From the NCBI RefSeq assembly GCF_003234965.1, contig NZ_QKVK01000003.1:248001-312000 (forward strand): 64,000 nucleotides of DNA, in the 5' to 3' direction. The notes under the pieces are model-generated. The model worked only from the letters and a program-made list of their open reading frames with translations. It had not been told where the DNA came from and did not search any database. The position numbers and the translations under genes are program-made. Within the stretch, counting starts at the first letter, position 1; every line of letters starts with the position of its first letter. The stretch is from Aestuariivirga litoralis. Its GTDB lineage: Bacteria; Pseudomonadota; Alphaproteobacteria; Rhizobiales; Aestuariivirgaceae. Below are positions 1 through 64,000 of the stretch, one piece after another.

Positions 1-213
1 AAGGTCGAAGTTGCGCTGCTCTGGTGTCAGGCTGAGGAGTGACGACGCCACATCTTCGCGTAGCACCACAAAGACCAGAAAACGCCGACGACCTGTACGG
101 CTATCTGAAAGGATCTTGAGAGTCCTGTCGTTGCGCCACTGCCCGACAGTCACGACAAGTCCCCGCTTCGCACGCGCTCAGTCCACGAAGGGGAGTTGGC
201 GGACGCGCATCCG
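1..213. other. left edge, no gene recognised
   Basis: No credible coding region is seen on either strand. One short plus-strand frame, ending in a stop near position 111, reads ENADDLYGYLKGS, which faintly resembles the C-terminal part of class I c-type cytochromes. It is too short to call. The stretch is downstream of the minus-strand glycosyltransferase, so any terminator of the polysaccharide operon would lie here, but no convincing hairpin with a T-run was seen. Confidence 0.4.
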
Positions 214-1878
214 TTAGTCGGCGTGGCTCGGCACCATGCCGACGGGCCGCAATATCTGCTCGATGGATGTGGGGTTGAATACATTTCCCCAACTGCTGGC
301 TATTGGACGGTAGGCATTCTGGTATCTCTGATCGAAGGCGGGGATGCGTTCCACTGCTCGTTCAATAGCATGTTTCAGGCCATCGATGTTTGTGGGTGTC
401 GTTTCAAAATTGGCCGAAATGCTCTTGAGGAATTCAGGCGACCGATTCTCGAAAGTATTGGTTACGACAAGCGCGCCCGTGGTTGCAAACTCAAACGGAA
501 CCACACTGGGGTGGGGCGCGTACATCAGGCTGATGCCAAGATCGATGGAACTGACAAAATTGAAGTAATCGATTTCGCTCATCTTAGGTATGAATTCAAG
601 CTGATGCCCGCGACCCAGTGCAACAGGTGGGTGCTGCTTGAGGCTGCCCAAGCCGATAAATCGCCACTTGGAATCGAAATGGCCCGCTGCACAGAGGTCA
701 CGCAAGGCAATTTCGATCAGCTCATAGAGGTTTCGCGCCGCATGTCCTTCAGGCCGAGCATAGACGGCGCATGTCCGAACCTTCCTCTTCGCCATCTCCT
801 CTGGTCTGGCGAGGGGGCAGGGCGTGATCAGATGCTCGAAGACTGCATAGTCCTTCCCCTCCGCCGGCATCTCGTCACGGCCAAACAGACCGATCCGGTG
901 CTGCTTGAAGTAATCCACCAGAATGCTGGAGTTGAAAATGGGATAGCTGGGAAGATCATATGCGGCTGCACTCAGCGCATAGTGAGATCCGAAGCTGTGG
1001 AAGATCGGCTCGTACTCCTGGTGAAATCCGATGAACCTCGGCTCATCCGTCAGGGCTGCAATTTGGGTCGCGAAGTAGGCATCCCATGTTGAATAGGCCA
1101 CGACACGATCATGTGGGCCGACACGAATCGACGCGTGGTCATCGAGCGACTTGACGTCGACATCCTCGAAAAGCGCGTAGTCTGCCTTCCCACGCGCGCG
1201 CCACTGAAAATAGTCCTTGTTTGCCGTCCGCTCTCCAGTGGTGATGACTTTGATTTGGAATTCGTTTGCAAAACTTGCCTTGACGGCCCTCAGGAACTCG
1301 AAGAATGCACGATAGCCGCCGAACAGAATGTCCGGGTTGAAGTGTGGCATGAGTATCCACAACGTCTTGCTGCCCGGCGCGCCGGTCTGAAGATCCAGTC
1401 TGCGCGTACGTGCCCGCAGATCCTCTATGTTGTTCCTCAAGCTCGGAGCCGTGACGCCTGGCAGTGAAAACTCGAGTGCCTTGTCCAACTCAAACCGCGG
1501 CATCCGTCCTTCACGCTGGCCGGCGATGAGATAGTGATAGAAACCACAAGGAAGTTTTCCGGCTTCAACGACCTCCCTTACGTCGCTGTAGCGTGAGAGA
1601 TACCATTCTTCTGAAAAGTTTGGGTTGGGAGAAGCTCGTGAGGTCCTAACCGTTGCCAGATAGTGGGCATAGGCGTTCGTCGAAGACACTTTCGGGTCTC
1701 CGTCGAGATAGTTCTTGATGTAGAACTGAGCATCGAAACCAAACGACATCTGCACGATGGGAGAATTCACATCGACGCCAGAGTGAGTTGCGGAGGAGGT
1801 ACCCCCGGCCATGTTTCGGCCCAGCAATCGGTTGATGCCCAGAACTCTCCGCCATGATCCATCAGCTACAGCACTCAT
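214..1878 (-). CDS. WsaF-like glycosyltransferase (candidate rhamnosyltransferase)
   Basis: Predicted cytoplasmic glycosyltransferase of about 554 residues, last gene of the minus-strand polysaccharide block. The first ~130 residues hold two motifs (FDAQFYIKNYL and FSEEWYLSRYSDV, then an HYL-x-GQREGR stretch) of the type often found before glycosyltransferase domains in surface-polysaccharide loci. The catalytic part starts near WILMPHFNP. It continues with YARPEGHAARNLYEL and a late GISLMYAPHPSVVPFE segment, which in WsaF/GT4-like enzymes contributes to nucleotide-sugar binding. WsaF itself is a rhamnosyltransferase, and the nearby rml genes make that donor plausible here; this is inference. 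The GTG at 1890 gives four more residues, but the ATG at 1878 is preferred. The true acceptor and linkage cannot be read from sequence. Confidence 0.72.
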   Translation of the reverse strand: MSAVADGSWRRVLGINRLLGRNMAGGTSSATHSGVDVNSPIVQMSFGFDAQFYIKNYLDGDPKVSSTNAYAHYLATVRTSRASPNPNFSEEWYLSRYSDVREVVEAGKLPCGFYHYLIAGQREGRMPRFELDKALEFSLPGVTAPSLRNNIEDLRARTRRLDLQTGAPGSKTLWILMPHFNPDILFGGYRAFFEFLRAVKASFANEFQIKVITTGERTANKDYFQWRARGKADYALFEDVDVKSLDDHASIRVGPHDRVVAYSTWDAYFATQIAALTDEPRFIGFHQEYEPIFHSFGSHYALSAAAYDLPSYPIFNSSILVDYFKQHRIGLFGRDEMPAEGKDYAVFEHLITPCPLARPEEMAKRKVRTCAVYARPEGHAARNLYELIEIALRDLCAAGHFDSKWRFIGLGSLKQHPPVALGRGHQLEFIPKMSEIDYFNFVSSIDLGISLMYAPHPSVVPFEFATTGALVVTNTFENRSPEFLKSISANFETTPTNIDGLKHAIERAVERIPAFDQRYQNAYRPIASSWGNVFNPTSIEQILRPVGMVPSHAD

Positions 1879-2183
1879 ATTGCGTCTCACAACCTAGGGA
1901 GTTGGGAAGGAAGAAGTCTTCAGATAATCGAAAAAACGTTTTTAGTCATCATAATCTTTACAAGCCCGGTCCAGTCATGAGCGGGGAAAGCGAAACCTAT
2001 CGGACATCGCGCCACCAGACGTTCTTTCCTGGCGGCGTCAACTCCCTGCACCATGAAACGTCACCTCCTGCGTGACGATGTGGAAGGAACAGGGGACGAC
2101 ATACTGAAGGTCTCAGGTAGGCCCAGGCGCGAGGCAATCAAAAATTGTACCGTGCACAGGAGTTCACCTGCACACGGAAGGCA
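1879..2183. other. intergenic stretch with a possible decayed gene fragment
   Basis: About 305 bases lie between the sulfotransferase and glycosyltransferase genes. Three frames are interrupted. A plus-strand frame near 2053-2120 contains GDDILKVSG, which looks like the C-terminal hinge region of AMP-forming acyl-CoA synthetases. A different frame just upstream (about 1977-2075) reads through FFPGG. This could be a frameshifted remnant, but the match is short. No promoter or terminator could be assigned with confidence. Confidence 0.3.
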
Positions 2184-2897
2184 TCAGCCCAGGTGAATGC
2201 GTGCTTGCTCCTTGAAGAGTTCTACAGATCTTCTGTAGACTTCTACATCGAGTGGGGCTCGAAGATAGATTTCGCTTCGCGTCTTTTCGTCGAACTCGAT
2301 GATCTTCTTCCGCTGCTTGTGACTGTTAGTGACAGGCAGTCTGATTGGGCTGCCAAAGTGCTTCGCAAGATCCAGGTCTCGCATTTTGGCTTGGAGGAGG
2401 CGGAGCGACACGGGCAAGGCTTCAGTGATGAGGATCAAGTCGTATTTTTCGATCTCCAGTCCTTCGAGGTGTCGAAACATTGCTCCACCAACACCCGTGA
2501 TAGATGCAAAGTCCACCACGGACATGCGACCCTCCACGATGTCCTTGTGGAACAGTGCCTCGCTGCTGTTCTCATTCAACTCATGCAAGTACTGGCTGAT
2601 GATGCGGTCGACGGGATGGCGAACACACGAGATATACTGCGCATCTGGAAAGAGATCGAGGTGGCGCCTGACGTTGCAGTGTCCGTGGATGCCACGAAAG
2701 AAACTCGAAATGAAGTCTCGCCCCGCGCGAATCCGCGGATCGCAGCTGGCATAAGCATCGAATGGTGCGTAATCCATTAGAACGCGGTAGTTGAACGCTT
2801 GGTTCAAGACCTGCCCCAAGGTCGTCCCGCCGGTCTTAGGAATGTGTATTGAAACAAAGAAGTTCGGAGGGGCGGCGTTTGCGCTTTCAATTGACAT
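2184..2897 (-). CDS. sulfotransferase family 2 protein
   Basis: A 237-residue protein predicted to transfer sulfate from PAPS to a hydroxyl group, most likely of a carbohydrate. The 5'-phosphosulfate-binding loop is at residues 18-25 (HIPKTGGT). The 3'-phosphate-binding segment is at about 90-105 (SCVRHPVDRIISQYLH, with the Arg and Ser expected). The length fits single-domain bacterial carbohydrate sulfotransferases. It has no signal peptide, so it would act in the cytoplasm, on a sugar precursor or lipid-linked intermediate. Its place between an acetylation pair and a glycosyltransferase suggests that it decorates the same glycan. No PAPS-forming genes are in the window. The substrate is unknown. 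Confidence 0.8.
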   Translation of the reverse strand: MSIESANAAPPNFFVSIHIPKTGGTTLGQVLNQAFNYRVLMDYAPFDAYASCDPRIRAGRDFISSFFRGIHGHCNVRRHLDLFPDAQYISCVRHPVDRIISQYLHELNENSSEALFHKDIVEGRMSVVDFASITGVGGAMFRHLEGLEIEKYDLILITEALPVSLRLLQAKMRDLDLAKHFGSPIRLPVTNSHKQRKKIIEFDEKTRSEIYLRAPLDVEVYRRSVELFKEQARIHLG

Positions 2898-3011
2898 TCG
2901 ATTCCTCGGCCCATTGTGCTCCGCACCCCAAATATGGGACTCGCGGATGAGATTGATTCACTCTAGTAAAGCATATCGCTTCAATCGATCCCGCAATTCA
3001 ACGCACACTCT

Positions 3012-4556
3012 TCAGTTGCATACCTCGCTATGAGGCGAGACGGCCACAAGAACGGGTGGGGCGAGATCGAATTTTGAGCATACGGCAGGACTATCGACGT
3101 CTACCCGCAACTTCGTCAATCTTTCTCCGGCCAGCCCCGAGTCAAGGAGGTGGAGTGGATAGAGAGGCTTGGAGGGATCATAGGTCAGCCTGATGCTTCT
3201 GGCCTCGTTGAAACCGGCCGCCATGTTCGTTGCCCAGAACATCTGAAGTTGTACCGGCTGTGACTGGCTTTGACAGTTCAGATCAATCTTTACATGGGTC
3301 TTATCGGACCCAGCAGTGCCATTAGGAAGATCAAAGACTAAGGAAGGATCAGGCCCGCTGATGGCAAAGCCGGAGTTCTGGTCAGATACGACAACGTCGT
3401 GGACTGAGTGCAGGGTTGCAGCAATAGGCTTGTCGGTTTCCTTGGCATGGCCATTCACGCCGGGAAGGATCAGCGGCTTTGAGAATGCCTCATTTCGAGC
3501 ATCGCGCTCAACTACGGTTACAAACACATAGTCGGGCTTGAACCCGTCCACGAGTTCCTTGAGAACCTCCGGCTTCATCCCCTCGGACCAATGCAACTGC
3601 AAAATGTCGCTGAAGGTCTGGCTCATGTAGGGAGACATGTTAGTACCGAAGGAGTCCCGCAGCCATAACACCCTGCGCTGGTTGAGCGCGTCCGGCGAGC
3701 GCACAAGGATCGGGGTGCTCCAGCGCGGCACAGGTTGATTCGGCCCCGATAGAAGAGGTTTACCTGAGCGCCAATCAATCTGTGTGATGCGCAATGCGCG
3801 GATCGGAGGAGAGGGCAATTCCTCCCACTCTGAATAATCTCGTTGCAAGTTGAGGAAGGCAGCCAGGTCCCCCGCAGATCTAGCTTGCCTGCCACTAGCC
3901 AAGTAACTTTCGGGAGATGGCCAGCGTATATCCGGCAAGTCACGGGCGGTCTGCTCCGCGAAAGTCCGAAACGCAACTCCGGCACCAAGGCGGTTCCAGT
4001 GACTATCGGTGGGATAGTAGAGTGGCACATGGCTCTGCTTTGCTGCGTCCGCTAGCGCTTGCCTTACATCCACATACTGCGGACCCAATTCACCCATGAA
4101 TGTATCGGCTACTGACGGCGACGGAGCTTTCATCCATGAGGGTGCTTTCTCGGCATATATCTCGCTCTTGTTGGGGCCTACGATGATTTTGTAGGCTTTG
4201 ATGCCAGCCTGGCAGAGTGCGTATTGCCATTCGCGCGCCGTTCTTGAGATTTCCATGCCGCGCTCTCTATCGGCCTCGTCAGGTATCCGCCGTTGCTCGG
4301 ACACTCCTCTGGCATAGGCATCACCCAGAAAGAACCATCCATTCCTACCGACGATCACGTTTGATGGGTCGACGCTGATTCCAAGCGGGACAAGCACATC
4401 CGATAGCAGTCGACGACCAAAGTCCACGTTGTAAAGGGCCGCAGGGTCGGTCCAGTCAAAGGTCGATGCTCGATCTGACCAGAAGAGGTTGAAGCTCGGG
4501 ATGACGAGCAAGCTGGATGCCACCAGTAAGAGCAGGCCGATGATATGTTTTTTCAT
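3012..4556 (-). CDS. AlgX/AlgJ-like polysaccharide O-acetyltransferase
   Basis: A 514-residue exported SGNH-fold enzyme predicted to move acetyl groups onto a polysaccharide in the periplasm. Residues 1-25 form a signal peptide or anchor (Lys-Lys followed by a Leu-rich stretch). The AlgX/AlgJ signature is complete: YYPTDSHW at 180-187 supplies the Asp-x-His pair, and LWLRDSFG at 297-304 carries the candidate nucleophile Ser302. A C-terminal domain of about 150 residues follows and may bind carbohydrate. The gene begins 6 bases after the MBOAT gene, and the two families normally work together. The molecule receiving acetate is unlikely to be alginate, because no other alginate genes are present. 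Confidence 0.85.
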   Translation of the reverse strand: MKKHIIGLLLLVASSLLVIPSFNLFWSDRASTFDWTDPAALYNVDFGRRLLSDVLVPLGISVDPSNVIVGRNGWFFLGDAYARGVSEQRRIPDEADRERGMEISRTAREWQYALCQAGIKAYKIIVGPNKSEIYAEKAPSWMKAPSPSVADTFMGELGPQYVDVRQALADAAKQSHVPLYYPTDSHWNRLGAGVAFRTFAEQTARDLPDIRWPSPESYLASGRQARSAGDLAAFLNLQRDYSEWEELPSPPIRALRITQIDWRSGKPLLSGPNQPVPRWSTPILVRSPDALNQRRVLWLRDSFGTNMSPYMSQTFSDILQLHWSEGMKPEVLKELVDGFKPDYVFVTVVERDARNEAFSKPLILPGVNGHAKETDKPIAATLHSVHDVVVSDQNSGFAISGPDPSLVFDLPNGTAGSDKTHVKIDLNCQSQSQPVQLQMFWATNMAAGFNEARSIRLTYDPSKPLYPLHLLDSGLAGERLTKLRVDVDSPAVCSKFDLAPPVLVAVSPHSEVCN

Positions 4557-4562
4557 GTCAGC

Positions 4563-6062
4563 TCAGAAGTTGAAGTAGAGGAATACGGTGCTCGTCTTGG
4601 CAAGCGAGAAGTGCAGCCCAACGATGCCAAGGATTACCCCCATCCAGTAGTAGCGCATCGTCGATTTTGTGCTCAGCAGCTCCATGCTGTTTCTCGCGGG
4701 TAACAGCAACAGCGCGGCAATGACAAGCAACAGAAATGGGAGTTGCCCAATGAGCTGTGGCGGCAGGACCAGACCCAGCCTGTCGGCCAGAGTCCCGGCC
4801 CAGGCAAGGTCTGCGGTCGGTACCTGATTCATGGGTACTGGAAGGGCGGAGTGAATATCTCCCATGCCCTGTAGCACCCTGCTCGCGCTGTCGAGAGACT
4901 CGGCACGGAAGAAGACCCATGCAAAGTTCACGAACAAGAATGTCGTTGCCCATGCAAGCGGTCGGGGCAGAGATACACCCGTCGAAGTCCAGAGCCGATG
5001 GATGATGGTCGCCCCACCATGCAGAGCTCCCCAGATGACGAACATCCAAGTCGCGCCGTGCCAGAAGCCGCCCAGCAGAAAAGTGATGAAGAGGTTCGTA
5101 AACGTTCGCAGAAGAGATCCCTTGCTGCCCCCAAGGGGAATGTAAATGTAGTCACGGAGGAATGCACTGAGCGTCATGTGCCAGCGCCGCCAGAAGTCCT
5201 GAATGCTCGTCGCCTTGTAGGGAGAGTTGAAGTTGTCTGGAAGCCGTATGTTGAACAGCAAGGAAGCGCCAATTGCCATGTCGCAGTAGCCGCTGAAATC
5301 GAAGTATAGCTGAAGCGTATAGGACAAACTGGCTGTCCAGGCTTCGTAGAAATTGAGAGCGTGCGTAGCTTCGAAGCCTCGGTCCGCTCCGATTGCAAGC
5401 GTATCCGCAAGCACGGCCTTCTTGAAAAGGCCCAACCCAAAGAGCCCGAGTCCGAACAGAATGTTGTGGGCATTCGGCGCGATGTTCGCCTTGTCATTGA
5501 ACTGCGGCATGATCTGATTGTGCTGAACAATGGGTCCGGCAATCAGATGCGGAAAATAGGTCACGAAAAGTGAGTAATTGAGCAGATTGTACTGCGATGT
5601 CGTACCTCGATAACTGTCGACGAGATAGACAATCTGCGTGAAAGTGAAAAAGCTGATCGCGAGCGGCAAAACAATGCCCTGAAGGCTGAACCCGGTTCCG
5701 AAGACCACATTCGTGTTCAAAATGAAGAAGTCTGTATACTTAAAGTACCCGAGGAGAAGCAGGTTCGCTGCAATCCCGATGAGCAGGACGGTCTCGCGGT
5801 GGGACTGGTGCCACGCCGGCTTGGGTGACTCGCCCAGTGCTTGATGACTAAGCGATAGGCCTGTTCCAATTGCATAGTTAACAACGATGGAGGCGAGGAT
5901 CAGCGGCAGATATCTCACATCCCAATAGGAATAGAAAAAGAGACTCGCAATCACGAGCCATGCCTTGCCGGCAGAGACCCACTGCTGCCTGTTCAAGAGA
6001 AAGTAGATACATGCGACAATTGGCAAGAAAAGAATGATGAATTGCCATGAGCTGAAAAGCAT
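4563..6062 (-). CDS. MBOAT acyltransferase, AlgI family
   Basis: Polytopic inner-membrane protein, 499 residues from the chosen start. It is predicted to carry acetyl groups across the membrane to the AlgX-like partner encoded just downstream. The N-terminus MLFSSWQFIILFLP is the usual AlgI beginning, so the ATG at 6062 is preferred over the TTG at 6110. Family motifs are DFWRRWHMTLS at about 289-299 and GFWHGATW at about 333-340, with the invariant MBOAT histidine at about 335. Many hydrophobic segments span the length. It is transcribed after the GH99-like/RgpF fusion gene and probably in the same operon. Confidence 0.9.
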   Translation of the reverse strand: MLFSSWQFIILFLPIVACIYFLLNRQQWVSAGKAWLVIASLFFYSYWDVRYLPLILASIVVNYAIGTGLSLSHQALGESPKPAWHQSHRETVLLIGIAANLLLLGYFKYTDFFILNTNVVFGTGFSLQGIVLPLAISFFTFTQIVYLVDSYRGTTSQYNLLNYSLFVTYFPHLIAGPIVQHNQIMPQFNDKANIAPNAHNILFGLGLFGLGLFKKAVLADTLAIGADRGFEATHALNFYEAWTASLSYTLQLYFDFSGYCDMAIGASLLFNIRLPDNFNSPYKATSIQDFWRRWHMTLSAFLRDYIYIPLGGSKGSLLRTFTNLFITFLLGGFWHGATWMFVIWGALHGGATIIHRLWTSTGVSLPRPLAWATTFLFVNFAWVFFRAESLDSASRVLQGMGDIHSALPVPMNQVPTADLAWAGTLADRLGLVLPPQLIGQLPFLLLVIAALLLLPARNSMELLSTKSTMRYYWMGVILGIVGLHFSLAKTSTVFLYFNF

Positions 6063-6121
6063 AAGGGGGCCGTTTGCATTGGAATTGAATGGGGTTCGGA
6101 GTGCGACCAAGTCCTGGGCGA

Positions 6122-8377
6122 CTAATCTGGACTTGGCGGTCTGGGCGCTCCGACAGAATCGACCTCATATGAGCTAGCCTTGCAGACGGCGCAGAACAGG
6201 CGCTCGATCGCATGGGCCAGCGTTCCATCGACGAGCCCCCGCTCAATGTCGAACATGTCACTGTTGAGGCTAAGCAAAGGTGTGAGGGCTTCTGGCCGGA
6301 ACCAGAACATTGAGCCCGCAGGGAAGGTACCCTTCCAATTCTTCAGTCCGAGACCGTTAGCGACGCGGGAGGTCAGGTCGCCGGAGAATGTGAGGTTCTT
6401 GTCACTGTGGTCTATCAGGGCGCCACGGGCCGTAAGCAGACCTAGTTGAGGGCGGGTCAACAGGACGTTCAGTGCGGTGTCGCTAGCGAGATCCTCGATC
6501 AACTTGGTACGGAGCTCGGGACCGTCTTCCCGATAGACTGATAGTTTTCCATGAAACTTGCCCACGGCCCTATAACCCAGTTGGGCAATCCGGGCATAGG
6601 TCATCAGGAATGGACGTATGTCCCGTCCTCGGTTGTCAACGATTTCAATCATCGCCGTTGGAATGCAATTGCTTACCAGCTTGGCCAGTGCCAGCGAAGT
6701 GACCGTCACGAAGACATCCGGTTCGTGCCTTTCGAGACGCTGGTGGGCCAAGAGCAGATCGGGCCATGCCTCCTCGTAGTGAAGGTGGAAAATGAGGGCG
6801 ATGTCACTGCGTCGGTGCGACGGTATTGGTGGCGCAAGATAGTGCGCCGCCTCCGTAGTATAGTTCGAGAGCACTTGCCGAGTAGCCTCGAGATATCCAT
6901 ACCCATGCCTCTGATCCGGCTCAAGATGAGCACCTTCGGCCCATTCGTTCCAGGCATTGACAAAGATCAACTTCTCTTCGGCGGACAGGCTGCTGTCTTT
7001 GGCAACACGTTCGGCATTCGCAGACAGCCACTGCGCATAGCGAGACGCCGAGAACCCCGCAAATACGGTTCCCCGGCTCCCCTTTCGGGGTGTGTTGTCC
7101 CAAGACAGCATCGCTGTCGGCAATACCTTGAAGTCGTCACGCGGACGCATGACTGCGTTGGTCACGACGTCATCATAGCTATATATGGTACCCGTGAAGC
7201 GCGGATCGAGATCCTCCATCTTCTCGGTGATATCTCTCGATGCGGCAGTATGAGGTGGAAACTCCAGCGCGGCGTCAAACCCGTATCTCCGTGGATCTCT
7301 TTGGCCAAAGGTCTGGGCACTTATCAGGTACAGACCTGGAAATCCAAACTCTTTGGCTTGTTCTCTCCACATCGCCGCTGTCTCGGCCATCGCTGGGATG
7401 ATGTCAGTCCGATAGACAACGAGCACGGGTTTTCCGTCGACCTTGATATATCGTTTGCTCTCAAAGTAAGGGCGAAGGTATTCGAGTAAGGCGCGGGAAT
7501 CCTCGTGCGAGTGCTTCTGGGCGATAAGCACGGCGTCCTCCTGACCATCCCACCTCCTGGTCCAGTTCTCGTTCGCCCAGATCATGCAAAATGGTATGTC
7601 GACGTTCTCGTTTTCAAGCATCTGTCGGAGAGGCTTCTCCATGAGAACTTTGCGATCGAACCAATAGAAGTAGTATGCAAACCCAGAGATGAGGTATTCG
7701 CGTGCAAGCCGGGCCTGCTCTTCCATGACCTCCGGGATGCGCAGGTCGTAGTAGCCCAGATGTATGGGGCAGTGGGGCTGGTGATGCCCCTGGAACAGGG
7801 GCTTGGCCTTGCCAACGTTTGTCCACTCGGTGAATCCCTTTCCCCACCACAGGTCATTCTCGGGAAAGGGATGGAACTGTGGAAGATAAAAGGCGATCGC
7901 TCGAGGCGATGTGACATCTCGAGATCCATAGGCGTGCGGCACGAAGCCGTCAGATACTGTTGAGAATTCAATCCGTTCAATGCGTGTGTCGTAGCGCATG
8001 AATTCCAGCACTTGGTAATCCAATGAATTCCTGCCGGTGACTGGCTGAGTCGGGCTTTCGCCTCGGCTCATCATGTTTTCAGCGGCGGCGGGCCAGCCAA
8101 GGGCCGTTCGAATTCGATTGATCAGTCGCTGCCAAATCGGGATCGTCTGCCGGACCCTGCTCTGTCTAAGTTCGAGCAACTCCGCTTCAACGCGCTCCAA
8201 CTCGGCTCTGCGGGACATAAGTGCGTCGGAAAGATCGGCATACTCCTTCTGTCTAGAGGACACTGGCGTCTCCCTTTCGATGGAGGAACTCTCTGCAAGG
8301 CGCGTTACAGGATTTGGCAACCCCTCCTGCGGGCCACGACTGCTGATCTTTGCCACTCCATTGGGCGTTTCTTTCAT
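6122..8377 (-). CDS. GH99-like (WbsX) / RgpF two-domain glycan assembly protein
   Basis: A large cytoplasmic protein of about 751 residues and the first gene of the minus-strand polysaccharide block. A short coiled coil (about 40-75) precedes a glycoside-hydrolase-99-like domain of the WbsX type (about 155-505). Its motifs include FYLPQFHPFPEN, GFTEWTNVGKAKPLF, IWANENWTRRWDG and FVNAWNEWAEG. From about 525 to the end it changes to a rhamnan-synthesis RgpF-type domain (DIALIFHLHYEEAWPDL, VDNRGRDIRPFL, GKFHGKLSVY). WbsX-type domains are common in O-antigen and capsule loci, and RgpF proteins help build rhamnose polymers. Joining both in one chain points to rhamnan-type chain synthesis. The ATG at 8377 is preferred over the TTG at 8392. 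Donor and linkage are unknown. Confidence 0.8.
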   Translation of the reverse strand: MKETPNGVAKISSRGPQEGLPNPVTRLAESSSIERETPVSSRQKEYADLSDALMSRRAELERVEAELLELRQSRVRQTIPIWQRLINRIRTALGWPAAAENMMSRGESPTQPVTGRNSLDYQVLEFMRYDTRIERIEFSTVSDGFVPHAYGSRDVTSPRAIAFYLPQFHPFPENDLWWGKGFTEWTNVGKAKPLFQGHHQPHCPIHLGYYDLRIPEVMEEQARLAREYLISGFAYYFYWFDRKVLMEKPLRQMLENENVDIPFCMIWANENWTRRWDGQEDAVLIAQKHSHEDSRALLEYLRPYFESKRYIKVDGKPVLVVYRTDIIPAMAETAAMWREQAKEFGFPGLYLISAQTFGQRDPRRYGFDAALEFPPHTAASRDITEKMEDLDPRFTGTIYSYDDVVTNAVMRPRDDFKVLPTAMLSWDNTPRKGSRGTVFAGFSASRYAQWLSANAERVAKDSSLSAEEKLIFVNAWNEWAEGAHLEPDQRHGYGYLEATRQVLSNYTTEAAHYLAPPIPSHRRSDIALIFHLHYEEAWPDLLLAHQRLERHEPDVFVTVTSLALAKLVSNCIPTAMIEIVDNRGRDIRPFLMTYARIAQLGYRAVGKFHGKLSVYREDGPELRTKLIEDLASDTALNVLLTRPQLGLLTARGALIDHSDKNLTFSGDLTSRVANGLGLKNWKGTFPAGSMFWFRPEALTPLLSLNSDMFDIERGLVDGTLAHAIERLFCAVCKASSYEVDSVGAPRPPSPD

Positions 8378-8474
8378 TCGATGTGTAGCCAACGCAGGTC
8401 CCGCTGTTCGATCAGTCCAGTCGACCCTGAAAAGCCACTGTCTGCCAAAGTCGTAAAAAACAACTAAAGGTTAA

Positions 8475-8488
8475 GCGATCTTGATCGC
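8475..8488. repeat. inverted repeat GCGATC-TT-GATCGC
   Basis: Perfect 6-base inverted repeat with a 2-base centre in the 285-base AT-rich divergent region between the polysaccharide block and rmlA. A protein-binding site is possible; a hairpin with so small a loop is unlikely. No function is assigned. Confidence 0.35.
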
Positions 8489-8563
8489 CGAAGTATGTCT
8501 TCCACTCAAATGACAGAATGTCCATCACGGTTGGTGAATTGACATCCACGCGGTTTAACACTC

Positions 8564-8579
8564 TTGATCACGCAATCAA
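8564..8579. repeat. inverted repeat TTGAT-N6-ATCAA
   Basis: Perfect 5-base arms with a 6-base spacer, about 85 bases upstream of rmlA. The spacing of half-sites by about one helical turn would suit a dimeric regulator. A TTGACA hexamer at 8539-8544 lies next to it, but no good -10 element follows at the right distance, so no promoter is called. Confidence 0.3.
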
Positions 8580-8662
8580 CCGGTACTCCAAGACCAGAGA
8601 TATGCTTGCTCCTCTAAAATTGATAGCGTAAAGAAGCTTAGCTTAATGGACCGAAGAACTGA

Positions 8663-9565
8663 ATGACCGAAATCTCAAAAGGCATCATCTTGGCGGGAGG
8701 CAGTGGAACGCGGTTGTACCCGCTCACGCTCTCCGTCTCCAAGCAGGTCCTCCCCGTCTACGACAAGCCGATGATCTATTATCCCCTGTCCGTGCTGATG
8801 CTCGCCGGCATTCGGGATATTCTCGTGATTTCGACACCGCGTGATTTGCCGCTCTTCAGGTCGTTGCTTGGAGATGGCTCCGCCTTCGGAATTTCGATAT
8901 CCTACGCAGAGCAACCCGAGCCGAAGGGTCTTGCGCAGGCTTTTCTGATTGGAGAGGAGTTTCTGGCGGGAGGGCCCGCCGCGCTTGTGCTTGGAGACAA
9001 CATCTTCCATGGCGAGCGGCTTCAGGAAAAGTGCCGTGCTGCCGTCAGCCGCATGAAGGGTGCCACCGTTTTCGCGTACCATGTTTCAGATCCGGAGCGG
9101 TATGGCGTCGTTTCCTTCGATGCGGATGGCCGTGCGTCGTCAATCGAAGAGAAGCCACGGCACCCCACGTCCAATTGGGCCGTGACCGGTCTTTACTTCT
9201 ATGATTCGGATGTCGTTGACATCGCCCGGTCGTTGAAGCCGTCGTCTCGCGGAGAGCTTGAGATCACGGATATCAACCGTGAATACCTGAGGCGAGGCGA
9301 GCTCAATGTCGAACACCTCGGCAGAGGGTTCGCATGGCTCGACACTGGAACTCATGACAGCCTTCATGATGCCGGAGCCTTCATCCGTACACTGGAAGTC
9401 CGCACAGGAATCAAGGTCTGCTGCCCGGAGGAAATCGCCTTTCTCTCTGGATGGATCGACACCGAAGCTCTCCTGTCGCAGGCTGCTCTGCTCGGCAAGA
9501 CGGAATATGCCGCCTATCTCCGCCAGGTGGTCAGGGAACAGCAACTTTCGCAGGGTTCAGCCTGA
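8663..9565 (+). CDS. rmlA: glucose-1-phosphate thymidylyltransferase
   Basis: Cytoplasmic nucleotidyltransferase, 300 residues. It joins glucose 1-phosphate and dTTP to give dTDP-glucose, the first step to dTDP-L-rhamnose. The nucleotide-binding signature [11 protein letters not shown] is at 12-22, followed by the family stretches [17 protein letters not shown] and LGDNIFHG, with YGVV and EEKP further on. The length matches RmlA/RfbA. It is first in a tight rmlA-C-B-D cluster whose genes overlap or nearly touch. The next gene starts inside its stop codon (TGATG), so the two are translationally coupled. Confidence 0.96.
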
Positions 9566-10122
9566 TGGAAGTGCGCGATGTGGGCCTTGGGGTGCTTGAG
9601 ATCATTCCACGGCGGTTTGGTGACAGTCGTGGGTTTTTCTCGGAGACTTGGCAGAGGGAGAGATTTCGCCAGGCCGGAATCAATGTGGACTGGATGCAGG
9701 ACAATCAGTCCTTTTCAGCTGATGTTCACGTACTCCGCGGATTGCATTTCCAGCTCGCACCTCAGGCGCAAGACAAGTTGATCCGTGTACTGAGAGGTTC
9801 AGTTTTCGACGTTGCGGTCGATATCCGGCCAGGTTCATCTACCTTCGGCAAGTGGGTGTCCTGTGTTCTTTCTGCCGCGACTTTCAACCAGTTCTACATT
9901 CCGAAGGGATTTGCACACGGGTTTCTCACCCTGACACCCGAGGTGGAGGTGCTCTACAAGGTCTCGGCACCCTACGCACCGGAGTGTGACCGGGCGATTG
10001 CGTGGAACGATCCGTTGATCGGAATAGAATGGCCACTCGAAAAGGGCGCGCAACCTTCATTGTCAGCAAAGGACGCGGCCGCTCCCCTCCTTGCAGATAT
10101 TGCAAGCAGTCTGGCGTTTTAG
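9565..10122 (+). CDS. rmlC: dTDP-4-dehydrorhamnose 3,5-epimerase
   Basis: A 185-residue cupin-fold epimerase acting on dTDP-4-keto-6-deoxyglucose, third step of dTDP-L-rhamnose synthesis. The start ATG at 9565 shares a base with the rmlA stop and gives the usual RmlC length; the longer frame back to 9451 only shadows rmlA. Motifs include [20 protein letters not shown] (with the catalytic-region His), [20 protein letters not shown] and a late [10 protein letters not shown]. It sits between rmlA and rmlB. Confidence 0.95.
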
Positions 10123-10135
10123 AAGGGTTTTTGCC

Positions 10136-11194
10136 ATGAAGATTATGGTTACGGGTGGATCAGGTTTTATTGGTTCTGCCGTCTGCCGCCACCTCGTTCT
10201 TGATCTGGGCCACTCCGTCGTCAATGTTGACAAAATGACCTACGCCGCGACGCCAGGATCGACCGAGATGCTGGCGGCGAACCCCGATTATCGCTTTCAT
10301 CGACTGGACATTTGCGATCGCGACGCAATGCTGGGCGTCATGCAGATGGAGGGCATTGAAGCGATCATGCACCTGGCGGCGGAAAGCCATGTCGACCGTT
10401 CCATTGATGGCCCAGGCGCTTTCGTCGAGACGAACATACTCGGTACGTTTTCCCTCCTGCAGGCAGCCAGGGGCTATTTCCAGTTGCTTCCAGATGATCG
10501 GCGGGCACGCTTCAGGTTCCACCACATTTCAACTGATGAGGTGTTCGGTGAACTTCCCCTTGGAGAGGGCCTGTTCACCGAGACAACGCCATATCGGCCT
10601 TCGTCGCCCTATTCGGCATCGAAGGCAGCATCTGACCATCTGGTGATGGCATGGCACCATACCTATGGTCTGCCCGTCGTTCTCTCGAACTGCTCCAACA
10701 ATTATGGTCCCTACCAGTTTCCCGAGAAACTCATTCCACTGATGATCCTCAATGGTCTGGATGAACGCCCTCTTCCTGTCTACGGTACGGGAGAGAACGT
10801 TCGGGACTGGCTGCATGTAGAGGATCATGCGCGGGCCTTGGCACTTGTGCTGCTGAAGGGCAGGACAGGCCAGTCATACAATGTTGGAGGCCACAACGAA
10901 CGTTCCAACCTTGCCGTTGTCGAGACAATTGCAGACCTTCTGGATGAAATGCTGCCATCTAGGGCTGGATCTCGCAGGAGACTGATTTCCTTCGTGGGTG
11001 ATCGGCCGGGCCATGACCTGCGCTACGCTATCGACGCGACCAAGATTGAAACAGAACTCGGCTGGAAAGCGCGTCACAGTTTTGAAACCGGCCTTCGCGA
11101 AACAATCAGCTGGTATCTGGCAAACAGGAATTGGTGGGAACCACTCAGAGCTGCCCGCTACTCTGGTGAGCGCCTGGGAAAAGTGTCAAGCTGA
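10136..11194 (+). CDS. rmlB: dTDP-glucose 4,6-dehydratase
   Basis: A 352-residue extended short-chain dehydrogenase that converts dTDP-glucose to the 4-keto-6-deoxy sugar, second step of the pathway. The start is set by [16 protein letters not shown], which holds the NAD-binding Gly-rich loop. The frame back to 10091 overlaps rmlC and lacks family sequence. Further motifs are [21 protein letters not shown] (catalytic Thr-Asp-Glu triad), [10 protein letters not shown] (Tyr-x3-Lys) and [14 protein letters not shown]. It starts 13 bases after rmlC, and its stop overlaps the rmlD start by one base. Confidence 0.96.
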
Positions 11195-12066
11195 TGCGCG
11201 TATTGGTCACGGGCCGGTCCGGGCAGCTTGCAACGTCCTTGTCTGACGTTGCTGCGCAACAAGGCGCGCTCCAGTTGCTCGTTGTCGGGCGCCCTGAACT
11301 TGATCTGGAGCAGCCGCACACTGTGTCGAAGCAGATCCTTGCTCTTCGCCCCGATGCCGTGATCAACGCTGCTGCCTATACGGCTGTCGACAAGGCAGAG
11401 GCGGAGCCAAAGCGTGCATTTGCTGCGAACAGGGACGGTGCGGCAGCAGCTGCCGGGGCCGCGTATCAATTGGGCGTTCCCTTCGTCCACGTTTCGACGG
11501 ATTACGTGTTTGATGGTCGCAAGCAGCAGCCTTATGTCGAGGACGATGAAACCAATCCCCTCGGTGTCTATGGCAAGTCAAAATTGGAAGGTGAACGAGC
11601 CGTAAGGGACTCCCATCCCGCAGCACTTATACTTCGAACGTCGTGGGTCTACAGTCCATTTGGCGGCAATTTCCTGAAGACAATGTTACGGATCGGAAGA
11701 GAACGTCCACAGTTGAAAGTGGTGAGTGACCAGATTGGTAATCCTACCTCGGCGGTTGATCTCGCTGCTGCAATTCTGGCAGTCTTGCCGGCATTGGGGA
11801 GCGAGGCGGGGGGCCTCTATCACTTGACCGGCGATGGGAGCACCAGTTGGCATGGATTTGCCTCATTCATTTTTTCCGAGAGCAGAAAGCTGGGAGGTCC
11901 CAGCCCTTCGGTCGATCCAATCGCATCCAGCGAATACCCAACTGCGGCAACCCGCCCGCCAAACTCGCGCCTATCATGTGACGCTTTCACCCAGCGCTTC
12001 GGAGTGAGGCTGCGTCCTTGGCAAGAGGCGACGGCGGAGACCGTCGCGCGGTGTCTCGCGGGATGA
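11194..12066 (+). CDS. rmlD: dTDP-4-dehydrorhamnose reductase
   Basis: A 290-residue short-chain dehydrogenase that reduces the 4-keto group to finish dTDP-L-rhamnose. The N-terminal [16 protein letters not shown] is the cofactor loop. Further motifs are STDYVFDG, the Tyr-x3-Lys motif YGKSKLEGE, and RTSWVYSPFGGNF. It starts within the rmlB stop (TGATG). It is the last gene of the cluster and converges on the glycerol transporter operon with an 89-base gap, in which no terminator hairpin is obvious. The product would feed the rhamnan-type synthesis proteins encoded on the opposite strand. Confidence 0.95.
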   Translation: MRVLVTGRSGQLATSLSDVAAQQGALQLLVVGRPELDLEQPHTVSKQILALRPDAVINAAAYTAVDKAEAEPKRAFAANRDGAAAAAGAAYQLGVPFVHVSTDYVFDGRKQQPYVEDDETNPLGVYGKSKLEGERAVRDSHPAALILRTSWVYSPFGGNFLKTMLRIGRERPQLKVVSDQIGNPTSAVDLAAAILAVLPALGSEAGGLYHLTGDGSTSWHGFASFIFSESRKLGGPSPSVDPIASSEYPTAATRPPNSRLSCDAFTQRFGVRLRPWQEATAETVARCLAG

Positions 12067-12155
12067 GCGGTCTCGCTGCCGGAGGCAAAGGCGCGGCGAC
12101 GTCTGACCCAGCTATTCTGACGACCTGACTTCCAGAGAGCACAACCCCGTCCGCT

Positions 12156-12479
12156 TCATCCCCAGCGGAAAACGAAGACTGCCCAGAGGATGGCAATGAC
12201 AAGCGCACCCCACAGTGGCGTGCCAAAGAGAGCAAGCCAGCCGAGAAAGATGAATGCGGTACCAAGATGGGTCATGAACAGCCTGTCACCCCTCGTTGTC
12301 TCGAGGTGAAAGATGCCACGGCGCGGAGATCCACCTGGCTCAAAGTACTCCCAGATGCCCATGGCGAGAATGGATCCAAAGACATAAACGAAGAAGGCGA
12401 TGGTAACCCGGTTCCAGGCCATCCAGCTCCCGAGGGGCTGCTGCCACCAGTCTGCCGAGAACATAGCGTGCGGATCCAT
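12156..12479 (-). CDS. glpU: DUF2160 small membrane protein of the glycerol ABC system
   Basis: A 107-residue integral membrane protein with hydrophobic segments around 25-45, 72-88 and 90-103. It matches the DUF2160 type known from rhizobial glycerol transporter operons, where it is called glpU; its role there is unclear. It follows the second permease gene by 12 bases, so it should be translated from the same mRNA. The ribosome-binding site AGAGGG precedes the ATG. It may be an accessory or stabilising subunit of the permease. Confidence 0.8.
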   Translation of the reverse strand: MDPHAMFSADWWQQPLGSWMAWNRVTIAFFVYVFGSILAMGIWEYFEPGGSPRRGIFHLETTRGDRLFMTHLGTAFIFLGWLALFGTPLWGALVIAILWAVFVFRWG

Positions 12480-12491
12480 TGAGGGCCCTCT

Positions 12492-13289
12492 TCAAACGCG
12501 GCCAAGGGCAAAGCCCTTGGCAATATAGTTACGAACAAAATAGATGACGATGGCGCCAGGAATGATCGTCAGAACCCCGGCCGCCGCCAGAAGGCCCAGT
12601 TCATAGCCCGAGGTGCTTGCCGTTTTCGTCATCGCCGCGACGATGGGTTTTGCTGCCACCGATGTGAGATTCTTGGCGAGCAGCATCTCAACCCAGGAAA
12701 ACATGAAACAGAAGAACGCTGCGACACCGATACCTGCAGATATCGTCGGCAAGAATATCCTCAGAAAGAACGAAGGAAACGAATAGCCGTCTACATAGGC
12801 CGTCTCATCCAATTCCTTGGGAACACCTGACATGAACCCTTCCAGGATCCAGACGGCGAGGGGAATGTTGAACAAGGTGTGGGCCAGTGCCACGGCCCAG
12901 GGCGTATCGAACAGACCCACCGCTGAATAGAGATTCACGAATGGAAGAACGAAGACCGCAGCAGGCGCCATGCGGTTTGAAAGCAACCAGAAGAACAGGT
13001 GCTTGTCACCGAGGAAGCGGTAGCGTGAAAACGCGTAGGCGGCCGGAAGCGCAATCACGACAGAGATCACAGTATTGATCACGACGTAGGTGATCGAGTT
13101 TATGTACGCATTGTACCAGGATGGATCTGTGAAGATCGTCCTGTAGCTGTCGAGCGTGAAGTCTCTTGGAAATGCACTAAAGCCACCGAGGATCTCATTG
13201 GTCGTCTTGAACGACATGTTGAGCAGCCAGTAAATCGGCAACATCAGGAAGATGATGTAGAGCGTGAGAACGATGTAGCGCTTGCGCAT
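12492..13289 (-). CDS. glpQ: glycerol ABC transporter permease (second)
   Basis: A 265-residue inner-membrane permease of the binding-protein-dependent carbohydrate family. It has about six membrane spans and the cytoplasmic EAA-type loop (ELDETAYVDGYSFPSFFLRIFLPT). The start is decided by the sequence: the glpP stop is followed at once by the ATG at 13289, with a GGAGG site 9-13 bases upstream inside the end of glpP. The longer GTG frame to 13307 would include the ribosome-binding site itself. It pairs with the permease encoded directly upstream. Confidence 0.88.
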   Translation of the reverse strand: MRKRYIVLTLYIIFLMLPIYWLLNMSFKTTNEILGGFSAFPRDFTLDSYRTIFTDPSWYNAYINSITYVVINTVISVVIALPAAYAFSRYRFLGDKHLFFWLLSNRMAPAAVFVLPFVNLYSAVGLFDTPWAVALAHTLFNIPLAVWILEGFMSGVPKELDETAYVDGYSFPSFFLRIFLPTISAGIGVAAFFCFMFSWVEMLLAKNLTSVAAKPIVAAMTKTASTSGYELGLLAAAGVLTIIPGAIVIYFVRNYIAKGFALGRV

Positions 13290-13290
13290 C

Positions 13291-14154
13291 TTACTTGGCC
13301 TCCTCACGCATCATCAGTGTGTAGAAAAGCCAGCTCAGGAACAGGATGATCAGGAAATAGACGATGGAGAAAGCCGCGGCAGGCCCAAGATCGAAACCAC
13401 CGAGCGCCTTTTGAACGAGGTCGATTGAAAGAAACTTCGTTGTGCTGCCCGGACCGCCCCCGGTGAGAACAATCACCTCGGTGTAGATCATGAAGGAGTC
13501 CATGAAGCGCAGCAAGATGGCGATCGTCAGAACATGCTTGAGCTTTGGCAACTGGATATAGCGGAAGACCGCCCAAGGCTTTGCGCCGTCAACCTTCGCT
13601 GCCTGGTAATAGGCATCCGGTATGGCAACCAGACCTGCGTAACAGAGCAGCACGACAAGTGACGTCCAATGCCACACGTCCATCAGCACCACCGTGAACC
13701 AAGCCGAGATTGGCTGCCGGGTGTAGTTGTAATGAATTCCCAGCGCATTGATGCCCTTGCCAAGCAATCCAATGTCGGGAAGCGCCATGATGTTCCACAT
13801 GGACCCGACCACGTTCCATGGAACGAGCAGGGGAAGGGCGACCAGCACAAGGCAAACCGACACCCACGGCCCCTTGCGCGGCATGCACAGGGCGATCGCA
13901 AGTCCAAGGGGAATCTCGATGAGCAGGATCAGTCCAGTGAAGATGATTTGCCGCTTGAGAGATGCGTGAAATTGATCGTCGTGAAGGATCTGCTCGAACC
14001 AGGTCGTGCCCGACCAGAAGAACTCGTTGTTGCCGAAGGTTTCCTGAATGGAATAGTTGACGACGGTCATCAACGGAACGAGCGCGTTGAAGGCCACCAT
14101 CAGGAATACCGGGAGGACCAGCCACCAGGCCTTGTTGTTGACGGTCTTGTTCAT
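13291..14154 (-). CDS. glpP: glycerol ABC transporter permease (first)
   Basis: A 287-residue inner-membrane permease. Spans begin at WWLVLPVFLMVAFNALVP, and the EAA-type loop is near DAYYQAAKVDGAKPWAVFRYIQLP. Its ATG overlaps the stop of the upstream ATPase gene (ATGA), and its stop lies 1 base before the glpQ start. This implies equal synthesis of the two permeases and the ATPases. Together they would form the membrane channel for glycerol (or a related polyol) delivered by the binding protein. Confidence 0.88.
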   Translation of the reverse strand: MNKTVNNKAWWLVLPVFLMVAFNALVPLMTVVNYSIQETFGNNEFFWSGTTWFEQILHDDQFHASLKRQIIFTGLILLIEIPLGLAIALCMPRKGPWVSVCLVLVALPLLVPWNVVGSMWNIMALPDIGLLGKGINALGIHYNYTRQPISAWFTVVLMDVWHWTSLVVLLCYAGLVAIPDAYYQAAKVDGAKPWAVFRYIQLPKLKHVLTIAILLRFMDSFMIYTEVIVLTGGGPGSTTKFLSIDLVQKALGGFDLGPAAAFSIVYFLIILFLSWLFYTLMMREEAK

Positions 14155-15224
14155 CGATGTGCACCGGCCATCCAGCCATCCTCATACACCTGCGTATGCG
14201 CCGGATCGAAGGACAGGAAGGTGTGGCCGCTGGGAACTTCACCCCCCTCCTTGAGAAGGAGCTTGATGGTGTGGCCATGGCTGCGCGTCTCAACGATGCG
14301 ATATCGGCCCGCATCGGCAACCCTCACCACCTCTGCCGGTATGCCCGCTTCGGCAATCGAGACGAATTCAGGCCTGATGCCAAGCTCCGTCCGGCCTGCA
14401 ATGCGCGCCTGACCGATATTGGCCGCCGGTACTGGGCTTTCCGCAAAGAAGGCCTGGCCACCGCGCAGTTCGCATGGCAGCACGTTCATGCCCGGAGAAC
14501 CGATGAAGTGACCAACGAACGTATGCTGGGGCCGCTCGAACAGCTCGATCGGTGTTCCAGATTGCACGACCTCCCCGAGGTTCATGACGACAACCTGATC
14601 GGCGAATGTGAGGGCCTCCGTCTGGTCATGCGTCACATAGATCATCGTGCGCTTGGTGCGAAGGTGAAGTTCCTTGAGTTTCGAGCGCAGTTGCCACTTG
14701 AGATGAGGATCGATGACAGTCAGTGGTTCGTCGAACATGATCACGTTCACATCCGGGCGAACGAGGCCACGGCCGAGCGAGATCTTCTGCTTTCCGTCCG
14801 CCGTCAGGCCCGAGGCCCGCTTGTGGAGCGTCTTGGTGAGCTCCAGCATATCGGCGATCTCGGCCACGCGGATTTTGATCTCATCCTCGGGCACATTGCG
14901 GTTGCGCAATGGAAAGGCAAGATTGTCGAATACCGTCATGGTGTCGTAGATGACGGGAAACTGGAACACCTGCGCAATGTTGCGCGCCTCGGGCGAGGCA
15001 TGGGAGACGTCTCTCCCGTCGAAGAGGATGCGGCCCTCGGTCGGCGTGAGAAGCCCTGAAATGAGATTGAGCAGCGTGGTCTTGCCGCAGCCGGAAGGGC
15101 CGAGCAATGCGTAGGCGCCACCGTCCTGCCAAGTGATGGACAGCCGCTTGAGTGCATAATCCTCTTCGTGCTGCGGATTGGCGACGTAAGAATGACGAAG
15201 GTTCTCGAGGCGAATCTCGGCCAT
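14151..15224 (-). CDS. glpT: ABC transporter ATPase with degenerate signature motif
   Basis: A 357-residue cytoplasmic ATPase subunit. Walker A is GPSGCGKTT (42-50), Walker B ends at Asp165-Glu166 in FDEPLT, and the switch His199 is present in YVTHDQTEAL. The signature expected as LSGGQ reads LTADGKQ (140-146), and the D-loop reads TVID. The C-terminal third is the regulatory domain usual for sugar importers. The partner GlpS has a perfect signature but lacks the switch His, so the two would build one canonical and one degenerate ATP site. It overlaps glpP by ATGA and shares a TGATG with glpS. Confidence 0.88.
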   Translation of the reverse strand: MAEIRLENLRHSYVANPQHEEDYALKRLSITWQDGGAYALLGPSGCGKTTLLNLISGLLTPTEGRILFDGRDVSHASPEARNIAQVFQFPVIYDTMTVFDNLAFPLRNRNVPEDEIKIRVAEIADMLELTKTLHKRASGLTADGKQKISLGRGLVRPDVNVIMFDEPLTVIDPHLKWQLRSKLKELHLRTKRTMIYVTHDQTEALTFADQVVVMNLGEVVQSGTPIELFERPQHTFVGHFIGSPGMNVLPCELRGGQAFFAESPVPAANIGQARIAGRTELGIRPEFVSIAEAGIPAEVVRVADAGRYRIVETRSHGHTIKLLLKEGGEVPSGHTFLSFDPAHTQVYEDGWMAGAHR

Positions 15225-16288
15225 CAGGACACCCGCTCGCCATCAGTCGTGAAGAACAGGCCCTGATCGACGTCGGCGTGGAGCCGCGCATGCGTGCCGA
15301 CTTCGAAGGGATGGATACCGTGCGACTGGGAAACCCATGTCGCTCCGCCGACGTCGATGTGGATGACACTTTCCGAACCGGAAAGTTCAGTCACCAGCAC
15401 GCGGCCTTCGAGCTCGCCGCTCGCGGCGTCGGTTGCCAGGGGTGTGACGTGGTGCGGGCGAATGCCCAGCATGTAGTGGCCGTCGCGAAGCCCGCGGCCC
15501 GCGGCGCCCGCTGGCCAGACCTTTCCATCGAACACCCGCAGCTCTCCCCCGCGCTTCTCGACCGGCGTCATGTTGATGGGCGGGTCGGAAAACACCTTGG
15601 CAGAAACGAGGTCCTTTGGCTCACGATAAACGGAAGAGGTCGGGCCGAATTGCGTCACGCGCCCTTCGTGGAGCGTTGCCGTGTTGCCACCGAACAGCAG
15701 CGCTTCCACGGGCTCGGTCGTCGCATAGACCACGATCGCGTTGCGTCCTGCAAACAGCCTCGGCAATTCGTCGCGCAATTCCTCGCGCAGCTTGTAATCG
15801 AGATTGGCGAGAGGTTCATCGAGCAGGATGAGGTCGGAGTCCTTGACAATCGCGCGGGCAATTGCCGTTCGCTGCTGCTGGCCACCCGAAAGCTCCGACG
15901 GCCGGCGCTTCAGCATGGGACGCAGGCGAAGCAGATCCGCTGCGGCCATCACGCGGCGGTCTATCTCGGCCTTGGCCATGCCGGCGACCTTCAGGGGCGA
16001 CGCGATGTTGTCGTACACGTTGAAGTTGGGATAGTTGATGAATTGCTGATAGACCATGGAGACGTTGCGCCGTTGTACGGCGACATGCGTCACGTCCTTG
16101 CCGTTGAACCTGATCTGGCCCGATGTCGGCGGCTGGATGCCCGCCATGATTTGCATGAGCGTCGTCTTGCCAGACAACGTTGTCCCAAGCAGCACGTTGA
16201 AGGAACCCTGCGGCAGGACGAGTGTCGTCGGATGAATGTGCGTGTCCGCGCCGACACGCTTGGTGATCTCGATGAGTTCAAGGGCCAT
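15224..16288 (-). CDS. glpS: ABC transporter ATPase lacking the switch histidine
   Basis: A 354-residue ATPase from the ATG at 16288. The frame back to 16519 overlaps glpV and has no family sequence. Walker A is GTTLSGKTT (35-43), the signature is LSGGQQQR (133-140), and Walker B ends at Asp157-Glu158 in LLDEPLANLD. Where the switch histidine is expected (usually THD), the sequence is TTE (190-192). The C-terminal regulatory domain includes LGIRPHHV. It is probably the obligate partner of GlpT. It follows glpV after an 82-base gap that holds a strong hairpin, so it may be made at a lower level than the binding protein. Confidence 0.88.
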   Translation of the reverse strand: MALELIEITKRVGADTHIHPTTLVLPQGSFNVLLGTTLSGKTTLMQIMAGIQPPTSGQIRFNGKDVTHVAVQRRNVSMVYQQFINYPNFNVYDNIASPLKVAGMAKAEIDRRVMAAADLLRLRPMLKRRPSELSGGQQQRTAIARAIVKDSDLILLDEPLANLDYKLREELRDELPRLFAGRNAIVVYATTEPVEALLFGGNTATLHEGRVTQFGPTSSVYREPKDLVSAKVFSDPPINMTPVEKRGGELRVFDGKVWPAGAAGRGLRDGHYMLGIRPHHVTPLATDAASGELEGRVLVTELSGSESVIHIDVGGATWVSQSHGIHPFEVGTHARLHADVDQGLFFTTDGERVS

Positions 16289-16334
16289 GAAGATCCGATC
16301 AGCTTGAAAGCTTGGGGCACACCCCGGTCGGGAT

Positions 16335-16360
16335 GGAGCGCGGGATGTCTCCCGCGCTCC
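16335..16360 (-). terminator. hairpin after glpV (attenuator or mRNA stabiliser)
   Basis: Perfect 11-base inverted repeat GGAGCGCGGGA / TCCCGCGCTCC with a 4-base loop, beginning 10 bases after the glpV stop. No T-run follows on the minus strand, so it is not a classical intrinsic terminator. In binding-protein operons such hairpins often protect the upstream message and reduce read-through. This would raise glpV expression over the ATPase and permease genes. Confidence 0.7.
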
Positions 16361-16370
16361 GCTCGATCGT

Positions 16371-18107
<1,737 letters not shown>

Positions 18108-18223
18108 TGTGAGTCCTCCCTAGGTCAGTGCCTGATGCATGGCACCTGCGTCAAACTATCATGTGAAAATAAACGAGCGTCAACCTGCAAAATTCGAACG
18201 ATGCTGCGCTGCAATATTGCGTC

Positions 18224-18271
18224 AAACGAAAAAAAATGAAATCATTCGCGGTCTGGATTTTGGTTTCGTTT
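18224..18271. promoter_or_regulatory. candidate GlpR operator: AAACGAAA / TTTCGTTT inverted repeat
   Basis: AAACGAAA at 18224-18231 and TTTCGTTT at 18264-18271 are perfect inverted copies about 40 bases apart, centre to centre. They lie in the AT-rich region between the divergent glpV and glpR genes. TTCG-type half-sites are typical of GlpR and other DeoR-family repressors. The position suits repression of both operons, but the start sites are unknown. Confidence 0.45.
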
Positions 18272-18311
18272 CAAATCACATCGGGTGCGTGCACCCATCA
18301 ACGACAGGCCC

Positions 18312-19115
18312 ATGGAGAATATCAGCCCCCGTCAGCATCAGATTCTCGCGCTGTCACGGCAACTTGGCAGTGTGGCTGTTGACGATCTGGCACAGCGCTT
18401 TGACGTAACGCCACAGACTATTCGCAAGGACCTGAACGAACTCTGCGATCTCAAGTTGCTGTCACGCACCCATGGCGGTGCCATGCTCACCTCAGGCGTG
18501 GAGAACCTTGCCTATGAGGCACGGCGACTGATGGCAGCCACGGAGAAGGTGGTGATCGGCCGCCAGGCGGCAAGCCTCATTCCCAACAATTGTTCGCTGT
18601 TCATCAACATCGGCACCACGACGGAGGAGGTGGCGAGGGCTCTCGTCCACCACGAGGGCCTTCTGGTCATAACCAACAACATTCATGTGGCCACCATTCT
18701 GATGTCGCGCCCGAAGATCGAGGTGATCGTGGCCGGTGGTGTCCTGCGCCGTAGTGACGGGGGCATCGTCGGTGAGGCCGCAGCGGACTTCATTACCCAA
18801 TTCAAGGTGGATCACGCAGTGATCGGCGCTTCGGCGCTCGATGACGACGGTGCAATGCTAGACTTCGACTACCGGGAAGTTCGCGTCGCCAAGGCCATCA
18901 TGCAGAATGCCCGCAATGTGATGCTTGTCGCCGATGCGACAAAATTCACGCGCACGGCGCCCGTGCGCATCGGACACTTGTCCGACGTCGATGTTTTTGT
19001 CACAGACCAATCCCCACCCGAACCGGTGATCACCTATTGCAGGGACAATGGTGTCCGCCTGGAAATCGCCGACGGAGCAACAGTGAACGAGCATGCCATG
19101 GATGCCGCGGAATGA
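18312..19115 (+). CDS. glpR: DeoR-family transcriptional regulator GlpR
   Basis: A 267-residue repressor. The helix-turn-helix is near the N-terminus (VDDLAQRFDVTPQTIRKDLNEL), with the family follow-up LLSRTHGGAM. The effector domain is of the sugar-phosphate isomerase type (FINIGTTTEEVARAL, VIVAGGVLRRSDGGIVGEAA, KVDHAVIGASALDDDGAM). Glycerol 3-phosphate is the expected inducer, by family. An in-frame GTG at 18285 would add nine residues; the ATG at 18312 is preferred because ACAGG precedes it. Its stop overlaps the glpD start (ATGA). Confidence 0.9.
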   Translation: MENISPRQHQILALSRQLGSVAVDDLAQRFDVTPQTIRKDLNELCDLKLLSRTHGGAMLTSGVENLAYEARRLMAATEKVVIGRQAASLIPNNCSLFINIGTTTEEVARALVHHEGLLVITNNIHVATILMSRPKIEVIVAGGVLRRSDGGIVGEAAADFITQFKVDHAVIGASALDDDGAMLDFDYREVRVAKAIMQNARNVMLVADATKFTRTAPVRIGHLSDVDVFVTDQSPPEPVITYCRDNGVRLEIADGATVNEHAMDAAE

Positions 19116-20626
19116 CATATGATCTCTTCATTATCGGCGGCGGCGTGAATGGCTGCGGCATCGCCCGTGACGCGGCAGGCCGCGGCCTGAAGGTATTCCT
19201 TGCCGAGCAGGGCGATCTCGCCTCCGGCACCTCCAGCGCGTCGACGAAACTCATCCATGGCGGGTTGCGCTATCTCGAACATTATGAGTTCCGCCTGGTG
19301 AGAGAGGCGCTGATCGAGCGCGAGGTACTGCTCAAGGCTGCGCCACACATCATCTGGCCGCTGCGTTTTGTACTGCCCTACCATAATGGTCTGCGGCCAT
19401 GGCCCATCTTGCGCATGGGTTTGTTCCTCTATGATCATCTCGGCGGCCGAAAGATCCTGCCCGGCACGCGCAGCGTCAACCTGCGCAGCGATGTGACCGG
19501 CAAGCCGCTGAAGGACCAATATGTCCGGGGCTATGAATACTCCGACTGCTGGGTCGAGGACGCCCGCCTCGTCGTTCTCAATGCGCGTGACGCACAAGCC
19601 AGGGGCGCTGTGATTCGCACAAGGACCAAGTGCATCTCGGCACGGCGGGTGCAGGACCTCTGGGAGGTGACGGTCGAAAAGGCGGATGGTCACGTCGAGA
19701 CTGTGCGCGCGCGGGCGTTGATCAATTCAGCCGGTCCGTGGGTGAGTGAGGTGCTGGGAGCGGTCGTCGGCCGCAACGACCCGGACAAGATCCGCATGGT
19801 GAAGGGTAGCCACCTGGTGGTAGAAAAGCTCTACGACCATGATCGCTGCTACATCTTCCAGAACGCCGATGGCCGGATCTGCTTTGCAATTCCCTATGAA
19901 CGTGACTTCACGCTCATCGGCACGACCGATGAGGATCATAAGGGCGACCCAGGCAAGCCGCACATTTCCGAGGCGGAGTCGCAGTATCTGCTTCGATCGG
20001 TCAGTGAATATTTCAACAAGCCTGTCACGGCGGAAATGGTCCGCTGGTCATACTCCGGCATCCGGCCGCTTTACGACGACGGCGCCTCGAAGGCCCAGGA
20101 AGCGACGCGCGATTATGTGCTGAAGCTGGACCAGCCTGAAGGTGGCGCGCCATTGCTCTCGGTGTTCGGCGGCAAGATCACCACTTTCAGGCGCCTTTCC
20201 GAACATGCCATGGAGAAGATCGCTCCGTTCTTTCCGCAGATGGGCAGGCCGTGGACACACAGTGCTTGCCTGCCCGGTGGAGACTTCAGCTATGACGAAG
20301 TCGAGATGCGGATAGCCGCGCTCTCCCGCCAATATCCCTTCCTTGACGACATCACGGTGCGCCGCCTGTTCCGTGCCTATGGCACGGACGCCGAGCGGAT
20401 GCTCGGGGAGGCCCGATCCGAGGCCGATCTCGGACAGAACTTCGGCCCCATCAGTGAGCGGGAGATCGACTGGCTTCGCGAAAAGGAGTGGGCCCGCTCT
20501 GCAGATGACGTGCTGTGGAGGCGTTCGAAGCTGGGCCTGCACACCACCAAGCAGCAACAAGAGGCGCTGCGGACCTACATGGCCTCGGCCCAGGCCGTTC
20601 AGGCGCTGAAGAGAGCCGGAGGCTGA
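19112..20626 (+). CDS. glpD: glycerol-3-phosphate dehydrogenase, FAD-dependent
   Basis: A 504-residue membrane-associated flavoprotein that oxidises glycerol 3-phosphate to dihydroxyacetone phosphate and passes electrons to quinone. The start MTYDLFIIGGGVNGCGIARD carries the FAD dinucleotide loop; the ATG at 19112 overlaps the glpR stop. Other family motifs are SSASTKLIHGGLRYLEHYEF, ALINSAGPWV, FAIPYERDFTLIGTTDEDH and SVFGGKITTFRRLSEHAMEK. The C-terminal domain includes LRRSKLGLH-like sequence (WRRSKLGLHTT). It is co-transcribed with glpK, 3 bases downstream. Confidence 0.95.
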   Translation: MTYDLFIIGGGVNGCGIARDAAGRGLKVFLAEQGDLASGTSSASTKLIHGGLRYLEHYEFRLVREALIEREVLLKAAPHIIWPLRFVLPYHNGLRPWPILRMGLFLYDHLGGRKILPGTRSVNLRSDVTGKPLKDQYVRGYEYSDCWVEDARLVVLNARDAQARGAVIRTRTKCISARRVQDLWEVTVEKADGHVETVRARALINSAGPWVSEVLGAVVGRNDPDKIRMVKGSHLVVEKLYDHDRCYIFQNADGRICFAIPYERDFTLIGTTDEDHKGDPGKPHISEAESQYLLRSVSEYFNKPVTAEMVRWSYSGIRPLYDDGASKAQEATRDYVLKLDQPEGGAPLLSVFGGKITTFRRLSEHAMEKIAPFFPQMGRPWTHSACLPGGDFSYDEVEMRIAALSRQYPFLDDITVRRLFRAYGTDAERMLGEARSEADLGQNFGPISEREIDWLREKEWARSADDVLWRRSKLGLHTTKQQQEALRTYMASAQAVQALKRAGG

Positions 20627-20629
20627 AAC

Positions 20630-22114
20630 ATGGCTGACCTGATCCTTGCCATCGACCAGGGCACCACCTCATCCCGTGCGATCGTTTTTGATACGTCACT
20701 GAAGCCCGTTGCGGTCGGCCAGCAGGAATTCAAGCAGTTCTATCCCCGCTCCGGCTGGGTTGAACACGACCCGGAAGAGATCTGGTCCTCGGTGCTCGCC
20801 ACCTGCAGGTCCGCACTGCGCAAGGCGAGGGCCAAACCCTCCACCGTGAAGGCCATCGGCATTACCAACCAGCGCGAGACGGTAGTGATCTGGAACCGGC
20901 GCACGGGCAAACCCATTCACAAGGCCATTGTCTGGCAGGATCGGCGCACGGCGGCGTTTTGCGCCGCGCTCAAGGAGAAGGGCCTCGAACCACTCTTCAG
21001 CAAGAAGACAGGCCTTCTTCTCGACCCATACTTCTCCGGCAGCAAGATCGCCTGGCTGCTCGACAACGTGAAGGGCGCGCGGCAGCTGGCAGAACGTGGT
21101 GAACTTGCCTTCGGCACGATCGACTGTTTTCTCATCTGGCGTCTGACCGGTGGCAAGGTGCACGCCACCGATGCAACCAATGCCTCGCGGACACTGCTCT
21201 ACAATATTCACACCGGGGCGTGGGATGAGGAATTATTGCGGATCCTTGGCGTTCCGCGAAGTCTGCTACCAGACGTAAGGGATTGCGCGGCGGATTTCGG
21301 GCACAGCGTCGCCGAACATTTCGGCGCGACCATTCCGATCTGCGGCGTTGCAGGTGATCAGCAGGCGGCCACCATTGGACAGGCCTGTTTCGAGCCAGGC
21401 ATGATGAAGGCCACCTATGGCACGGGATGTTTCGCGTTGTTCAACACCGGGCCGAAGGCAGTGATGTCGCACAACAGGCTGCTCACGACCATCGCCTACC
21501 AACTGGACGGCAAGCCCACCTATGCCCTCGAGGGCGCGATCTTCGTTGCCGGTGCAGCGGTACAGTGGCTGCGCGACGGGCTCAAGCTCGTGAAGACGGC
21601 GGGCGAGACCGGCAAGCTGGCGGAGCGTGCGGACCCCAATCAGAGTGTTTACCTCGTTCCCGCGTTCGTTGGGCTCGGCGCACCTTATTGGAATGCAGAG
21701 GCACGCGGCGCGGTGTTCGGCCTCACCCGCGCTACCACTGCCGCGGAACTTGCCCGTGCGACACTCGAATCCGTCTGCTATCAGACGCGCGACATGCTTG
21801 AGGCCATGCGCAAGGATGTCGGCGACGCGGGCCGCACCGTGCTCCGGGTTGATGGCGGCATGAGCGCATCGGATTGGACCATGCAGTACCTGGCGGATAT
21901 CCTTGACGCACCGGTTGACCGTCCGCCCATTCTCGAGACGACAGCACTCGGGGCTGCTTACCTTGCCGGTCTGCAGGCAGGCCTGCTGCCTGAGCCCGGA
22001 CGTTTTGCCAAGACCTGGAGGAAGCAGAAGCGCTTCACACCGAAGATGAACGCGAGGCTCCGGGATGCGAGATACGCTGGCTGGACCAATGCTGTCCGGA
22101 AGCTTCTCGCCTGA
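20630..22114 (+). CDS. glpK: glycerol kinase
   Basis: A 494-residue cytoplasmic FGGY-family kinase that phosphorylates glycerol with ATP. The N-terminal ATP loop is [38 protein letters not shown] and IVWQDRRT follow. The DATNASRT segment and the FGGY signature region ([20 protein letters not shown]) are present. The ATP-domain motif near the end reads [15 protein letters not shown]. It ends exactly where the convergent SDR gene ends, with no intervening terminator. Confidence 0.96.
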
Positions 22115-22915
22115 TTATCCGGCCTTGAGCACGAACCGGGTGATCAATCGGAAGAACACCGGATAGGGCAGCATCCGCAAGGCCCGGAGAATGGCCACGA
22201 AGCGGCGGGGATAGGCAATTTCAAACCGCCCCTCGGCGAGGCCGGCAATGCTGCGCCTTGCGGCCTCATCCGGTTGCATCAGGAAGGGCATTTCGAAATC
22301 ATTCTGCGCGGTCAGCGGTGTCGCCACAAAGCCTGGGTTGATCACGCTCAGTCGCACACCCTTCAATCTCAACTCCGGTTCCAGGCTCTCAGCCAAGTTG
22401 ATGAGGGCAGCCTTGGTGGGGCCATAGGCAGCGGCCTTGGGCAGTCCCATGTAGCCGGCCACCGAGGCGATCCAGGAAACATGTCCTCGCCGGCGGGCGA
22501 GCATGAGCGGCGCCATCGCGGCAAGGCAATTCACGACGCCCATGTAATTCGTCTCCATGGTGCGGGCGAAGACCTTCACATCAATGTCGTCCGCCTTGAC
22601 GGGTGTGTAGGCGCCAGCACCGAAGACAGCGAGATCGATCGGCCCCAACGCGGCCTCGATCTGCGCGACGGCAGCAACGCAGGCCTGACTGTCGGTTACA
22701 TCCAGCGGCACGGCAAGCGCACCTTCGCCCATGTCCCGGAGCCGGTCGGCGGATCGAGCCGAAACCGCGACTTTAACGCCCGCGGCGAGCAGCTGACCTG
22801 CCATGTGCCGTCCGATTCCCGTCGATGCACCCGTAACCCATGCCACCCGCCAAGGCAGACGATCACGTCCGGGGCCTGATCTGGAATTAAGAATGCCGCT
22901 TTCATAATCACTCAT
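22115..22915 (-). CDS. short-chain dehydrogenase/reductase
   Basis: A 266-residue classical SDR. The NAD(P) loop is VTGASTGIGRHMAG (about residues 28-41). VFGAGAY sits in the NNAG position, the catalytic Ser is in WIASVAGYMG, and the Tyr-x3-Lys motif is YGPTKAAL. The substrate specificity cannot be read from sequence. The gene is convergent with glpK with zero spacing. Its ATG overlaps the stop of a small upstream ORF (ATGA), which may be part of the same transcript. No link to glycerol metabolism is established. Confidence 0.85.
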   Translation of the reverse strand: MSDYESGILNSRSGPGRDRLPWRVAWVTGASTGIGRHMAGQLLAAGVKVAVSARSADRLRDMGEGALAVPLDVTDSQACVAAVAQIEAALGPIDLAVFGAGAYTPVKADDIDVKVFARTMETNYMGVVNCLAAMAPLMLARRRGHVSWIASVAGYMGLPKAAAYGPTKAALINLAESLEPELRLKGVRLSVINPGFVATPLTAQNDFEMPFLMQPDEAARRSIAGLAEGRFEIAYPRRFVAILRALRMLPYPVFFRLITRFVLKAG

Positions 22916-23157
22916 CGGTCGCGGCTCCTGCGATAGTCCTCAGCTGCTTTAACGATCAGAATTTGCTCCGGATCTGTTCGAAGGACTTCAATGCCCGCTA
23001 TGCTGAGTGCATGCGCGCGCAGTTCGATCAGCATACAGAACACTACCTTGGCGCGAAAAATCTCGGATTCCGGGTCTTTCCAGAACCTAAGAAACTTAAA
23101 TCTAAATCTCATATTCTGCAGCTGTTGCAATTCTGGATATGTTCTAAATTGCTTCAA
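22912..23157 (-). CDS. small hypothetical protein coupled to the SDR gene
   Basis: An 81-residue ORF, rich in Arg, Glu, Phe and Leu, with no signal peptide and no recognised domain. It fills most of an AT-rich 301-base stretch upstream of the SDR gene, and its TGA overlaps the SDR ATG. That overlap is the pattern used by real coupled genes in this window, and is the main reason for listing it. No clear ribosome-binding site was found. It could equally be untranslated leader. Confidence 0.3.
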   Translation of the reverse strand: MKQFRTYPELQQLQNMRFRFKFLRFWKDPESEIFRAKVVFCMLIELRAHALSIAGIEVLRTDPEQILIVKAAEDYRRSRDR

Positions 23158-23216
23158 GTTCGTTTAACTAGTTTAGTGTTGCTCTAACTGATTTTTAACC
23201 GGCACTGGAGAAACAC

Positions 23217-24359
23217 ATGTCAAGATTCCCAAAGAGAGGAGCAGTCCTCTTGGGCGCCATTCTGGCGCTGGCTTGCACACAGGCGAAGGCCGATATTGCC
23301 CCTGGCAAGGTTCTTCTAGGTAACGACACGGCCTCTCAGATAACGTCCCAGTCAGACCTCTCGAAGTTCAAGCCCGCAGAGCGGATTCTCAAGACCATGA
23401 AGCGGGTCCGTACGCCTTCTCTTGAAGCTCCGATGAAGGCCGGGACGCCTGCTCCCTCCGTGGTGCCGGGCGCAGTGGGCGGCCAGGCAGTTGCGAACAC
23501 TGCTCCAGCACCGGTTGACGATGGTTTCGCCCCGCAGAACTACGGCTCAGGCGGCGTGGGCAACATCAACCACTACTCCGACAATCTCGTCCCTCTGAAC
23601 GTCACGCCGACGTTCCCCTATCGCACTGTCGGGTGGTTCACGTTCATTGCCTACGACAACAACAGTTATCGTTGCAGCGCGACGCTCATCTCAAAGTCGA
23701 TTCTGCTGATCGCCGGACATTGCATTCATGATGGCGGTGGCGGATCGCCCTATTACATCAAGAGCGGAACGTTCTATCCTGCCTATGCAAATGGAACCCA
23801 GCCCTATGGATATGCAACCGCGAACTACGTCATAACGACGAGCGGCTGGTACAATACCGGGTCTCTTGACCAAGGCTATGACGTGGGACTTGTCGTCCTG
23901 AACAAGCGGGCCGGCACCACCGTCGAGATGGGCAACTATACCGGCTGGCTGGGCTTCTGCTACCTGAACTGTCTGCAGTCCTACTGGCAGCTGACCCAGC
24001 TCGGATATCCGGGCAACTATTACAGCGGTCAGTATATGACCATGGGCCAGCACATCGAATACAGCGACTCCAAGGACTACCGGGCCGGCTCGGGCATGCA
24101 GGGTGGGTCGAGCGGAGGTCCGCACATCGCGAACCTCGGCGATCTCTCTGACTCGTCCACAAGCAAGGGATCCTACCCCTGGCGTAACATCGCTTTTGCT
24201 GCCACATCGTGGGGTTACATCGACCAGGCAGTGAAGATCCAGGGCTATTCCAGCACCAGCGGCCCGGCAAATGCCAATAACTTCAAGGGTTTGTATAACG
24301 CAGCCTGCACACGCGCGCGTACCATCCACGGCACGGGCTCCTGCAACCTGCTGCCGTAA
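23217..24359 (+). CDS. secreted trypsin-like serine protease
   Basis: A 380-residue exported protein with a chymotrypsin-fold protease domain. The signal peptide is residues 1-25 (cut near AKA/D). A Pro- and Ala-rich linker or propeptide runs to about 110. The catalytic triad can be read directly: His168 in LIAGHC, Asp222 in GYDVGLVVLN and Ser299 in GGSSGGP. Cysteines at 153 and 169 could pair as in trypsins. GGAG precedes the ATG by 6 bases, and a strong terminator follows. The gene is single, in an AT-rich setting. The substrate is unknown; a zymogen is possible given the long N-terminal segment. Confidence 0.85.
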   Translation: MSRFPKRGAVLLGAILALACTQAKADIAPGKVLLGNDTASQITSQSDLSKFKPAERILKTMKRVRTPSLEAPMKAGTPAPSVVPGAVGGQAVANTAPAPVDDGFAPQNYGSGGVGNINHYSDNLVPLNVTPTFPYRTVGWFTFIAYDNNSYRCSATLISKSILLIAGHCIHDGGGGSPYYIKSGTFYPAYANGTQPYGYATANYVITTSGWYNTGSLDQGYDVGLVVLNKRAGTTVEMGNYTGWLGFCYLNCLQSYWQLTQLGYPGNYYSGQYMTMGQHIEYSDSKDYRAGSGMQGGSSGGPHIANLGDLSDSSTSKGSYPWRNIAFAATSWGYIDQAVKIQGYSSTSGPANANNFKGLYNAACTRARTIHGTGSCNLLP

Positions 24360-24389
24360 ACGGTTACAGCAAGCTCAGACGACATCAAG

Positions 24390-24425
24390 AAGCCACGGCG
24401 ATTTCCGCCGTGGCTTTTCATTTTC
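24390..24425 (+). terminator. intrinsic terminator after the protease gene
   Basis: Perfect 11-base stem AAGCCACGGCG / CGCCGTGGCTT with a 5-base loop (24390-24416), followed by TTCATTTTC. It begins 31 bases after the protease stop. The gene on the other side ends at 24454, so it could serve both strands, though the T-rich tail favours the plus strand. Confidence 0.85.
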
Positions 24426-24453
24426 AGGCATGAGCAGAGTAAGGTGCCCTCGG

Positions 24454-25104
24454 TCAGATCCCGACAAACGGCTGCATCAGGCGCGCAGCGAATGACTTGA
24501 AGCGGGTGGGCCGCTCGGTGGCCACCAGGCAGATACACTCCCCGCTGTCATCCACCACGGGCCGATGCTCGATATCCTCGTCGAGATCCGCGACGTCCCC
24601 CGCAGCAAAGCGACCCATGTGATCGACATAGGCACCCTTCAGCACCATGGTGATCTCCTCGCCGCCATGACCATGCTCCGGCATGGCGCGACCGGCACCA
24701 ATGCGCAGTAGCTTGAGTTGCCCTTTGGCTGAGGCAGGAAGCTTCACATCGAAGATCGCCACGCCGGGGGCCTTCTTCTTCCAGGCGATCTCATCGAGGC
24801 TGGCGACCGGCAGAAGCCGGGCAAGAGCCCTCGGGAAAGCAGGGCGCGGCTGGGCCACGGGCAGCCGATAGAGGCCGGCCTGCTCCAGCGCCGCGAAGGT
24901 GCGGCTGCGGCAATCTTCCGAGACGGCGGCGCTGCCGGCGACCTCGAGGAGCTCGCCTCCCAGGGCTTCCGCCGCGCGTACGGCCTCGCGGCAGGCCGGG
25001 CAGATGGCGACATGCGACGCTGCGACCACCGAAAAGGCCTCGTCGAGCGTTCCTGCCGCATAGGCGAGCAGCGTGCTGTCATCGAGATGATGGTTCGGTT
25101 TCAA
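24454..25104 (-). CDS. chrR: ChrR-type zinc anti-sigma factor
   Basis: A 216-residue cytoplasmic protein predicted to hold RpoE inactive and release it on singlet-oxygen or related stress. The N-terminal anti-sigma domain has the zinc ligands His6, His31, Cys35 and Cys38 (HVAICPAC), matching the layout known for Rhodobacter sphaeroides ChrR. The C-terminal cupin domain has His144, His146, Glu150 and His180 as candidate metal ligands (PEHGHGGEE, DIEH). Its ATG overlaps the rpoE stop (ATGA), giving matched synthesis of sigma and anti-sigma. Confidence 0.9.
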   Translation of the reverse strand: MKPNHHLDDSTLLAYAAGTLDEAFSVVAASHVAICPACREAVRAAEALGGELLEVAGSAAVSEDCRSRTFAALEQAGLYRLPVAQPRPAFPRALARLLPVASLDEIAWKKKAPGVAIFDVKLPASAKGQLKLLRIGAGRAMPEHGHGGEEITMVLKGAYVDHMGRFAAGDVADLDEDIEHRPVVDDSGECICLVATERPTRFKSFAARLMQPFVGI

Positions 25105-25700
25105 AGTCCGGTCTCCAGTATGCGGCGCAGGTGCCCATAGGCTAGGCGCATGCGCGATTTCACGGTTCCAAGCGGGATCGACAAACGCGATGCGATCTCG
25201 CTCTGCGGCATGTCTTCAACGAAGGACAGGACAAGGATTTGCCGCTGCTCCTCGGGGATCGCCTGCAGCGCCCGGGCAACCAGCCCGTCTTCCTGCTTGC
25301 GGCCCAACAGTTCCTCGCCTTCCGGGGCCTCCGACGGCTCGTCGTAATCGCCGAGTTCCGTGGTGGGCATATGCACGTCGCGCCGGATCCTGTCGATACG
25401 CAGGTTCCTGGCGATGGTGAAAACCCAGGTCGTCACCGAACCCTTGGAGGGTTCATAGAGTGCCGCCTTCGTCCACACCGCGATCATCGCTTCCTGCACC
25501 AGGTCTTCCGCCAGTTCGGCAGAGGTGTTCTTGCGCATTATGAAGCTCTTGAGCCTTGGCGCAAAATGGTCAAACAGCTGCGCGAAGGCCTGCCGGTCGC
25601 GGTTTTGCGCCACCCTCATGATCAATGAGCGGAACAGCGCCTCGAGCCGCTGCTTCTCTTCGTCTTTACGCTTGTCTGCCAATTCCATGACGGCATACAT
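25101..25700 (-). CDS. rpoE: ECF sigma factor RpoE (ChrR partner group)
   Basis: A 199-residue group IV sigma factor. Region 2 covers about 25-95 (FAQLFDHFAPRLKSFI, ELAEDLVQEAMIAVWTKA, TWVFTIARNLRIDRIRR). Region 4 covers about 135-190 (IPEEQRQILVLSFVEDMPQSEIASRLSIP in two parts, then LGTVKSRMRLA). Coupling to a ChrR-type anti-sigma points to the singlet-oxygen sigma group. The ribosome-binding site AGGGGA lies 8 bases before the ATG. The gene is preceded by a promoter that matches the sequence expected for its own product, so it is probably autoregulated. Confidence 0.92.
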   Translation of the reverse strand: MYAVMELADKRKDEEKQRLEALFRSLIMRVAQNRDRQAFAQLFDHFAPRLKSFIMRKNTSAELAEDLVQEAMIAVWTKAALYEPSKGSVTTWVFTIARNLRIDRIRRDVHMPTTELGDYDEPSEAPEGEELLGRKQEDGLVARALQAIPEEQRQILVLSFVEDMPQSEIASRLSIPLGTVKSRMRLAYGHLRRILETGL

Positions 25701-25721
25701 AGCACGTTCCCCTGTGTGACC

Positions 25722-25751
25722 GAGTTACGCTTTGGGTGAAGGGCCGGATCA
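25722..25751 (-). promoter_or_regulatory. predicted RpoE-dependent promoter of rpoE-chrR
   Basis: On the minus strand TGATCC (25751-25746) is followed by an 18-base spacer and TAACTC (25727-25722). This resembles the TGATCC-N18-TAAG-type promoter known for the Rhodobacter RpoE group. The start would be about 15 bases upstream of the rpoE ATG. Its -35 box is 2 bases from that of the divergent promoter. Confidence 0.72.
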
Positions 25752-25753
25752 CC

Positions 25754-25783
25754 TGATCCATGCCTTCGAACAGGTCGTAGCCA
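25754..25783 (+). promoter_or_regulatory. predicted RpoE-dependent promoter of the lipid-modification operon
   Basis: TGATCC (25754-25759), an 18-base spacer and TAGCCA (25778-25783) form a promoter on the plus strand. Its -35 box mirrors that of rpoE across a two-base centre. A start near 25790 would leave a leader of about 19 bases containing the AAGGAAA ribosome-binding site of the first operon gene. The -10 is weaker than the rpoE one. Confidence 0.62.
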
Positions 25784-25808
25784 TCAACAGGCAAGGAAAC
25801 GGATTGCA

Positions 25809-27155
25809 GTGAGATTACGCCACATCGCCGTCGTCGGATCGGGCATTTCGGGGCTTTCGGCCGCGTGGCTCCTGTCGCGCACCCATCGCGTCACCCTGAT
25901 CGAGGCCGACACCCGCCCGGGCGGCCATGCCAACACCATCGACTGTGACGTGCACGGGGCGGAGGTATCCGTCGATACCGGCTTCATCGTCTACAATCCG
26001 CCGGCCTACCCCAATCTCACGGCGCTGTTCGCCCGGCTGAGGGTACCAACCGCGCCCTCCAACATGAGCTTCTCGGTCTCGATGGGCGAAGGTGCCTATG
26101 AATATGCAGGCTCGGGTCTTGCCCAGCTCGTAGGTCAGCCCCGGAACCTGCTGAATGCCGGCCACTGGCAGATGCTGCGTGACATTCCGCGCTTCTTCAA
26201 GACGGCGCTCGGCAAGCTGTCCGCCCTTTCCGATGACGTGACGCTGGGGCAGTTCCTGGCCGCCGAAGGCTATTCCGACTATTTCCGCGACCGCCATCTC
26301 TTGCCCATGGCCGGCGCCATATGGTCTGCGGCACCAGGCGACATGTGCGACTATCCGGCCAAGGCTTTTATCCGGTTTTTCGAAAACCATGGATTGCTCA
26401 AGATCCGCGACCGCCCGCAGTGGCGCACCGTAAAGGGCGGCTCGCGCGAGTATGTGTCGCGCGTGATCCGCGACGGCGCCTTCGAGACGCGGCTTCGCAC
26501 ACCGATTGCAGCCATTCGCCGCCACGCCTCCGGCGTGACGCTTCGGGCCGTCAATGGCGAGGAGCAGGCCTTTGATGACGTCGTGCTCGCTTGCCATGCC
26601 GACCAGGCACTTGCCATGCTGGCCGATGCTTCGCCGGAGGAACGCCGCCTGCTCTCCTGCTTTCGCTACTCGCAGAACCGCGCCGTATTGCACCGCGACC
26701 AGCGCCTGATGCCCCGGCAACGCCGGCTGTGGGCGAGCTGGAACTATCTCTCTGGCCTGCCCCCGCACGGCACATCAGCCAGCTCCGTGACATACTGGAT
26801 GAACAAACTGCAGCCGCTGAGCGTCGACGTGCCGCTGTTCGTCAGCCTCAATCCGCTCACGGAGCCTGACATGGGCAAGGTGCTGGGAGAGTTCGACTAC
26901 GCGCACCCCATCTTCGATCCGGCTGCAATGGCCGCCCAGCGCCAGGTCTGGAGCATTCAGGGTGTGCAGCACACCTGGTTCTGCGGCGCCTACATGGGCT
27001 CCGGCTTCCACGAGGACGGCATCCAGTCCGGCCTTGCCGTGGCGGAGAGGCTGGGCTGCCTCAGGCGCCCTTGGTCGGTTGCCAATGAATCCGGCCGCAT
27101 TCACCTTGGCCCACAGGATCCGCAGGTACCGGCCCTCCAGGTGCCCGCCGAGTGA
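25809..27155 (+). CDS. FAD-dependent amine-oxidase-like protein of the RpoE regulon
   Basis: A 448-residue flavoprotein of the amine-oxidase/phytoene-desaturase-like superfamily. The dinucleotide loop is VVGSGISGLSAAWLL (8-22), with IEADTRPGGHANT next and the DTGFIVYNPPAYPNL segment after it. A second FAD contact is near the end (WFCGAYMGSGFHEDGIQSGLAVAE). The start is GTG at 25809, 9 bases after AAGGAAA. Homologues sit beside DUF1365 and cyclopropane-synthase-like genes in the RpoE regulon of other alphaproteobacteria. An oxidation of membrane fatty acyl chains is likely but not shown. It overlaps the next gene by ATGA. Confidence 0.82.
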   Translation: MRLRHIAVVGSGISGLSAAWLLSRTHRVTLIEADTRPGGHANTIDCDVHGAEVSVDTGFIVYNPPAYPNLTALFARLRVPTAPSNMSFSVSMGEGAYEYAGSGLAQLVGQPRNLLNAGHWQMLRDIPRFFKTALGKLSALSDDVTLGQFLAAEGYSDYFRDRHLLPMAGAIWSAAPGDMCDYPAKAFIRFFENHGLLKIRDRPQWRTVKGGSREYVSRVIRDGAFETRLRTPIAAIRRHASGVTLRAVNGEEQAFDDVVLACHADQALAMLADASPEERRLLSCFRYSQNRAVLHRDQRLMPRQRRLWASWNYLSGLPPHGTSASSVTYWMNKLQPLSVDVPLFVSLNPLTEPDMGKVLGEFDYAHPIFDPAAMAAQRQVWSIQGVQHTWFCGAYMGSGFHEDGIQSGLAVAERLGCLRRPWSVANESGRIHLGPQDPQVPALQVPAE

Positions 27156-27931
27156 TGCCGGAAACCTGCCTCTATCATGGCGAAGTGGTGCACCGGCGGC
27201 TTAGCCCGCTGCGTCACCAGCTTCGCTACCGCGTGTACAATATTCTTGCCGATGTCGACAGGCTGGATGAGCTGGCCCGGTCCTGCCGGCTCTTCAGCTA
27301 CAATCGCCTGAACCTGTTCTCGATCATGGACCGCAATCACGGACCCGGAGACGGCACGCCGGTTCGCGAACACGCTTGGAGCCTGGTGCGCGCCGCTGAG
27401 GGCGGCGAGGGCGTGCGGCGGATTTTCATGTTCTGCTACCCGAGCGTGCTGGGGTACGTGTTCAATCCTCTCACAGTATACTACGGGGTCGATGCGCAAG
27501 GGCGGCTCCGGCTGATGATCTACGAGGTGAACAACACCTTCGGAGGCCGCCACTCCTATGTGCTGCCCGTCAAAAGCAACGTGGCGCAGCAAAGTGCTCC
27601 CAAGCATTTCTTCGTGTCGCCCTTCAATGCCGTCGAAGGGCGTTACCTGTTCAACTTCACCCTGCCCGAGGAGAGGATTGCGCTCGGCGTCGCCCTCACC
27701 GTGGGCGACAAGCCGGTACTCAAGGCCTATGTGAGCGGCCAGCGCAAGCCATTGACCGATGCCAACCTGCTGCGGTCCTTTCTGAGCATTCCGCTTCTCA
27801 CGCTCAAGGTCATCGGCGCGATTCATCTCCATGCCTTGAAACTTTGGTGGAAGGGCCTCAAGCTCAACCGCCGCCCCCGCGGCCCGAACCACACCGTCGA
27901 TTTTCTGCCCGAGGCACATTCACAGCCATGA
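27152..27931 (+). CDS. DUF1365 family protein
   Basis: A 259-residue protein of unknown biochemical activity. It starts PETCLYHGEVVHRRLSPLRHQLRYRVY, the usual DUF1365 opening, with NRLNLFSIMDRNHGPGDG, FCYPSVLGYVFNPLTVYY and VSPFNAVEGRYLF further on. No signal peptide or clear membrane span is seen. It is coupled at both ends by ATGA overlaps to the flavoprotein and the cyclopropane-synthase-like gene. In Rhodobacter a gene of the same cluster is reported to be needed for a full RpoE response; which family member it was is recalled, not checked. Confidence 0.85.
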   Translation: MMPETCLYHGEVVHRRLSPLRHQLRYRVYNILADVDRLDELARSCRLFSYNRLNLFSIMDRNHGPGDGTPVREHAWSLVRAAEGGEGVRRIFMFCYPSVLGYVFNPLTVYYGVDAQGRLRLMIYEVNNTFGGRHSYVLPVKSNVAQQSAPKHFFVSPFNAVEGRYLFNFTLPEERIALGVALTVGDKPVLKAYVSGQRKPLTDANLLRSFLSIPLLTLKVIGAIHLHALKLWWKGLKLNRRPRGPNHTVDFLPEAHSQP

Positions 27932-29124
27932 CCACCGGAACGCTACACGCGCGCGAGAGCCTTGTGGGACAGGCCATCGCCGCCGCCGGCCGCCGTCTCC
28001 TACCGCGCGATCTGGCAGGCGGCCTCACCCTGACGCTGCCGTCCGGACGCCAGCATCGCGTCGGCTTCGAGAAACCCGGTATCCAGTGCGACCTGACCCT
28101 GCGCAACTTTCGGCCCGTGTTGTCCGCCATGCGTCGTGGCGCGGTGGGCTTTGGGGAAAGCTTCATCCTGGGCGACCTCGAAAGCAGCGACATCACCGCC
28201 GTGCTGCGCTTCTACCTCCGCAACCGGGAAGCCCTGAACCGGGCCGGCAAGTCGGTCTTCTTCAAGAGCCTGGGGGATCGCCTCTTCCACCTGCTGCGGC
28301 AGAACACCAAGGCCGGGGCTCGCCGCAACATCAGCGCCCATTACGATCTCGGCAATGCGTTCTACGCCCTGTGGCTCGACCCCACGATGAGCTATTCCTC
28401 CGGCTTGTTCGGTGGCGGCGCGGAAACGCTGCAAGCGTCCCAGGTCGCGAAATATGAGCGCGTGGTCGATGCTCTTTGCCTCGAAAGGCCGTCAGAGATC
28501 CTTGAGATCGGTTGCGGCTGGGGCGGATTCGCCGAGGCTGCGGCTGAGCACGGCCATCGTGTCACGGGCCTCACGATTTCGCGCGAGCAGCTGGAATTCG
28601 CGCGCCACCGCCTCGGGGAACGGGCGGACATCCGTTTTGAGGACTATCGCGACACCACCGGGCAGTTCGATGCCATCGCTTCGATCGAAATGATAGAGGC
28701 CGTGGGTGAGGCCAACTGGCCGACCTATTTCAAGGTCTTGCATGACCGTCTGAAGCCTGGCGGGCGCGCTGCTGTCCAAGCCATTACCATCGCGGACAGC
28801 CTCTATGACGGTTACCGCCGCAAGGCAGACTTCATCCAGCGCTACATCTTCCCGGGTGGGATGCTGCCGACCAAGTCGATCCTCGCCGAGCAGGCTCGTC
28901 GCGCCGGACTCAGCTTCGAACCCGTCGTGATCTTCGGCCAGGATTATGCCCGCACCCTGGCGCTGTGGCGGGAGCGCTTCGAGGCAGCCTGGCCAGAGAT
29001 CGAGCGTCTGGGCTTTGACGCCAGGTTCCGGCGCCGCTGGGTGTACTATCTCTCTTACTGTGAGGCTGGTTTCCGCGAGGGCTCGATCGACGTGGGCATC
29101 TACCGTTTCCACCGGACCTTGTGA
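27928..29124 (+). CDS. cyclopropane-fatty-acyl-phospholipid synthase family protein
   Basis: A 398-residue SAM-dependent methyltransferase acting on unsaturated acyl chains of membrane phospholipids. The start at 27928 overlaps the DUF1365 stop; the frame back to 27844 is a shadow. The N-terminal lipid-binding half leads to SAHYDLGNAFYALWLDPTMSYSSG and the SAM loop LEIGCGWGGFAEAA. ASIEMIEAVGEANW and FIQRYIFPGGMLPT follow. All are diagnostic of the family. Membership in an RpoE-controlled operon suggests membrane change under oxidative stress. The product may be a cyclopropane or another methylated acyl chain. Confidence 0.92.
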   Translation: MTTGTLHARESLVGQAIAAAGRRLLPRDLAGGLTLTLPSGRQHRVGFEKPGIQCDLTLRNFRPVLSAMRRGAVGFGESFILGDLESSDITAVLRFYLRNREALNRAGKSVFFKSLGDRLFHLLRQNTKAGARRNISAHYDLGNAFYALWLDPTMSYSSGLFGGGAETLQASQVAKYERVVDALCLERPSEILEIGCGWGGFAEAAAEHGHRVTGLTISREQLEFARHRLGERADIRFEDYRDTTGQFDAIASIEMIEAVGEANWPTYFKVLHDRLKPGGRAAVQAITIADSLYDGYRRKADFIQRYIFPGGMLPTKSILAEQARRAGLSFEPVVIFGQDYARTLALWRERFEAAWPEIERLGFDARFRRRWVYYLSYCEAGFREGSIDVGIYRFHRTL

Positions 29125-29155
29125 TCGGCTGCGCGCCAGGCGCCGTAGTGCGGCC

Positions 29156-29629
29156 ATGCTCAAGCGCAACGACACAGCTCCCTTCGACCTTCTCGCCTGG
29201 CTGGAAGGCCGCACCCATGCCCAGGGCTATGTGGAAGACCGCCGCGGCCGCCTCCGCAGACGTTTCACGATCGATCTGTTCGGACAGGCGGATGGCAACA
29301 CCCTCAGCCTGCATGAGCAGTTCCTGTTCGACGACGGCGAACGTCAGGAGCGGACCTGGATTCTCACCCGTGGCTCTGACCGCAGCTTCACCGGGCGCGC
29401 CGGCGATTCGGCATCGGATGCGGTCGGCCGCTGCGAGGAGGGTGTGGCCTATCTGTCGTCGGAATTGACAATTCCGGTTGGTGGCCGCGCCATCACCTTG
29501 CGCTTCGAGGATGCCTTTTATCAGGCCGGACCGCGCCTCGTGCTCAACCGCTCGACCATGAGCAAATGGGGCGTCCGCCTCGGCCAGATCCTCATCCAGT
29601 TCCACAAGGACGATCAGCGCTCACCGTAG
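29156..29629 (+). CDS. DUF3833 family protein
   Basis: A 157-residue protein of unknown function, last of the RpoE-linked operon. It resembles DUF3833 proteins, which have a lipocalin-like beta-rich fold: DLLAWLEGRTHAQGYVEDRRG, FLFDDGERQERTW and LRFEDAFYQAG. It has no lipobox or signal peptide, unlike many members. The ATG at 29156 is chosen because upstream sequence in frame overlaps the methyltransferase gene. The last 16 bases overlap the convergent SGNH hydrolase gene. A role in lipid binding is only a guess. Confidence 0.75.
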   Translation: MLKRNDTAPFDLLAWLEGRTHAQGYVEDRRGRLRRRFTIDLFGQADGNTLSLHEQFLFDDGERQERTWILTRGSDRSFTGRAGDSASDAVGRCEEGVAYLSSELTIPVGGRAITLRFEDAFYQAGPRLVLNRSTMSKWGVRLGQILIQFHKDDQRSP

Positions 29630-31605
29630 AGCATGTCATAGAGGACCGGGCGCAGCGTCAGCATCAGGCTGTCTGCCATGGCGGCGTGACCTTCGGCTGA
29701 CGGGTGAAGCGCACCCGTGGTTTCCGAGAAGACGGCGGCGGAAGCCTTCTCGTCCAGCTTGCCGAACCGGTCACGGACCTTCTGGTTGATGACCATGTAG
29801 GCATCATTGAAAGTCCTCACCCAGCGCTGCCGCAGCGCATAGGGATAGTTCTGGGTGGCCGGGTTATAGGGCCGCCAGGAGCCTTCCTTGCCGGAGAGGC
29901 TGGTCTGGCAGGTCTGCGTATCGCGCTCGGCCGTTCCATAGCAAGGGATCATCAGCTGCTCTGCGGGGTCTGCGATGCGTTTGATGTTCTGGGCGCAGAA
30001 GCCATGCCCCTCGAACATCTTGTCGGCATAGATGCGGCCCGCGAAGGTCCAGCCATGATCGCCCGCAAGATCCTTCATGCGTCTGTAGAGCAGCGAGAAT
30101 TGCTCGCGCACCTTGGCCAGTCGGTCGGGTTGCGCCGTCAGCCAGGACGAGAACATGTCGAGAGACTGGTTCGCAGCATAGCGGTCCTCGTCATCGCCTT
30201 CGTCCGGGGACGCTTCGCACAAATCCCCTGCCTCGTTCGTCACGAGATCAGGATAGGCGGTGAGCACGATGCGCGAAGGATCAAAGACGCCATCGGCAGC
30301 AGACGTCACCGGGACGGTGGTTTCCAGCGCGGAGGCCAGGTTGGCATAGGCTTCCGGCAGGATGTCCCGCATGCGCGCAGCAAATTCCTTTGCACTCACC
30401 GTGGCACCGAAGAACGAGGCGATGGTGGCCGAAGCGGAGTCGCGCAGCGAGGCCCAGGCCACGATATTCGAGAAGCCGATGTCATTGCCGCCGACGCTGA
30501 GAAAGACAAAATCCAGCGGGCGACGGAAGTTGCTTTCCGGACAGGTGGGAAGACCGCGCTTCATTTCAGGTGTCTCGCGGCACAATTCACGCATCATGCG
30601 GTACAGCTGCGAATCCTTGGGACCGCCGGCGATCATCGGAGCTGCCAGCTGGGCCGATCGCTCCGTGCTGGCAAGGCGTTCCACATAGGTCTGCGGGCCG
30701 AGAATCCCGTCGGCAATGCTGGCGCCGGAGCAGGAGTAGTCAAGGAAGGTGACGGAGGACTGCGGGTTCTCGATGGCGATCTGCAAGGCCGCTCGCAGCT
30801 GCTGGCCATAGAGGGAGCGATGGCAAAGCTCGTCCGTCCACTCGGCGCCACCTCCAGCGTCGTTCTGGCGGCGCAGCGGATAGAAATTCCTGAAGCGGCG
30901 TGTATCGCTGAAGGCCACGGGCCGGTTGGGATTACCCTCGCCGGAGGCGAAGCTGTCCCCAAGCCCGGCAATCAGCAGGTCCTTGACGCGCGCCGCCGTG
31001 ATGATCGGCGCTTCGCCCACGACATTCACCGAAATCTCCGCTCCACCCGGATATGGCAACGCTACACCTTCGCCGCTCACCCGGTCGGAGCAGGAGGTCT
31101 GGGCAACGAGCTGCCCGCCGATGCGCCACTCGCACACCGCCGCTGCTGGCACGTTCTGGCCGGATAGCCACATCTCGATTGCATGCGATTGTGGCATGAC
31201 ATAGGCATCAATTCCGCCACAGGCGGAGTGGCTGCGTTTCCGCCCATCGTAGCACAGCCCGTCATGGCCCTTGGCAGCCCAGCCGCGCCAGTCGAAATTC
31301 TTGCGCAGGATATTGCTGAAGGCGATGTAGCGATCGTTCAGGACATGCTCCGAGCCGAGGACGGACGTGCGGGCGACGAAGGAGTCGCGCTCATCCGAAG
31401 CCATGCCTTGCTGGTCGACGTGGAGCAGGTACTGCCGCCAGGCATTCTCGTGCTGGCGGAAGAACATGGGATCCTGGAACAGCCGGAACCGGTTGGTGAC
31501 TTGCCATTCGATCCGGAACTGGCTGGTACTCAGGGTCTGCGCCTCCGCTGGCAGGGCGAAGACAAAAAGCAGGATGGCCAAGACGGGAAGAAGCACTCGG
31601 GACAT
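29614..31605 (-). CDS. secreted SGNH/GDSL-family hydrolase
   Basis: About 663 residues with a signal peptide (MSRVLLPVLAILLFVFALPAEAQ), so probably periplasmic or secreted. The SGNH blocks can be read: block I GLGDSFASGEGNP with the nucleophile Ser, block III SVGGNDIGFSN, and block V LHPSAEGHAAMADS with the catalytic His. A long N-terminal domain before block I (about 200 residues) holds several Cys residues. The start at 31605 removes 19 unlikely residues and places the signal peptide first. It is much longer than typical lipases. Substrate class (lipid, acyl sugar or glycan ester) is unknown. Confidence 0.8.
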   Translation of the reverse strand: MSRVLLPVLAILLFVFALPAEAQTLSTSQFRIEWQVTNRFRLFQDPMFFRQHENAWRQYLLHVDQQGMASDERDSFVARTSVLGSEHVLNDRYIAFSNILRKNFDWRGWAAKGHDGLCYDGRKRSHSACGGIDAYVMPQSHAIEMWLSGQNVPAAAVCEWRIGGQLVAQTSCSDRVSGEGVALPYPGGAEISVNVVGEAPIITAARVKDLLIAGLGDSFASGEGNPNRPVAFSDTRRFRNFYPLRRQNDAGGGAEWTDELCHRSLYGQQLRAALQIAIENPQSSVTFLDYSCSGASIADGILGPQTYVERLASTERSAQLAAPMIAGGPKDSQLYRMMRELCRETPEMKRGLPTCPESNFRRPLDFVFLSVGGNDIGFSNIVAWASLRDSASATIASFFGATVSAKEFAARMRDILPEAYANLASALETTVPVTSAADGVFDPSRIVLTAYPDLVTNEAGDLCEASPDEGDDEDRYAANQSLDMFSSWLTAQPDRLAKVREQFSLLYRRMKDLAGDHGWTFAGRIYADKMFEGHGFCAQNIKRIADPAEQLMIPCYGTAERDTQTCQTSLSGKEGSWRPYNPATQNYPYALRQRWVRTFNDAYMVINQKVRDRFGKLDEKASAAVFSETTGALHPSAEGHAAMADSLMLTLRPVLYDMLYGER

Positions 31606-31658
31606 ACGCGGACTTATACCCGAAGAACCCGGCCAAGTTTGGGCAGGAGCCCCGAAAA

Positions 31659-32441
31659 TCACGAAAAATCTGGAGTCCTGCGAGCGATGATCACCCGGAT
31701 GCCTGCGTCCATGAGCATCTTGTGATTTGCATCCGTCAGGCCATCGTCGGTGATCAGCGTCCCGATGCGGGTGAGGGGCATCATTGGGTTTCTGGCACGC
31801 AGGCCGAACTTGCGGCTGTCGGCCAGAACGATCACCTCATCTGCACGCTCAAGCAAAAGCGCGGTTTCCCTCACCACAAGAGGATGGGATTCCTGCATTC
31901 CCGTCGGCGTGATCGCCTGCGCGCCGAGGAAGAACTTGGATGCATAGAAATCGGGAGGTCCTGCGTGGGGTGCATACACGATGCCCGGCTCCCGATAGAG
32001 CTCGCCTCCCGCCAGTGTGAGATGGCAGGTGCCGTTCTGCCACAAGGTTGCCGCGAGCGGCATTGAATTGGTGTAAATTCTCACGTTGCGATTGGCCAGC
32101 AGCAGCGCGAAGAGATAGCACGTCGAACCGCCGTGGATGATCAGCGCGTCCCCGTCCTGCACAAGTGCGGCCGCCTCCCGCGCGATGGCCTTCTTGGCGG
32201 CGACTCCCAGCATCTGGTTCTCGGTGAAGGGCCGCGCGGTGACACCCTCGGCACTTCCCGTCTCTGCGGCGGCGATGCCGCCGAAGACCTTGCGTACCGC
32301 ACCGGTGGCGTGGAGCTTCGCAATGTCGCGCCGGATGGTGGCCGGAGAGGCATCCACCACACCCTGCAAGTCCCGCACCGAGGCGAAAGGCCGGTCCCGC
32401 AACAGATCCAGCATGAGCTTGTGGCGTTCTGCTTCCGTCAT
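31659..32441 (-). CDS. rhaR: DeoR-family regulator, probable RhaR
   Basis: A 260-residue repressor divergent from the rhamnose transport operon. The helix-turn-helix is near 18-40 (VRDLQGVVDASPATIRRDIAKL), followed by VRKVFGGIAA. The effector domain has IIHGGSTCYLFA, TLAGGELYREPGIVY, KFFLGAQAITPTGMQE and VLADSRKFGLRA, typical of DeoR-type sugar regulators. It is the counterpart of RhaR of Rhizobium leguminosarum by position. The 199-base region in front holds repeated CTCA motifs that may be its operators. Its ligand would be a rhamnose-derived phosphate. Confidence 0.82.
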   Translation of the reverse strand: MTEAERHKLMLDLLRDRPFASVRDLQGVVDASPATIRRDIAKLHATGAVRKVFGGIAAAETGSAEGVTARPFTENQMLGVAAKKAIAREAAALVQDGDALIIHGGSTCYLFALLLANRNVRIYTNSMPLAATLWQNGTCHLTLAGGELYREPGIVYAPHAGPPDFYASKFFLGAQAITPTGMQESHPLVVRETALLLERADEVIVLADSRKFGLRARNPMMPLTRIGTLITDDGLTDANHKMLMDAGIRVIIARRTPDFS

Positions 32442-32494
32442 ACTATCTCTTGATCACATGAGCACTTTTAATCATTTGTGCACTGCAAAAATCA

Positions 32495-32555
32495 CTCAAA
32501 GCTCATAAACTAACTCACTTGACGCTTTTTACTCACGGATGTTTATTATCGCTCA
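32495..32555 (+). promoter_or_regulatory. candidate rhaT promoter with repeated CTCA operator-like motifs
   Basis: TTGACG (32519-32524) with TATTAT (32544-32549, spacer 19) or TTTATT (32542-32547, spacer 17) forms a candidate promoter. CTCA occurs five times on the same strand, at 32495, 32502, 32514, 32532 and 32552. One copy lies in the promoter spacer and one just after the -10. DeoR proteins often bind several direct repeats, so control by RhaR is plausible. Confidence 0.45.
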
Positions 32556-32640
32556 CCGTCGAGGCAGTGTAAACAGAACCTCCAGGGATCCATGGACAAA
32601 ATGAGTCATGGACGGCGGCGGATGAAACGGGAGCGAACAC

Positions 32641-34188
32641 ATGCGAGCCGAGCAGATTGGTGCCGCAGCGGCAAGTGAAGTCGTGCTCCCCATCGCGCTC
32701 CTTGGCATTTCCAAGTCCTTTGCCGGCATCAAGGTGGTGAATGACGTCTCCTTCGACATGCGCCCCGGCGAGGTGCATGCCCTGATGGGTGAGAATGGTG
32801 CCGGCAAGTCCACCCTCATCAAGATCATGGCTGGGCTCTACCAGCCGGACGAGGGCGAGATCCGCGTCAATGGCGCGGCCATCCGTTTTGCCACCCCGAA
32901 GGACGCCCATGCCGCCGGCATCGCTACCGTTCATCAGGAACTCCTGCTCTTCCCCGAACTGACAGTGGCGGAGAACATCTTCCTCGGCCAGACACCCAAG
33001 ACCGCGCTCGGGACCATCGACTGGACCACCATGCGCCGCCGCGCGCGCCAGCTGCTGGAGGAACTCGACAGCGGTGACCTCGACATCGACCAGAAGGTCG
33101 CGCACCTCTCGGTCGGCAACCGCCAGCGCATAGAGATCGCGCGCGCCCTGGCGCAGGATGCGCGCGTGCTGATCATGGACGAGCCCACCGCAGCCCTGGC
33201 CGAACACGACGTGCAGCGCCTGATGAGCATCGTCCGGAACCTGAGGAAGCGCGGCGTCGCCATCGTCTATGTCAGCCACCGCATGCCGGAGATCTTTGCC
33301 CTGGCGGACCGCGTCACGGTGCTGCGCGATGGCCATCTCGTCGGCACGAAGGCGGTGTCGGAGGTCGATGAGCCGACCCTGGTCTCGATGATGGTTGGCC
33401 GCCCGATCGACCGGCTTTATCCCGCCAAGCAGGGCGAGGATGGGGACGTCGTCCTCGAACTCGCGAACGTCGCGCACCGAAGCGTTGTGCGGGACATTTC
33501 CTTCCAGATCCGCCGCGGTGAAATCCTCGGCCTCGCCGGCCTCGTCGGATCGGGCCGCACGGAAACGGCGCTCACCATCTTCGGCATCACGCCTGCCACG
33601 GCGGGCCAGATACTCATCGACGGGAAGCCCGTCACCATCACCTCGCCCGAGCAGGCACGTGACCTGCGGATCGCCTATGTGCCGGAGGACCGGGCTCACC
33701 AGGGATTGATCCGTCCACAGACGATCGAAGACAATATCGCACTTGCCAACCTGAAGCGTCTGACGCGGGGGCTTTTCATCGATGCCGCAAGGGTCGCGGC
33801 AGGGGCCCGCGAGGCGATCACCCGCTTCGGTATCCGCGCACGGGGCCCGGAGCAGCCGGTGCGCCAGCTCTCAGGCGGCAACCAGCAGAAGGTGGTTCTG
33901 GCGAAGTGGCTCGCCACCAACCCGCGCATCCTCATCATGGACGAGCCGACCCGCGGAATCGACGTCGGCGCCAAGGCCGAGATCCACCAGCTCATGCGCC
34001 GGCTCGCCGGCGAGGGCATGGCGATCCTGATGATCTCGAGCGAACTTCCCGAGGTGCTGGGCATGAGCGACCGTGTGCTGGTCATGAATGGCGGCCGGAT
34101 CGTCGGTGAATTCGACAAGGAACACGCCACGGCCGAAGCCGTGGGCACCGTGATGACGCGGAGCTACACCAAGGAGCAGGCGGCATGA
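32641..34188 (+). CDS. rhaT: rhamnose ABC transporter ATPase
   Basis: A 515-residue cytoplasmic ATPase with two fused nucleotide-binding domains, as in the CUT2 sugar-importer family. Domain 1 has Walker A GENGAGKST, signature SVGNRQRIEIARAL and Walker B IMDEPTAAL. Domain 2 has the modified P-loop GLVGSGRTE, signature LSGGNQQKVVLAKWL and IMDEPTRGIDVG. GGGAG precedes the ATG at 32641. It is the first gene of a six-gene plus-strand operon and overlaps the permease gene by ATGA. The substrate call rests on the downstream rhaD and rhaI. Confidence 0.92.
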   Translation: MRAEQIGAAAASEVVLPIALLGISKSFAGIKVVNDVSFDMRPGEVHALMGENGAGKSTLIKIMAGLYQPDEGEIRVNGAAIRFATPKDAHAAGIATVHQELLLFPELTVAENIFLGQTPKTALGTIDWTTMRRRARQLLEELDSGDLDIDQKVAHLSVGNRQRIEIARALAQDARVLIMDEPTAALAEHDVQRLMSIVRNLRKRGVAIVYVSHRMPEIFALADRVTVLRDGHLVGTKAVSEVDEPTLVSMMVGRPIDRLYPAKQGEDGDVVLELANVAHRSVVRDISFQIRRGEILGLAGLVGSGRTETALTIFGITPATAGQILIDGKPVTITSPEQARDLRIAYVPEDRAHQGLIRPQTIEDNIALANLKRLTRGLFIDAARVAAGAREAITRFGIRARGPEQPVRQLSGGNQQKVVLAKWLATNPRILIMDEPTRGIDVGAKAEIHQLMRRLAGEGMAILMISSELPEVLGMSDRVLVMNGGRIVGEFDKEHATAEAVGTVMTRSYTKEQAA

Positions 34189-35159
34189 GCGATGTCGCCC
34201 TCTCCCCCGGCCGCTCCAACCTGCAACGTTTCCTTTCCGGCTACGGCCAGGAGATCGTGGTGCTGCTCTCCATCGTCGCGCTCTTCGTGGTGGTCGGCGC
34301 CATCAACCCGCGCTTCCTTTCCGACACCAACATCAATTCGATCTTTGCCGGCAATGCCTATATCGCCATAGCGGCAATCGGCATGTCGATGATCATCATC
34401 GCCGGCCACATCGACGTCTCGGTGGGTGCCCTCATCGGCGTCATCGCCACCATTGCCGGCACGCTGGCCGTGAAGGGCTACCCGATCTGGATGGCATGGA
34501 GCGTGCCCATTCTTTTCGCCGTTGCGGTCAATGCCGGTGTCGGCACGTTGGTGGCCTATACGCGCATCCCGTCAATCGTCGTGACACTTGGCATGCTGTC
34601 GATCCTCAAGGGCGGCCTGATCAGCGCAACCCAGGGCGAGTGGATCACCAACATGCCGCCCGAATTCATGATCGCCCAGATGCGGCCCTTCGGCATTCCC
34701 TCTGCCGTGTGGTTCATGGTGGCGCTCACCATCATCGCAGCCGTCTTCCTGCGCTATACCGACTTCGGCCGCTCGATCTATGCCGTGGGTGGCAACATGG
34801 AAGCGGCGCGCGCGGCAGGCATCAATCCCGAGCGCACGGTGATCGGCGTCTTCGCGCTGCACGGCCTCTTCGCCGGCATCGCGGGCATCCTGTTTGCCAC
34901 GCAGCTGCAGGTGATCCAGTCCACCGTGCCGCCCAACCTGGAACTCACCGTCATCACCGCCTCGGTGATCGGAGGCGTGTCGATTCTCGGTGGTACCGGC
35001 ACGGTGATCGGCTCGACACTCGCTGCCATCCTCTTCGCCTGCATCGGCTCCGCGCTGATCTTCCTCAACGTCTCGGCCTACTGGCTGCGCGCCGTTCTGG
35101 GTCTGATGATCCTCGCCACGGTTCTCGCTGACATGGCCCGCCGCCGGAGGGCCAAATGA
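34185..35159 (+). CDS. rhaP: rhamnose ABC transporter permease
   Basis: A 324-residue inner-membrane permease of the CUT2 (ribose/rhamnose) type with eight or more hydrophobic spans. Family stretches are GMSMIIIAGHIDVSVGALIGV and TDFGRSIYAVGGNMEAARAAG; near the end is VIGGVSILGGTGTVIGS. It overlaps both neighbours by ATGA, which ties its synthesis to the ATPase and to the second permease. It probably forms a heterodimeric channel with the next gene's product. Confidence 0.9.
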   Translation: MSDVALSPGRSNLQRFLSGYGQEIVVLLSIVALFVVVGAINPRFLSDTNINSIFAGNAYIAIAAIGMSMIIIAGHIDVSVGALIGVIATIAGTLAVKGYPIWMAWSVPILFAVAVNAGVGTLVAYTRIPSIVVTLGMLSILKGGLISATQGEWITNMPPEFMIAQMRPFGIPSAVWFMVALTIIAAVFLRYTDFGRSIYAVGGNMEAARAAGINPERTVIGVFALHGLFAGIAGILFATQLQVIQSTVPPNLELTVITASVIGGVSILGGTGTVIGSTLAAILFACIGSALIFLNVSAYWLRAVLGLMILATVLADMARRRRAK

Positions 35160-36106
35160 CTGGCGCTCAATCGAAGCTGCTGCGGCATGAGACGATCCTC
35201 GCGGTGCTCACCGTCATCGCAATGGTGGTGCTCGCCTCGTTGTCGGACAAGTTCTTCACGGTGGACAACCTGTTGAACCAGGGACGCCTGATGGCGGAGG
35301 TCGGCCTCGTCTCGGTCGCCATGACCTTCGTCATCGTCACGGGCGGCATTGACCTCTCGGTCGGCTCCATCCTTGGCCTCACGGCAATATTGCTCGGGGT
35401 TTTCTGGAAGAACCTCGGCTTGCCGCTCCCCGCGGCCATTGTGCTTGCCATGGCTTGTGGCACTTTCGCCGGCTGGGTGAACGGACTGATCATCACGCGT
35501 TTCAGCGTGCCACCCCTGATCGCCACGCTGGCGACACTTGCCCTTTATCGCGGCCTTGCCGAAGGCATCAGCGAGGCGCGCTCGGTGCGTGGCTACCCCG
35601 AGTGGTTCTTCTTCTTCGGCCAGGGCGAGGTGCTCGGTGTCCACTTCCAGCTCTGGGTGCTCGGCATCGTCACGGTGATCGCCGCCGTCATTCTCGGCCT
35701 CACGCCCTTCGGCCGCGCCACCTATGCGATCGGCGCCAATGAAGTGGCGGCACGCTTCTCCGGCATCCGCGTCAATGCAACGAAGCTCTGGATCTACACG
35801 GCCTCCGGCTTCTGTGCGGCTCTGGCCGCCGTGATCTTCGTCTCGCGAGTCACCACCACGCGTTCCGACATGGGCACCGGACTTGAACTGGATGCGATCA
35901 CCGCCGTCGTGCTCGGCGGCACCTCGATCTTCGGCGGCCGGGGCACAATCATCGGCACGGCGCTGGGCCTGATCCTGATCCAGGCGCTCAAGAACGGACT
36001 GGCGTTGTCCGGCGTGAAGGGTGACGGCACCATCGTCGTCATCGGATTGGTTTTGATCGGCGCGATCCTCGTGGGCGCGCTGTTCGACAGGAACAGAGGC
36101 GGCTGA
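35156..36106 (+). CDS. rhaQ: rhamnose ABC transporter permease
   Basis: A 316-residue second CUT2 permease with the same span pattern. FVIVTGGIDLSVGSILGLTA, TPFGRATYAIGANEVAARFSG and VLGGTSIFGGRGTIIGTALG mark the family. It overlaps rhaP by ATGA and is followed by a 63-base gap before the binding-protein gene. The extended GYPEWFFFFGQGEV segment is as seen in rhamnose-type permeases and may be periplasmic. Confidence 0.9.
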   Translation: MTGAQSKLLRHETILAVLTVIAMVVLASLSDKFFTVDNLLNQGRLMAEVGLVSVAMTFVIVTGGIDLSVGSILGLTAILLGVFWKNLGLPLPAAIVLAMACGTFAGWVNGLIITRFSVPPLIATLATLALYRGLAEGISEARSVRGYPEWFFFFGQGEVLGVHFQLWVLGIVTVIAAVILGLTPFGRATYAIGANEVAARFSGIRVNATKLWIYTASGFCAALAAVIFVSRVTTTRSDMGTGLELDAITAVVLGGTSIFGGRGTIIGTALGLILIQALKNGLALSGVKGDGTIVVIGLVLIGAILVGALFDRNRGG

Positions 36107-36169
36107 CCAAGGGAGGCTGTCTCCGGCTCACCCGCCTGTGAGCGAGGAGACGAACATGGGAGAAACGAC

Positions 36170-37276
36170 ATGAAGAAACTGACGCTCGCCGCCATCGTGG
36201 GCCTCGGCCTCATGAGCGGCTCGGCGCTGGCCGCCTCCGCCTGGACCGGCGGCGATGACCAGCCCACCAACCCGCTGTCCTGCGACGCGACGCCTGCGAC
36301 GGTCGCCGCCAAGCCCTATGACGGCGGCGTTCCCACCAACCCGCCGGACCGCAAAGGCAAGGAGATCAACGTCGTCGACGTGCCGAAGCTGATCGGCATT
36401 GGCTACTTCAACGCCACCTCGAAGGGCATCGCCGATGCAGCCGCAGAGCTCGGCAACGTGAAGGCCAAGACCGACGGCCCGACCAAGGCCAACATCGACG
36501 AGCAGATCACCTTCATCGACAACTACATCACCTCGGGCGTCGATGGCATCCTGTTCGCCGCCAATGACCCGGTGGCGATCGCGCCTGTCCTCAAGAAGGC
36601 GTTGGAGAAGGGCATCAACGTCGTCGGCTATGATGCCAACTCGACGCCGGATGCGCGCCAGTGGTTCGTCAACCAGGCGGAGTTCAACGGCATCGCCAAG
36701 GCGCTGGTCGACAACATGGCGAAGGAAGCGGGCGAGGACGCGGGCGTGGCCATCGTCACCTCGACCTTCACCACGCCGAACCAGGCGCGCTGGATCGCCG
36801 AGATGGCGGCCTATGCCGAGAAGTGCCACCCGAAGATGAAGTGGCTGGAGACCGTCGAGGCCCAGGAAGACAACAACCTGTCCTTCAACCAGGCCACCAC
36901 GCTCATCAACAAGTATGGCGATGACCTGAAGGGCATCTTCGGCATGACATCCGTTGCGACACCCGCCTCGGCCGAGGCCGTGACCCAGGCTGGCAAGTGC
37001 GGCAAGATCGCGGTCGTCGGTCTCGCCACACCGAATGCGATGAAGCCCTATGTCGAGAAGGAATGTGTGAAGTCCGTCGTCCTCTGGAACCCGGTGGACC
37101 TCGGCTACGCTGCCATGCAGGTTCTGCGCGCGGTTGCCGACGGCACGCTGCAGCCGGGCGCCACTTCGGTAAAGGCGGGCAAGCTGGGCGATCTCCAGGT
37201 CATCAACGGCTCCGAAATCCTGCTGGGTGCGCCCTATACCTTCACCAAGGATAACATTGGCCAGTTCGACTTCTAA
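36170..37276 (+). CDS. rhaS: rhamnose-binding periplasmic protein
   Basis: A 368-residue periplasmic binding protein of the type 1 sugar-binding class. The signal peptide is residues 1-22 (GSALA before Ala-Ser). The core has IGIGYFNATSKGIADAAAE, FIDNYITSGVDGILFAANDP, GINVVGYDANSTPDARQWFVNQ, GIFGMTSVATPASAE and WNPVDLGYAAMQVL. In rhizobial clusters the binding protein (rhaS) precedes the ATPase gene; here it comes after the permeases. A GC-rich hairpin directly follows the stop and may stabilise this part of the message. Confidence 0.9.
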   Translation: MKKLTLAAIVGLGLMSGSALAASAWTGGDDQPTNPLSCDATPATVAAKPYDGGVPTNPPDRKGKEINVVDVPKLIGIGYFNATSKGIADAAAELGNVKAKTDGPTKANIDEQITFIDNYITSGVDGILFAANDPVAIAPVLKKALEKGINVVGYDANSTPDARQWFVNQAEFNGIAKALVDNMAKEAGEDAGVAIVTSTFTTPNQARWIAEMAAYAEKCHPKMKWLETVEAQEDNNLSFNQATTLINKYGDDLKGIFGMTSVATPASAEAVTQAGKCGKIAVVGLATPNAMKPYVEKECVKSVVLWNPVDLGYAAMQVLRAVADGTLQPGATSVKAGKLGDLQVINGSEILLGAPYTFTKDNIGQFDF

Positions 37277-37289
37277 ACCAAACCCTGAG

Positions 37290-37312
37290 CGCGCCGGGCA
37301 GACCCCGGCGCG
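37290..37312 (+). terminator. hairpin after rhaS (attenuator or mRNA stabiliser)
   Basis: Perfect 9-base all-GC stem CGCGCCGGG / CCCGGCGCG with a 5-base loop, 14 bases after the rhaS stop. No T-run follows, so read-through into rhaD is expected. The arrangement parallels the hairpin behind glpV and could raise binding-protein levels relative to the enzymes downstream. Confidence 0.65.
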
Positions 37313-37341
37313 TTCCACCCCTTTCCGAAAGCGAGAGTCTC

Positions 37342-39411
37342 ATGAGCAATTCCGCCACTGTCCCCTCCCTGTGGGATGATGCCAAGGCCGCCAAGCTGGA
37401 CGAGCCGGGCCTCCTCCTCTATCGCTCCAACTTGCTGGGCGCGGATTTGCGCATCACCAATTTCGGCGGCGGCAACACCTCCGCCAAAGTCGTGGCGAAG
37501 GATCCGCTGACGGGCGAGCCTACGACCGTCCTCTGGGTCAAGGGCTCCGGTGGCGACATCGGTTCGATGAAGCTCGACGGCTTTGCCACGCTCTACATGG
37601 ACAGGCTGGAGAGCCTGAAGGGCCTCTACAAGAGCCTCGACCAGGAAGACGCCATGGTGCACGCGTTGAACCACTGCATCTTCGACCTGAACCCGCGCGC
37701 CCCTTCGATCGACACCTGCCTCCACGGCTACGTACCCTACCCGCATGTCGACCACGTGCATTCCGACGCGGTGATCGCCATTGCAGCGTCCGAGGACTCA
37801 GAAAAGCTGACGAGGGAGATCTTCGGCGACGAGATGGGCTACCTGCCGTGGCAGCGGCCCGGCATCGACCTTGGAATCAAGCTGGGCGAGATGGCGAAGA
37901 AGAACCCGCACTATGTGGGTGTCGTCCTCGGCAGCCACGGCCTCTTTACCTGGGGGCAGACGGCGAAGGAGTGCTACGACACCACGCTTCGCATCATCAA
38001 CAAGGCCGCCGTCTGGCTGGACCGCAACGCCGTGAAGCCGGCGTTCAAGGGCGCCAAGGTGGAGGCTCTGCCCGAATCGGAGCGCCGCGCCGCGGCTCTG
38101 CGCCTGCTCCCTGAGATCCGTGGCCGCATTTCAAAGCATGAGCGCAAGATCGGACATTTCGTCGACTCGCCCGAGGTGCTGGAATTCGTGAACTCAAACA
38201 TGCTGGAGCAGCTCGCCCCACTCGGCACCTCCTGCCCCGACCACTTCCTGCGTACCAAGATCCGCCCGCTGATCGTGCCCCATGATGCGGATGGCGCAGC
38301 GCTCGACACGCTGGTCGAGGCCTACCGCGCCGACTATGCCTCCTATTACGAGCGCTGCAAGCATGCGGACTCACCTGCCATCCGCGATCCCAATGCGGTG
38401 ATCTATCTCGTGCCGCGCGTCGGCATGCTGTCCTTCGCCAAGGACAAGGCGACAGCGCGCATTGCTGCGGAGTTCTATGTCAACGCCATCAATGTGATGC
38501 GCGGCGCCTCCGGCGTCTCGGCTTACAAGGGCCTGCCCGAGCAGGAGGCCTTCAACATCGAATACTGGCTGCTGGAAGAAGCAAAGCTCTCGCGCATGCC
38601 GAAGCCCAAGAGCCTGGCTGGACGCGTCGCCTTCATCACCGGAGGCGCCGGCGGCATCGGTTCGGCTATCGCATCGAAGTTGCTTTCGGAGGGCGCCTGT
38701 GTGGTGCTCGCCGATATCGACCAGGTATCCCTGAACGAGGTGACGGCGGGCTTCGCAAAGACATACGGGAGGGACAACGTCCGCGGCGTGAAGATGGACG
38801 TGACCTCGGAGGAGGCCGTGGTTCAGGCCATGAACGAGACCGCCTTGGCTTTCGGGGGCGTCGACATCGTGGTCAACAATGCTGGCATTACGATCGCGGC
38901 ACCGGTTGAGGATACGACGCTCGATCTCTGGAACAAGAACCAGGCCGTGATGGGGACGGGTTATTTCCTCGTGGGGCGCGAGGGCTACAGACTGCTGAAG
39001 CGGCAGAACCTCGGCGGCTCCATGGTCTTCATCTGCTCGAAGAACGCCGTCGCTGCCTCGCCCGGCGCGTCGGCCTATTGTGCGGTGAAGGCGGGTGAGT
39101 TGCATCTTGCCCGCTGCATGGCGCTGGAGGGTGCGCCCCACGGCATTCGCGTCAATGTGGTGAATCCGGATGCCGTGCTGCGCGGGTCCAAGATCTGGCA
39201 GGGCCCATGGCGCGAGCAGCGCGCGGCCTCGCTCAGAATCTCGCAGGACGAATTGGAGGAGCATTACCGCAAGCGCTCGCTGCTGCAGCGCTCGGTCTAC
39301 CCCGAGGATATTGCCGAGGGCGTCTATTTCTTCGCGTCAGACCTTTCCAACAAATCAACGGGCAATTTCTTGAACGTTGACGCGGGCAATGCAGCATCCT
39401 TCACGAGGTGA
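37342..39411 (+). CDS. rhaD: bifunctional rhamnulose-1-phosphate aldolase / short-chain dehydrogenase
   Basis: A 689-residue fusion. The class II aldolase-type domain (about 1-410) should split L-rhamnulose 1-phosphate into dihydroxyacetone phosphate and L-lactaldehyde (GGGNTSAKV, SIDTCLHGYVPYPHVDHVHSD with zinc-ligand His residues, VVLGSHGLFTW). The SDR domain (about 428-689) should oxidise the lactaldehyde. It has FITGGAGGIGSAIAS, VVNNAGIT, YCAVKAGE as Tyr-x3-Lys, and FLNVDAGNAASF at the end. This two-domain RhaD is known in rhizobia. A GAGA site lies just before the start. The stop lies within the ribosome-binding site of rhaI. Confidence 0.92.
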   Translation: MSNSATVPSLWDDAKAAKLDEPGLLLYRSNLLGADLRITNFGGGNTSAKVVAKDPLTGEPTTVLWVKGSGGDIGSMKLDGFATLYMDRLESLKGLYKSLDQEDAMVHALNHCIFDLNPRAPSIDTCLHGYVPYPHVDHVHSDAVIAIAASEDSEKLTREIFGDEMGYLPWQRPGIDLGIKLGEMAKKNPHYVGVVLGSHGLFTWGQTAKECYDTTLRIINKAAVWLDRNAVKPAFKGAKVEALPESERRAAALRLLPEIRGRISKHERKIGHFVDSPEVLEFVNSNMLEQLAPLGTSCPDHFLRTKIRPLIVPHDADGAALDTLVEAYRADYASYYERCKHADSPAIRDPNAVIYLVPRVGMLSFAKDKATARIAAEFYVNAINVMRGASGVSAYKGLPEQEAFNIEYWLLEEAKLSRMPKPKSLAGRVAFITGGAGGIGSAIASKLLSEGACVVLADIDQVSLNEVTAGFAKTYGRDNVRGVKMDVTSEEAVVQAMNETALAFGGVDIVVNNAGITIAAPVEDTTLDLWNKNQAVMGTGYFLVGREGYRLLKRQNLGGSMVFICSKNAVAASPGASAYCAVKAGELHLARCMALEGAPHGIRVNVVNPDAVLRGSKIWQGPWREQRAASLRISQDELEEHYRKRSLLQRSVYPEDIAEGVYFFASDLSNKSTGNFLNVDAGNAASFTR

Positions 39412-39415
39412 CACG

Positions 39416-40708
39416 ATGAGTTTCGCGATTTCGGCAGACTTTCTTGCAGCGGAGAACGCGAAGCTCGAGGCTGCCCAGGCTGAGGATTATCAGGCTCTCG
39501 GCCGGCAGCTGTCACGCCGTGGCATTTCGATCGAGGCCATGACGGAGCGGGCGATGACCTACGCTGTCGCCGTTCCGACCTGGGGTGTCGGCACCGGCGG
39601 CACGCGCTTCGCACGCTTCCCCGGACCGGGCGAGCCACGCAATATCCATGACAAGCTGGAGGATTGCGGGGTTATCAACCAGCTGACACGGGTTACCCCT
39701 ACAGTGTCACCGCATTTCCCGTGGGACAAGGTGGCGGACTACAACGCGCTGCGCCAGGAGGCCGCGCGCCACGAGCTCGGTTTCGATGCAGTGAATTCCA
39801 ACACCTTCCAGGACCAGCGCGGCCAGCGGCACTCCTACAAGTTTGGCTCCCTCACCCATGCGGTCAAGGCCACACGCATGCAGGCGGTGGAGCACAATCT
39901 GGAATGCATCGAGATCGGACGCCAGCTGGGCTCGACCGCGCTCACGGTGTGGATAGCCGATGGCTCAAATTTCCCGGGCCAGTCCAACCTCAACGCCGCC
40001 TTCGACCGCTACATGGACTCGCTGCGGATCGTCTATGACGCGCTGCCCACGGACTGGTTGGTTTTCCTCGAGCACAAGCTCTACGAGCCTGCCTTCTATT
40101 CAACGGTGATCTCGGACTGGGGCTCCAGCTTCATGGCGGCACTGGAACTGGGACCGAAGGCGCGCTGCCTCGTCGACCTTGGACACCACGCGCCCAATAC
40201 CAACATAGAGCAGATTGTGGCGCGCCTGATCCGGGCCGGCAAGCTCGCAGGCTTCCACTTCAACGATTCGAAGTACGGTGACGACGACCTCGACTCCGGT
40301 TCCGTCGATCCCTTCCGCCTCTTCCTGGTGTTCAATGAGCTCGTGGATGCGGAGTTGCGTCAGGCTGAGGGCTTTTCACCTGCCTACATGATTGATCAGT
40401 CGCACAATGTGACCGACCCTATCGAGAGCCTGATGGCGTCGGCGATCGAAATCCAGCGGGCCTTCGTACAGGCCTCGCTGATCGACCGGGAGTTGCTCTC
40501 GGCGGCTCAGGACGGCGGCGACGTGATGCTGGGGCACCGCATCGTCAAGCAGGCTTTCATTACGGACGTATCGCCCATCCTCGCCGAGGCACGGCGGCGC
40601 AAGGGCGGCGCCATTGATCCGATCGGCCTGTACCGCTCGAGCGGCTATCGCGCCGAAAAGACGAAAGAGCGGCCGCCAGTGGAGGGCACCTCGGCCGGCA
40701 TCGTCTAG
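39416..40708 (+). CDS. rhaI: L-rhamnose isomerase
   Basis: A 430-residue cytoplasmic isomerase interconverting L-rhamnose and L-rhamnulose, of the TIM-barrel type found in rhizobia and Pseudomonas stutzeri. Metal- and substrate-binding regions can be seen: FLEHKLYEPAF (Glu), CLVDLGHHAPNTNIEQ (Asp, His) and GFHFNDSKYGDDDLDSGS (His, Asp). The start at 39416 is set by GAGGTGA immediately upstream, which contains the rhaD stop; the frame to 39377 overlaps rhaD. It is the last gene of the operon, and its TAG shares CTAG with the convergent MerR gene. Confidence 0.93.
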   Translation: MSFAISADFLAAENAKLEAAQAEDYQALGRQLSRRGISIEAMTERAMTYAVAVPTWGVGTGGTRFARFPGPGEPRNIHDKLEDCGVINQLTRVTPTVSPHFPWDKVADYNALRQEAARHELGFDAVNSNTFQDQRGQRHSYKFGSLTHAVKATRMQAVEHNLECIEIGRQLGSTALTVWIADGSNFPGQSNLNAAFDRYMDSLRIVYDALPTDWLVFLEHKLYEPAFYSTVISDWGSSFMAALELGPKARCLVDLGHHAPNTNIEQIVARLIRAGKLAGFHFNDSKYGDDDLDSGSVDPFRLFLVFNELVDAELRQAEGFSPAYMIDQSHNVTDPIESLMASAIEIQRAFVQASLIDRELLSAAQDGGDVMLGHRIVKQAFITDVSPILAEARRRKGGAIDPIGLYRSSGYRAEKTKERPPVEGTSAGIV

Positions 40709-41118
40709 GCGACCAGGCTTTCAAGGGCGCTGTGGGTCTTCTCGATCTGCTGCCTGAGCTCGTCCTGACGGTTCTTGAGCAGGTCGAGGTGCTGCTTCAG
40801 GTGCCGCACCGCCTTCTCGCTGGACAGCACATCCTCCTCAGGCGTCAGCATATCGAGGATCTCGCGGATCTGGGCGATGGGGACGCCAAGGCGCCGCAGG
40901 GTGAGGATGTTTTTCAGCCGGCGCACGTCGCTTGCAAGATAGGTGCGGAAGCGGCCGTGGCGGGCTGGTGAAATCAGCTCGACCCGCTCGTAGAACCGAA
41001 TGGTCTTGGGATCGGTGGAGGTGAGTTTGGCCAATTCGCCAATGAAGAGGAACCCGTCCTGCGGCTCATAGCTGTTGCCTGCCGGAGTCATGCCAATGTT
41101 GTCGAGTTGATCGTCCAT
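40705..41118 (-). CDS. MerR-family transcriptional regulator
   Basis: A 137-residue regulator with an N-terminal winged helix-turn-helix (about 25-95: FIGELAKLTSTDPKTIRFYERV, then RTYLASDVRRLKNILTLRRLG). A C-terminal dimerisation coiled coil (about 100-135) follows. There is no Cys pair in the C-terminus, so metal sensing of the MerR/CueR kind is unlikely. The effector is unknown. It converges on rhaI with a 4-base overlap and is the last gene before the flagellar relic, so its target may be lost or elsewhere. Confidence 0.85.
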   Translation of the reverse strand: MDDQLDNIGMTPAGNSYEPQDGFLFIGELAKLTSTDPKTIRFYERVELISPARHGRFRTYLASDVRRLKNILTLRRLGVPIAQIREILDMLTPEEDVLSSEKAVRHLKQHLDLLKNRQDELRQQIEKTHSALESLVA

Positions 41119-41470
41119 GGCTTGTTCCTTTCCGATGGTTGAGTTGATCGCCAGTTCAGATCTTTAAACATCGCTCTGTTTTCCCGTCAAGGGTGTATCA
41201 TGATCTATTTACGCTTTTAAAGTGTGGTCCCCATCGTTCTGTTGCGGCAAGCTTTCTCGTTAGTATTCGTGATTAATCCAAATATAGATCTATCTCTGAA
41301 GTTCACTTACAGATATATAGCGAAGTATAATTCCATTGAATTCAATTTATACGATGTGCAATGGCATGATATTACTCAGTTTTAAACAATTATTAACGGG
41401 CTGTTCTTGAAACTGCTTCCGTGAACCGTGTGAGTCCATCCGGATTCGCCCAGAGGAGCAGATTGCCGCC
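41119..41470. other. AT-rich intergenic region before the Rem-FlhA gene
   Basis: A 352-base gap, markedly AT-rich compared with its surroundings. It holds the candidate MerR promoter and a 12-base palindrome ATTGAATTCAAT (41335-41346). An AGGAG site at 41453-41457 is the likely ribosome-binding site of the next gene, though its spacing is long. No coding potential was seen. It is where the rhamnose locus meets the flagellar relic, so it may hold a rearrangement junction. Confidence 0.5.
41163..41190 (-). promoter_or_regulatory. candidate promoter of the MerR-family gene
   Basis: On the minus strand TTGACG (41190-41185) is followed by a 16-base spacer and TTTAAA (41168-41163). The start would be about 37 bases before the ATG. 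MerR-regulated promoters usually have long spacers (19-20 bases), so this one may serve basal expression. Confidence 0.4.
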
Positions 41471-42139
41471 ATGATCATTCTCGTTGATGACCGTACTGAC
41501 GTAACCGACGCCTATCGCGCCAGCTTCGGGCGTGAGGGGATATCTGCTGCGAGTTTCACGCCGTCAGATTTCGCCAACTGGTTCCACTCCACGAGCGGAC
41601 CTGATATCGCCGCAGTAGAAGCCTTCATCCTCGGCGATTTCATGCAGCGGGAAACGGTGACGAGGGCCATCAAGACGAAGTCGGAGGCACCGGCCATTGC
41701 CCTCAACGACTCGACCGGACTCGAGGCAACCCTGAAACTCTTCGCCGCTGGCGTGGACGACGTGGTGCGAAAGCCGGTCCATGCGCGGGAAATCATCGCC
41801 CGCATCGGGGCCATCCGGCGCCGTACCGCGATGCCAGCCAAGGCGGCCGACCTTGGAGACCTTCGCGTGTTCAATGACGGACGCGACCCGGAAGTGGGTG
41901 GCCGCACGCTGGTGCTGCCGCGGCGCGAGCGCCGGATGATTGAGCAGTTCGCAGGTGAGCTCTCAAGCGCGGTAAAGTCGCTCGTTGATCGCGGGGAGCA
42001 GTTTGCCCTGGTCACGGCACCGGAGGTACGGCCCTATGTGCGCATGATCGTGGATCGTCTGTTTCCGGCCATTCCCGTGCTATCGCATATCGAGATATCC
42101 CGGGGTGTGAGGTTGGAGGTGGCTGCATCTCTGTCATGA
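41471..42139 (+). CDS. Rem-FlhA chimeric protein (regulator fused to FlhA C-terminus)
   Basis: An intact 222-residue ORF made of two unrelated parts. Residues 1 to about 155 match Rem, the OmpR-type flagellar regulator of rhizobia: ILVDDRTDVTDAYRASFGRE, AAVEAFILGD, GVDDVVRKPVHAREI, FNDGRDPEVGG and LPRRERR. The DNA-binding domain that should follow is absent. From about residue 156 the sequence is the end of the export-gate protein FlhA (VKSLVDRGEQFALVTAPEVRPYVRMIVDRL, here in two overlapping pieces of under 20 residues: VKSLVDRGEQFALV and TAPEVRPYVRMIVDRL, then VLSHIEISRGV). The stop overlaps the fliR ATG, as flhA does in intact loci. An in-frame deletion between rem and flhA explains this; junction about 41933-41944. 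Any function is unknown. Confidence 0.8.
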   Translation: MIILVDDRTDVTDAYRASFGREGISAASFTPSDFANWFHSTSGPDIAAVEAFILGDFMQRETVTRAIKTKSEAPAIALNDSTGLEATLKLFAAGVDDVVRKPVHAREIIARIGAIRRRTAMPAKAADLGDLRVFNDGRDPEVGGRTLVLPRRERRMIEQFAGELSSAVKSLVDRGEQFALVTAPEVRPYVRMIVDRLFPAIPVLSHIEISRGVRLEVAASLS

Positions 42140-42897
42140 CGCACACCATCGAGACGCAACTGCTTGGCCTCTTCCTGCTGTTCTGTCGCATCGGGGGATG
42201 CATGCTGTTTGCGCCGGGCCTGTCGAGTCCGCGTGTCCCGATGCACGTGAGGCTCTTTGCAGCCCTAGCTGTCACTGTTGCTGTCGCACCCATGCTCATG
42301 CCCGGGACTTTTCCTGATCTGTCTCGGGGCTCTGATGATCGCAGGCTATGGCTGATCCTGTCAGAATCTCTTGTCGGAGTGATGATTGGCCTGCTGGCTC
42401 GATGCTTTTTTCTCGCGCTGCAGTTTGCTGCGACTGCGATCTCGAACTTCGTGGGGCTCTCCGGCATCCCGGGCATTCCTCTGGAGGAGTCGGACACTGG
42501 CTCGCCATTGTCGACCCTGGTGTCGACGGCGTCGGTCACCTTGATCTTCGCGATGGGGCTTCACTTGGAGCTTTTGCGGGCAGTGATAGACTCCTATGCG
42601 GTTATGCCTCTGGGCAACTGGATCGGGGCTGGTTCACTTCTCACCAATCTGTTGACGACTCTCGCCGAAACCTGGCTCCTGGCGTTGCGCCTTGCGGCAC
42701 CGTTTCTGCTTTATGGTGTGATGGTCAATGTCGCACTTGGCATTGGCAATCGCTTTGCGCAGCAGATTTCTGTCTACCACGCAACCACGGGTGCGGTGAT
42801 GCTGGGGGGATTTCTTCTGTTTTACATTGTCTGGGTAGATTGGGCGATGGTGTTTACTGGCTCTTATCAGGCGTGGCTCAGGGACGGTGGATTTTGA
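42136..42897 (+). CDS. fliR: flagellar export-gate protein FliR
   Basis: A 253-residue polytopic membrane protein, full length for FliR of the type III flagellar export apparatus. Family regions include LFLLFCRIGGCMLFAPGLSS, PMHVRLFAALAVTVAVAPM, GVMIGLLARCFFLALQFAA, GIPLEESDTGSPL and NVALGIGNRFAQQISVYHAT. It appears undamaged, although its usual upstream partner flhA is reduced to a C-terminal stub in the preceding ORF. Without FlhA, FlhB, FliP and FliQ it could not form an export gate; none of these is in the window. Confidence 0.9.
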   Translation: MTHTIETQLLGLFLLFCRIGGCMLFAPGLSSPRVPMHVRLFAALAVTVAVAPMLMPGTFPDLSRGSDDRRLWLILSESLVGVMIGLLARCFFLALQFAATAISNFVGLSGIPGIPLEESDTGSPLSTLVSTASVTLIFAMGLHLELLRAVIDSYAVMPLGNWIGAGSLLTNLLTTLAETWLLALRLAAPFLLYGVMVNVALGIGNRFAQQISVYHATTGAVMLGGFLLFYIVWVDWAMVFTGSYQAWLRDGGF

Positions 42898-43301
42898 CCA
42901 GATCCTCCCAACGTCTACAGAGGCTCGCTCGTGCGCAGGCAGATCTTGCTGAGCTGCTCGAATCGAAGATTGCAGCAAGTCAGCGGCGCGGCAACGATCT
43001 TGCAAGCACCCGCGCCGGCACGCTTGCGGCGCTTGAGAGGATAAGCATGGAGGGTTTGACCTTCTATGCAGCGGCACTGCGTCGTCTCACGGAGCTCGAC
43101 AATGCGACCATAGAGAACGATGCGCTTCGGCGGGACCTGCTGGCTCAGTTGCGGCAGGTGCGGACGCGGCAAGATGCCCTGCAACGAAAGGCGGATGCAC
43201 AGGCCGCCGTGATGATGCGCAGGATGATGAACGCGGAGATTGGCGAGACCGCACTTGCCATGCAGGAGAAAGCTCCGCGCAAGGGTGGCGTGTTGAAGTG
43301 A
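42894..43301 (+). CDS. FliJ-like coiled-coil protein of the flagellar cluster
   Basis: About 135 residues, almost entirely helical and charged, predicted to form a long coiled coil. It lies just after fliR, where rhizobial flagellar loci often carry a FliJ-like gene. The best start is the TTG at 42894, which overlaps the fliR stop (TTGA); the frame upstream is a shadow of fliR. No signal peptide or membrane span. The FliJ assignment rests on position and coiled-coil character, not on a specific motif. Confidence 0.6.
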   Translation: MTRSSQRLQRLARAQADLAELLESKIAASQRRGNDLASTRAGTLAALERISMEGLTFYAAALRRLTELDNATIENDALRRDLLAQLRQVRTRQDALQRKADAQAAVMMRRMMNAEIGETALAMQEKAPRKGGVLK

Positions 43302-43325
43302 AGAAGTCTCGGGAGAAACGACGAA

Positions 43326-43832
43326 ATGGCCGTCAGCCTTCCATCTGACCTCGTTGCAGACGTCATCCGCAGTGCTGATCCAGCCCGCCACCAGGCGGCA
43401 GCACGACGTCTGCAGTCTATCAGCGAGGGGGAGTCAGCCTTTGCCGCAGCGATCGATCAGTCAGCGCCTCTCGGTGCAAGTCAAGGCGGGCAAGAAGTGG
43501 TCCTCGCTACTGAGCACGGGTTGTCTGGTGCTCGCGACGGCATGGCGGTCGACCAACCCAAACTATTCCGTAGCTTCGAGCAGGTCGTGTTGCGCAGCCT
43601 GTTTGAAACTCTGCTGCCCGAGTCTGAGTCGGGTGCCTTCGGGGGTGGTCCGTCGGCCGGCGTTTGGCGGTCGATGGCGGCGGATCAGCTGGCTGGTGTC
43701 TATGCCCAGAGTGGAGGTATCGGCGTTGCGCGTATGCTGGCATCACAGGCTTCAAACTCCACACCGGGGCGTGAGGAGCAGTGGCCCTACTTCAGGCTCC
43801 AACCATTGAAGGCATTTGGAAGCGAAGGCTAG
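43326..43832 (+). CDS. rod-binding protein, FlgJ N-terminal domain type
   Basis: A 168-residue protein. The C-terminal half (about 75-145) fits the rod-binding domain of FlgJ: FRSFEQVVLRSLFETLLPES, then WRSMAADQLAGVYAQSGGIGVARML. It lacks the muramidase domain of enterobacterial FlgJ, as is usual in alphaproteobacteria. Its expected role is as a periplasmic rod cap; no clear signal peptide is present, so export would need the flagellar route. GAG precedes the ATG by 9 bases. Confidence 0.72.
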   Translation: MAVSLPSDLVADVIRSADPARHQAAARRLQSISEGESAFAAAIDQSAPLGASQGGQEVVLATEHGLSGARDGMAVDQPKLFRSFEQVVLRSLFETLLPESESGAFGGGPSAGVWRSMAADQLAGVYAQSGGIGVARMLASQASNSTPGREEQWPYFRLQPLKAFGSEG

Positions 43833-43836
43833 CTGA

Positions 43837-44199
43837 ATGAGTTCTGCACCATCGGCTGATGCTGCCCTTGGGCCCGCCCTCGGCAAGCTCATCGCTACTC
43901 TTGAGGAAGAGAATGCAGTGTTGGCCGAACAGAAGTTCGTGTCCCATGCTGCCTATACCGATCGCAAGAACCAGACGCTGAGGGAGCTCATGGCGGCACA
44001 ACGTAAGGAAGGTACAGCCATGAGCACAGAACTTCGATTGCAGCTGCAGAAGCTTGCGGTGGTGCTCAGAGAGAATGCCCGGCTTCTGAAACTTCACATC
44101 GCAGCAGTTGGGGAGATAAGCGACATCATTGTCGGTAGCCTCAGGGACGCCGAGTCTGACGGTACCTACTCGCGACGGAGCGGCACCAGCCGTTGGTGA
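43837..44199 (+). CDS. FlgN-like chaperone candidate
   Basis: A 120-residue, mainly helical protein (LGKLIATLEEENAVLAEQ, TDRKNQTLRELMAAQRK, LQLQKLAVVLRENARLLK). Size, helix content and position after the rod-binding gene fit FlgN, the export chaperone for hook-filament junction proteins FlgK and FlgL. It lies 4 bases after the previous gene. The flgK and flgL genes it would serve are among those normally between rem and flhA, and they are not in this window. Confidence 0.55.
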   Translation: MSSAPSADAALGPALGKLIATLEEENAVLAEQKFVSHAAYTDRKNQTLRELMAAQRKEGTAMSTELRLQLQKLAVVLRENARLLKLHIAAVGEISDIIVGSLRDAESDGTYSRRSGTSRW

Positions 44200-44205
44200 T
44201 TGGGC

Positions 44206-44682
44206 ATGCTGAAGCTTGTGGCAGTTGGCGTGTGGGTCATTCTCGTCACTGCGGGCGCCACCTTTGCTTCAGGCTATCTAGGCAGCGCTCCTTCGCCCTC
44301 CGCTCCGCAGGAGGATCTTGGAGTCGAGCAGATGACCGCGGAACTTACCAGTGTTCCTGTGATGCGGGGTGGAGAGGTTGCTGGTTACGTGATCCTGCAA
44401 TTGTCTTTCTCCGCAGACCGTGCCCTACTGGCCCAGAAGAAGGTTGAGCCTATGCCCTACATCAAGGATTCGGCCTTCCGGGTGATATTCACGAGTGCTG
44501 ACGTCGATTTTCGGCATCTGAAGCCTGGTGACCTGGACCGGCTGACTGACACGATCGCCCGTGAAGCAAACCGCAGGCTTGGCATGGAACTTGTACGACA
44601 GGTTCTTTTCCAGCAGCTGAACTACGTCAAGAAGGAGGACATTCGGACCAACTGGAGCAATGGCGAGCCGGCACAGCACTGA
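44206..44682 (+). CDS. FliL-like membrane protein of the flagellar cluster
   Basis: A 158-residue protein with one N-terminal membrane span (LKLVAVGVWVILVTAGATFASGYL, a segment of residues 2-25). A soluble domain with GYVILQLSFSADRALL and LTDTIAREANRRLGMELVRQVL follows. This resembles FliL-type basal-body-associated proteins seen after fliR in rhizobia. The ATG at 44206 is preferred over the TTG at 44200. Its end overlaps the next small gene by 23 bases in another frame. Confidence 0.6.
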   Translation: MLKLVAVGVWVILVTAGATFASGYLGSAPSPSAPQEDLGVEQMTAELTSVPVMRGGEVAGYVILQLSFSADRALLAQKKVEPMPYIKDSAFRVIFTSADVDFRHLKPGDLDRLTDTIAREANRRLGMELVRQVLFQQLNYVKKEDIRTNWSNGEPAQH

Positions 44683-45118
44683 GGGCGTTTCAACACACAG
44701 TGAACTGGTGCGGGACATTGGCGCATCGCGGTTCCGGGTTGTCGATGACGATGCCGACACGAAGGAGTTGATGCGGTTGGCAGATAATCCTCTGGCGCTC
44801 CATGGTTTCCTGCAACGCCAGGCAGTGGGCATGTTTGTCACTCCGCCTGTGACAAGGCTGGTAGTGCCTGGACTCGTGCTGATTCATTCTTCGTCGCAGG
44901 CGCAGGCGGGGGAGCCTGTTTATGGCGCGCCGGAGGTTCGGCTGCAGGCGTTCGAGGGACTCGAGGCGTTCCAGCCAACTGCGGAGGATCATGAGCATGT
45001 GCTCATGGTTTGGCCTGAGGCCCGGCGTCGCGGGGCCGACAGCGCGCGCCTTTCAGTTGGCATGATCGTATCGGTCTTGGTCACGTCCCTTGTTTTGGGT
45101 GTACTGATGTTCTGGTGA
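44660..45118 (+). CDS. hypothetical protein with C-terminal membrane anchor
   Basis: A 152-residue protein with no recognised domain. The last ~22 residues (from VGMIVSVLVTSLVLG on) form a membrane span at the very C-terminus, suggesting a tail-anchored protein facing the cytoplasm. Its first 23 bases overlap the FliL-like gene, so the start could be later. It belongs to the same transcript as the flagellar relic by orientation and spacing. Whether it has a flagellar role is unknown. Confidence 0.5.
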   Translation: MASRHSTEGVSTHSELVRDIGASRFRVVDDDADTKELMRLADNPLALHGFLQRQAVGMFVTPPVTRLVVPGLVLIHSSSQAQAGEPVYGAPEVRLQAFEGLEAFQPTAEDHEHVLMVWPEARRRGADSARLSVGMIVSVLVTSLVLGVLMFW

Positions 45119-45164
45119 GCGGTGGCATGCGGCTTGCTTTGCCATCCCGAAACGGGATGGGATC

Positions 45165-45365
45165 ATGGAAGAGCAGGCATTCGAGACTATCAAGCTTTTG
45201 CCACGGCGTGACCTGGAGACCTTCGCGTTGCGCGCGGCCATTCACATGCGAGAAGCAAGACGCGAGATGGAATCCGGGCGCTTCTTCTCGGCCGTGCTCA
45301 TGGGCTTTCTGCTGGGAGCCCTGGTGGCATCTGCCGCTTTCCTTCTCGGTTCCAGCCTAGGCTGA
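45165..45365 (+). CDS. small membrane protein at the end of the flagellar relic
   Basis: A 66-residue protein. A charged helical part (LPRRDLETFALRAAIHMREARREMESGRF, within residues 12-40) is followed by a membrane span (LMGFLLGALVASAAFLLG). No family was recognised. It follows in the same direction as the flagellar genes and ends with a 9-base overlap with the convergent hpt gene. Confidence 0.5.
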   Translation: MEEQAFETIKLLPRRDLETFALRAAIHMREARREMESGRFFSAVLMGFLLGALVASAAFLLGSSLG

Positions 45366-45920
45366 GGGCGTGCTCGTGGGGATGATGTGACCGACGAAGG
45401 GAAGCTCGCGAAACTGGTGCGCCATGTCCATGCCATATCCGACCACGAATTTGTCCGGGCATTTGAATCCCTCGAAATCCGCAGCGATATGTGCCGCAAG
45501 ATGACCCGGCTTGTTCAAAAGAACAGCCGTGAAGGTGCCCTTGGCACCACGGGCGGCTAGCAAGTCCTTGGCGAAGGCTAGCGTGCGTCCCGATTCGAGA
45601 ATGTCATCGATCAGCAGTACGTCGCGCCCGCGCACATCTGTCTCGATATCGCGCAACACGGTCACCTGTCCTGAAGACTTTGTTGACTTGCGATAGCTAG
45701 ACAGAATCATGAAATCGACTTCAGGCGATAATCCCGCGTGGTGCATGGCCCGAATGAGGTCGGCCGCGAAGACAAAACTTCCCTTGAGGATGGGCACAAC
45801 GAGAAGATTCGTGGGCTCGCGATCGGCAATGTCGGAGGCAATGGCCTTCACACGCGCCGCAATTTCAGACTCGCTGAACAGGACGCCGATGCGGTGCCCG
45901 TCGATTGTAAGTTCGCTCAT
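45357..45920 (-). CDS. hpt: hypoxanthine phosphoribosyltransferase
   Basis: A 187-residue purine-salvage enzyme that converts hypoxanthine (and guanine) with PRPP to the nucleotide. The PRPP-binding motif reads VLLIDDILESGRTLAF. The flexible loop region is SSYRKSTKSSGQV, the purine-specificity region PDKFVVGYGMDMAHQFRELP. It overlaps the zinc-ribbon gene upstream (ATGA), so the two are co-translated, and converges with the small membrane protein gene. Confidence 0.94.
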   Translation of the reverse strand: MSELTIDGHRIGVLFSESEIAARVKAIASDIADREPTNLLVVPILKGSFVFAADLIRAMHHAGLSPEVDFMILSSYRKSTKSSGQVTVLRDIETDVRGRDVLLIDDILESGRTLAFAKDLLAARGAKGTFTAVLLNKPGHLAAHIAADFEGFKCPDKFVVGYGMDMAHQFRELPFVGHIIPTSTPSA

Positions 45921-46621
45921 GGGCCTGCATTTGAGCCGATTTCGTCAGCCTGGGCAAATCGAATTTCAAGGTTTCTGGCAGCTTCGGGAGGAGATGCGAG
46001 CCTGGTGACGAAGCTGGTGCTTTCGCCGGGTTTGAGTGGCCTGACTTCGGTGTCCAAAGTCCAGTGATAGACCTCTGCGTTGTCCTTTGAGCGAAGGCCG
46101 AAGCGCAGCCAGGGTATCTTGCGTTCCTCCGATGAGACGTTGGTGAGTTCGCCCTTCACCGCGATGACCTTACGGCCATCGACGATCAGGTTCTGCAGAT
46201 CGACCTGGCGGATCTCCAGACCGTAGATGTTTATCTGGCGGCCCATCTTCTCATAGAAGTGGATGCTTGCAGGGACAGCAACGACGATCTGCTCCGGAAA
46301 GGCCGAAGCGCCGATGAGTGGTGCGAACGCCAAGGCCACCAGAGACGCCCATGCGGTCATCCGGACGCGGCGGGCCCGTCGCTGGAGGCGGAACGCGGTC
46401 TGGGCACTGCGTGCGGCCTCGATCAGTGGGTGGACAGTGGTTTGCTTCGGTCCCGCCTCCAATGTCGGGGTGTCGTCTGCGCGGGGGGCTGCCAATGTCA
46501 AAGGGGATCCCTCCACCCACCTGTGTCCGCAGTTGGAACAGTCGGCCACCGTTCCTCCTCCACCGGGGCCGGCAGATGGTATGTCATGTCGGCAGGAACA
46601 TATCGGGCAGCGAGCGATCAT
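45917..46621 (-). CDS. zinc-ribbon membrane protein (MJ0042-type)
   Basis: About 234 residues. The N-terminal zinc ribbon has two Cys pairs (CPIC and CSNC). A basic stretch is followed by one membrane span (about 90-110: AWASLVALAFAPLIGASAF) and an extracytoplasmic domain with IYGLEIRQVDLQNLIVDG and VKGELTNVSSEERKIP, like DUF3426-type sequences. Function unknown. The ATG at 46621 puts the zinc ribbon first; an in-frame ATG at 46633 adds four residues. The gene is divergent from ftsE, a common neighbour in rhizobia. Confidence 0.75.
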   Translation of the reverse strand: MIARCPICSCRHDIPSAGPGGGGTVADCSNCGHRWVEGSPLTLAAPRADDTPTLEAGPKQTTVHPLIEAARSAQTAFRLQRRARRVRMTAWASLVALAFAPLIGASAFPEQIVVAVPASIHFYEKMGRQINIYGLEIRQVDLQNLIVDGRKVIAVKGELTNVSSEERKIPWLRFGLRSKDNAEVYHWTLDTEVRPLKPGESTSFVTRLASPPEAARNLEIRFAQADEIGSNAGP

Positions 46622-46741
46622 GCGGATTGCCATTTCAGGGATTTATGCGCGTGTAGGTTACATTTATTGTCTGCTGTGGTTAATGCCTCGTTAAAGCTCG
46701 GGTGGTTTAAACAGGGTGATTGAGAGAGGAGGATCGGGTCA

Positions 46742-47398
46742 GTGCTGCGGCTTGAGAACGTTGGTCTCAGATATGGCGAGGGCCCGGAAGTCCTGCGCGA
46801 TGTGAGCTTTGCGCTGCGCACGGGCGATTTCTATTTCCTCACCGGTCCCTCTGGAGCGGGCAAATCGTCCCTGCTGAAGTTGTTGTTCCTGGCCCTCAAG
46901 CCAACACGCGGCACTTTGCGCATTTTTGGCGAGGATGTCGGGAACCTCAGCCATAACAAGCTGCCACCGATCCGTCGGCGCATCGGCGTGGTGTTTCAGG
47001 AATTCAGGCTGCTCGATCACTTGTCCACATACGACAACGTTGCTTTGCCGCTGCGTGTGGCAGGCAAATCCGAATCCACCTACCGGCGCGACGTCATGGA
47101 CCTTCTGGACTGGGTTGGCCTGGCTCAGAAATCCGCCGATCTGCCTCCCGTGCTCTCGGGGGGCGAAAAGCAGCGCGCGGCAATTGCCCGCGCCGTAATT
47201 GCAAAGCCACAGCTGCTGCTGGCGGATGAGCCCACCGGCAACGTCGATCCGGTGTTGGCCAAGCGTCTGCTTCATCTATTCGTTGAGCTCAACCGCCTCG
47301 GTACCACGATGCTGATCGCCACGCATGACAAAGGTCTGGTGCGCCAGGCGGAGCGCCCGGTTCTTCACCTCGAACAGGGCATCATGAACCTGCAATGA
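46742..47398 (+). CDS. ftsE: cell-division ATPase FtsE
   Basis: A 218-residue ABC-type ATPase at the inner face of the membrane that works with FtsX to control peptidoglycan hydrolysis at the septum. Walker A is GPSGAGKSS, the signature is LSGGEKQRAAIARAV, Walker B LLADEPTGNVD and the switch His is in IATHDKGL. The start is GTG at 46742 with an AGGAGG site 10 bases upstream. It overlaps ftsX by ATGA. Confidence 0.94.
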   Translation: MLRLENVGLRYGEGPEVLRDVSFALRTGDFYFLTGPSGAGKSSLLKLLFLALKPTRGTLRIFGEDVGNLSHNKLPPIRRRIGVVFQEFRLLDHLSTYDNVALPLRVAGKSESTYRRDVMDLLDWVGLAQKSADLPPVLSGGEKQRAAIARAVIAKPQLLLADEPTGNVDPVLAKRLLHLFVELNRLGTTMLIATHDKGLVRQAERPVLHLEQGIMNLQ

Positions 47399-48285
47399 AG
47401 CCGGGCGCGATCATACCCGCTACGGCGGCCTCGCTCACGTCGCTCACCGTCACCATGGCTGTGATGTGCTATCTCGCCTGCCTGGCAATCGGGGCCCTCA
47501 TCCTCGTCGACCGGGCAGTCACGAGCTGGACCAGCGGCCTGTCCCGCGAGATGACGATTCAGGTGCGGGTGATGCGGGATGCGGATATTACCCGGGAAGT
47601 CGAAAAGGCCCGGACCATATCCGCAGCCTTTCCGGGAATCGTGGACGTGGACGTGCTCGACGAAGGCGCTGGGGCAAAACTTCTTGAGCCATGGCTGGGC
47701 ACGCGTTCGCTCGAGGGATTGCCGGTGCCCAGGTTGATCCGGATAGTCACCGATGTCAGCAATCCCCCGGATGTCGCAGCATTGGAGCAAGCGTTGCTCC
47801 AGGTGAAGGGGGCAAGGCTGGACACGCACCAGAAGTGGGAGGCAGAACTGACCCGGATGGCGCGGGCTCTTTCGGCTGTCTCCTACGCTATCCTTCTCTT
47901 GATCTGTGTCTCCGCCGTTGCGATCGTCATATTTGCGACGCGTGCGGTGCTGCAGGCCAACCGCCATATCGTCGACCTGTTGCACCTGGTGGGCGCACGC
48001 GACAGCTACATCGCCCGCCAGATCGATGGCCGGTTTCTTCGCACGGGGCTGCTCTCCGGTTTCATTGGTGTCGGGCTTGGCCTCTTCACCTTCTTGCTGC
48101 TCGGTCTGTTCGGTGGCGGCAGCGAGGGCGGCGTCGCGGCGGCAAGCCGCGGACTGCTGTTTTCGGCGCCAAGCATTGCAATCTGGAGCTATGGCCTTCT
48201 CTTCGCAGTGCCGCTTGCGGCAACCCTCATTTGCCTGATGACTGCACGCATCACCTTGATGCGCCGCCTTGGTGTGGTGACGTGA
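47395..48285 (+). CDS. ftsX: cell-division membrane protein FtsX
   Basis: A 296-residue inner-membrane protein with four membrane spans (about 20-40, 160-185, 215-240, 265-285) and a periplasmic loop between the first two, the usual FtsX layout. The cytoplasmic stretch RHIVDLLHLVGARDSYIARQ is the conserved FtsX/MacB-type coupling region. It is coupled to ftsE upstream, and its TGA overlaps the GTG start of the acyltransferase gene. Confidence 0.92.
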   Translation: MKPGAIIPATAASLTSLTVTMAVMCYLACLAIGALILVDRAVTSWTSGLSREMTIQVRVMRDADITREVEKARTISAAFPGIVDVDVLDEGAGAKLLEPWLGTRSLEGLPVPRLIRIVTDVSNPPDVAALEQALLQVKGARLDTHQKWEAELTRMARALSAVSYAILLLICVSAVAIVIFATRAVLQANRHIVDLLHLVGARDSYIARQIDGRFLRTGLLSGFIGVGLGLFTFLLLGLFGGGSEGGVAAASRGLLFSAPSIAIWSYGLLFAVPLAATLICLMTARITLMRRLGVVT

Positions 48286-49004
48286 TCTACATTCGCTCCG
48301 CACTGTTCAACGTTGTTTTCTACGTCAATCTTGCGCTGTTCCTGGTGCTGGGAGCAGGCTTCTACTTCACGCCGCGCAAATGGTCGATCCGCGCGTTGCA
48401 GGTGTGGGCGCGGTCGTCATTGTTCTGGCTCAGGGTGATCGGCGGTATCCGCATGGAGGTGCGGGGCAAGGAGCATATTCCTCCGGGTGCATGTCTCGTT
48501 GCCGGCAAGCACCAGTCCTTCTGGGAGACCTTTGCCATACTGCCGCTGCTTGACGACCCGGCCATGGTGCTGAAGAAGGAACTCACCTACATTCCGTTCT
48601 TTGGTTGGTTCATCTACAAGTTCCGCATGATTCCGGTGGAACGGTCAGCCGGTACCCAGGCTCTCCGGACACTGGTGGAGGCAGCGCAGGAGGCAATCGC
48701 CGCAAACCGGCAGGTGGTGATCATGCCCGAAGGGACGCGCAGGGCACCCGACGATCCCCCTGACTACAAGCCGGGCGCTGCCGCACTCTATGGCAAGCTG
48801 GACGTACCCTGCATTCCCTTTGCGCTCAATTCGGGCCTGTTCTGGCCGCGACGCCAGTTCCTGCGGAGGCCCGGCACCATCGTCATCTCGTTCCTGGAGC
48901 CAATCCCGCCGGGCTCAAACCGCAAACTCTTCCAGTCGCGACTCGAAACTGCCATAGAAGGAGAAACAGCGCATCTCGTGGCTGAAGGCCGACGCGTGCT
49001 CTAA
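48282..49004 (+). CDS. 1-acyl-glycerol-3-phosphate acyltransferase (PlsC-like)
   Basis: A 240-residue membrane-associated acyltransferase. The start is GTG at 48282, inside the ftsX stop region (GTGA); the frame upstream shadows ftsX. Motif I reads GKHQSFWETF, that is His-x4-Glu in place of the more common His-x4-Asp. Motif II region is FRMIPVERSAGTQAL, motif III MPEGTRRAP, and motif IV region CIPFALNSG. It should make phosphatidic acid, though another lipid acceptor is possible. Likely co-transcribed with ftsEX. Confidence 0.87.
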   Translation: MIYIRSALFNVVFYVNLALFLVLGAGFYFTPRKWSIRALQVWARSSLFWLRVIGGIRMEVRGKEHIPPGACLVAGKHQSFWETFAILPLLDDPAMVLKKELTYIPFFGWFIYKFRMIPVERSAGTQALRTLVEAAQEAIAANRQVVIMPEGTRRAPDDPPDYKPGAAALYGKLDVPCIPFALNSGLFWPRRQFLRRPGTIVISFLEPIPPGSNRKLFQSRLETAIEGETAHLVAEGRRVL

Positions 49005-49076
49005 GTACAAAAAGAGAACAAAAACTCGACTCTCTCGCTCCGCCGCGTTACACTCCCTGTAACCGGAGGTTCTGCA

Positions 49077-51320
49077 ATGCATATCCCCGCCCGCCCGTCC
49101 CTCGACCCCATTGCCCAGGAAATCTGGTCGATGAAATACCGCTACAGCCCCGAGGACGGATTTAACGCCGAAACGAACATCGAAGATAGCTGGCGGCGGG
49201 TGGCACATGCCGTGTCGGCCGCCGAACGGCCGGATGACCGGCTGGTCTGGGCTGACAGCTTTTACCGCATTCTCAAGAATTATCGCTTCCTGCCGGCAGG
49301 GCGCATCCTCGCCGGGGCGGGCACCGACCGGCAGGTGACGCTGTTCAACTGCTTCGTCATGGGCCGCATTCCGGATTCGCTCGACGGGATCTTCACCCAG
49401 CTGAAGGAAGCCGCCCTCACCATGCAGCAGGGGGGTGGCATCGGGCATGACTTCTCGACTCTACGCCCGCGGGGGGCGCCTGTGCGCGGGGTCGGCGCGG
49501 ATGCCTCGGGCCCGGTCAGCTTCATGGATGTGTGGGATGCGATGTGCAGAACCATTATGTCCGCCGGCACGCGGCGAGGTGCGATGATGGGTACCCTCCG
49601 CTGCGATCATCCCGACATTGAGGACTTTGTGGCCGCCAAGCAGCTGGCCGGCCGGCTGCGCAATTTCAATCTTTCGGTATTGGTAACGGATGCCTTCATG
49701 GCCGCAGTGAAGGCAAAGGCCGAGTGGCCACTCGTGTTCGAGGGTGACACTTACCGGATCGTTTCTGCCGAGCGGCTGTGGGACAAGATCGTCCGGTCTA
49801 CCTATGATTCAGCTGAGCCCGGCGTAATCTTCATCGATCGCATCAACGCCGAGAACAATCTCTCCTATTGTGAAACCATTGGCGCGACCAATCCATGTGG
49901 AGAACAGCCGCTGCCCCCTTATGGCGCCTGTTTGCTGGGCTCGCTCAATCTTACCCGTTTCGTCCTTGGTCCGTTCAGAGAAAATGCCCGCATCGACGAG
50001 GCTGCATTGCGCCAAACGGCAGCGACGGCCGTGCGCTTCCTGGATAACGTCATCGACATCTCCAATTTTCCTCTGCCCCAGCAGCGCGCCGAGGCTCTGG
50101 CAAAGCGTCGGATCGGTCTGGGCATTACGGGACTCGCAGATGCGCTTGCGATGTGCGGCCTGAGTTACGGTACTGGGGAAGCCGCGGAGGCCGCCCGCCA
50201 ATGGATGGCGGCCATCGAGCAGGCCGCCTACCTGTCCAGCATCTCGCTCGCGGAGGAACGCGGGCCTTTCCCGCTCTTTGACGCCGGCCGTTTTGGCGCG
50301 ACCGGCCATGCTGCCGGTATGGACAGGGAATTGCGCAGCCAAATTGCCCGGAATGGAATACGAAACGGGCTCCTTACTTCGATTGCACCAACAGGTACGA
50401 TCTCGCTCATCGCTGGCAACGTGTCGAGTGGCATCGAGCCCATCTTCAGTATCCGGTATCAACGCAAGGTGCTGCAGCCAAACGGCAGTTCACGCAGCGA
50501 AGACGTTACCGATTATGCTGCGTCGCTGTACTGGCAAATGCATGGCGAAGGTGCAGCATTGCCGCCTTGCTTCGTAACCGCGGATCAATTGACACCATCT
50601 GCTCATCTTCTCATGCAGGCCGCCGTGCAGAAGCACGTCGACAGCTCTATTTCCAAGACGATCAACATACCGGAAGGCTTTCCCTTTGAAAGCTTCAAGG
50701 ACGTCTATGAGGAGGCTTATGAACTGGGGCTCAAGGGCTGCACCACCTATCGACCCAATGCGGTGACGGGGAGCGTGTTGTCCAGCGGCAGCAGCTTGCC
50801 CGCTACGGTGGTGCGCGACGACGATCAGCGCCCACGCCCACGCGACGAGGTGCTACCGGGCATGACATACAAGCTGCGCTGGCCCGAGACTGACCATGCC
50901 ATCTACATCACGATCAACGACGTGGTGGATGCCGGTGTGCGAAGGCCCTTCGAGATCTTCATCAATTCCAAGAACATGGAGCATTATGCCTGGACGGTGG
51001 CGTTGACCCGCATGATTTCGGCCGTGTTCCGGCGTGGTGGTGAAGTGTCCTTCGTCGTCGATGAGTTGAAGGCGGTTTTCGATCCCCGTGGTGGCCAGTG
51101 GATGAATGGGCGTTATGTGCCAAGCCTGCTTGCCGCCATCGGCGGCATTATCGAGCGGCACATGATCGACACCGGTTTCCTGGACCCAGCGCAGGTACAG
51201 ACGAGTAGGTCCACGTCTGGCAGTCATCCGGCATCATGCCCTCGCTGCGGAAATGATGCGTTGATGTTCCAGGAGGGTTGCGCCACTTGCCTGTCTTGCG
51301 GTTACTCCAAATGTAGCTGA
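49077..51320 (+). CDS. nrdJ: adenosylcobalamin-dependent ribonucleotide reductase (class II)
   Basis: A 747-residue enzyme that reduces ribonucleotides to deoxyribonucleotides with a B12-generated thiyl radical. The radical-site motif NPCGEQPL is present, the first active-site Cys is in LFNCFVMG, and the phosphate-loop region is IAPTGTISLIAGN. The last ~130 residues contain a domain starting MTYKLRWPETDHAIYI and a C-terminal zinc ribbon CPRCGN ... CLSCGYSKC. This is the short NrdJ form, unlike the ~1200-residue type also found in alphaproteobacteria. GGAGGT precedes the ATG by 7 bases. No B12 riboswitch fits in the 72-base gap upstream. Confidence 0.92.
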   Translation: MHIPARPSLDPIAQEIWSMKYRYSPEDGFNAETNIEDSWRRVAHAVSAAERPDDRLVWADSFYRILKNYRFLPAGRILAGAGTDRQVTLFNCFVMGRIPDSLDGIFTQLKEAALTMQQGGGIGHDFSTLRPRGAPVRGVGADASGPVSFMDVWDAMCRTIMSAGTRRGAMMGTLRCDHPDIEDFVAAKQLAGRLRNFNLSVLVTDAFMAAVKAKAEWPLVFEGDTYRIVSAERLWDKIVRSTYDSAEPGVIFIDRINAENNLSYCETIGATNPCGEQPLPPYGACLLGSLNLTRFVLGPFRENARIDEAALRQTAATAVRFLDNVIDISNFPLPQQRAEALAKRRIGLGITGLADALAMCGLSYGTGEAAEAARQWMAAIEQAAYLSSISLAEERGPFPLFDAGRFGATGHAAGMDRELRSQIARNGIRNGLLTSIAPTGTISLIAGNVSSGIEPIFSIRYQRKVLQPNGSSRSEDVTDYAASLYWQMHGEGAALPPCFVTADQLTPSAHLLMQAAVQKHVDSSISKTINIPEGFPFESFKDVYEEAYELGLKGCTTYRPNAVTGSVLSSGSSLPATVVRDDDQRPRPRDEVLPGMTYKLRWPETDHAIYITINDVVDAGVRRPFEIFINSKNMEHYAWTVALTRMISAVFRRGGEVSFVVDELKAVFDPRGGQWMNGRYVPSLLAAIGGIIERHMIDTGFLDPAQVQTSRSTSGSHPASCPRCGNDALMFQEGCATCLSCGYSKCS

Positions 51321-51324
51321 GAGC

Positions 51325-51357
51325 TTGACACAGGCCAGGAATGTTCTATATTTGTTC
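51325..51357 (+). promoter_or_regulatory. promoter with overlapping LexA (SOS) box
   Basis: TTGACA (51325-51330), a 16-base spacer and TATATT (51347-51352) form a near-consensus sigma-70 promoter. GTTC-N7-GTTC (51343-51357), the LexA box of alphaproteobacteria, overlaps the -10. Bound LexA would block RNA polymerase directly. The expected start is at 51359-51360, on the A of the first ATG. Confidence 0.82.
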
Positions 51358-51359
51358 TC

Positions 51360-51767
51360 ATGATGCAAGGCTATTCCCTCTCCGCTACCCTGCCCGAGGA
51401 TTCTGGCCTCGGTGAACGCTTTTGGTATTGGCGCGGCATATCGGGCCAGTCTTACATACATTCCATCTACGCTCCTGATCATTGTCCTCCTGTAACCGAA
51501 GCGGTTTTCGTCATCGTCCGCAAGATTGGCGGCGTCCGTTGTGCGGTGGCGATCGGGCGATTCGGTACAGATGGCCTGATGCCAAGCGGCACAGTTGCGA
51601 CGCTGCCGGGGGATGAGATGCACGTCCACCTCCTGAACCGGGAGGGCGACGCAGCAGATTCCGTATTCCGTGATCTCGCTGCGACGCTTGAAAGCGGCGA
51701 AACCCCCTCGCGGCCAGAAACCAAGCCTTGGCGGAAGCCGGTTCAGCTCGACCTGCTGGCCGCCTGA
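51360..51767 (+). CDS. SOS-regulated hypothetical protein
   Basis: A 135-residue protein with no recognised domain, no signal peptide and no membrane span. Notable stretches are RFWYWRGISGQSYIHSIYAP and VVF-like VFVIVRKIGGVRCAVAIGRFG, which look like a small alpha/beta domain. It lies just after a promoter with an embedded LexA box, so it should be induced by DNA damage. The predicted transcription start coincides with the first ATG, so the mRNA may be leaderless; the second ATG follows directly. Its 3' end overlaps the convergent chaC-like gene by 25 bases. Confidence 0.75.
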   Translation: MMQGYSLSATLPEDSGLGERFWYWRGISGQSYIHSIYAPDHCPPVTEAVFVIVRKIGGVRCAVAIGRFGTDGLMPSGTVATLPGDEMHVHLLNREGDAADSVFRDLAATLESGETPSRPETKPWRKPVQLDLLAA

Positions 51768-52285
51768 GAACCCAAACGCCCGGCGAGACGCTCCAGCGCA
51801 GGGTCATGAATGTTCATCTCGCGCAGATGGGCGAGCGTGTTCGCGACATAGTCAATGCAGTGGCCAGATACACCTTCGCCCATGCGGACGTGGTGTTCCA
51901 GGGCCTGCTCATCCAGAATCCCGGCATATTGGCGATGGCTGCGGTCCACCACATAGGTGACCGCTTCCACCGTCTGGCCACTTGTGGTGAGCCGGGCCGT
52001 CGTGACCTTTTCGAGGTAGACGGACGTCACCTGCTCGCGTGCGCGGAGATAGGCGATCGTTTCACTCCATCTCTCTGGTGCAACTTCAAAGGCCAGACCG
52101 TGGCAGGAGCCGCCGCGGTCAAGCCCCAGAACGAGGCCCGGCTGTTCTGGTGTTCCGCGGTGAACATGCGAGTATACACAAAGGCTGCGGTGATAGCCGT
52201 GAATGCGGGCGGGCGCGCTCCGTTCGAAAGCGAAGCCCGGGCGCCACATCAGCGAACCATAGCCAAAGATCCAGAACTGCTTCAT
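51743..52285 (-). CDS. ChaC-family gamma-glutamylcyclotransferase
   Basis: A 180-residue cytoplasmic enzyme predicted to cleave glutathione to 5-oxoproline and Cys-Gly. The substrate loop FGYGSLMWRPGF is at 6-17. LCVYSHVHRGTPEQPGLVLG follows, and the catalytic Glu is expected in AYLRAREQV. The C-terminal YVANTLAHLREMNIHD is also typical. It converges on the SOS gene and diverges from the DUF2125 gene. Confidence 0.9.
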   Translation of the reverse strand: MKQFWIFGYGSLMWRPGFAFERSAPARIHGYHRSLCVYSHVHRGTPEQPGLVLGLDRGGSCHGLAFEVAPERWSETIAYLRAREQVTSVYLEKVTTARLTTSGQTVEAVTYVVDRSHRQYAGILDEQALEHHVRMGEGVSGHCIDYVANTLAHLREMNIHDPALERLAGRLGSQAASRSS

Positions 52286-52325
52286 TCTACCGCTCTGACT
52301 AACGTGAAAACCGATCCGGGATCAA

Positions 52326-53237
52326 ATGCCGAATTCTGCACCGCGCCCTTGGAGGATGTTCCTGCCGCTCGGAGTGGTTCTTCTTCTGGCCCTGCTGTGG
52401 TCGGGATATTGGCTCATGGCCTCGGCAAGTGCAAAACAGAGACTCGCTGAACTGCGAGGAGAACTGGCGTCCGAAGGACTGAAGCTTGCCTGCACACAGG
52501 AACAATGGGGGGGCTACCCGTTCCACCTCGAATTCACATGCACTTCGCCGATCCTGACCTATGGAAGCGGGTCAGAACTTCGCGCGGCCAACCTTCTGCT
52601 GGTCGCCTTGGCCTATGCACCTTGGCAAATTGCTGCCCTCGTCGATGGACCGTCCACCATCACGGCTCCAGGCCTGCTGCCGACGCAGATAATGCATCAG
52701 CGGGCGCTCGGGGCAGTCACGATTGGAAGGGATGGGCAGCCCTCCATCTCGGCCGAACTCCCTGCGGTATCGGTTGATGGCTTTGGTCGTGCCGAAAAGG
52801 TGATGCTGTTCACGAGGCCTGCTTCAGATGGCGCAACCGACGTCGCTGTTCAGGCTAAATCTCTGGTCTACACCCCTGTCGGCCAAGACCCCGTGGCCGT
52901 GGATGCAGCAAGACTGCAGGGCACAATAGAGAGCAATGAGACTCTCACGCTCCAGACCTTCGAGATCAACCAGGACACCCTGCGATACTGGGGATCAGGT
53001 AAACTGTCACTCGACCAGCAAGGTCATATCTCTGGCCAGATCGATACCGAGACGAACGATGCAAAAGCACTGCTCGTACGGATTTCGCCCTTGCTCGGCT
53101 TATCGGAAGGCCAGCTTGCCAACCTCCAGACCGTGCTGAACCTTATTGGCAATGGTGCCAAGATGCCCGTCATCGCCAAGGATGGAAAACTCTATCTGGG
53201 TCCGTTCCAGATTGCCGAATTGAAGTCGCTCTACTGA
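52326..53237 (+). CDS. DUF2125 family protein
   Basis: A 303-residue protein with an N-terminal membrane anchor or signal sequence (about 11-31: MFLPLGVVLLLALLWSGYW) and a long exported beta-rich part. LACTQEQWGGYPFHLEFTC is the DUF2125 hallmark; repeated short strands follow to the end. It resembles AsmA-like or lipid-transfer-type envelope proteins only in general form. Function unknown. Its end overlaps the convergent tyrA gene by 7 bases. Confidence 0.82.
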   Translation: MPNSAPRPWRMFLPLGVVLLLALLWSGYWLMASASAKQRLAELRGELASEGLKLACTQEQWGGYPFHLEFTCTSPILTYGSGSELRAANLLLVALAYAPWQIAALVDGPSTITAPGLLPTQIMHQRALGAVTIGRDGQPSISAELPAVSVDGFGRAEKVMLFTRPASDGATDVAVQAKSLVYTPVGQDPVAVDAARLQGTIESNETLTLQTFEINQDTLRYWGSGKLSLDQQGHISGQIDTETNDAKALLVRISPLLGLSEGQLANLQTVLNLIGNGAKMPVIAKDGKLYLGPFQIAELKSLY

Positions 53238-54154
53238 GACTTGGGCGCGCCGCGGCCGAAGTCAGGTGAGGCGGTGTCCTGGCCTGCCGCGATGATGCTG
53301 CGGCGGACCTGGCGGGACCGCGTGAAGACATCGAACAACATGTCGCCGTCACCCCAGCGGATGGCTCGCTGCAGGGCAGAGAGGTCTTCCGAGAAGCGGC
53401 CCAGCATCTCCAGAACAGCATCCTTGTTATTGAGAAACACATCACGCCACATGGTGGGATCGGAAGCGGCAATGCGGGTGAAATCACGGAAGCCGCCAGC
53501 GGAATACTTGATGACTTCAGATGATGTCACCTCCTCGAGGTCTGCGGCGGTCGACACGATGTTATAGGCGATCAAATGCGGCAGGTGACTGGTGATGGCG
53601 AGCACCAGGTCATGGTGCTCAGGCGTCATTATCTCCACATTGGAACCACAGGCCCGCCAGAAGGCCGCGAGCCGATCCACCGCCCCGGCATCCGCCTCCG
53701 GAAGGGGCGTGAGAATGCACCAGCGATTGATGAAGAGTTCTGCGAAACCTGACTCAGGTCCGGATTGTTCCGTGCCGGCGATGGGGTGGCCTGGAATGAA
53801 GTTCACACCTGCAGGAATCCAGGGCAGGACGTCCTTCACTACCGCTCCCTTCACGGACCCTACATCGGTGAGGATGGCGCCCGGTTTCAGCACCGGACCG
53901 ATCTCCTGCGCCAGCGCGCCATAGGTACCGACAGGTGAGCAGAGTATCACGAGATCGGCGTTCTTCACTGCCTCCACGGCCGTCGGATAGATCCGGTCGA
54001 CGAGGCCCAGTTCGAGTGCCTTGGTGCGTGTCGCTTCGCTCCGCGCATAGCCGGTGATCTCGCCAGCAAGCTTCTGCTTGCGCATGGCATGGGCGAGCGA
54101 AGAGCCGATGAGGCCAATGCCGATGAGTGCGACACGATCGAACAGTCTTGTCAT
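53231..54154 (-). CDS. tyrA: prephenate/arogenate dehydrogenase
   Basis: A 307-residue enzyme of the tyrosine pathway that oxidatively decarboxylates prephenate or arogenate. The N-terminal NAD(P) loop is [16 protein letters not shown]. The domain continues with [22 protein letters not shown] (catalytic His region) and [19 protein letters not shown]. It has no ACT domain, as in many alphaproteobacterial cyclohexadienyl dehydrogenases. The ATG overlaps the aminotransferase stop (ATGA). Confidence 0.92.
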
Positions 54155-55242
54155 GACAGGAAGTCTCTCAGACAGGATACGAGACCACGGTTTGCTTCCT
54201 CAGTCCCGACCGTGATACGCAATGCAGCGGGAAGCCCGTAAGCATCCATGCGGCGCACGACGAAGCCATGCTCCTGCAGGAAGGCATCGGCTGCATGGGC
54301 ATTGTGTTTGTCTGTGTGCGGGAAATGCACCAGCACGAAATTGCCGACGCTTGGCGTCACTTCGAGGCCGAGAGATGTGAGCTCCCTTGTGACCCACGGC
54401 AGCCATTGCTCATTGTGGGCGACGGCGCGCTCAACGAAGTCATGATCCTCGATGGCGGCGACACCGGCGGCAATCGCTGGCGCGCTGATGTTGAAGGGTC
54501 CGCGCACCCGGTTCAGCACGTCCGCCACATGCGCAGGGCAATAGGCCCAGCCGAGCCGCAGCGCTGCAAGGCCGAAGATTTTCGAATAGGTACGGGTCAT
54601 CACCACGTTTTCCGCGGTGGCGACGAGTTCGATACCAGCCTCGTAGTCATTGCGCCGGACATACTCGGCGTAGGCTGCATCGAGCACCAACAACACGTGA
54701 GGTGGCAGGCCGGCATGGAGACGCTTCACCTCGCTGAACGGAAGGTAGCGGCCGGTTGGATTGTTTGGGTTGGCAAGGAAGACGATCCTGGTGCGGGCCG
54801 TGACGCGCGCAAGGATCGCGTCAACATCGGCTAGATAATCCGTCTCCGGCGCTACCACGGCTGTAGCGCCATTGGATTGGATGGCAATGGGATAGACCAG
54901 AAAGCCGTACTGGCTATAGATCGCCTCGTCTCCCGGGCTGAGATAGGCGTGGGCGATCAACTGCAGCAGTTCGTCCGACCCGGCGCCACAGACGATGTTC
55001 TCCGCCTTGAGGCCGAAGCGGCTGGCGATGGCATTGCGAAGCAGCGTGGCCGCACCGTCCGGATAGAGTTCCAGGGCGCTTGCCGCGGCCTTGTAGGCCT
55101 CGACTGCCTTCTGACTGGAGCCGATCGGCGACTCGTTGGAAGAGAGCTTGTGCACCTTGGCTCCCTTGGCACCGCTCTTGCCCGGAACATAGGCAGCGAT
55201 ATCCAGAATGCCAGGTTTGGGCTGTGGACGCGAAACGGTCAT
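54151..55242 (-). CDS. hisC: histidinol-phosphate/aromatic aminotransferase
   Basis: A 363-residue class I/II PLP aminotransferase. The start [15 protein letters not shown] at 55242 overlaps the chorismate mutase stop; the frame to 55365 is unlikely. The active-site Lys is in [35 protein letters not shown] and LDAAYAEY are family markers. The setting, between chorismate mutase and TyrA, suggests a role in aromatic amino acid synthesis, perhaps as well as histidine (a hisC2-type copy). Confidence 0.9.
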
Positions 55243-56000
55243 GGCGAAACCTTGATTGGCCGGGGATAGCGCCCCGCAAGGCGGGCGCCGGGTTGAAGCG
55301 AGGGTGGCTCGGCGAGGAATCCTGCCACGCCTGCAAGCGTTGTAGTACCGGAGTGGGCCCGCCACAGGAGGCCGGGAAGTCCTACTGTTTCATCGGGCAG
55401 CAGCAGCAGAGTCTCGTCATCACCGCTGGCCTGTGGGGCGGCATGCCCGAAAACGAGGACTTGCGGCCGTCCGCTGCCGGCGAGCACCGGCAAGGTGACG
55501 ATGACTTGCGCATCTCCTGCCGCGCCTTCGGAGAAGGCCGCGGCCCAGTCGGAACTGGGCGCGACAAGGGCAAGGTCGCCACGCGCACTGCTCAGCGCTT
55601 CAAGGGCGCGACCGGCACCCCTGTGCAACTCCACCTTCATGCCGCAAAAATGCTGAGCGACCAGAAGCCGGGTGGCCAGATCGTGGCCGAACGCCGAATC
55701 CATGTGCAGTGTGATCGGTGCCTGGGACTGTATCGAATTTGACAGGATCACGCGCCAAAGACGCACCAGGAATTCGGGAGCGAGCGCGCCGCCAGCTTCA
55801 CCAATCAATCGTTGCATCATCGCGGCTTCGCGGGCGGGGCGGAACGGAGATGCGGCAATCGACCCATCATACGCCTTGGTGACCCTCACCTTCTCCGTGG
55901 CGGCAGAGCGCTGCATCAACAGGCGGAGGATCTGATCGTCGATCGTGTCGATCTCGCGCCGGATGGCATCGAGGGATGTTTCAGGGCTATCGGCAGTCAT
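55239..56000 (-). CDS. chorismate mutase
   Basis: A 253-residue protein. The AroQ-type helical chorismate mutase domain covers about 8-95 ([34 protein letters not shown]). It converts chorismate to prephenate. The remaining ~150 residues are of no clear family and may be regulatory, in the manner of an extended CM of rhizobia. The start at 56000 ([12 protein letters not shown]) is preferred over 56021. It is the first gene of the operon CM-aminotransferase-TyrA, coupled by ATGA. Confidence 0.85.
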
Positions 56001-56086
56001 CGATCGGCGGGCTCGCTGCAATCCGGCAGGGAAGGCCGCCGGGGCGGGCTATTCATAGGCCCCAGTCCAAAAAATGCAATCCTGAC

Positions 56087-56827
56087 CTAGGGATGCCGCC
56101 ATGCGCCCTTGGCGGGCACGGGCGCAAGCGTCGGCCTCGTCCTCGCCGGAATGCGGCGCAAGCGCTTACCCTGGGCGACAGCATAGACCTGCTTGGCCGC
56201 CTCCACGATGATGGCGCCCGACAGGGCTGGCATCAGGCGTGACCCAAGCCCTTCGATCGCCGGGGCGGCGGACAGCACCGCTGCACTGGTAGAGGGTGGA
56301 AAATACAACGCATAGGACCAGGACACGACCGAGAACTGGCTCTCCTTCAGAAGGGCAGAGAGCTGCGGCTTGGAGAAAGGCTGCCCGTGGCCGAAGGGAG
56401 AGGTGTCGAACCGGGCCCAGACGCCGCGGCGATTGGGCACGACCATGAACAGCCGACCCTGGGGGGCGAGCACGCGCCAGATTTCCCGCAGCATTTCCTG
56501 GGGGGCATCGGTCAATTCCAGGCCATGCACGACAAGCGCCACGTCCACCACGCTTTCAAGCAAGGGCAAATCGCATTCGTCCACAAGCGCCGACTGAACG
56601 GCGCCACTCTCTGGCCAGCGGAACACACCCTGGCGTGCCATCATGAAGGCAAGCTGCGCCTCCGGCTTCACGATGCAGTCGGAGAGGTAAGGCATCGCAT
56701 AGCCGAGACCCATGACGCGTGCGCCGGGCAAGGCAGCAAGCCGGGGCTTCAGCCGGCCTGCCAGCGAACGCCTGGTGGCCAAGCCGAGCCGGCTGCCATA
56801 GAATTCCCTGAGATCGACGATATCCAT
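56087..56827 (-). CDS. class I SAM-dependent methyltransferase
   Basis: About 246 residues with a Rossmann-like methyltransferase domain. The SAM loop is less canonical (RVMGLGYAMPYL), but LVVHGLELTDAPQEMLREIWRVLAPQGRLFMVVPNRRG is clear in two parts, matching the post-motif region of the Methyltransf_11 type. The C-terminal tail is basic and Pro-rich. It is divergent from gloB, a pairing often seen in rhizobia. Substrate unknown. Confidence 0.8.
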   Translation of the reverse strand: MDIVDLREFYGSRLGLATRRSLAGRLKPRLAALPGARVMGLGYAMPYLSDCIVKPEAQLAFMMARQGVFRWPESGAVQSALVDECDLPLLESVVDVALVVHGLELTDAPQEMLREIWRVLAPQGRLFMVVPNRRGVWARFDTSPFGHGQPFSKPQLSALLKESQFSVVSWSYALYFPPSTSAAVLSAAPAIEGLGSRLMPALSGAIIVEAAKQVYAVAQGKRLRRIPARTRPTLAPVPAKGAWRHP

Positions 56828-56890
56828 CGGAACCAAGCCTAGCCTGCCGCGGTGAAAAGATCATCCGGCACGATAACATCGGGAACACCC

Positions 56891-57664
56891 ATGTCAGACC
56901 TCGCCTTTCACCAGTTCATCTGCCGATCCGACAATTATGGCCTTCTGCTGCATGATCACAAGAGCGGCGCCACAGTTGCAATCGACGCGCCCGACGCTGC
57001 TGAGATCGAAGCTCAGCTCGAGGCGAGGGGGTGGCAACTGTCGCATATCTTCACGACCCACCACCATGGCGACCATGTAGACGGGAACCTTGCCCTGAAA
57101 GATCGCTATGGCTGCAGCATCGTCGGACCGCGCAAGGAAGCACAAAGGGTTCCCGGCATCGGCACTGAAGTCTCAGGGGGTCAGAGCTTTCTGTGGCAGG
57201 GCCGGGAGGTGCATGTCATGGATTGCCCGGGGCACACCCTTGGTCACGTCGCCTACTACATGCCCTCGGAAGAGGTGGTCTTCGCGGGCGACACGCTGTT
57301 CTCACTGGGCTGCGGGCGGGTGTTCGAAGGCACCATGGAGCAGATGTACCATTCCGTAGCGCAGTTCGCGGAACTGCCGCCGGCGACGCAACTCTATTGC
57401 GGGCATGAATACACCCAGTCCAACGCCCGTTTCGCACTCGCCGTGGAACCCGGCAACGCGGCTCTCAGGCAGCGTGCGGCGGAGGTTGACTGGCTGCATG
57501 CCGAGGGCCGCATGACATGCCCGTCAACCATCGGGGCCGAGCTTGCAGCAAATCCGTTCCTCCGGACAGGCAGTGCCGAGATCAGGAGGACGCTCGGCCT
57601 CGAAGGCGCCAGCGATGCGGCGGTCTTCGCCGAGCTACGCGAGCGCAAGAACAGTTTCAGATAG
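56891..57664 (+). CDS. gloB: hydroxyacylglutathione hydrolase (glyoxalase II)
   Basis: A 257-residue metallo-beta-lactamase-fold enzyme that hydrolyses S-lactoylglutathione to lactate and glutathione in methylglyoxal detoxification. The metal motif THHHGDHVDGN is complete. DCPGHTLGHVAYY, FAGDTLFSLGCGRVFEG and CGHEYTQSNARFA provide the remaining ligands and the glutathione region. GGGAA precedes the ATG at 56891. The last 8 bases overlap the convergent transporter gene. Confidence 0.94.
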   Translation: MSDLAFHQFICRSDNYGLLLHDHKSGATVAIDAPDAAEIEAQLEARGWQLSHIFTTHHHGDHVDGNLALKDRYGCSIVGPRKEAQRVPGIGTEVSGGQSFLWQGREVHVMDCPGHTLGHVAYYMPSEEVVFAGDTLFSLGCGRVFEGTMEQMYHSVAQFAELPPATQLYCGHEYTQSNARFALAVEPGNAALRQRAAEVDWLHAEGRMTCPSTIGAELAANPFLRTGSAEIRRTLGLEGASDAAVFAELRERKNSFR

Positions 57665-58541
57665 AGCCACCCGGACGCTTGAACAGCATGTCCTTGGCGG
57701 CGACCACAGCACCCAGCGTGATGAGCAGGCAGGCGGCAACGACCGGCCAGGTGAAGGCAGCATAGCCCGCCACGACCAAGACAAGCGTGGACAGCAGCGG
57801 CGAGGCGTAGGATGCAGCCCCGAGAACCATGATGTCACCTTGCTTCACGCCGTAGTCCCATGTGTAGAAGGCCGCACCGACCGGCAGCAGGCCGAGGCCG
57901 AGCACGGCCGACCACTGCGTGATATCAGCTGGCCACACTGTCGTTTCGAACAGCGCATGACAGATTGCCGAGAGCAGCGCGGTGATGAGGCAGAAACCGG
58001 CCACAACGTCCGTCGATACGGTGCCGAACCGTCGTGACAGCACCGAATATCCCGACCATATCAACGAACAGAGGAAGGCCAGCGCATGGCCGGCGGTGAA
58101 TCCCTCGGCAAGTGAAAAGCCCTTGCCACGGGTGATGATGAGCACCGCTCCCACCAGACCCAGCAGGACGCCGATGACGTGATGAAGGCGGAGCTTCTCT
58201 CCGGGCAGGAAGGCCGAGAAAACAACGAGGAACAGGGGCCACAGATAGGCGATGAGGCTCACCTCAACTGCGGGCGCTGCACGGATCGCGCTGAAATAGA
58301 CGAAGTGATAGCCAAAGAGCCCCGCCACACCAAGGAGCCATACTTGCCAGCTTTGCCGCAGAGCCTGAACGGCGCCCTTGCGAAACGGCCATGTGACTGC
58401 TCCCATCAGGCCGCCGATCAAAAAGGTCATCGCGGCGAGCTGGAAGGGGGGCACCGCGCCGCTGGCTGCGCTCATCAACGCGAGAAGCGCCCACATGAGG
58501 ACGGCTGTGAATCCGATCAACGTGGCCGTCGAGCGCTTCAT
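57657..58541 (-). CDS. EamA/DMT-family exporter, YddG-like
   Basis: A 294-residue inner-membrane transporter with about ten spans in two EamA repeats. The start at 58541 (MKRSTATLIGFTAVLMWALLAL) lies in the stop of the upstream transporter gene (TGATG). VSLIAYLWPLFLVVFSAFLPGE and WDYGVKQGDIMVLGAASY resemble aromatic amino acid exporters such as YddG. Substrate remains unproven. Confidence 0.85.
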   Translation of the reverse strand: MKRSTATLIGFTAVLMWALLALMSAASGAVPPFQLAAMTFLIGGLMGAVTWPFRKGAVQALRQSWQVWLLGVAGLFGYHFVYFSAIRAAPAVEVSLIAYLWPLFLVVFSAFLPGEKLRLHHVIGVLLGLVGAVLIITRGKGFSLAEGFTAGHALAFLCSLIWSGYSVLSRRFGTVSTDVVAGFCLITALLSAICHALFETTVWPADITQWSAVLGLGLLPVGAAFYTWDYGVKQGDIMVLGAASYASPLLSTLVLVVAGYAAFTWPVVAACLLITLGAVVAAKDMLFKRPGGSI

Positions 58542-59455
58542 CAAGCCGCCTGCAACCGTCGAGTGCTGAGCCAGCGGTCGCCAAAGATCGAGAGCAGCAC
58601 CGCAACGACGATCACCGTGCCGCCAGCATAGGCTGACTGCGATGGCACCTCGCCAGCGCCAAGCCAGGCCCAGAAGGGATTGAGCACCACATCCAGCATG
58701 ACGATCATCGCGAGCGTCACCGCCGGAACATAGCGGGCACCCTTGGCATAAAACACGAGTGGGATGGACAGTTGCAGTGGACCCATCAGGGCCAGAAGCA
58801 GCATCTGCTGGACACTCACCTCGAACCCGCCACCAGGATGCCCGCCGAAGATAAAGCCCATGACGCCAGCCACAGCAAAGGTGAAGAAACCGCCAACGCA
58901 GATAGCCGGAACCATGTCGAAGTCCCGGTAGCGGCGCAGAGCAACGGTCTGGGCGGCGAAAGACGCGGGAACGCCCAGGCAGACGATGAGGCTGAGCAGA
59001 TTGCCCGCACTGACTCCGTCCCAGGCGATGACGCCCACGCCGACAAGTGCCATGAGGGCCGCCGCCCAAGACGCGAGCGATGGCCGTTCACCCGTGATCC
59101 AAGGGCTCAGGAGGCCCGCAAAGATTGGAGAAAGTGCACCGATCACCGACACTGTCGCCGTCCCCGTGAGGGTCAGGGAGGTAACATAGAGCGTGGAGCC
59201 TGCCGTGAAGAATCCCGCGGTTGCGATCAGCGCCGGCAGCGGGATCGCCAGGAACTTCTCAAGGGTAGCCGGTCCATAAACGAAGACAAGATAGGCCAGC
59301 AGGAAGACCGACATCCAGAAGCCGCGCCAGCAGTTGATCTGCCAACCATCGAGCCCCGGAAGGAAGCGGACGAAGACACCCGCCAGGCTCCACCCGACGG
59401 TTGCCAGCATGACGAACAGCAGGCCGGTGCCGTAGCCGGGTGCCGAGCCAGTCAT
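58541..59455 (-). CDS. EamA/DMT-family transporter
   Basis: A 304-residue membrane protein with about ten predicted spans in two repeats (GTGLLFVMLATVGWSLAGVFV at the start; SIPLVFYAKGARYVPAVTLA and FWAWLGAGEVPSQSAYAGG in the second). It is coupled to the downstream YddG-like gene. Homodimers are usual for DMT exporters, so a tandem pair may form a heteromer or handle different substrates. Confidence 0.84.
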   Translation of the reverse strand: MTGSAPGYGTGLLFVMLATVGWSLAGVFVRFLPGLDGWQINCWRGFWMSVFLLAYLVFVYGPATLEKFLAIPLPALIATAGFFTAGSTLYVTSLTLTGTATVSVIGALSPIFAGLLSPWITGERPSLASWAAALMALVGVGVIAWDGVSAGNLLSLIVCLGVPASFAAQTVALRRYRDFDMVPAICVGGFFTFAVAGVMGFIFGGHPGGGFEVSVQQMLLLALMGPLQLSIPLVFYAKGARYVPAVTLAMIVMLDVVLNPFWAWLGAGEVPSQSAYAGGTVIVVAVLLSIFGDRWLSTRRLQAA

Positions 59456-59523
59456 GGTTTCAGATCGATTCGCTGCATCGCCTGCTGCTTATCACCCGTT
59501 CCCCCGTATCCCCGCAACACGGG

Positions 59524-59549
59524 AAAAGCCGGGCAGATGCCCGGCTTTT
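59524..59549. terminator. bidirectional-type terminator hairpin
   Basis: Perfect 11-base stem AAAAGCCGGGC / GCCCGGCTTTT with a 4-base loop. The A-tract and T-tract on the two sides allow it to act on either strand. It lies between the EamA pair and the end of the dehydrogenase gene, all on the minus strand, so it should end the dehydrogenase transcript. Confidence 0.85.
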
Positions 59550-59570
59550 CTCTGTTCGGTATCCCATGCC

Positions 59571-62087
59571 TCACGCGCGGAGGGTCTTGTTTTCGGGGTC
59601 ATAGGGGCTTTCGGGGATCACTGTCGCCTTGAAGATCTTGCCGAGGATCTTGATCTCGAGTTCAGTGCCGACAGCGGAATGCTCGGGCTTCACCATGCCA
59701 AGCGCCAGCGACTTGTTCACACGGAAGCCGTAGCCGCCATTGGTGGCGCGGCCCACGAGCTGGCCGTTGTGGTAGATCGGCTCCGACCCGCGTGCGTCGG
59801 AGTCGCCATCGCCCACGCCATGGACTTCCATGGTGACGAAGTTCCAACCGAGTCCTTTCTGCTTCGCCTCCACCAGCGCATCACGGCCGATGAACTGGCC
59901 CTTGTTGGGGTGAACGAAACGGTCAAGCCCGGACTCATAGGCATTGTATTCGATCGACAATTCACGCGGCACGAGCCGGTAGCTCTTCTCGATCGACAGC
60001 GACGACATGGCCTTGATGCCATAGGGTCGAATGCCAAACTCCCTGCCGGCTTCCATCAAGGCGTCGAACAGTGCGATCTGCTGTTCGATCGGGTGGTGGA
60101 ATTCCCAACCGAGTTCGCCGACGAAGTTCACGCGAAGTGCATGGGCCGTGCAGTTGCCCACGCTGATCTCCTTTCCGGACAGCCAGGGGAAGGCCTCGTT
60201 TGAGAGATCGGCGTCGGTCAGCTTCTGCAACACCTTGCGCGAATTCGGGCCGGCCAGCACCAGCACGCCGAACCGGGTGGTAATGGCATTGAGCCGCACC
60301 GAACCATCGGTCGGGCAGAGCTTGCGCAGGTAATCATGGTCGTGGCGTTCATAGGCACCGGCTGAAACAAGATAGAAGCGGCCCGGCGCCCATTCATAGA
60401 CCGTGAATTCCGCACGCACGCCGCCCCGCGGGGTGAGCAAGTGGCACAGCGCGATGCGGCCCATCTTCTTCGGGATCTTGTTGGCAAGGATGGATTCCAG
60501 CCAGTCACGAGCACCAGGACCGGACACTTCCATCTTGGCGAAGGCCGACATGTCCTGAATGGCGACGTTGTTCATCACGTTCCGGCACTCTTCGCCCACG
60601 AAGGGGAAGTAGTTGGAACGGCGGAACGACCATTTCTCGACGATGCGCCCGTCATCTGTGGGTGGCGCATAATTATGGTTGGTGAGCACGTCCGGGCTGT
60701 TGATCTCTTCCTTGGTCAGGGCATAGCCCTTGGGCGCGAACCAGCCCGGGCGCTCCCAACCGTAAACTGAGCCGAAAACGGCGCCGAGATCCTTCATGCG
60801 ATCATAGACCGGGGTGCGCTTCAGCGGGCGTGCGGCCGAGCGTTCCTCATCCGGATAATGCGGCGTGAAGACATTGGCGTAGGCCTCCTCGTTCTTGGTC
60901 TTGAGGTAACCGCGAGTCGCGTAGGGGCCGAAGCGACGGGGATCGACACCCATCATGTCGATCGATGGTTCGCCCTCGACGATCCACTCTGCCAGCTGCC
61001 AGCCCGCACCGCCCGAGGCGGTGACGCCGAAGGAGTGACCCTCGTTGAGCCAGAAGTTTTTCTTGTCCCAGGCTGGGCCGATGATCGGCGAGCCGTCCGG
61101 CGTATAGGCAATGGCACCATTGTACACCTTCTTGATGCCCACTTCACCGAAGGCTGGGACACGGGTGATCGCCGTCTCGATGTGCGGTGCCAACCTGTCT
61201 AGGTCTTCCTGGAAGAGCTCGTATTCACTCTGGTCGGACGGGCCGTCCATGTAGCAGCACGGTGCGCCGTGCTCGTAAGGCCCGAGCAGCAGACCACCGT
61301 TCTCTTCGCGCATGTACCACGAGGAATCGGCCTCGCGCAGGACGCCCATTTCCGGCAGGCCCTTGGCCTGGCGTTCACGAATCAGCGGGTGGGGCTCGGT
61401 GACGATGTACTGGTGCTCGACCGGGATCACCGGAATGTCGAGGCCGACCATGGCACCCGTCTTGCGGGCGAAGTTGCCGGTGGCAGAGACGACGTGCTCG
61501 CAGGTGATGTCGCCCTGGTCGGTCTTCACCACCCATTCACCGTTGGGCTTCTGCTCGATGTTGGTGACCGTGGTGTTGCGGTAGATTTCCGCGCCGCGCG
61601 AGCGCGCCCCCTTGGCCATGGCCTGGGTAAGGTCGGCCGGCTGGATGTAGCCGTCATCGGGATGCTGGATGGCGCCGAGAAGGCCCTCTGTCTCGCACAG
61701 CGGCCAGATGTCCTTGACCTGCTGCGGGGTGAGCACGTTCACCTTCACGCCGATCGTCTCGGCAACGCCGGCGTAATACATGAACTCGTCCCACCGATCC
61801 TTGGTCCGGGCGAGACGGATGTTGGACACTTTCTTGAAGCCGACGTGCTGGCCGGTCTCGGCCTCCAGCGAGTCGTAAAGCTTGACCGAGTACTTGTGGA
61901 TCTGGCCCACCGAGTAGGACAGGTTGAACAGCGGCAGCAGGCCGGCGGCATGCCAGGTCGAGCCCGAGGTCAGTTCCTTCCGCTCGATCAGGACGACGTC
62001 GCCCCAGCCCTTCTTGGCCAAGTGATAGAGCGTGCCGACGCCAACCACGCCACCGCCAATGACGACCACGCGCGCATGTGTTTTCAT
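59571..62087 (-). CDS. dimethylglycine/sarcosine dehydrogenase-type flavoprotein
   Basis: An 838-residue two-part enzyme. The N-terminal FAD-dependent oxidase domain (DAO type, about 1-400) has VVIGGGVVGVGTLYHLAKKG at the start and STWHAAGLLPLFNLS at the covalent-flavin position typical of DMGDH. The C-terminal part (about 430-835) is GcvT-like, binding tetrahydrofolate to accept the one-carbon unit (LAGPNSRKVLQKLTDADLS, VGELGWEFHHP, GIKAMSSLSIEKSYR). The start at 62087 has GAGGGA upstream. The likely substrate is dimethylglycine or sarcosine, but paralogues vary. Confidence 0.9.
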   Translation of the reverse strand: MKTHARVVVIGGGVVGVGTLYHLAKKGWGDVVLIERKELTSGSTWHAAGLLPLFNLSYSVGQIHKYSVKLYDSLEAETGQHVGFKKVSNIRLARTKDRWDEFMYYAGVAETIGVKVNVLTPQQVKDIWPLCETEGLLGAIQHPDDGYIQPADLTQAMAKGARSRGAEIYRNTTVTNIEQKPNGEWVVKTDQGDITCEHVVSATGNFARKTGAMVGLDIPVIPVEHQYIVTEPHPLIRERQAKGLPEMGVLREADSSWYMREENGGLLLGPYEHGAPCCYMDGPSDQSEYELFQEDLDRLAPHIETAITRVPAFGEVGIKKVYNGAIAYTPDGSPIIGPAWDKKNFWLNEGHSFGVTASGGAGWQLAEWIVEGEPSIDMMGVDPRRFGPYATRGYLKTKNEEAYANVFTPHYPDEERSAARPLKRTPVYDRMKDLGAVFGSVYGWERPGWFAPKGYALTKEEINSPDVLTNHNYAPPTDDGRIVEKWSFRRSNYFPFVGEECRNVMNNVAIQDMSAFAKMEVSGPGARDWLESILANKIPKKMGRIALCHLLTPRGGVRAEFTVYEWAPGRFYLVSAGAYERHDHDYLRKLCPTDGSVRLNAITTRFGVLVLAGPNSRKVLQKLTDADLSNEAFPWLSGKEISVGNCTAHALRVNFVGELGWEFHHPIEQQIALFDALMEAGREFGIRPYGIKAMSSLSIEKSYRLVPRELSIEYNAYESGLDRFVHPNKGQFIGRDALVEAKQKGLGWNFVTMEVHGVGDGDSDARGSEPIYHNGQLVGRATNGGYGFRVNKSLALGMVKPEHSAVGTELEIKILGKIFKATVIPESPYDPENKTLRA

Positions 62088-62190
62088 GGGTAAATCCCTC
62101 AGAACCCCGGAATTGGAATTGGACGGCACAATAGTGAGCCGAATTCAACAGTCGTGAGGCGGAACGACGGGGACAGGGCGGAATCCGACA

Positions 62191-62727
62191 CTAGCCGGCG
62201 AAACCGCCTGCCTTCAGGAAGTCCAGTTCCTCCGGGGTGGAGACCCGCCCCAGCACCGCATTACGATGCGGGAAGCGTCCGAACCGGGCAATGATATCAA
62301 GGTGGATCTGGGCCCAATGGGCCTGGTCATGGAGGCCCATGGTCCCGAACAGGGCAACACTTCGATGCTGCGCATCGAGGTCCTCGGCATGTTCGAACGG
62401 CATGACGAACCAGCAGGCCCGGGGGGCGGGAAGCTTCTGGTGAAAGCCCTGACCGACCCACTTTTTTGCCAGCCTCAGGGCCTGCCTGTCAGCAGCGAAA
62501 GCCAGTGGACTGCCGCGGTGAATGTTGCGTGACACCTGGTCGAGCAGGATGACGAGGCCCAGCGCCCCTTCCGGCGTCTCGGCCCAGTGATCGAAGGCCC
62601 CGTTCCGAGCCGCCGCGAGCGCCTGACCGAACCGCACCTTGAGCACCCCGTCAAAGGCGGCATCCTTGAAGAACCAGCGGGTGGGACCCGCCTGTTCCCA
62701 GAAGCACGTCACATCCGCGGGCGTCAT
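62191..62727 (-). CDS. DUF924 family protein
   Basis: A 178-residue, helix-rich protein of unknown function. The DUF924 pattern is clear: VTCFWEQAGPTRWFFKDAAFD, LGLVILLDQVSRNIHRGSPLAF, WFVMPFEHAEDL and FGRFPHRNAVLGR. No signal peptide or membrane span. It is the last gene of the molybdenum-cofactor operon, coupled to mobB by ATGA, though DUF924 genes are found in many settings. Confidence 0.85.
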   Translation of the reverse strand: MTPADVTCFWEQAGPTRWFFKDAAFDGVLKVRFGQALAAARNGAFDHWAETPEGALGLVILLDQVSRNIHRGSPLAFAADRQALRLAKKWVGQGFHQKLPAPRACWFVMPFEHAEDLDAQHRSVALFGTMGLHDQAHWAQIHLDIIARFGRFPHRNAVLGRVSTPEELDFLKAGGFAG

Positions 62728-63224
62728 GCGAGCCTCATATGTTTCTCGATAAAGCCAGCCAAGGCCGTCACGTCGTCGCGGTCGAAGACCGGAACCGGTG
62801 CATCGGGAATGGCACCATTGGCGGCGACGGCAACCACGGTCGAGTCATCTCCCGCGAGCTTCGGGTGTGCAAGGTCGAGATTGCGGACTTCGATCTTGTC
62901 GTGTGTGTCCCGCTTGTAGCCCTCGACGATCACCAGGTCACACGGCGCGAGCTTTGCCAGGATCTCTTCCAGCGTTGGCTCGGCCTCCGCGCGCGATTCG
63001 TGAATGATGGCCCAGCGGTGTCGCGATACGACCGCCACCTCGGACGCACCTGCCTTTCGATGTCGGAAGCTGTCCCGGCCTTCATGGTCGATGTCAAAGG
63101 AGTGATGCGCATGCTTCACCGTCGAAATGCGATGGCCGCGCCGTGTGAGTTCGGTCACCAGCTTTTCGACCAACGTGGTCTTGCCCGCATTCTTGAAACC
63201 TGCAACGCCGATGACCCTGTTCAT
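62724..63224 (-). CDS. mobB: molybdopterin-guanine dinucleotide biosynthesis adaptor MobB
   Basis: A 166-residue P-loop GTP-binding protein that assists MobA in making the molybdopterin-guanine dinucleotide cofactor. Walker A is GFKNAGKTTLVEKL. HAHHSFDIDHEGRDSFRHRKAGA and CDLVIVEGYKRDTHDKIEV are diagnostic. It is coupled by ATGA to mobA upstream and the DUF924 gene downstream. Confidence 0.94.
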   Translation of the reverse strand: MNRVIGVAGFKNAGKTTLVEKLVTELTRRGHRISTVKHAHHSFDIDHEGRDSFRHRKAGASEVAVVSRHRWAIIHESRAEAEPTLEEILAKLAPCDLVIVEGYKRDTHDKIEVRNLDLAHPKLAGDDSTVVAVAANGAIPDAPVPVFDRDDVTALAGFIEKHMRLA

Positions 63225-63814
63225 GGCGCAAACTCTGCCGCAATCCGCTCTGCTTCGGCAAGCTCATCCGGTGTGTTAACATTGAAGAACGGATCATAGG
63301 GCTCGATAGGCCAGGTCACGACCGCTGCATCGCACTTGCGTGCCCAGTCCTGCAGGCGTGGCGTGCGCGGCTCGTCCAGCGCTTGCTCGAGCAGCGGCAG
63401 GAGATCCGGGGACCAAAGCCCCGTCACGTAATGTTGCTGGCCGCCAGCCGACGCAATGGCCGCAGGACGACCCGCAGCAGCGAGCCGATACACCAGATCA
63501 CTGGGAAGAAATGGCGTATCTGATGGCACCGTCAACACGGCACCAAACCGGTTTTGCTGCGCAAAGGACAGAGCGGCGTGAATCCCGGCTAGCGGGCTTG
63601 CAACATCACTGCGAAGGTCTGCGATCGTCAGGAGTCCGGCCTCACGGAACCGCTCCGCATCACCCTTGGCGTTGATCACGATGTGCTGAACCTGAGGTCG
63701 AAGGCAGGACAAGGTGCGCGATAGAATACTCCGTCCACGCACCAGTTGAAACACCTTCTCCTTCCCCATTCGCGTGGACCGACCGCCGGCAACGATGACG
63801 GCTAAGGAGTTCAT
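63221..63814 (-). CDS. mobA: molybdenum cofactor guanylyltransferase MobA
   Basis: A 197-residue nucleotidyltransferase that attaches GMP to molybdopterin to form the dinucleotide cofactor for DMSO-reductase-family enzymes. The GTP loop is VAGGRSTRMGKEKVF, with VPSDTPFLPSDL as the metal-binding part and FFNVNTPDELAEAE at the end. It overlaps the upstream MOSC gene and the downstream mobB gene by ATGA. Confidence 0.94.
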   Translation of the reverse strand: MNSLAVIVAGGRSTRMGKEKVFQLVRGRSILSRTLSCLRPQVQHIVINAKGDAERFREAGLLTIADLRSDVASPLAGIHAALSFAQQNRFGAVLTVPSDTPFLPSDLVYRLAAAGRPAAIASAGGQQHYVTGLWSPDLLPLLEQALDEPRTPRLQDWARKCDAAVVTWPIEPYDPFFNVNTPDELAEAERIAAEFAP

Positions 63815-64000
63815 GCGTAGGCATAGATTCGCTGCGGAGGAATCCAGATCGTCACCGGATCGCCCGTGCGGATGATGCCTTCCGCCTCAACCCAGCCCAC
63901 GATACCCCGCTTGTGCATCGCCGCTGCGACGAAACCCTTCTTCTGCTCCGGATGTTGCCTCGCGATGATGTCCGCAGGATAGCGGCAAGGATGATTCTCG
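63811..64000 (-). CDS. MOSC-domain protein, 3' part
   Basis: The last 62 codons of a gene that runs off the right edge. The readable part (KRGIVGWVEAEGIIRTGDPV, then VTIWIPPQRIYAYA at the C-terminus) matches the end of the MOSC domain, found in molybdenum-cofactor sulfurases and cofactor carriers. A His-Pro-Cys-x-Tyr stretch at the edge may be part of the active-site region. Its stop overlaps the mobA start, which makes this the upstream gene of the molybdenum-cofactor operon. Confidence 0.75.
   Translation of the reverse strand, partial: ENHPCRYPADIIARQHPEQKKGFVAAAMHKRGIVGWVEAEGIIRTGDPVTIWIPPQRIYAYA

Follow-up and report, generated by a model that had tools for sequence, protein, structure and literature searches.

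Flagella are often lost in bacteria, and to our knowledge the molecular scars of such losses are seldom caught. For rhizobia, a review presents Rem as the master flagellar regulator of S. meliloti and R. leguminosarum, rem being activated by VisNR and Rem activating flagellar assembly genes; it also presents LafR, the Rem homologue of Bradyrhizobium, as an orphan regulator for which phosphorylation is not needed (PMC8429497). Massive flagellar losses are reported for Actinobacteria (PMC10746217), and a list of flagellate Aestuariivirgaceae does not name A. litoralis (PMC8555084).

The locus described here joins a piece of Rem to a piece of the flagellar export protein FlhA. Residues 1-155 of the fused gene product are orthologous to the Rem of flagellate members of the genus, with the same flanking gene and upstream block, whereas the DNA-binding half (Trans_reg_C) is swapped for the tail of FlhA, and fliR remains as the only one of the flagellar genes searched for. 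Of FlhA, the fusion keeps the last 66 residues in their native place before fliR, but the whole membrane part is missing. As in flagellum loss in other bacteria, the whole cluster is lost and the flanks are kept; here, however, the scar is an open in-frame chimera, which is repeated in a second species and whose flhA codon recurs in a third. Neither a Rem-FlhA chimera nor any other FlhA-tail chimera was found in the literature searched, as judged by titles and abstract openings.

The window, that is the whole stretch of 64,000 nucleotides analysed, lies on contig C20 of the Aestuariivirga litoralis genome (G000; 4,231,275 bases in 26 contigs, reported as 100% complete), and its relevant features are collected in Table 1. 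An earlier note, made from the letters of the window, had proposed an ORF of 222 codons that begins as Rem (residues 1-155) and ends as the tail of FlhA, and this is borne out by Pfam, NCBIfam and the alignment with intact relatives. Rem homology runs to LPRRERR (residue 155) and FlhA resumes at IEQFA, with residues 157-222 aligning to FlhA; residue 156 (Met) is the joint codon and an exact fit to neither parent. Response_reg matches residues 2-112 with 25.0 bits, under the Pfam cut-off of 30.2, and is likewise below it in the intact Rem of the flagellate relative G031 (25.3 bits). FHIPEP matches residues 153-212 to positions 596-655 of the 657 of its profile with 30.3 bits, barely above the cut-off of 29.1, and the NCBIfam FlhA model TIGR01398 matches residues 154-219 to positions 611-676 of 678, a fragment match far under the whole-protein cut-off. 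Both halves share 85-90% protein identity with their orthologues in G028, G031 and G001. Since, in addition, the same joint occurs in a second genome (G018), the fusion is not a product of chance.

The note's further claims on the gene and its product hold as well. The stop codon of the fusion (TGA at 42137-42139) overlaps the ATG of fliR at 42136, just as the flhA stop does in G028 and G031, which suggests that translation of the fusion and of fliR may be coupled. Pfam finds no Trans_reg_C in the fusions of the window and of G018, whereas the intact Rem of G031 has one at 145-220; the domain is also present in the Rem of G035 and G036. The N-terminal transmembrane export-gate domain of FlhA is absent, the FHIPEP profile before position 596 of 657 being missing from the fusion. 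A predicted structure of the fusion (15 aligned rows) was uninformative, with a mean pLDDT of 45.2. Upstream of the gene, the block common to the flagellate relatives is likely to be the retained rem promoter.

Table 1 Features of the window around the Rem-FlhA fusion.
Feature	Position	Strand	Basis
MerR-family regulator, left flank of the flagellar cluster of relatives	40705..41118	-	Gene order, NCBIfam, Pfam
rem upstream region; block TTTTAA...TTAAC... common to flagellate relatives; GAGGAG before ATG	41380..41470	+	7-genome alignment, DNA
Rem-FlhA fusion ORF, 222 codons	41471..42139	+	ORF from ATG, Pfam, NCBIfam, alignment
Rem-derived part, codons 1-155: receiver-like domain and beginning of winged helix	41471..41935	+	Response_reg 2-112, alignment with intact Rem
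Joint region CGC CGG ATG ATT GAG	41930..41944	.	Counterpart in G018: CGC CGC ATA ATC GAA
FlhA-derived tail, 66 residues (IEQFA...ASLS), very C-terminus of FlhA	41939..42136	+	FHIPEP, alignment
fliR, full length, open, starts inside the fusion stop	42136..42897	+	Bac_export_1; NF009416 below cut-off
m1, short coiled-coil-like ORF at what we take to be the fliJ position	42897..43301	+	Matches in G018, G028, G031, G001
m2, FlgJ-like rod-binding protein	43326..43832	+	PF10135; NF009431 below cut-off
m3, conserved gene of the remnant operon, no family found	43837..44199	+	Pfam, NCBIfam, matches in relatives
m4, conserved gene of the remnant operon, no family found	44200..44682	+	Pfam, NCBIfam, matches in relatives
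Presumed phosphoribosyltransferase-like gene ('hprt'), right flank conserved in relatives	45357..45920	-	Gene order, matches

Both parents of the fusion are intact in G028 and G031: in each, a single contig with the same flanks carries rem, then roughly 30 kb of flagellar genes, then flhA and fliR (rem versus the end of flhA: 82,653 versus 52,231 on C13 of G028, and 5,213 versus 35,948 on C86 of G031). In the intervening stretch of G031, 27 of the 30 ORFs examined have a Pfam family and three have none. The families found comprise the export ATPase, rod and hook proteins, DUF1217, MotA, FliMN, FliG, FlhB, FliE, FlgA, FlgI, FlgH, FliL, FliP, flagellin, FliF, MotB, an SLT protein, FlgE, FlgK, a second flagellin-type protein, FlaF, FlbT, FlgD and FliQ; two more flagellin ORFs of the stretch, outside those 30, match Flagellin_N. 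Seven families were searched for singly, namely FliR, FlhA, FliP, rod, FlhB, flagellin and FliF. Of these seven, G000 has a complete FliR and the FlhA tail alone: FHIPEP has no match beyond the tail of the fusion, and FliP, rod, FlhB, flagellin and FliF have no match in whole-genome profile searches of G000, nor in G018. A full-length flhA, which the note had wanted sought elsewhere in the genome, is thus missing, and among 61 genomes the fusion was nowhere seen beside an intact rem and flhA. The large in-frame deletion that the note had inferred is supported by these intact parents about 30 kb apart with the same flanks and by the families absent from G000; it would have joined the front of rem to the last tenth of flhA.

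We propose the following course of events. In the ancestor, merR and rem would have been followed by some 30 kb of flagellar genes and then by flhA, fliR, m1 to m4 and the phosphoribosyltransferase-like gene. A single deletion would then have begun at rem codon 156 and spared no more of flhA than its last 66 or so codons; each end probably lies at the start of an alpha-helix. The two sites, rem R-R-I-L-E and flhA P-R-L-I-E-Q, share an imperfect short homology (13 of 21 nt) and are in the same codon phase, so that the joint preserves the frame for free, and with it the overlap of the stop with the fliR start. The encoded protein would consist of a receiver-like domain without its DNA-binding half and a piece of FlhA without the export-gate membrane domain. 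Because the conserved block upstream of rem is kept, the rem promoter would probably still drive the fusion, with read-through into fliR, and the protein would be translated but idle; it could activate no flagellar genes, fliR being the only one left of the families searched. On balance, we think it probable that the gene is a deletion scar at a recurrent flhA breakpoint, presumably expressed but functionless.

A search of the fusion against 61 genomes gave full-length matches in two, G000 and G018 (83% identity), the latter a metagenome-assembled genome labelled Rhizobium sp. (contig CAMDBX010000005.1). The joint, the upstream MerR gene and the downstream fliR are all as in G000. Because the same joint occurs in a second species, the fusion is no isolated case but a mark of flagellum loss that either arose repeatedly or has long been kept. 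The comparison of the junction in related genomes, which the note had recommended, yielded a further case in G035 (JADCDC010000577.1, 74% complete), in which MotA residues 1-41 run in frame into FlhA, entering it at the codon that is also used in Rem-FlhA (L038:4840-5166). An open fliR follows this fusion, and an intact rem, an ORF that is FliI-like by eye and a rod-family ORF lie beside it. The joint in G018 and the codon of the motA fusion together suggest that the flhA site is a recurrent breakpoint and that the genus loses its flagellum often, probably at fairly recent dates.

Two further relatives, G025 and G030, lost the same cluster by other deletions. In G025, a different deletion extends from inside merR to m1 (L176:12296-12718) and leaves an undecayed merR fragment and undecayed m2-m4, with no FliR family match left. 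In G030, fliR and m1-m4 are gone and the matches to merR and the phosphoribosyltransferase lie about 0.2 kb apart. In G011 (87% complete), unrelated ORFs, one of which we take to resemble a recombination protein, lie beside the phosphoribosyltransferase-like gene, where relatives carry the flagellar cluster (L175:469-3946); there is no FliR match in this genome, and m1-m4 are unmatched in the stretch examined. Among the 37 genomes of the genus, some of them incomplete, 22 have a match to FliR, 17 to FliP, 19 to rod, 18 to FlhB and 18 to flagellin, and the flagellum has therefore been lost repeatedly. In an order-wide scan for the FlhA tail, 280 of 397 genomes had a match. Among the matches listed, the tail lies in a frame far shorter than FlhA in the window (242) and in G150, where a partial match (residues 35-67) sits in a frame of 56 at base 71 of its contig; five of the matches listed have frames of 457 to 604.

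Several observations concern Rem and the remnant genes outside these losses. Rem homologues with 51% and 41% identity to the Rem of G031 over the matched parts were found in G036 (L195:3739-4425) and G012 (79% complete; L196:2138-2806), both of which have no match to FliP, FlhB, rod, flagellin or FliR; the copy in G036 has a Trans_reg_C. Rem may thus be used outside flagella. Besides flagellar genes of the genus type, G006 has a second, different set of FliP, FliR and FlhB (C302:2477-5181). A weak FliR-like fragment with an inner TGA is present in G016 (C29:5241-5420), and the 14 kb around it contain no match to proteins of the window or to flagellar proteins of G031. Downstream of fliR in the window, m3 and m4 (43837-44682) are conserved genes without a Pfam or NCBIfam match, and m4 persists in G025, which has no fliR. 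The identity of m4 to its counterparts in G018, G028, G031 and G001 is 73-80% and exceeds that of fliR in all four.

The joint shared by G000 and G018 may go back to independent deletions or to a single one. The second reading, which we regard as rather unlikely, is that one old deletion became common to both by incomplete sorting or exchange near their split and was kept for a flagellum-free role of the fusion or of the operon. Apart from the joint itself, it is favoured by the kept upstream block, by the low omega of the fusion and by the open frames of the fusion, fliR and m2-m4. The DNA of G000 and G018 is 77.8% identical in rem, 72.7% in the tail and 63.0% in fliR. This is below the identity of G000 to G028, G031 and G001 in each part, which speaks against one old deletion. 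The divergence reaches right up to the joint, and this excludes that one of the two species recently acquired it from the other.

The trees point mostly away from a sister relationship of the two. G000 is placed with G028 and G031 by the flanking genes (98.4/68) and by a set of 14,179 protein columns from three loci (97.3/88), in which G018 groups with G001 and G011 (90.9/82) and branches are short; without G011, the split of G000, G028 and G031 from the rest drops to 61.1/68. A quick RpoB tree puts G000 outside G001, G028, G031, G018 and G011 (90). Individual loci differ in their preferences: Rem alone places G018 with G028/G031, fliR places G000 with G028/G031, and m2-m4 slightly favour G000 with G018. 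Sister trees are 7.4 and 15.0 lnL units worse for rem plus tail (KH 0.165 and 0.080, not rejected), 1.5 and 3.4 worse for the tail alone, 13 worse for fliR, and 20 and 31 worse for rem, tail and fliR together, the KH test being liberal. Derived sites exclusive to G000 and G018 number six in rem plus tail, the largest class (3 to 5 for other pairs), but zero in the 70 codons nearest the joint (0 to 3 for other pairs).

In the che region of G000 (L197:10275-13071), three genes adjoining those of CheA/CheW type are 85-91% identical to G031 and G001 and 72-84% to G018 and G028. With the loci in disagreement and this one grouping differently, exchange between lineages is likely. Such signs of exchange, together with the short internal branches, the compatibility of rem plus tail with a sister tree and the slight preference of m2-m4, speak for one old shared deletion. 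It is opposed by the worse sister trees for fliR and for rem, tail and fliR together, by the missing exclusive sites round the joint, by G035, which needs an event of its own at that codon in any case, and by the truncated merR of G025, which is equally conserved. Since most trees do not show G000 and G018 as sisters and a young shared tract around the joint is absent, we lean towards independent deletions with a recurrent flhA breakpoint; the sequence of the fusion alone cannot decide between these and one shared event. The price of independent deletions is that two of them must coincide at both ends and a third must coincide with them at one, and that rem plus tail does not reject the sister relationship. 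A two-step origin through a motA-flhA intermediate was set aside, since RpoB groups G035 with the flagellate G006 (96) and the FlhA tail of G035 is closest to that of G006.

If in-frame ends were distributed uniformly over the approximately 700 codons of flhA, a coincidence by chance would have odds of about 1 in 700 by our own estimate. Given the flhA end, the position of the joint in rem ranks first of 676 in G031 and second of 673 in G028 for homology over -12..+9 (13 of 21 nt), and first to eighth in these two genomes over the five windows tried. Within 29 kb, it ranks sixth or eighth with about 35 ties, and in the complete rem by flhA matrices of three genomes, 339 to 1,873 windows of 21 nt match better than the joint. 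No homology was found at the motA joint of G035, and no long direct repeats were found at the joints, one of the two scans covering two genomes. A hairpin or palindrome at the flhA breakpoint was also considered and rejected as inconsistent, the fractions of equally stable windows being 0.023, 0.079 and 0.322 in three genomes. Short homology would thus account for the rem end only in part and for the motA end not at all.

Branch omegas were estimated with a codon model in a purpose-written script on a tree of nine species; they are rough, because synonymous changes are near saturation. For the Rem part, omega is 0.040 overall, 0.019 in G000 and 0.061 in G018; for the tail 0.028, 0.023 and 0.036, with 0.007 in G035; and for fliR 0.063, 0.035 and 0.104, with 0.025 in G035. 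None of these single-branch tests is significant, and the branch omegas give no significant signal of relaxed selection in the fusion or in fliR. For the whole fusion, omega is 0.021 in G000 against 0.043 elsewhere and 0.056 in G018 against 0.038 elsewhere, an omega of 0.05 in G000 being 3.05 lnL units worse and one of 0.15 in G018 being 3.53 worse. In G018, rem, tail, fliR and m4 exceed the background omega but m2 and m3 do not, and the control genes for the phosphoribosyltransferase, FtsX and RhaI fall below it; relaxation across its remnant genes would be slight at most.

About 0.04 neutral substitutions per site give a 95% chance of a stop in one of the fusion, fliR, m2, m3 and m4. As all five frames of the window are nevertheless open, either the loss is very recent or the remnant genes are still used. 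The truncated merR of G025 provided a control for this alternative. The fragment has no MerR_1 HTH match, and we infer that it is functionless, yet its omega (0.006) is no higher than that found elsewhere (0.028; p=0.22); the upper bound is weak, an omega of 0.05 being 1.32 and one of 0.1 being 1.99 lnL units worse. Since this fragment looks as undecayed as the fusion, recent loss is the likelier explanation of the fusion than retained function, and undecayed fragments may be usual in the genus, the control being small and a single fragment. The earlier note had left it at a fusion either recent or retained. This fork is now sharper: the joint is also present in G018 and constraint is not measurably lower, yet a truncated merR is equally undecayed. 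The comparison of synonymous with nonsynonymous change, proposed there as a check, gave a low omega for the fusion, and the control behaves alike. For the deletion scar that we prefer, this means that the missing signal of lost constraint would be equally expected from retention by selection, and that the case for recency depends on a single control fragment, whose omega is weakly bounded from above.

Retention could take the form of an exapted small regulator or scaffold, composed of the receiver and the end piece of FlhA and under purifying selection in two flagellum-less species with CheA/CheW-type genes, the breakpoint recurring because the piece or a break-prone site matters. We consider this improbable. 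CheW-family matches occur in 15 of the 37 genomes of the genus, including G000 and the flagellum-poor G018, G025, G011 and G035, which makes chemosensory signalling in the absence of flagella one context in which the fusion could have kept a role. The matches kept in G000 lie at C22:139318-140205; CheW is unmatched in G029 and G034, which are flagellate.

Selection might instead have acted downstream, favouring joints that let translation continue into fliR and m1-m4, with the fusion as a mere leader. The rem and motA fusions are indeed both in frame and keep the overlap with fliR; m4 is more constrained in G000 than elsewhere (0.014 against 0.061, p=0.0009), and m2-m4 persist in G025 without a FliR match, at omegas not significantly different from the rest. 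We nonetheless doubt this explanation, which would account for the frame and not for the identical codon. We know of no use for a FliR without FlhA, FlhB and FliP, and the whole set fliR and m1-m4 is gone from G030 and unmatched in G011 to the extent given above. An assembly artefact joining two genes is highly improbable, given the same joint in the separate assembly of another species, whose Rem half differs by about 22% in DNA, and the absence of the searched families from a whole assembly reported as complete.

Overall, several different deletions of one flagellar cluster survive in related species; two of these species have the same in-frame chimera, and another has a motA chimera whose FlhA tail starts at the same codon. 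They offer a testable case for the recurrence of breakpoints and for how fast, or whether, the proteins encoded by in-frame scars decay.
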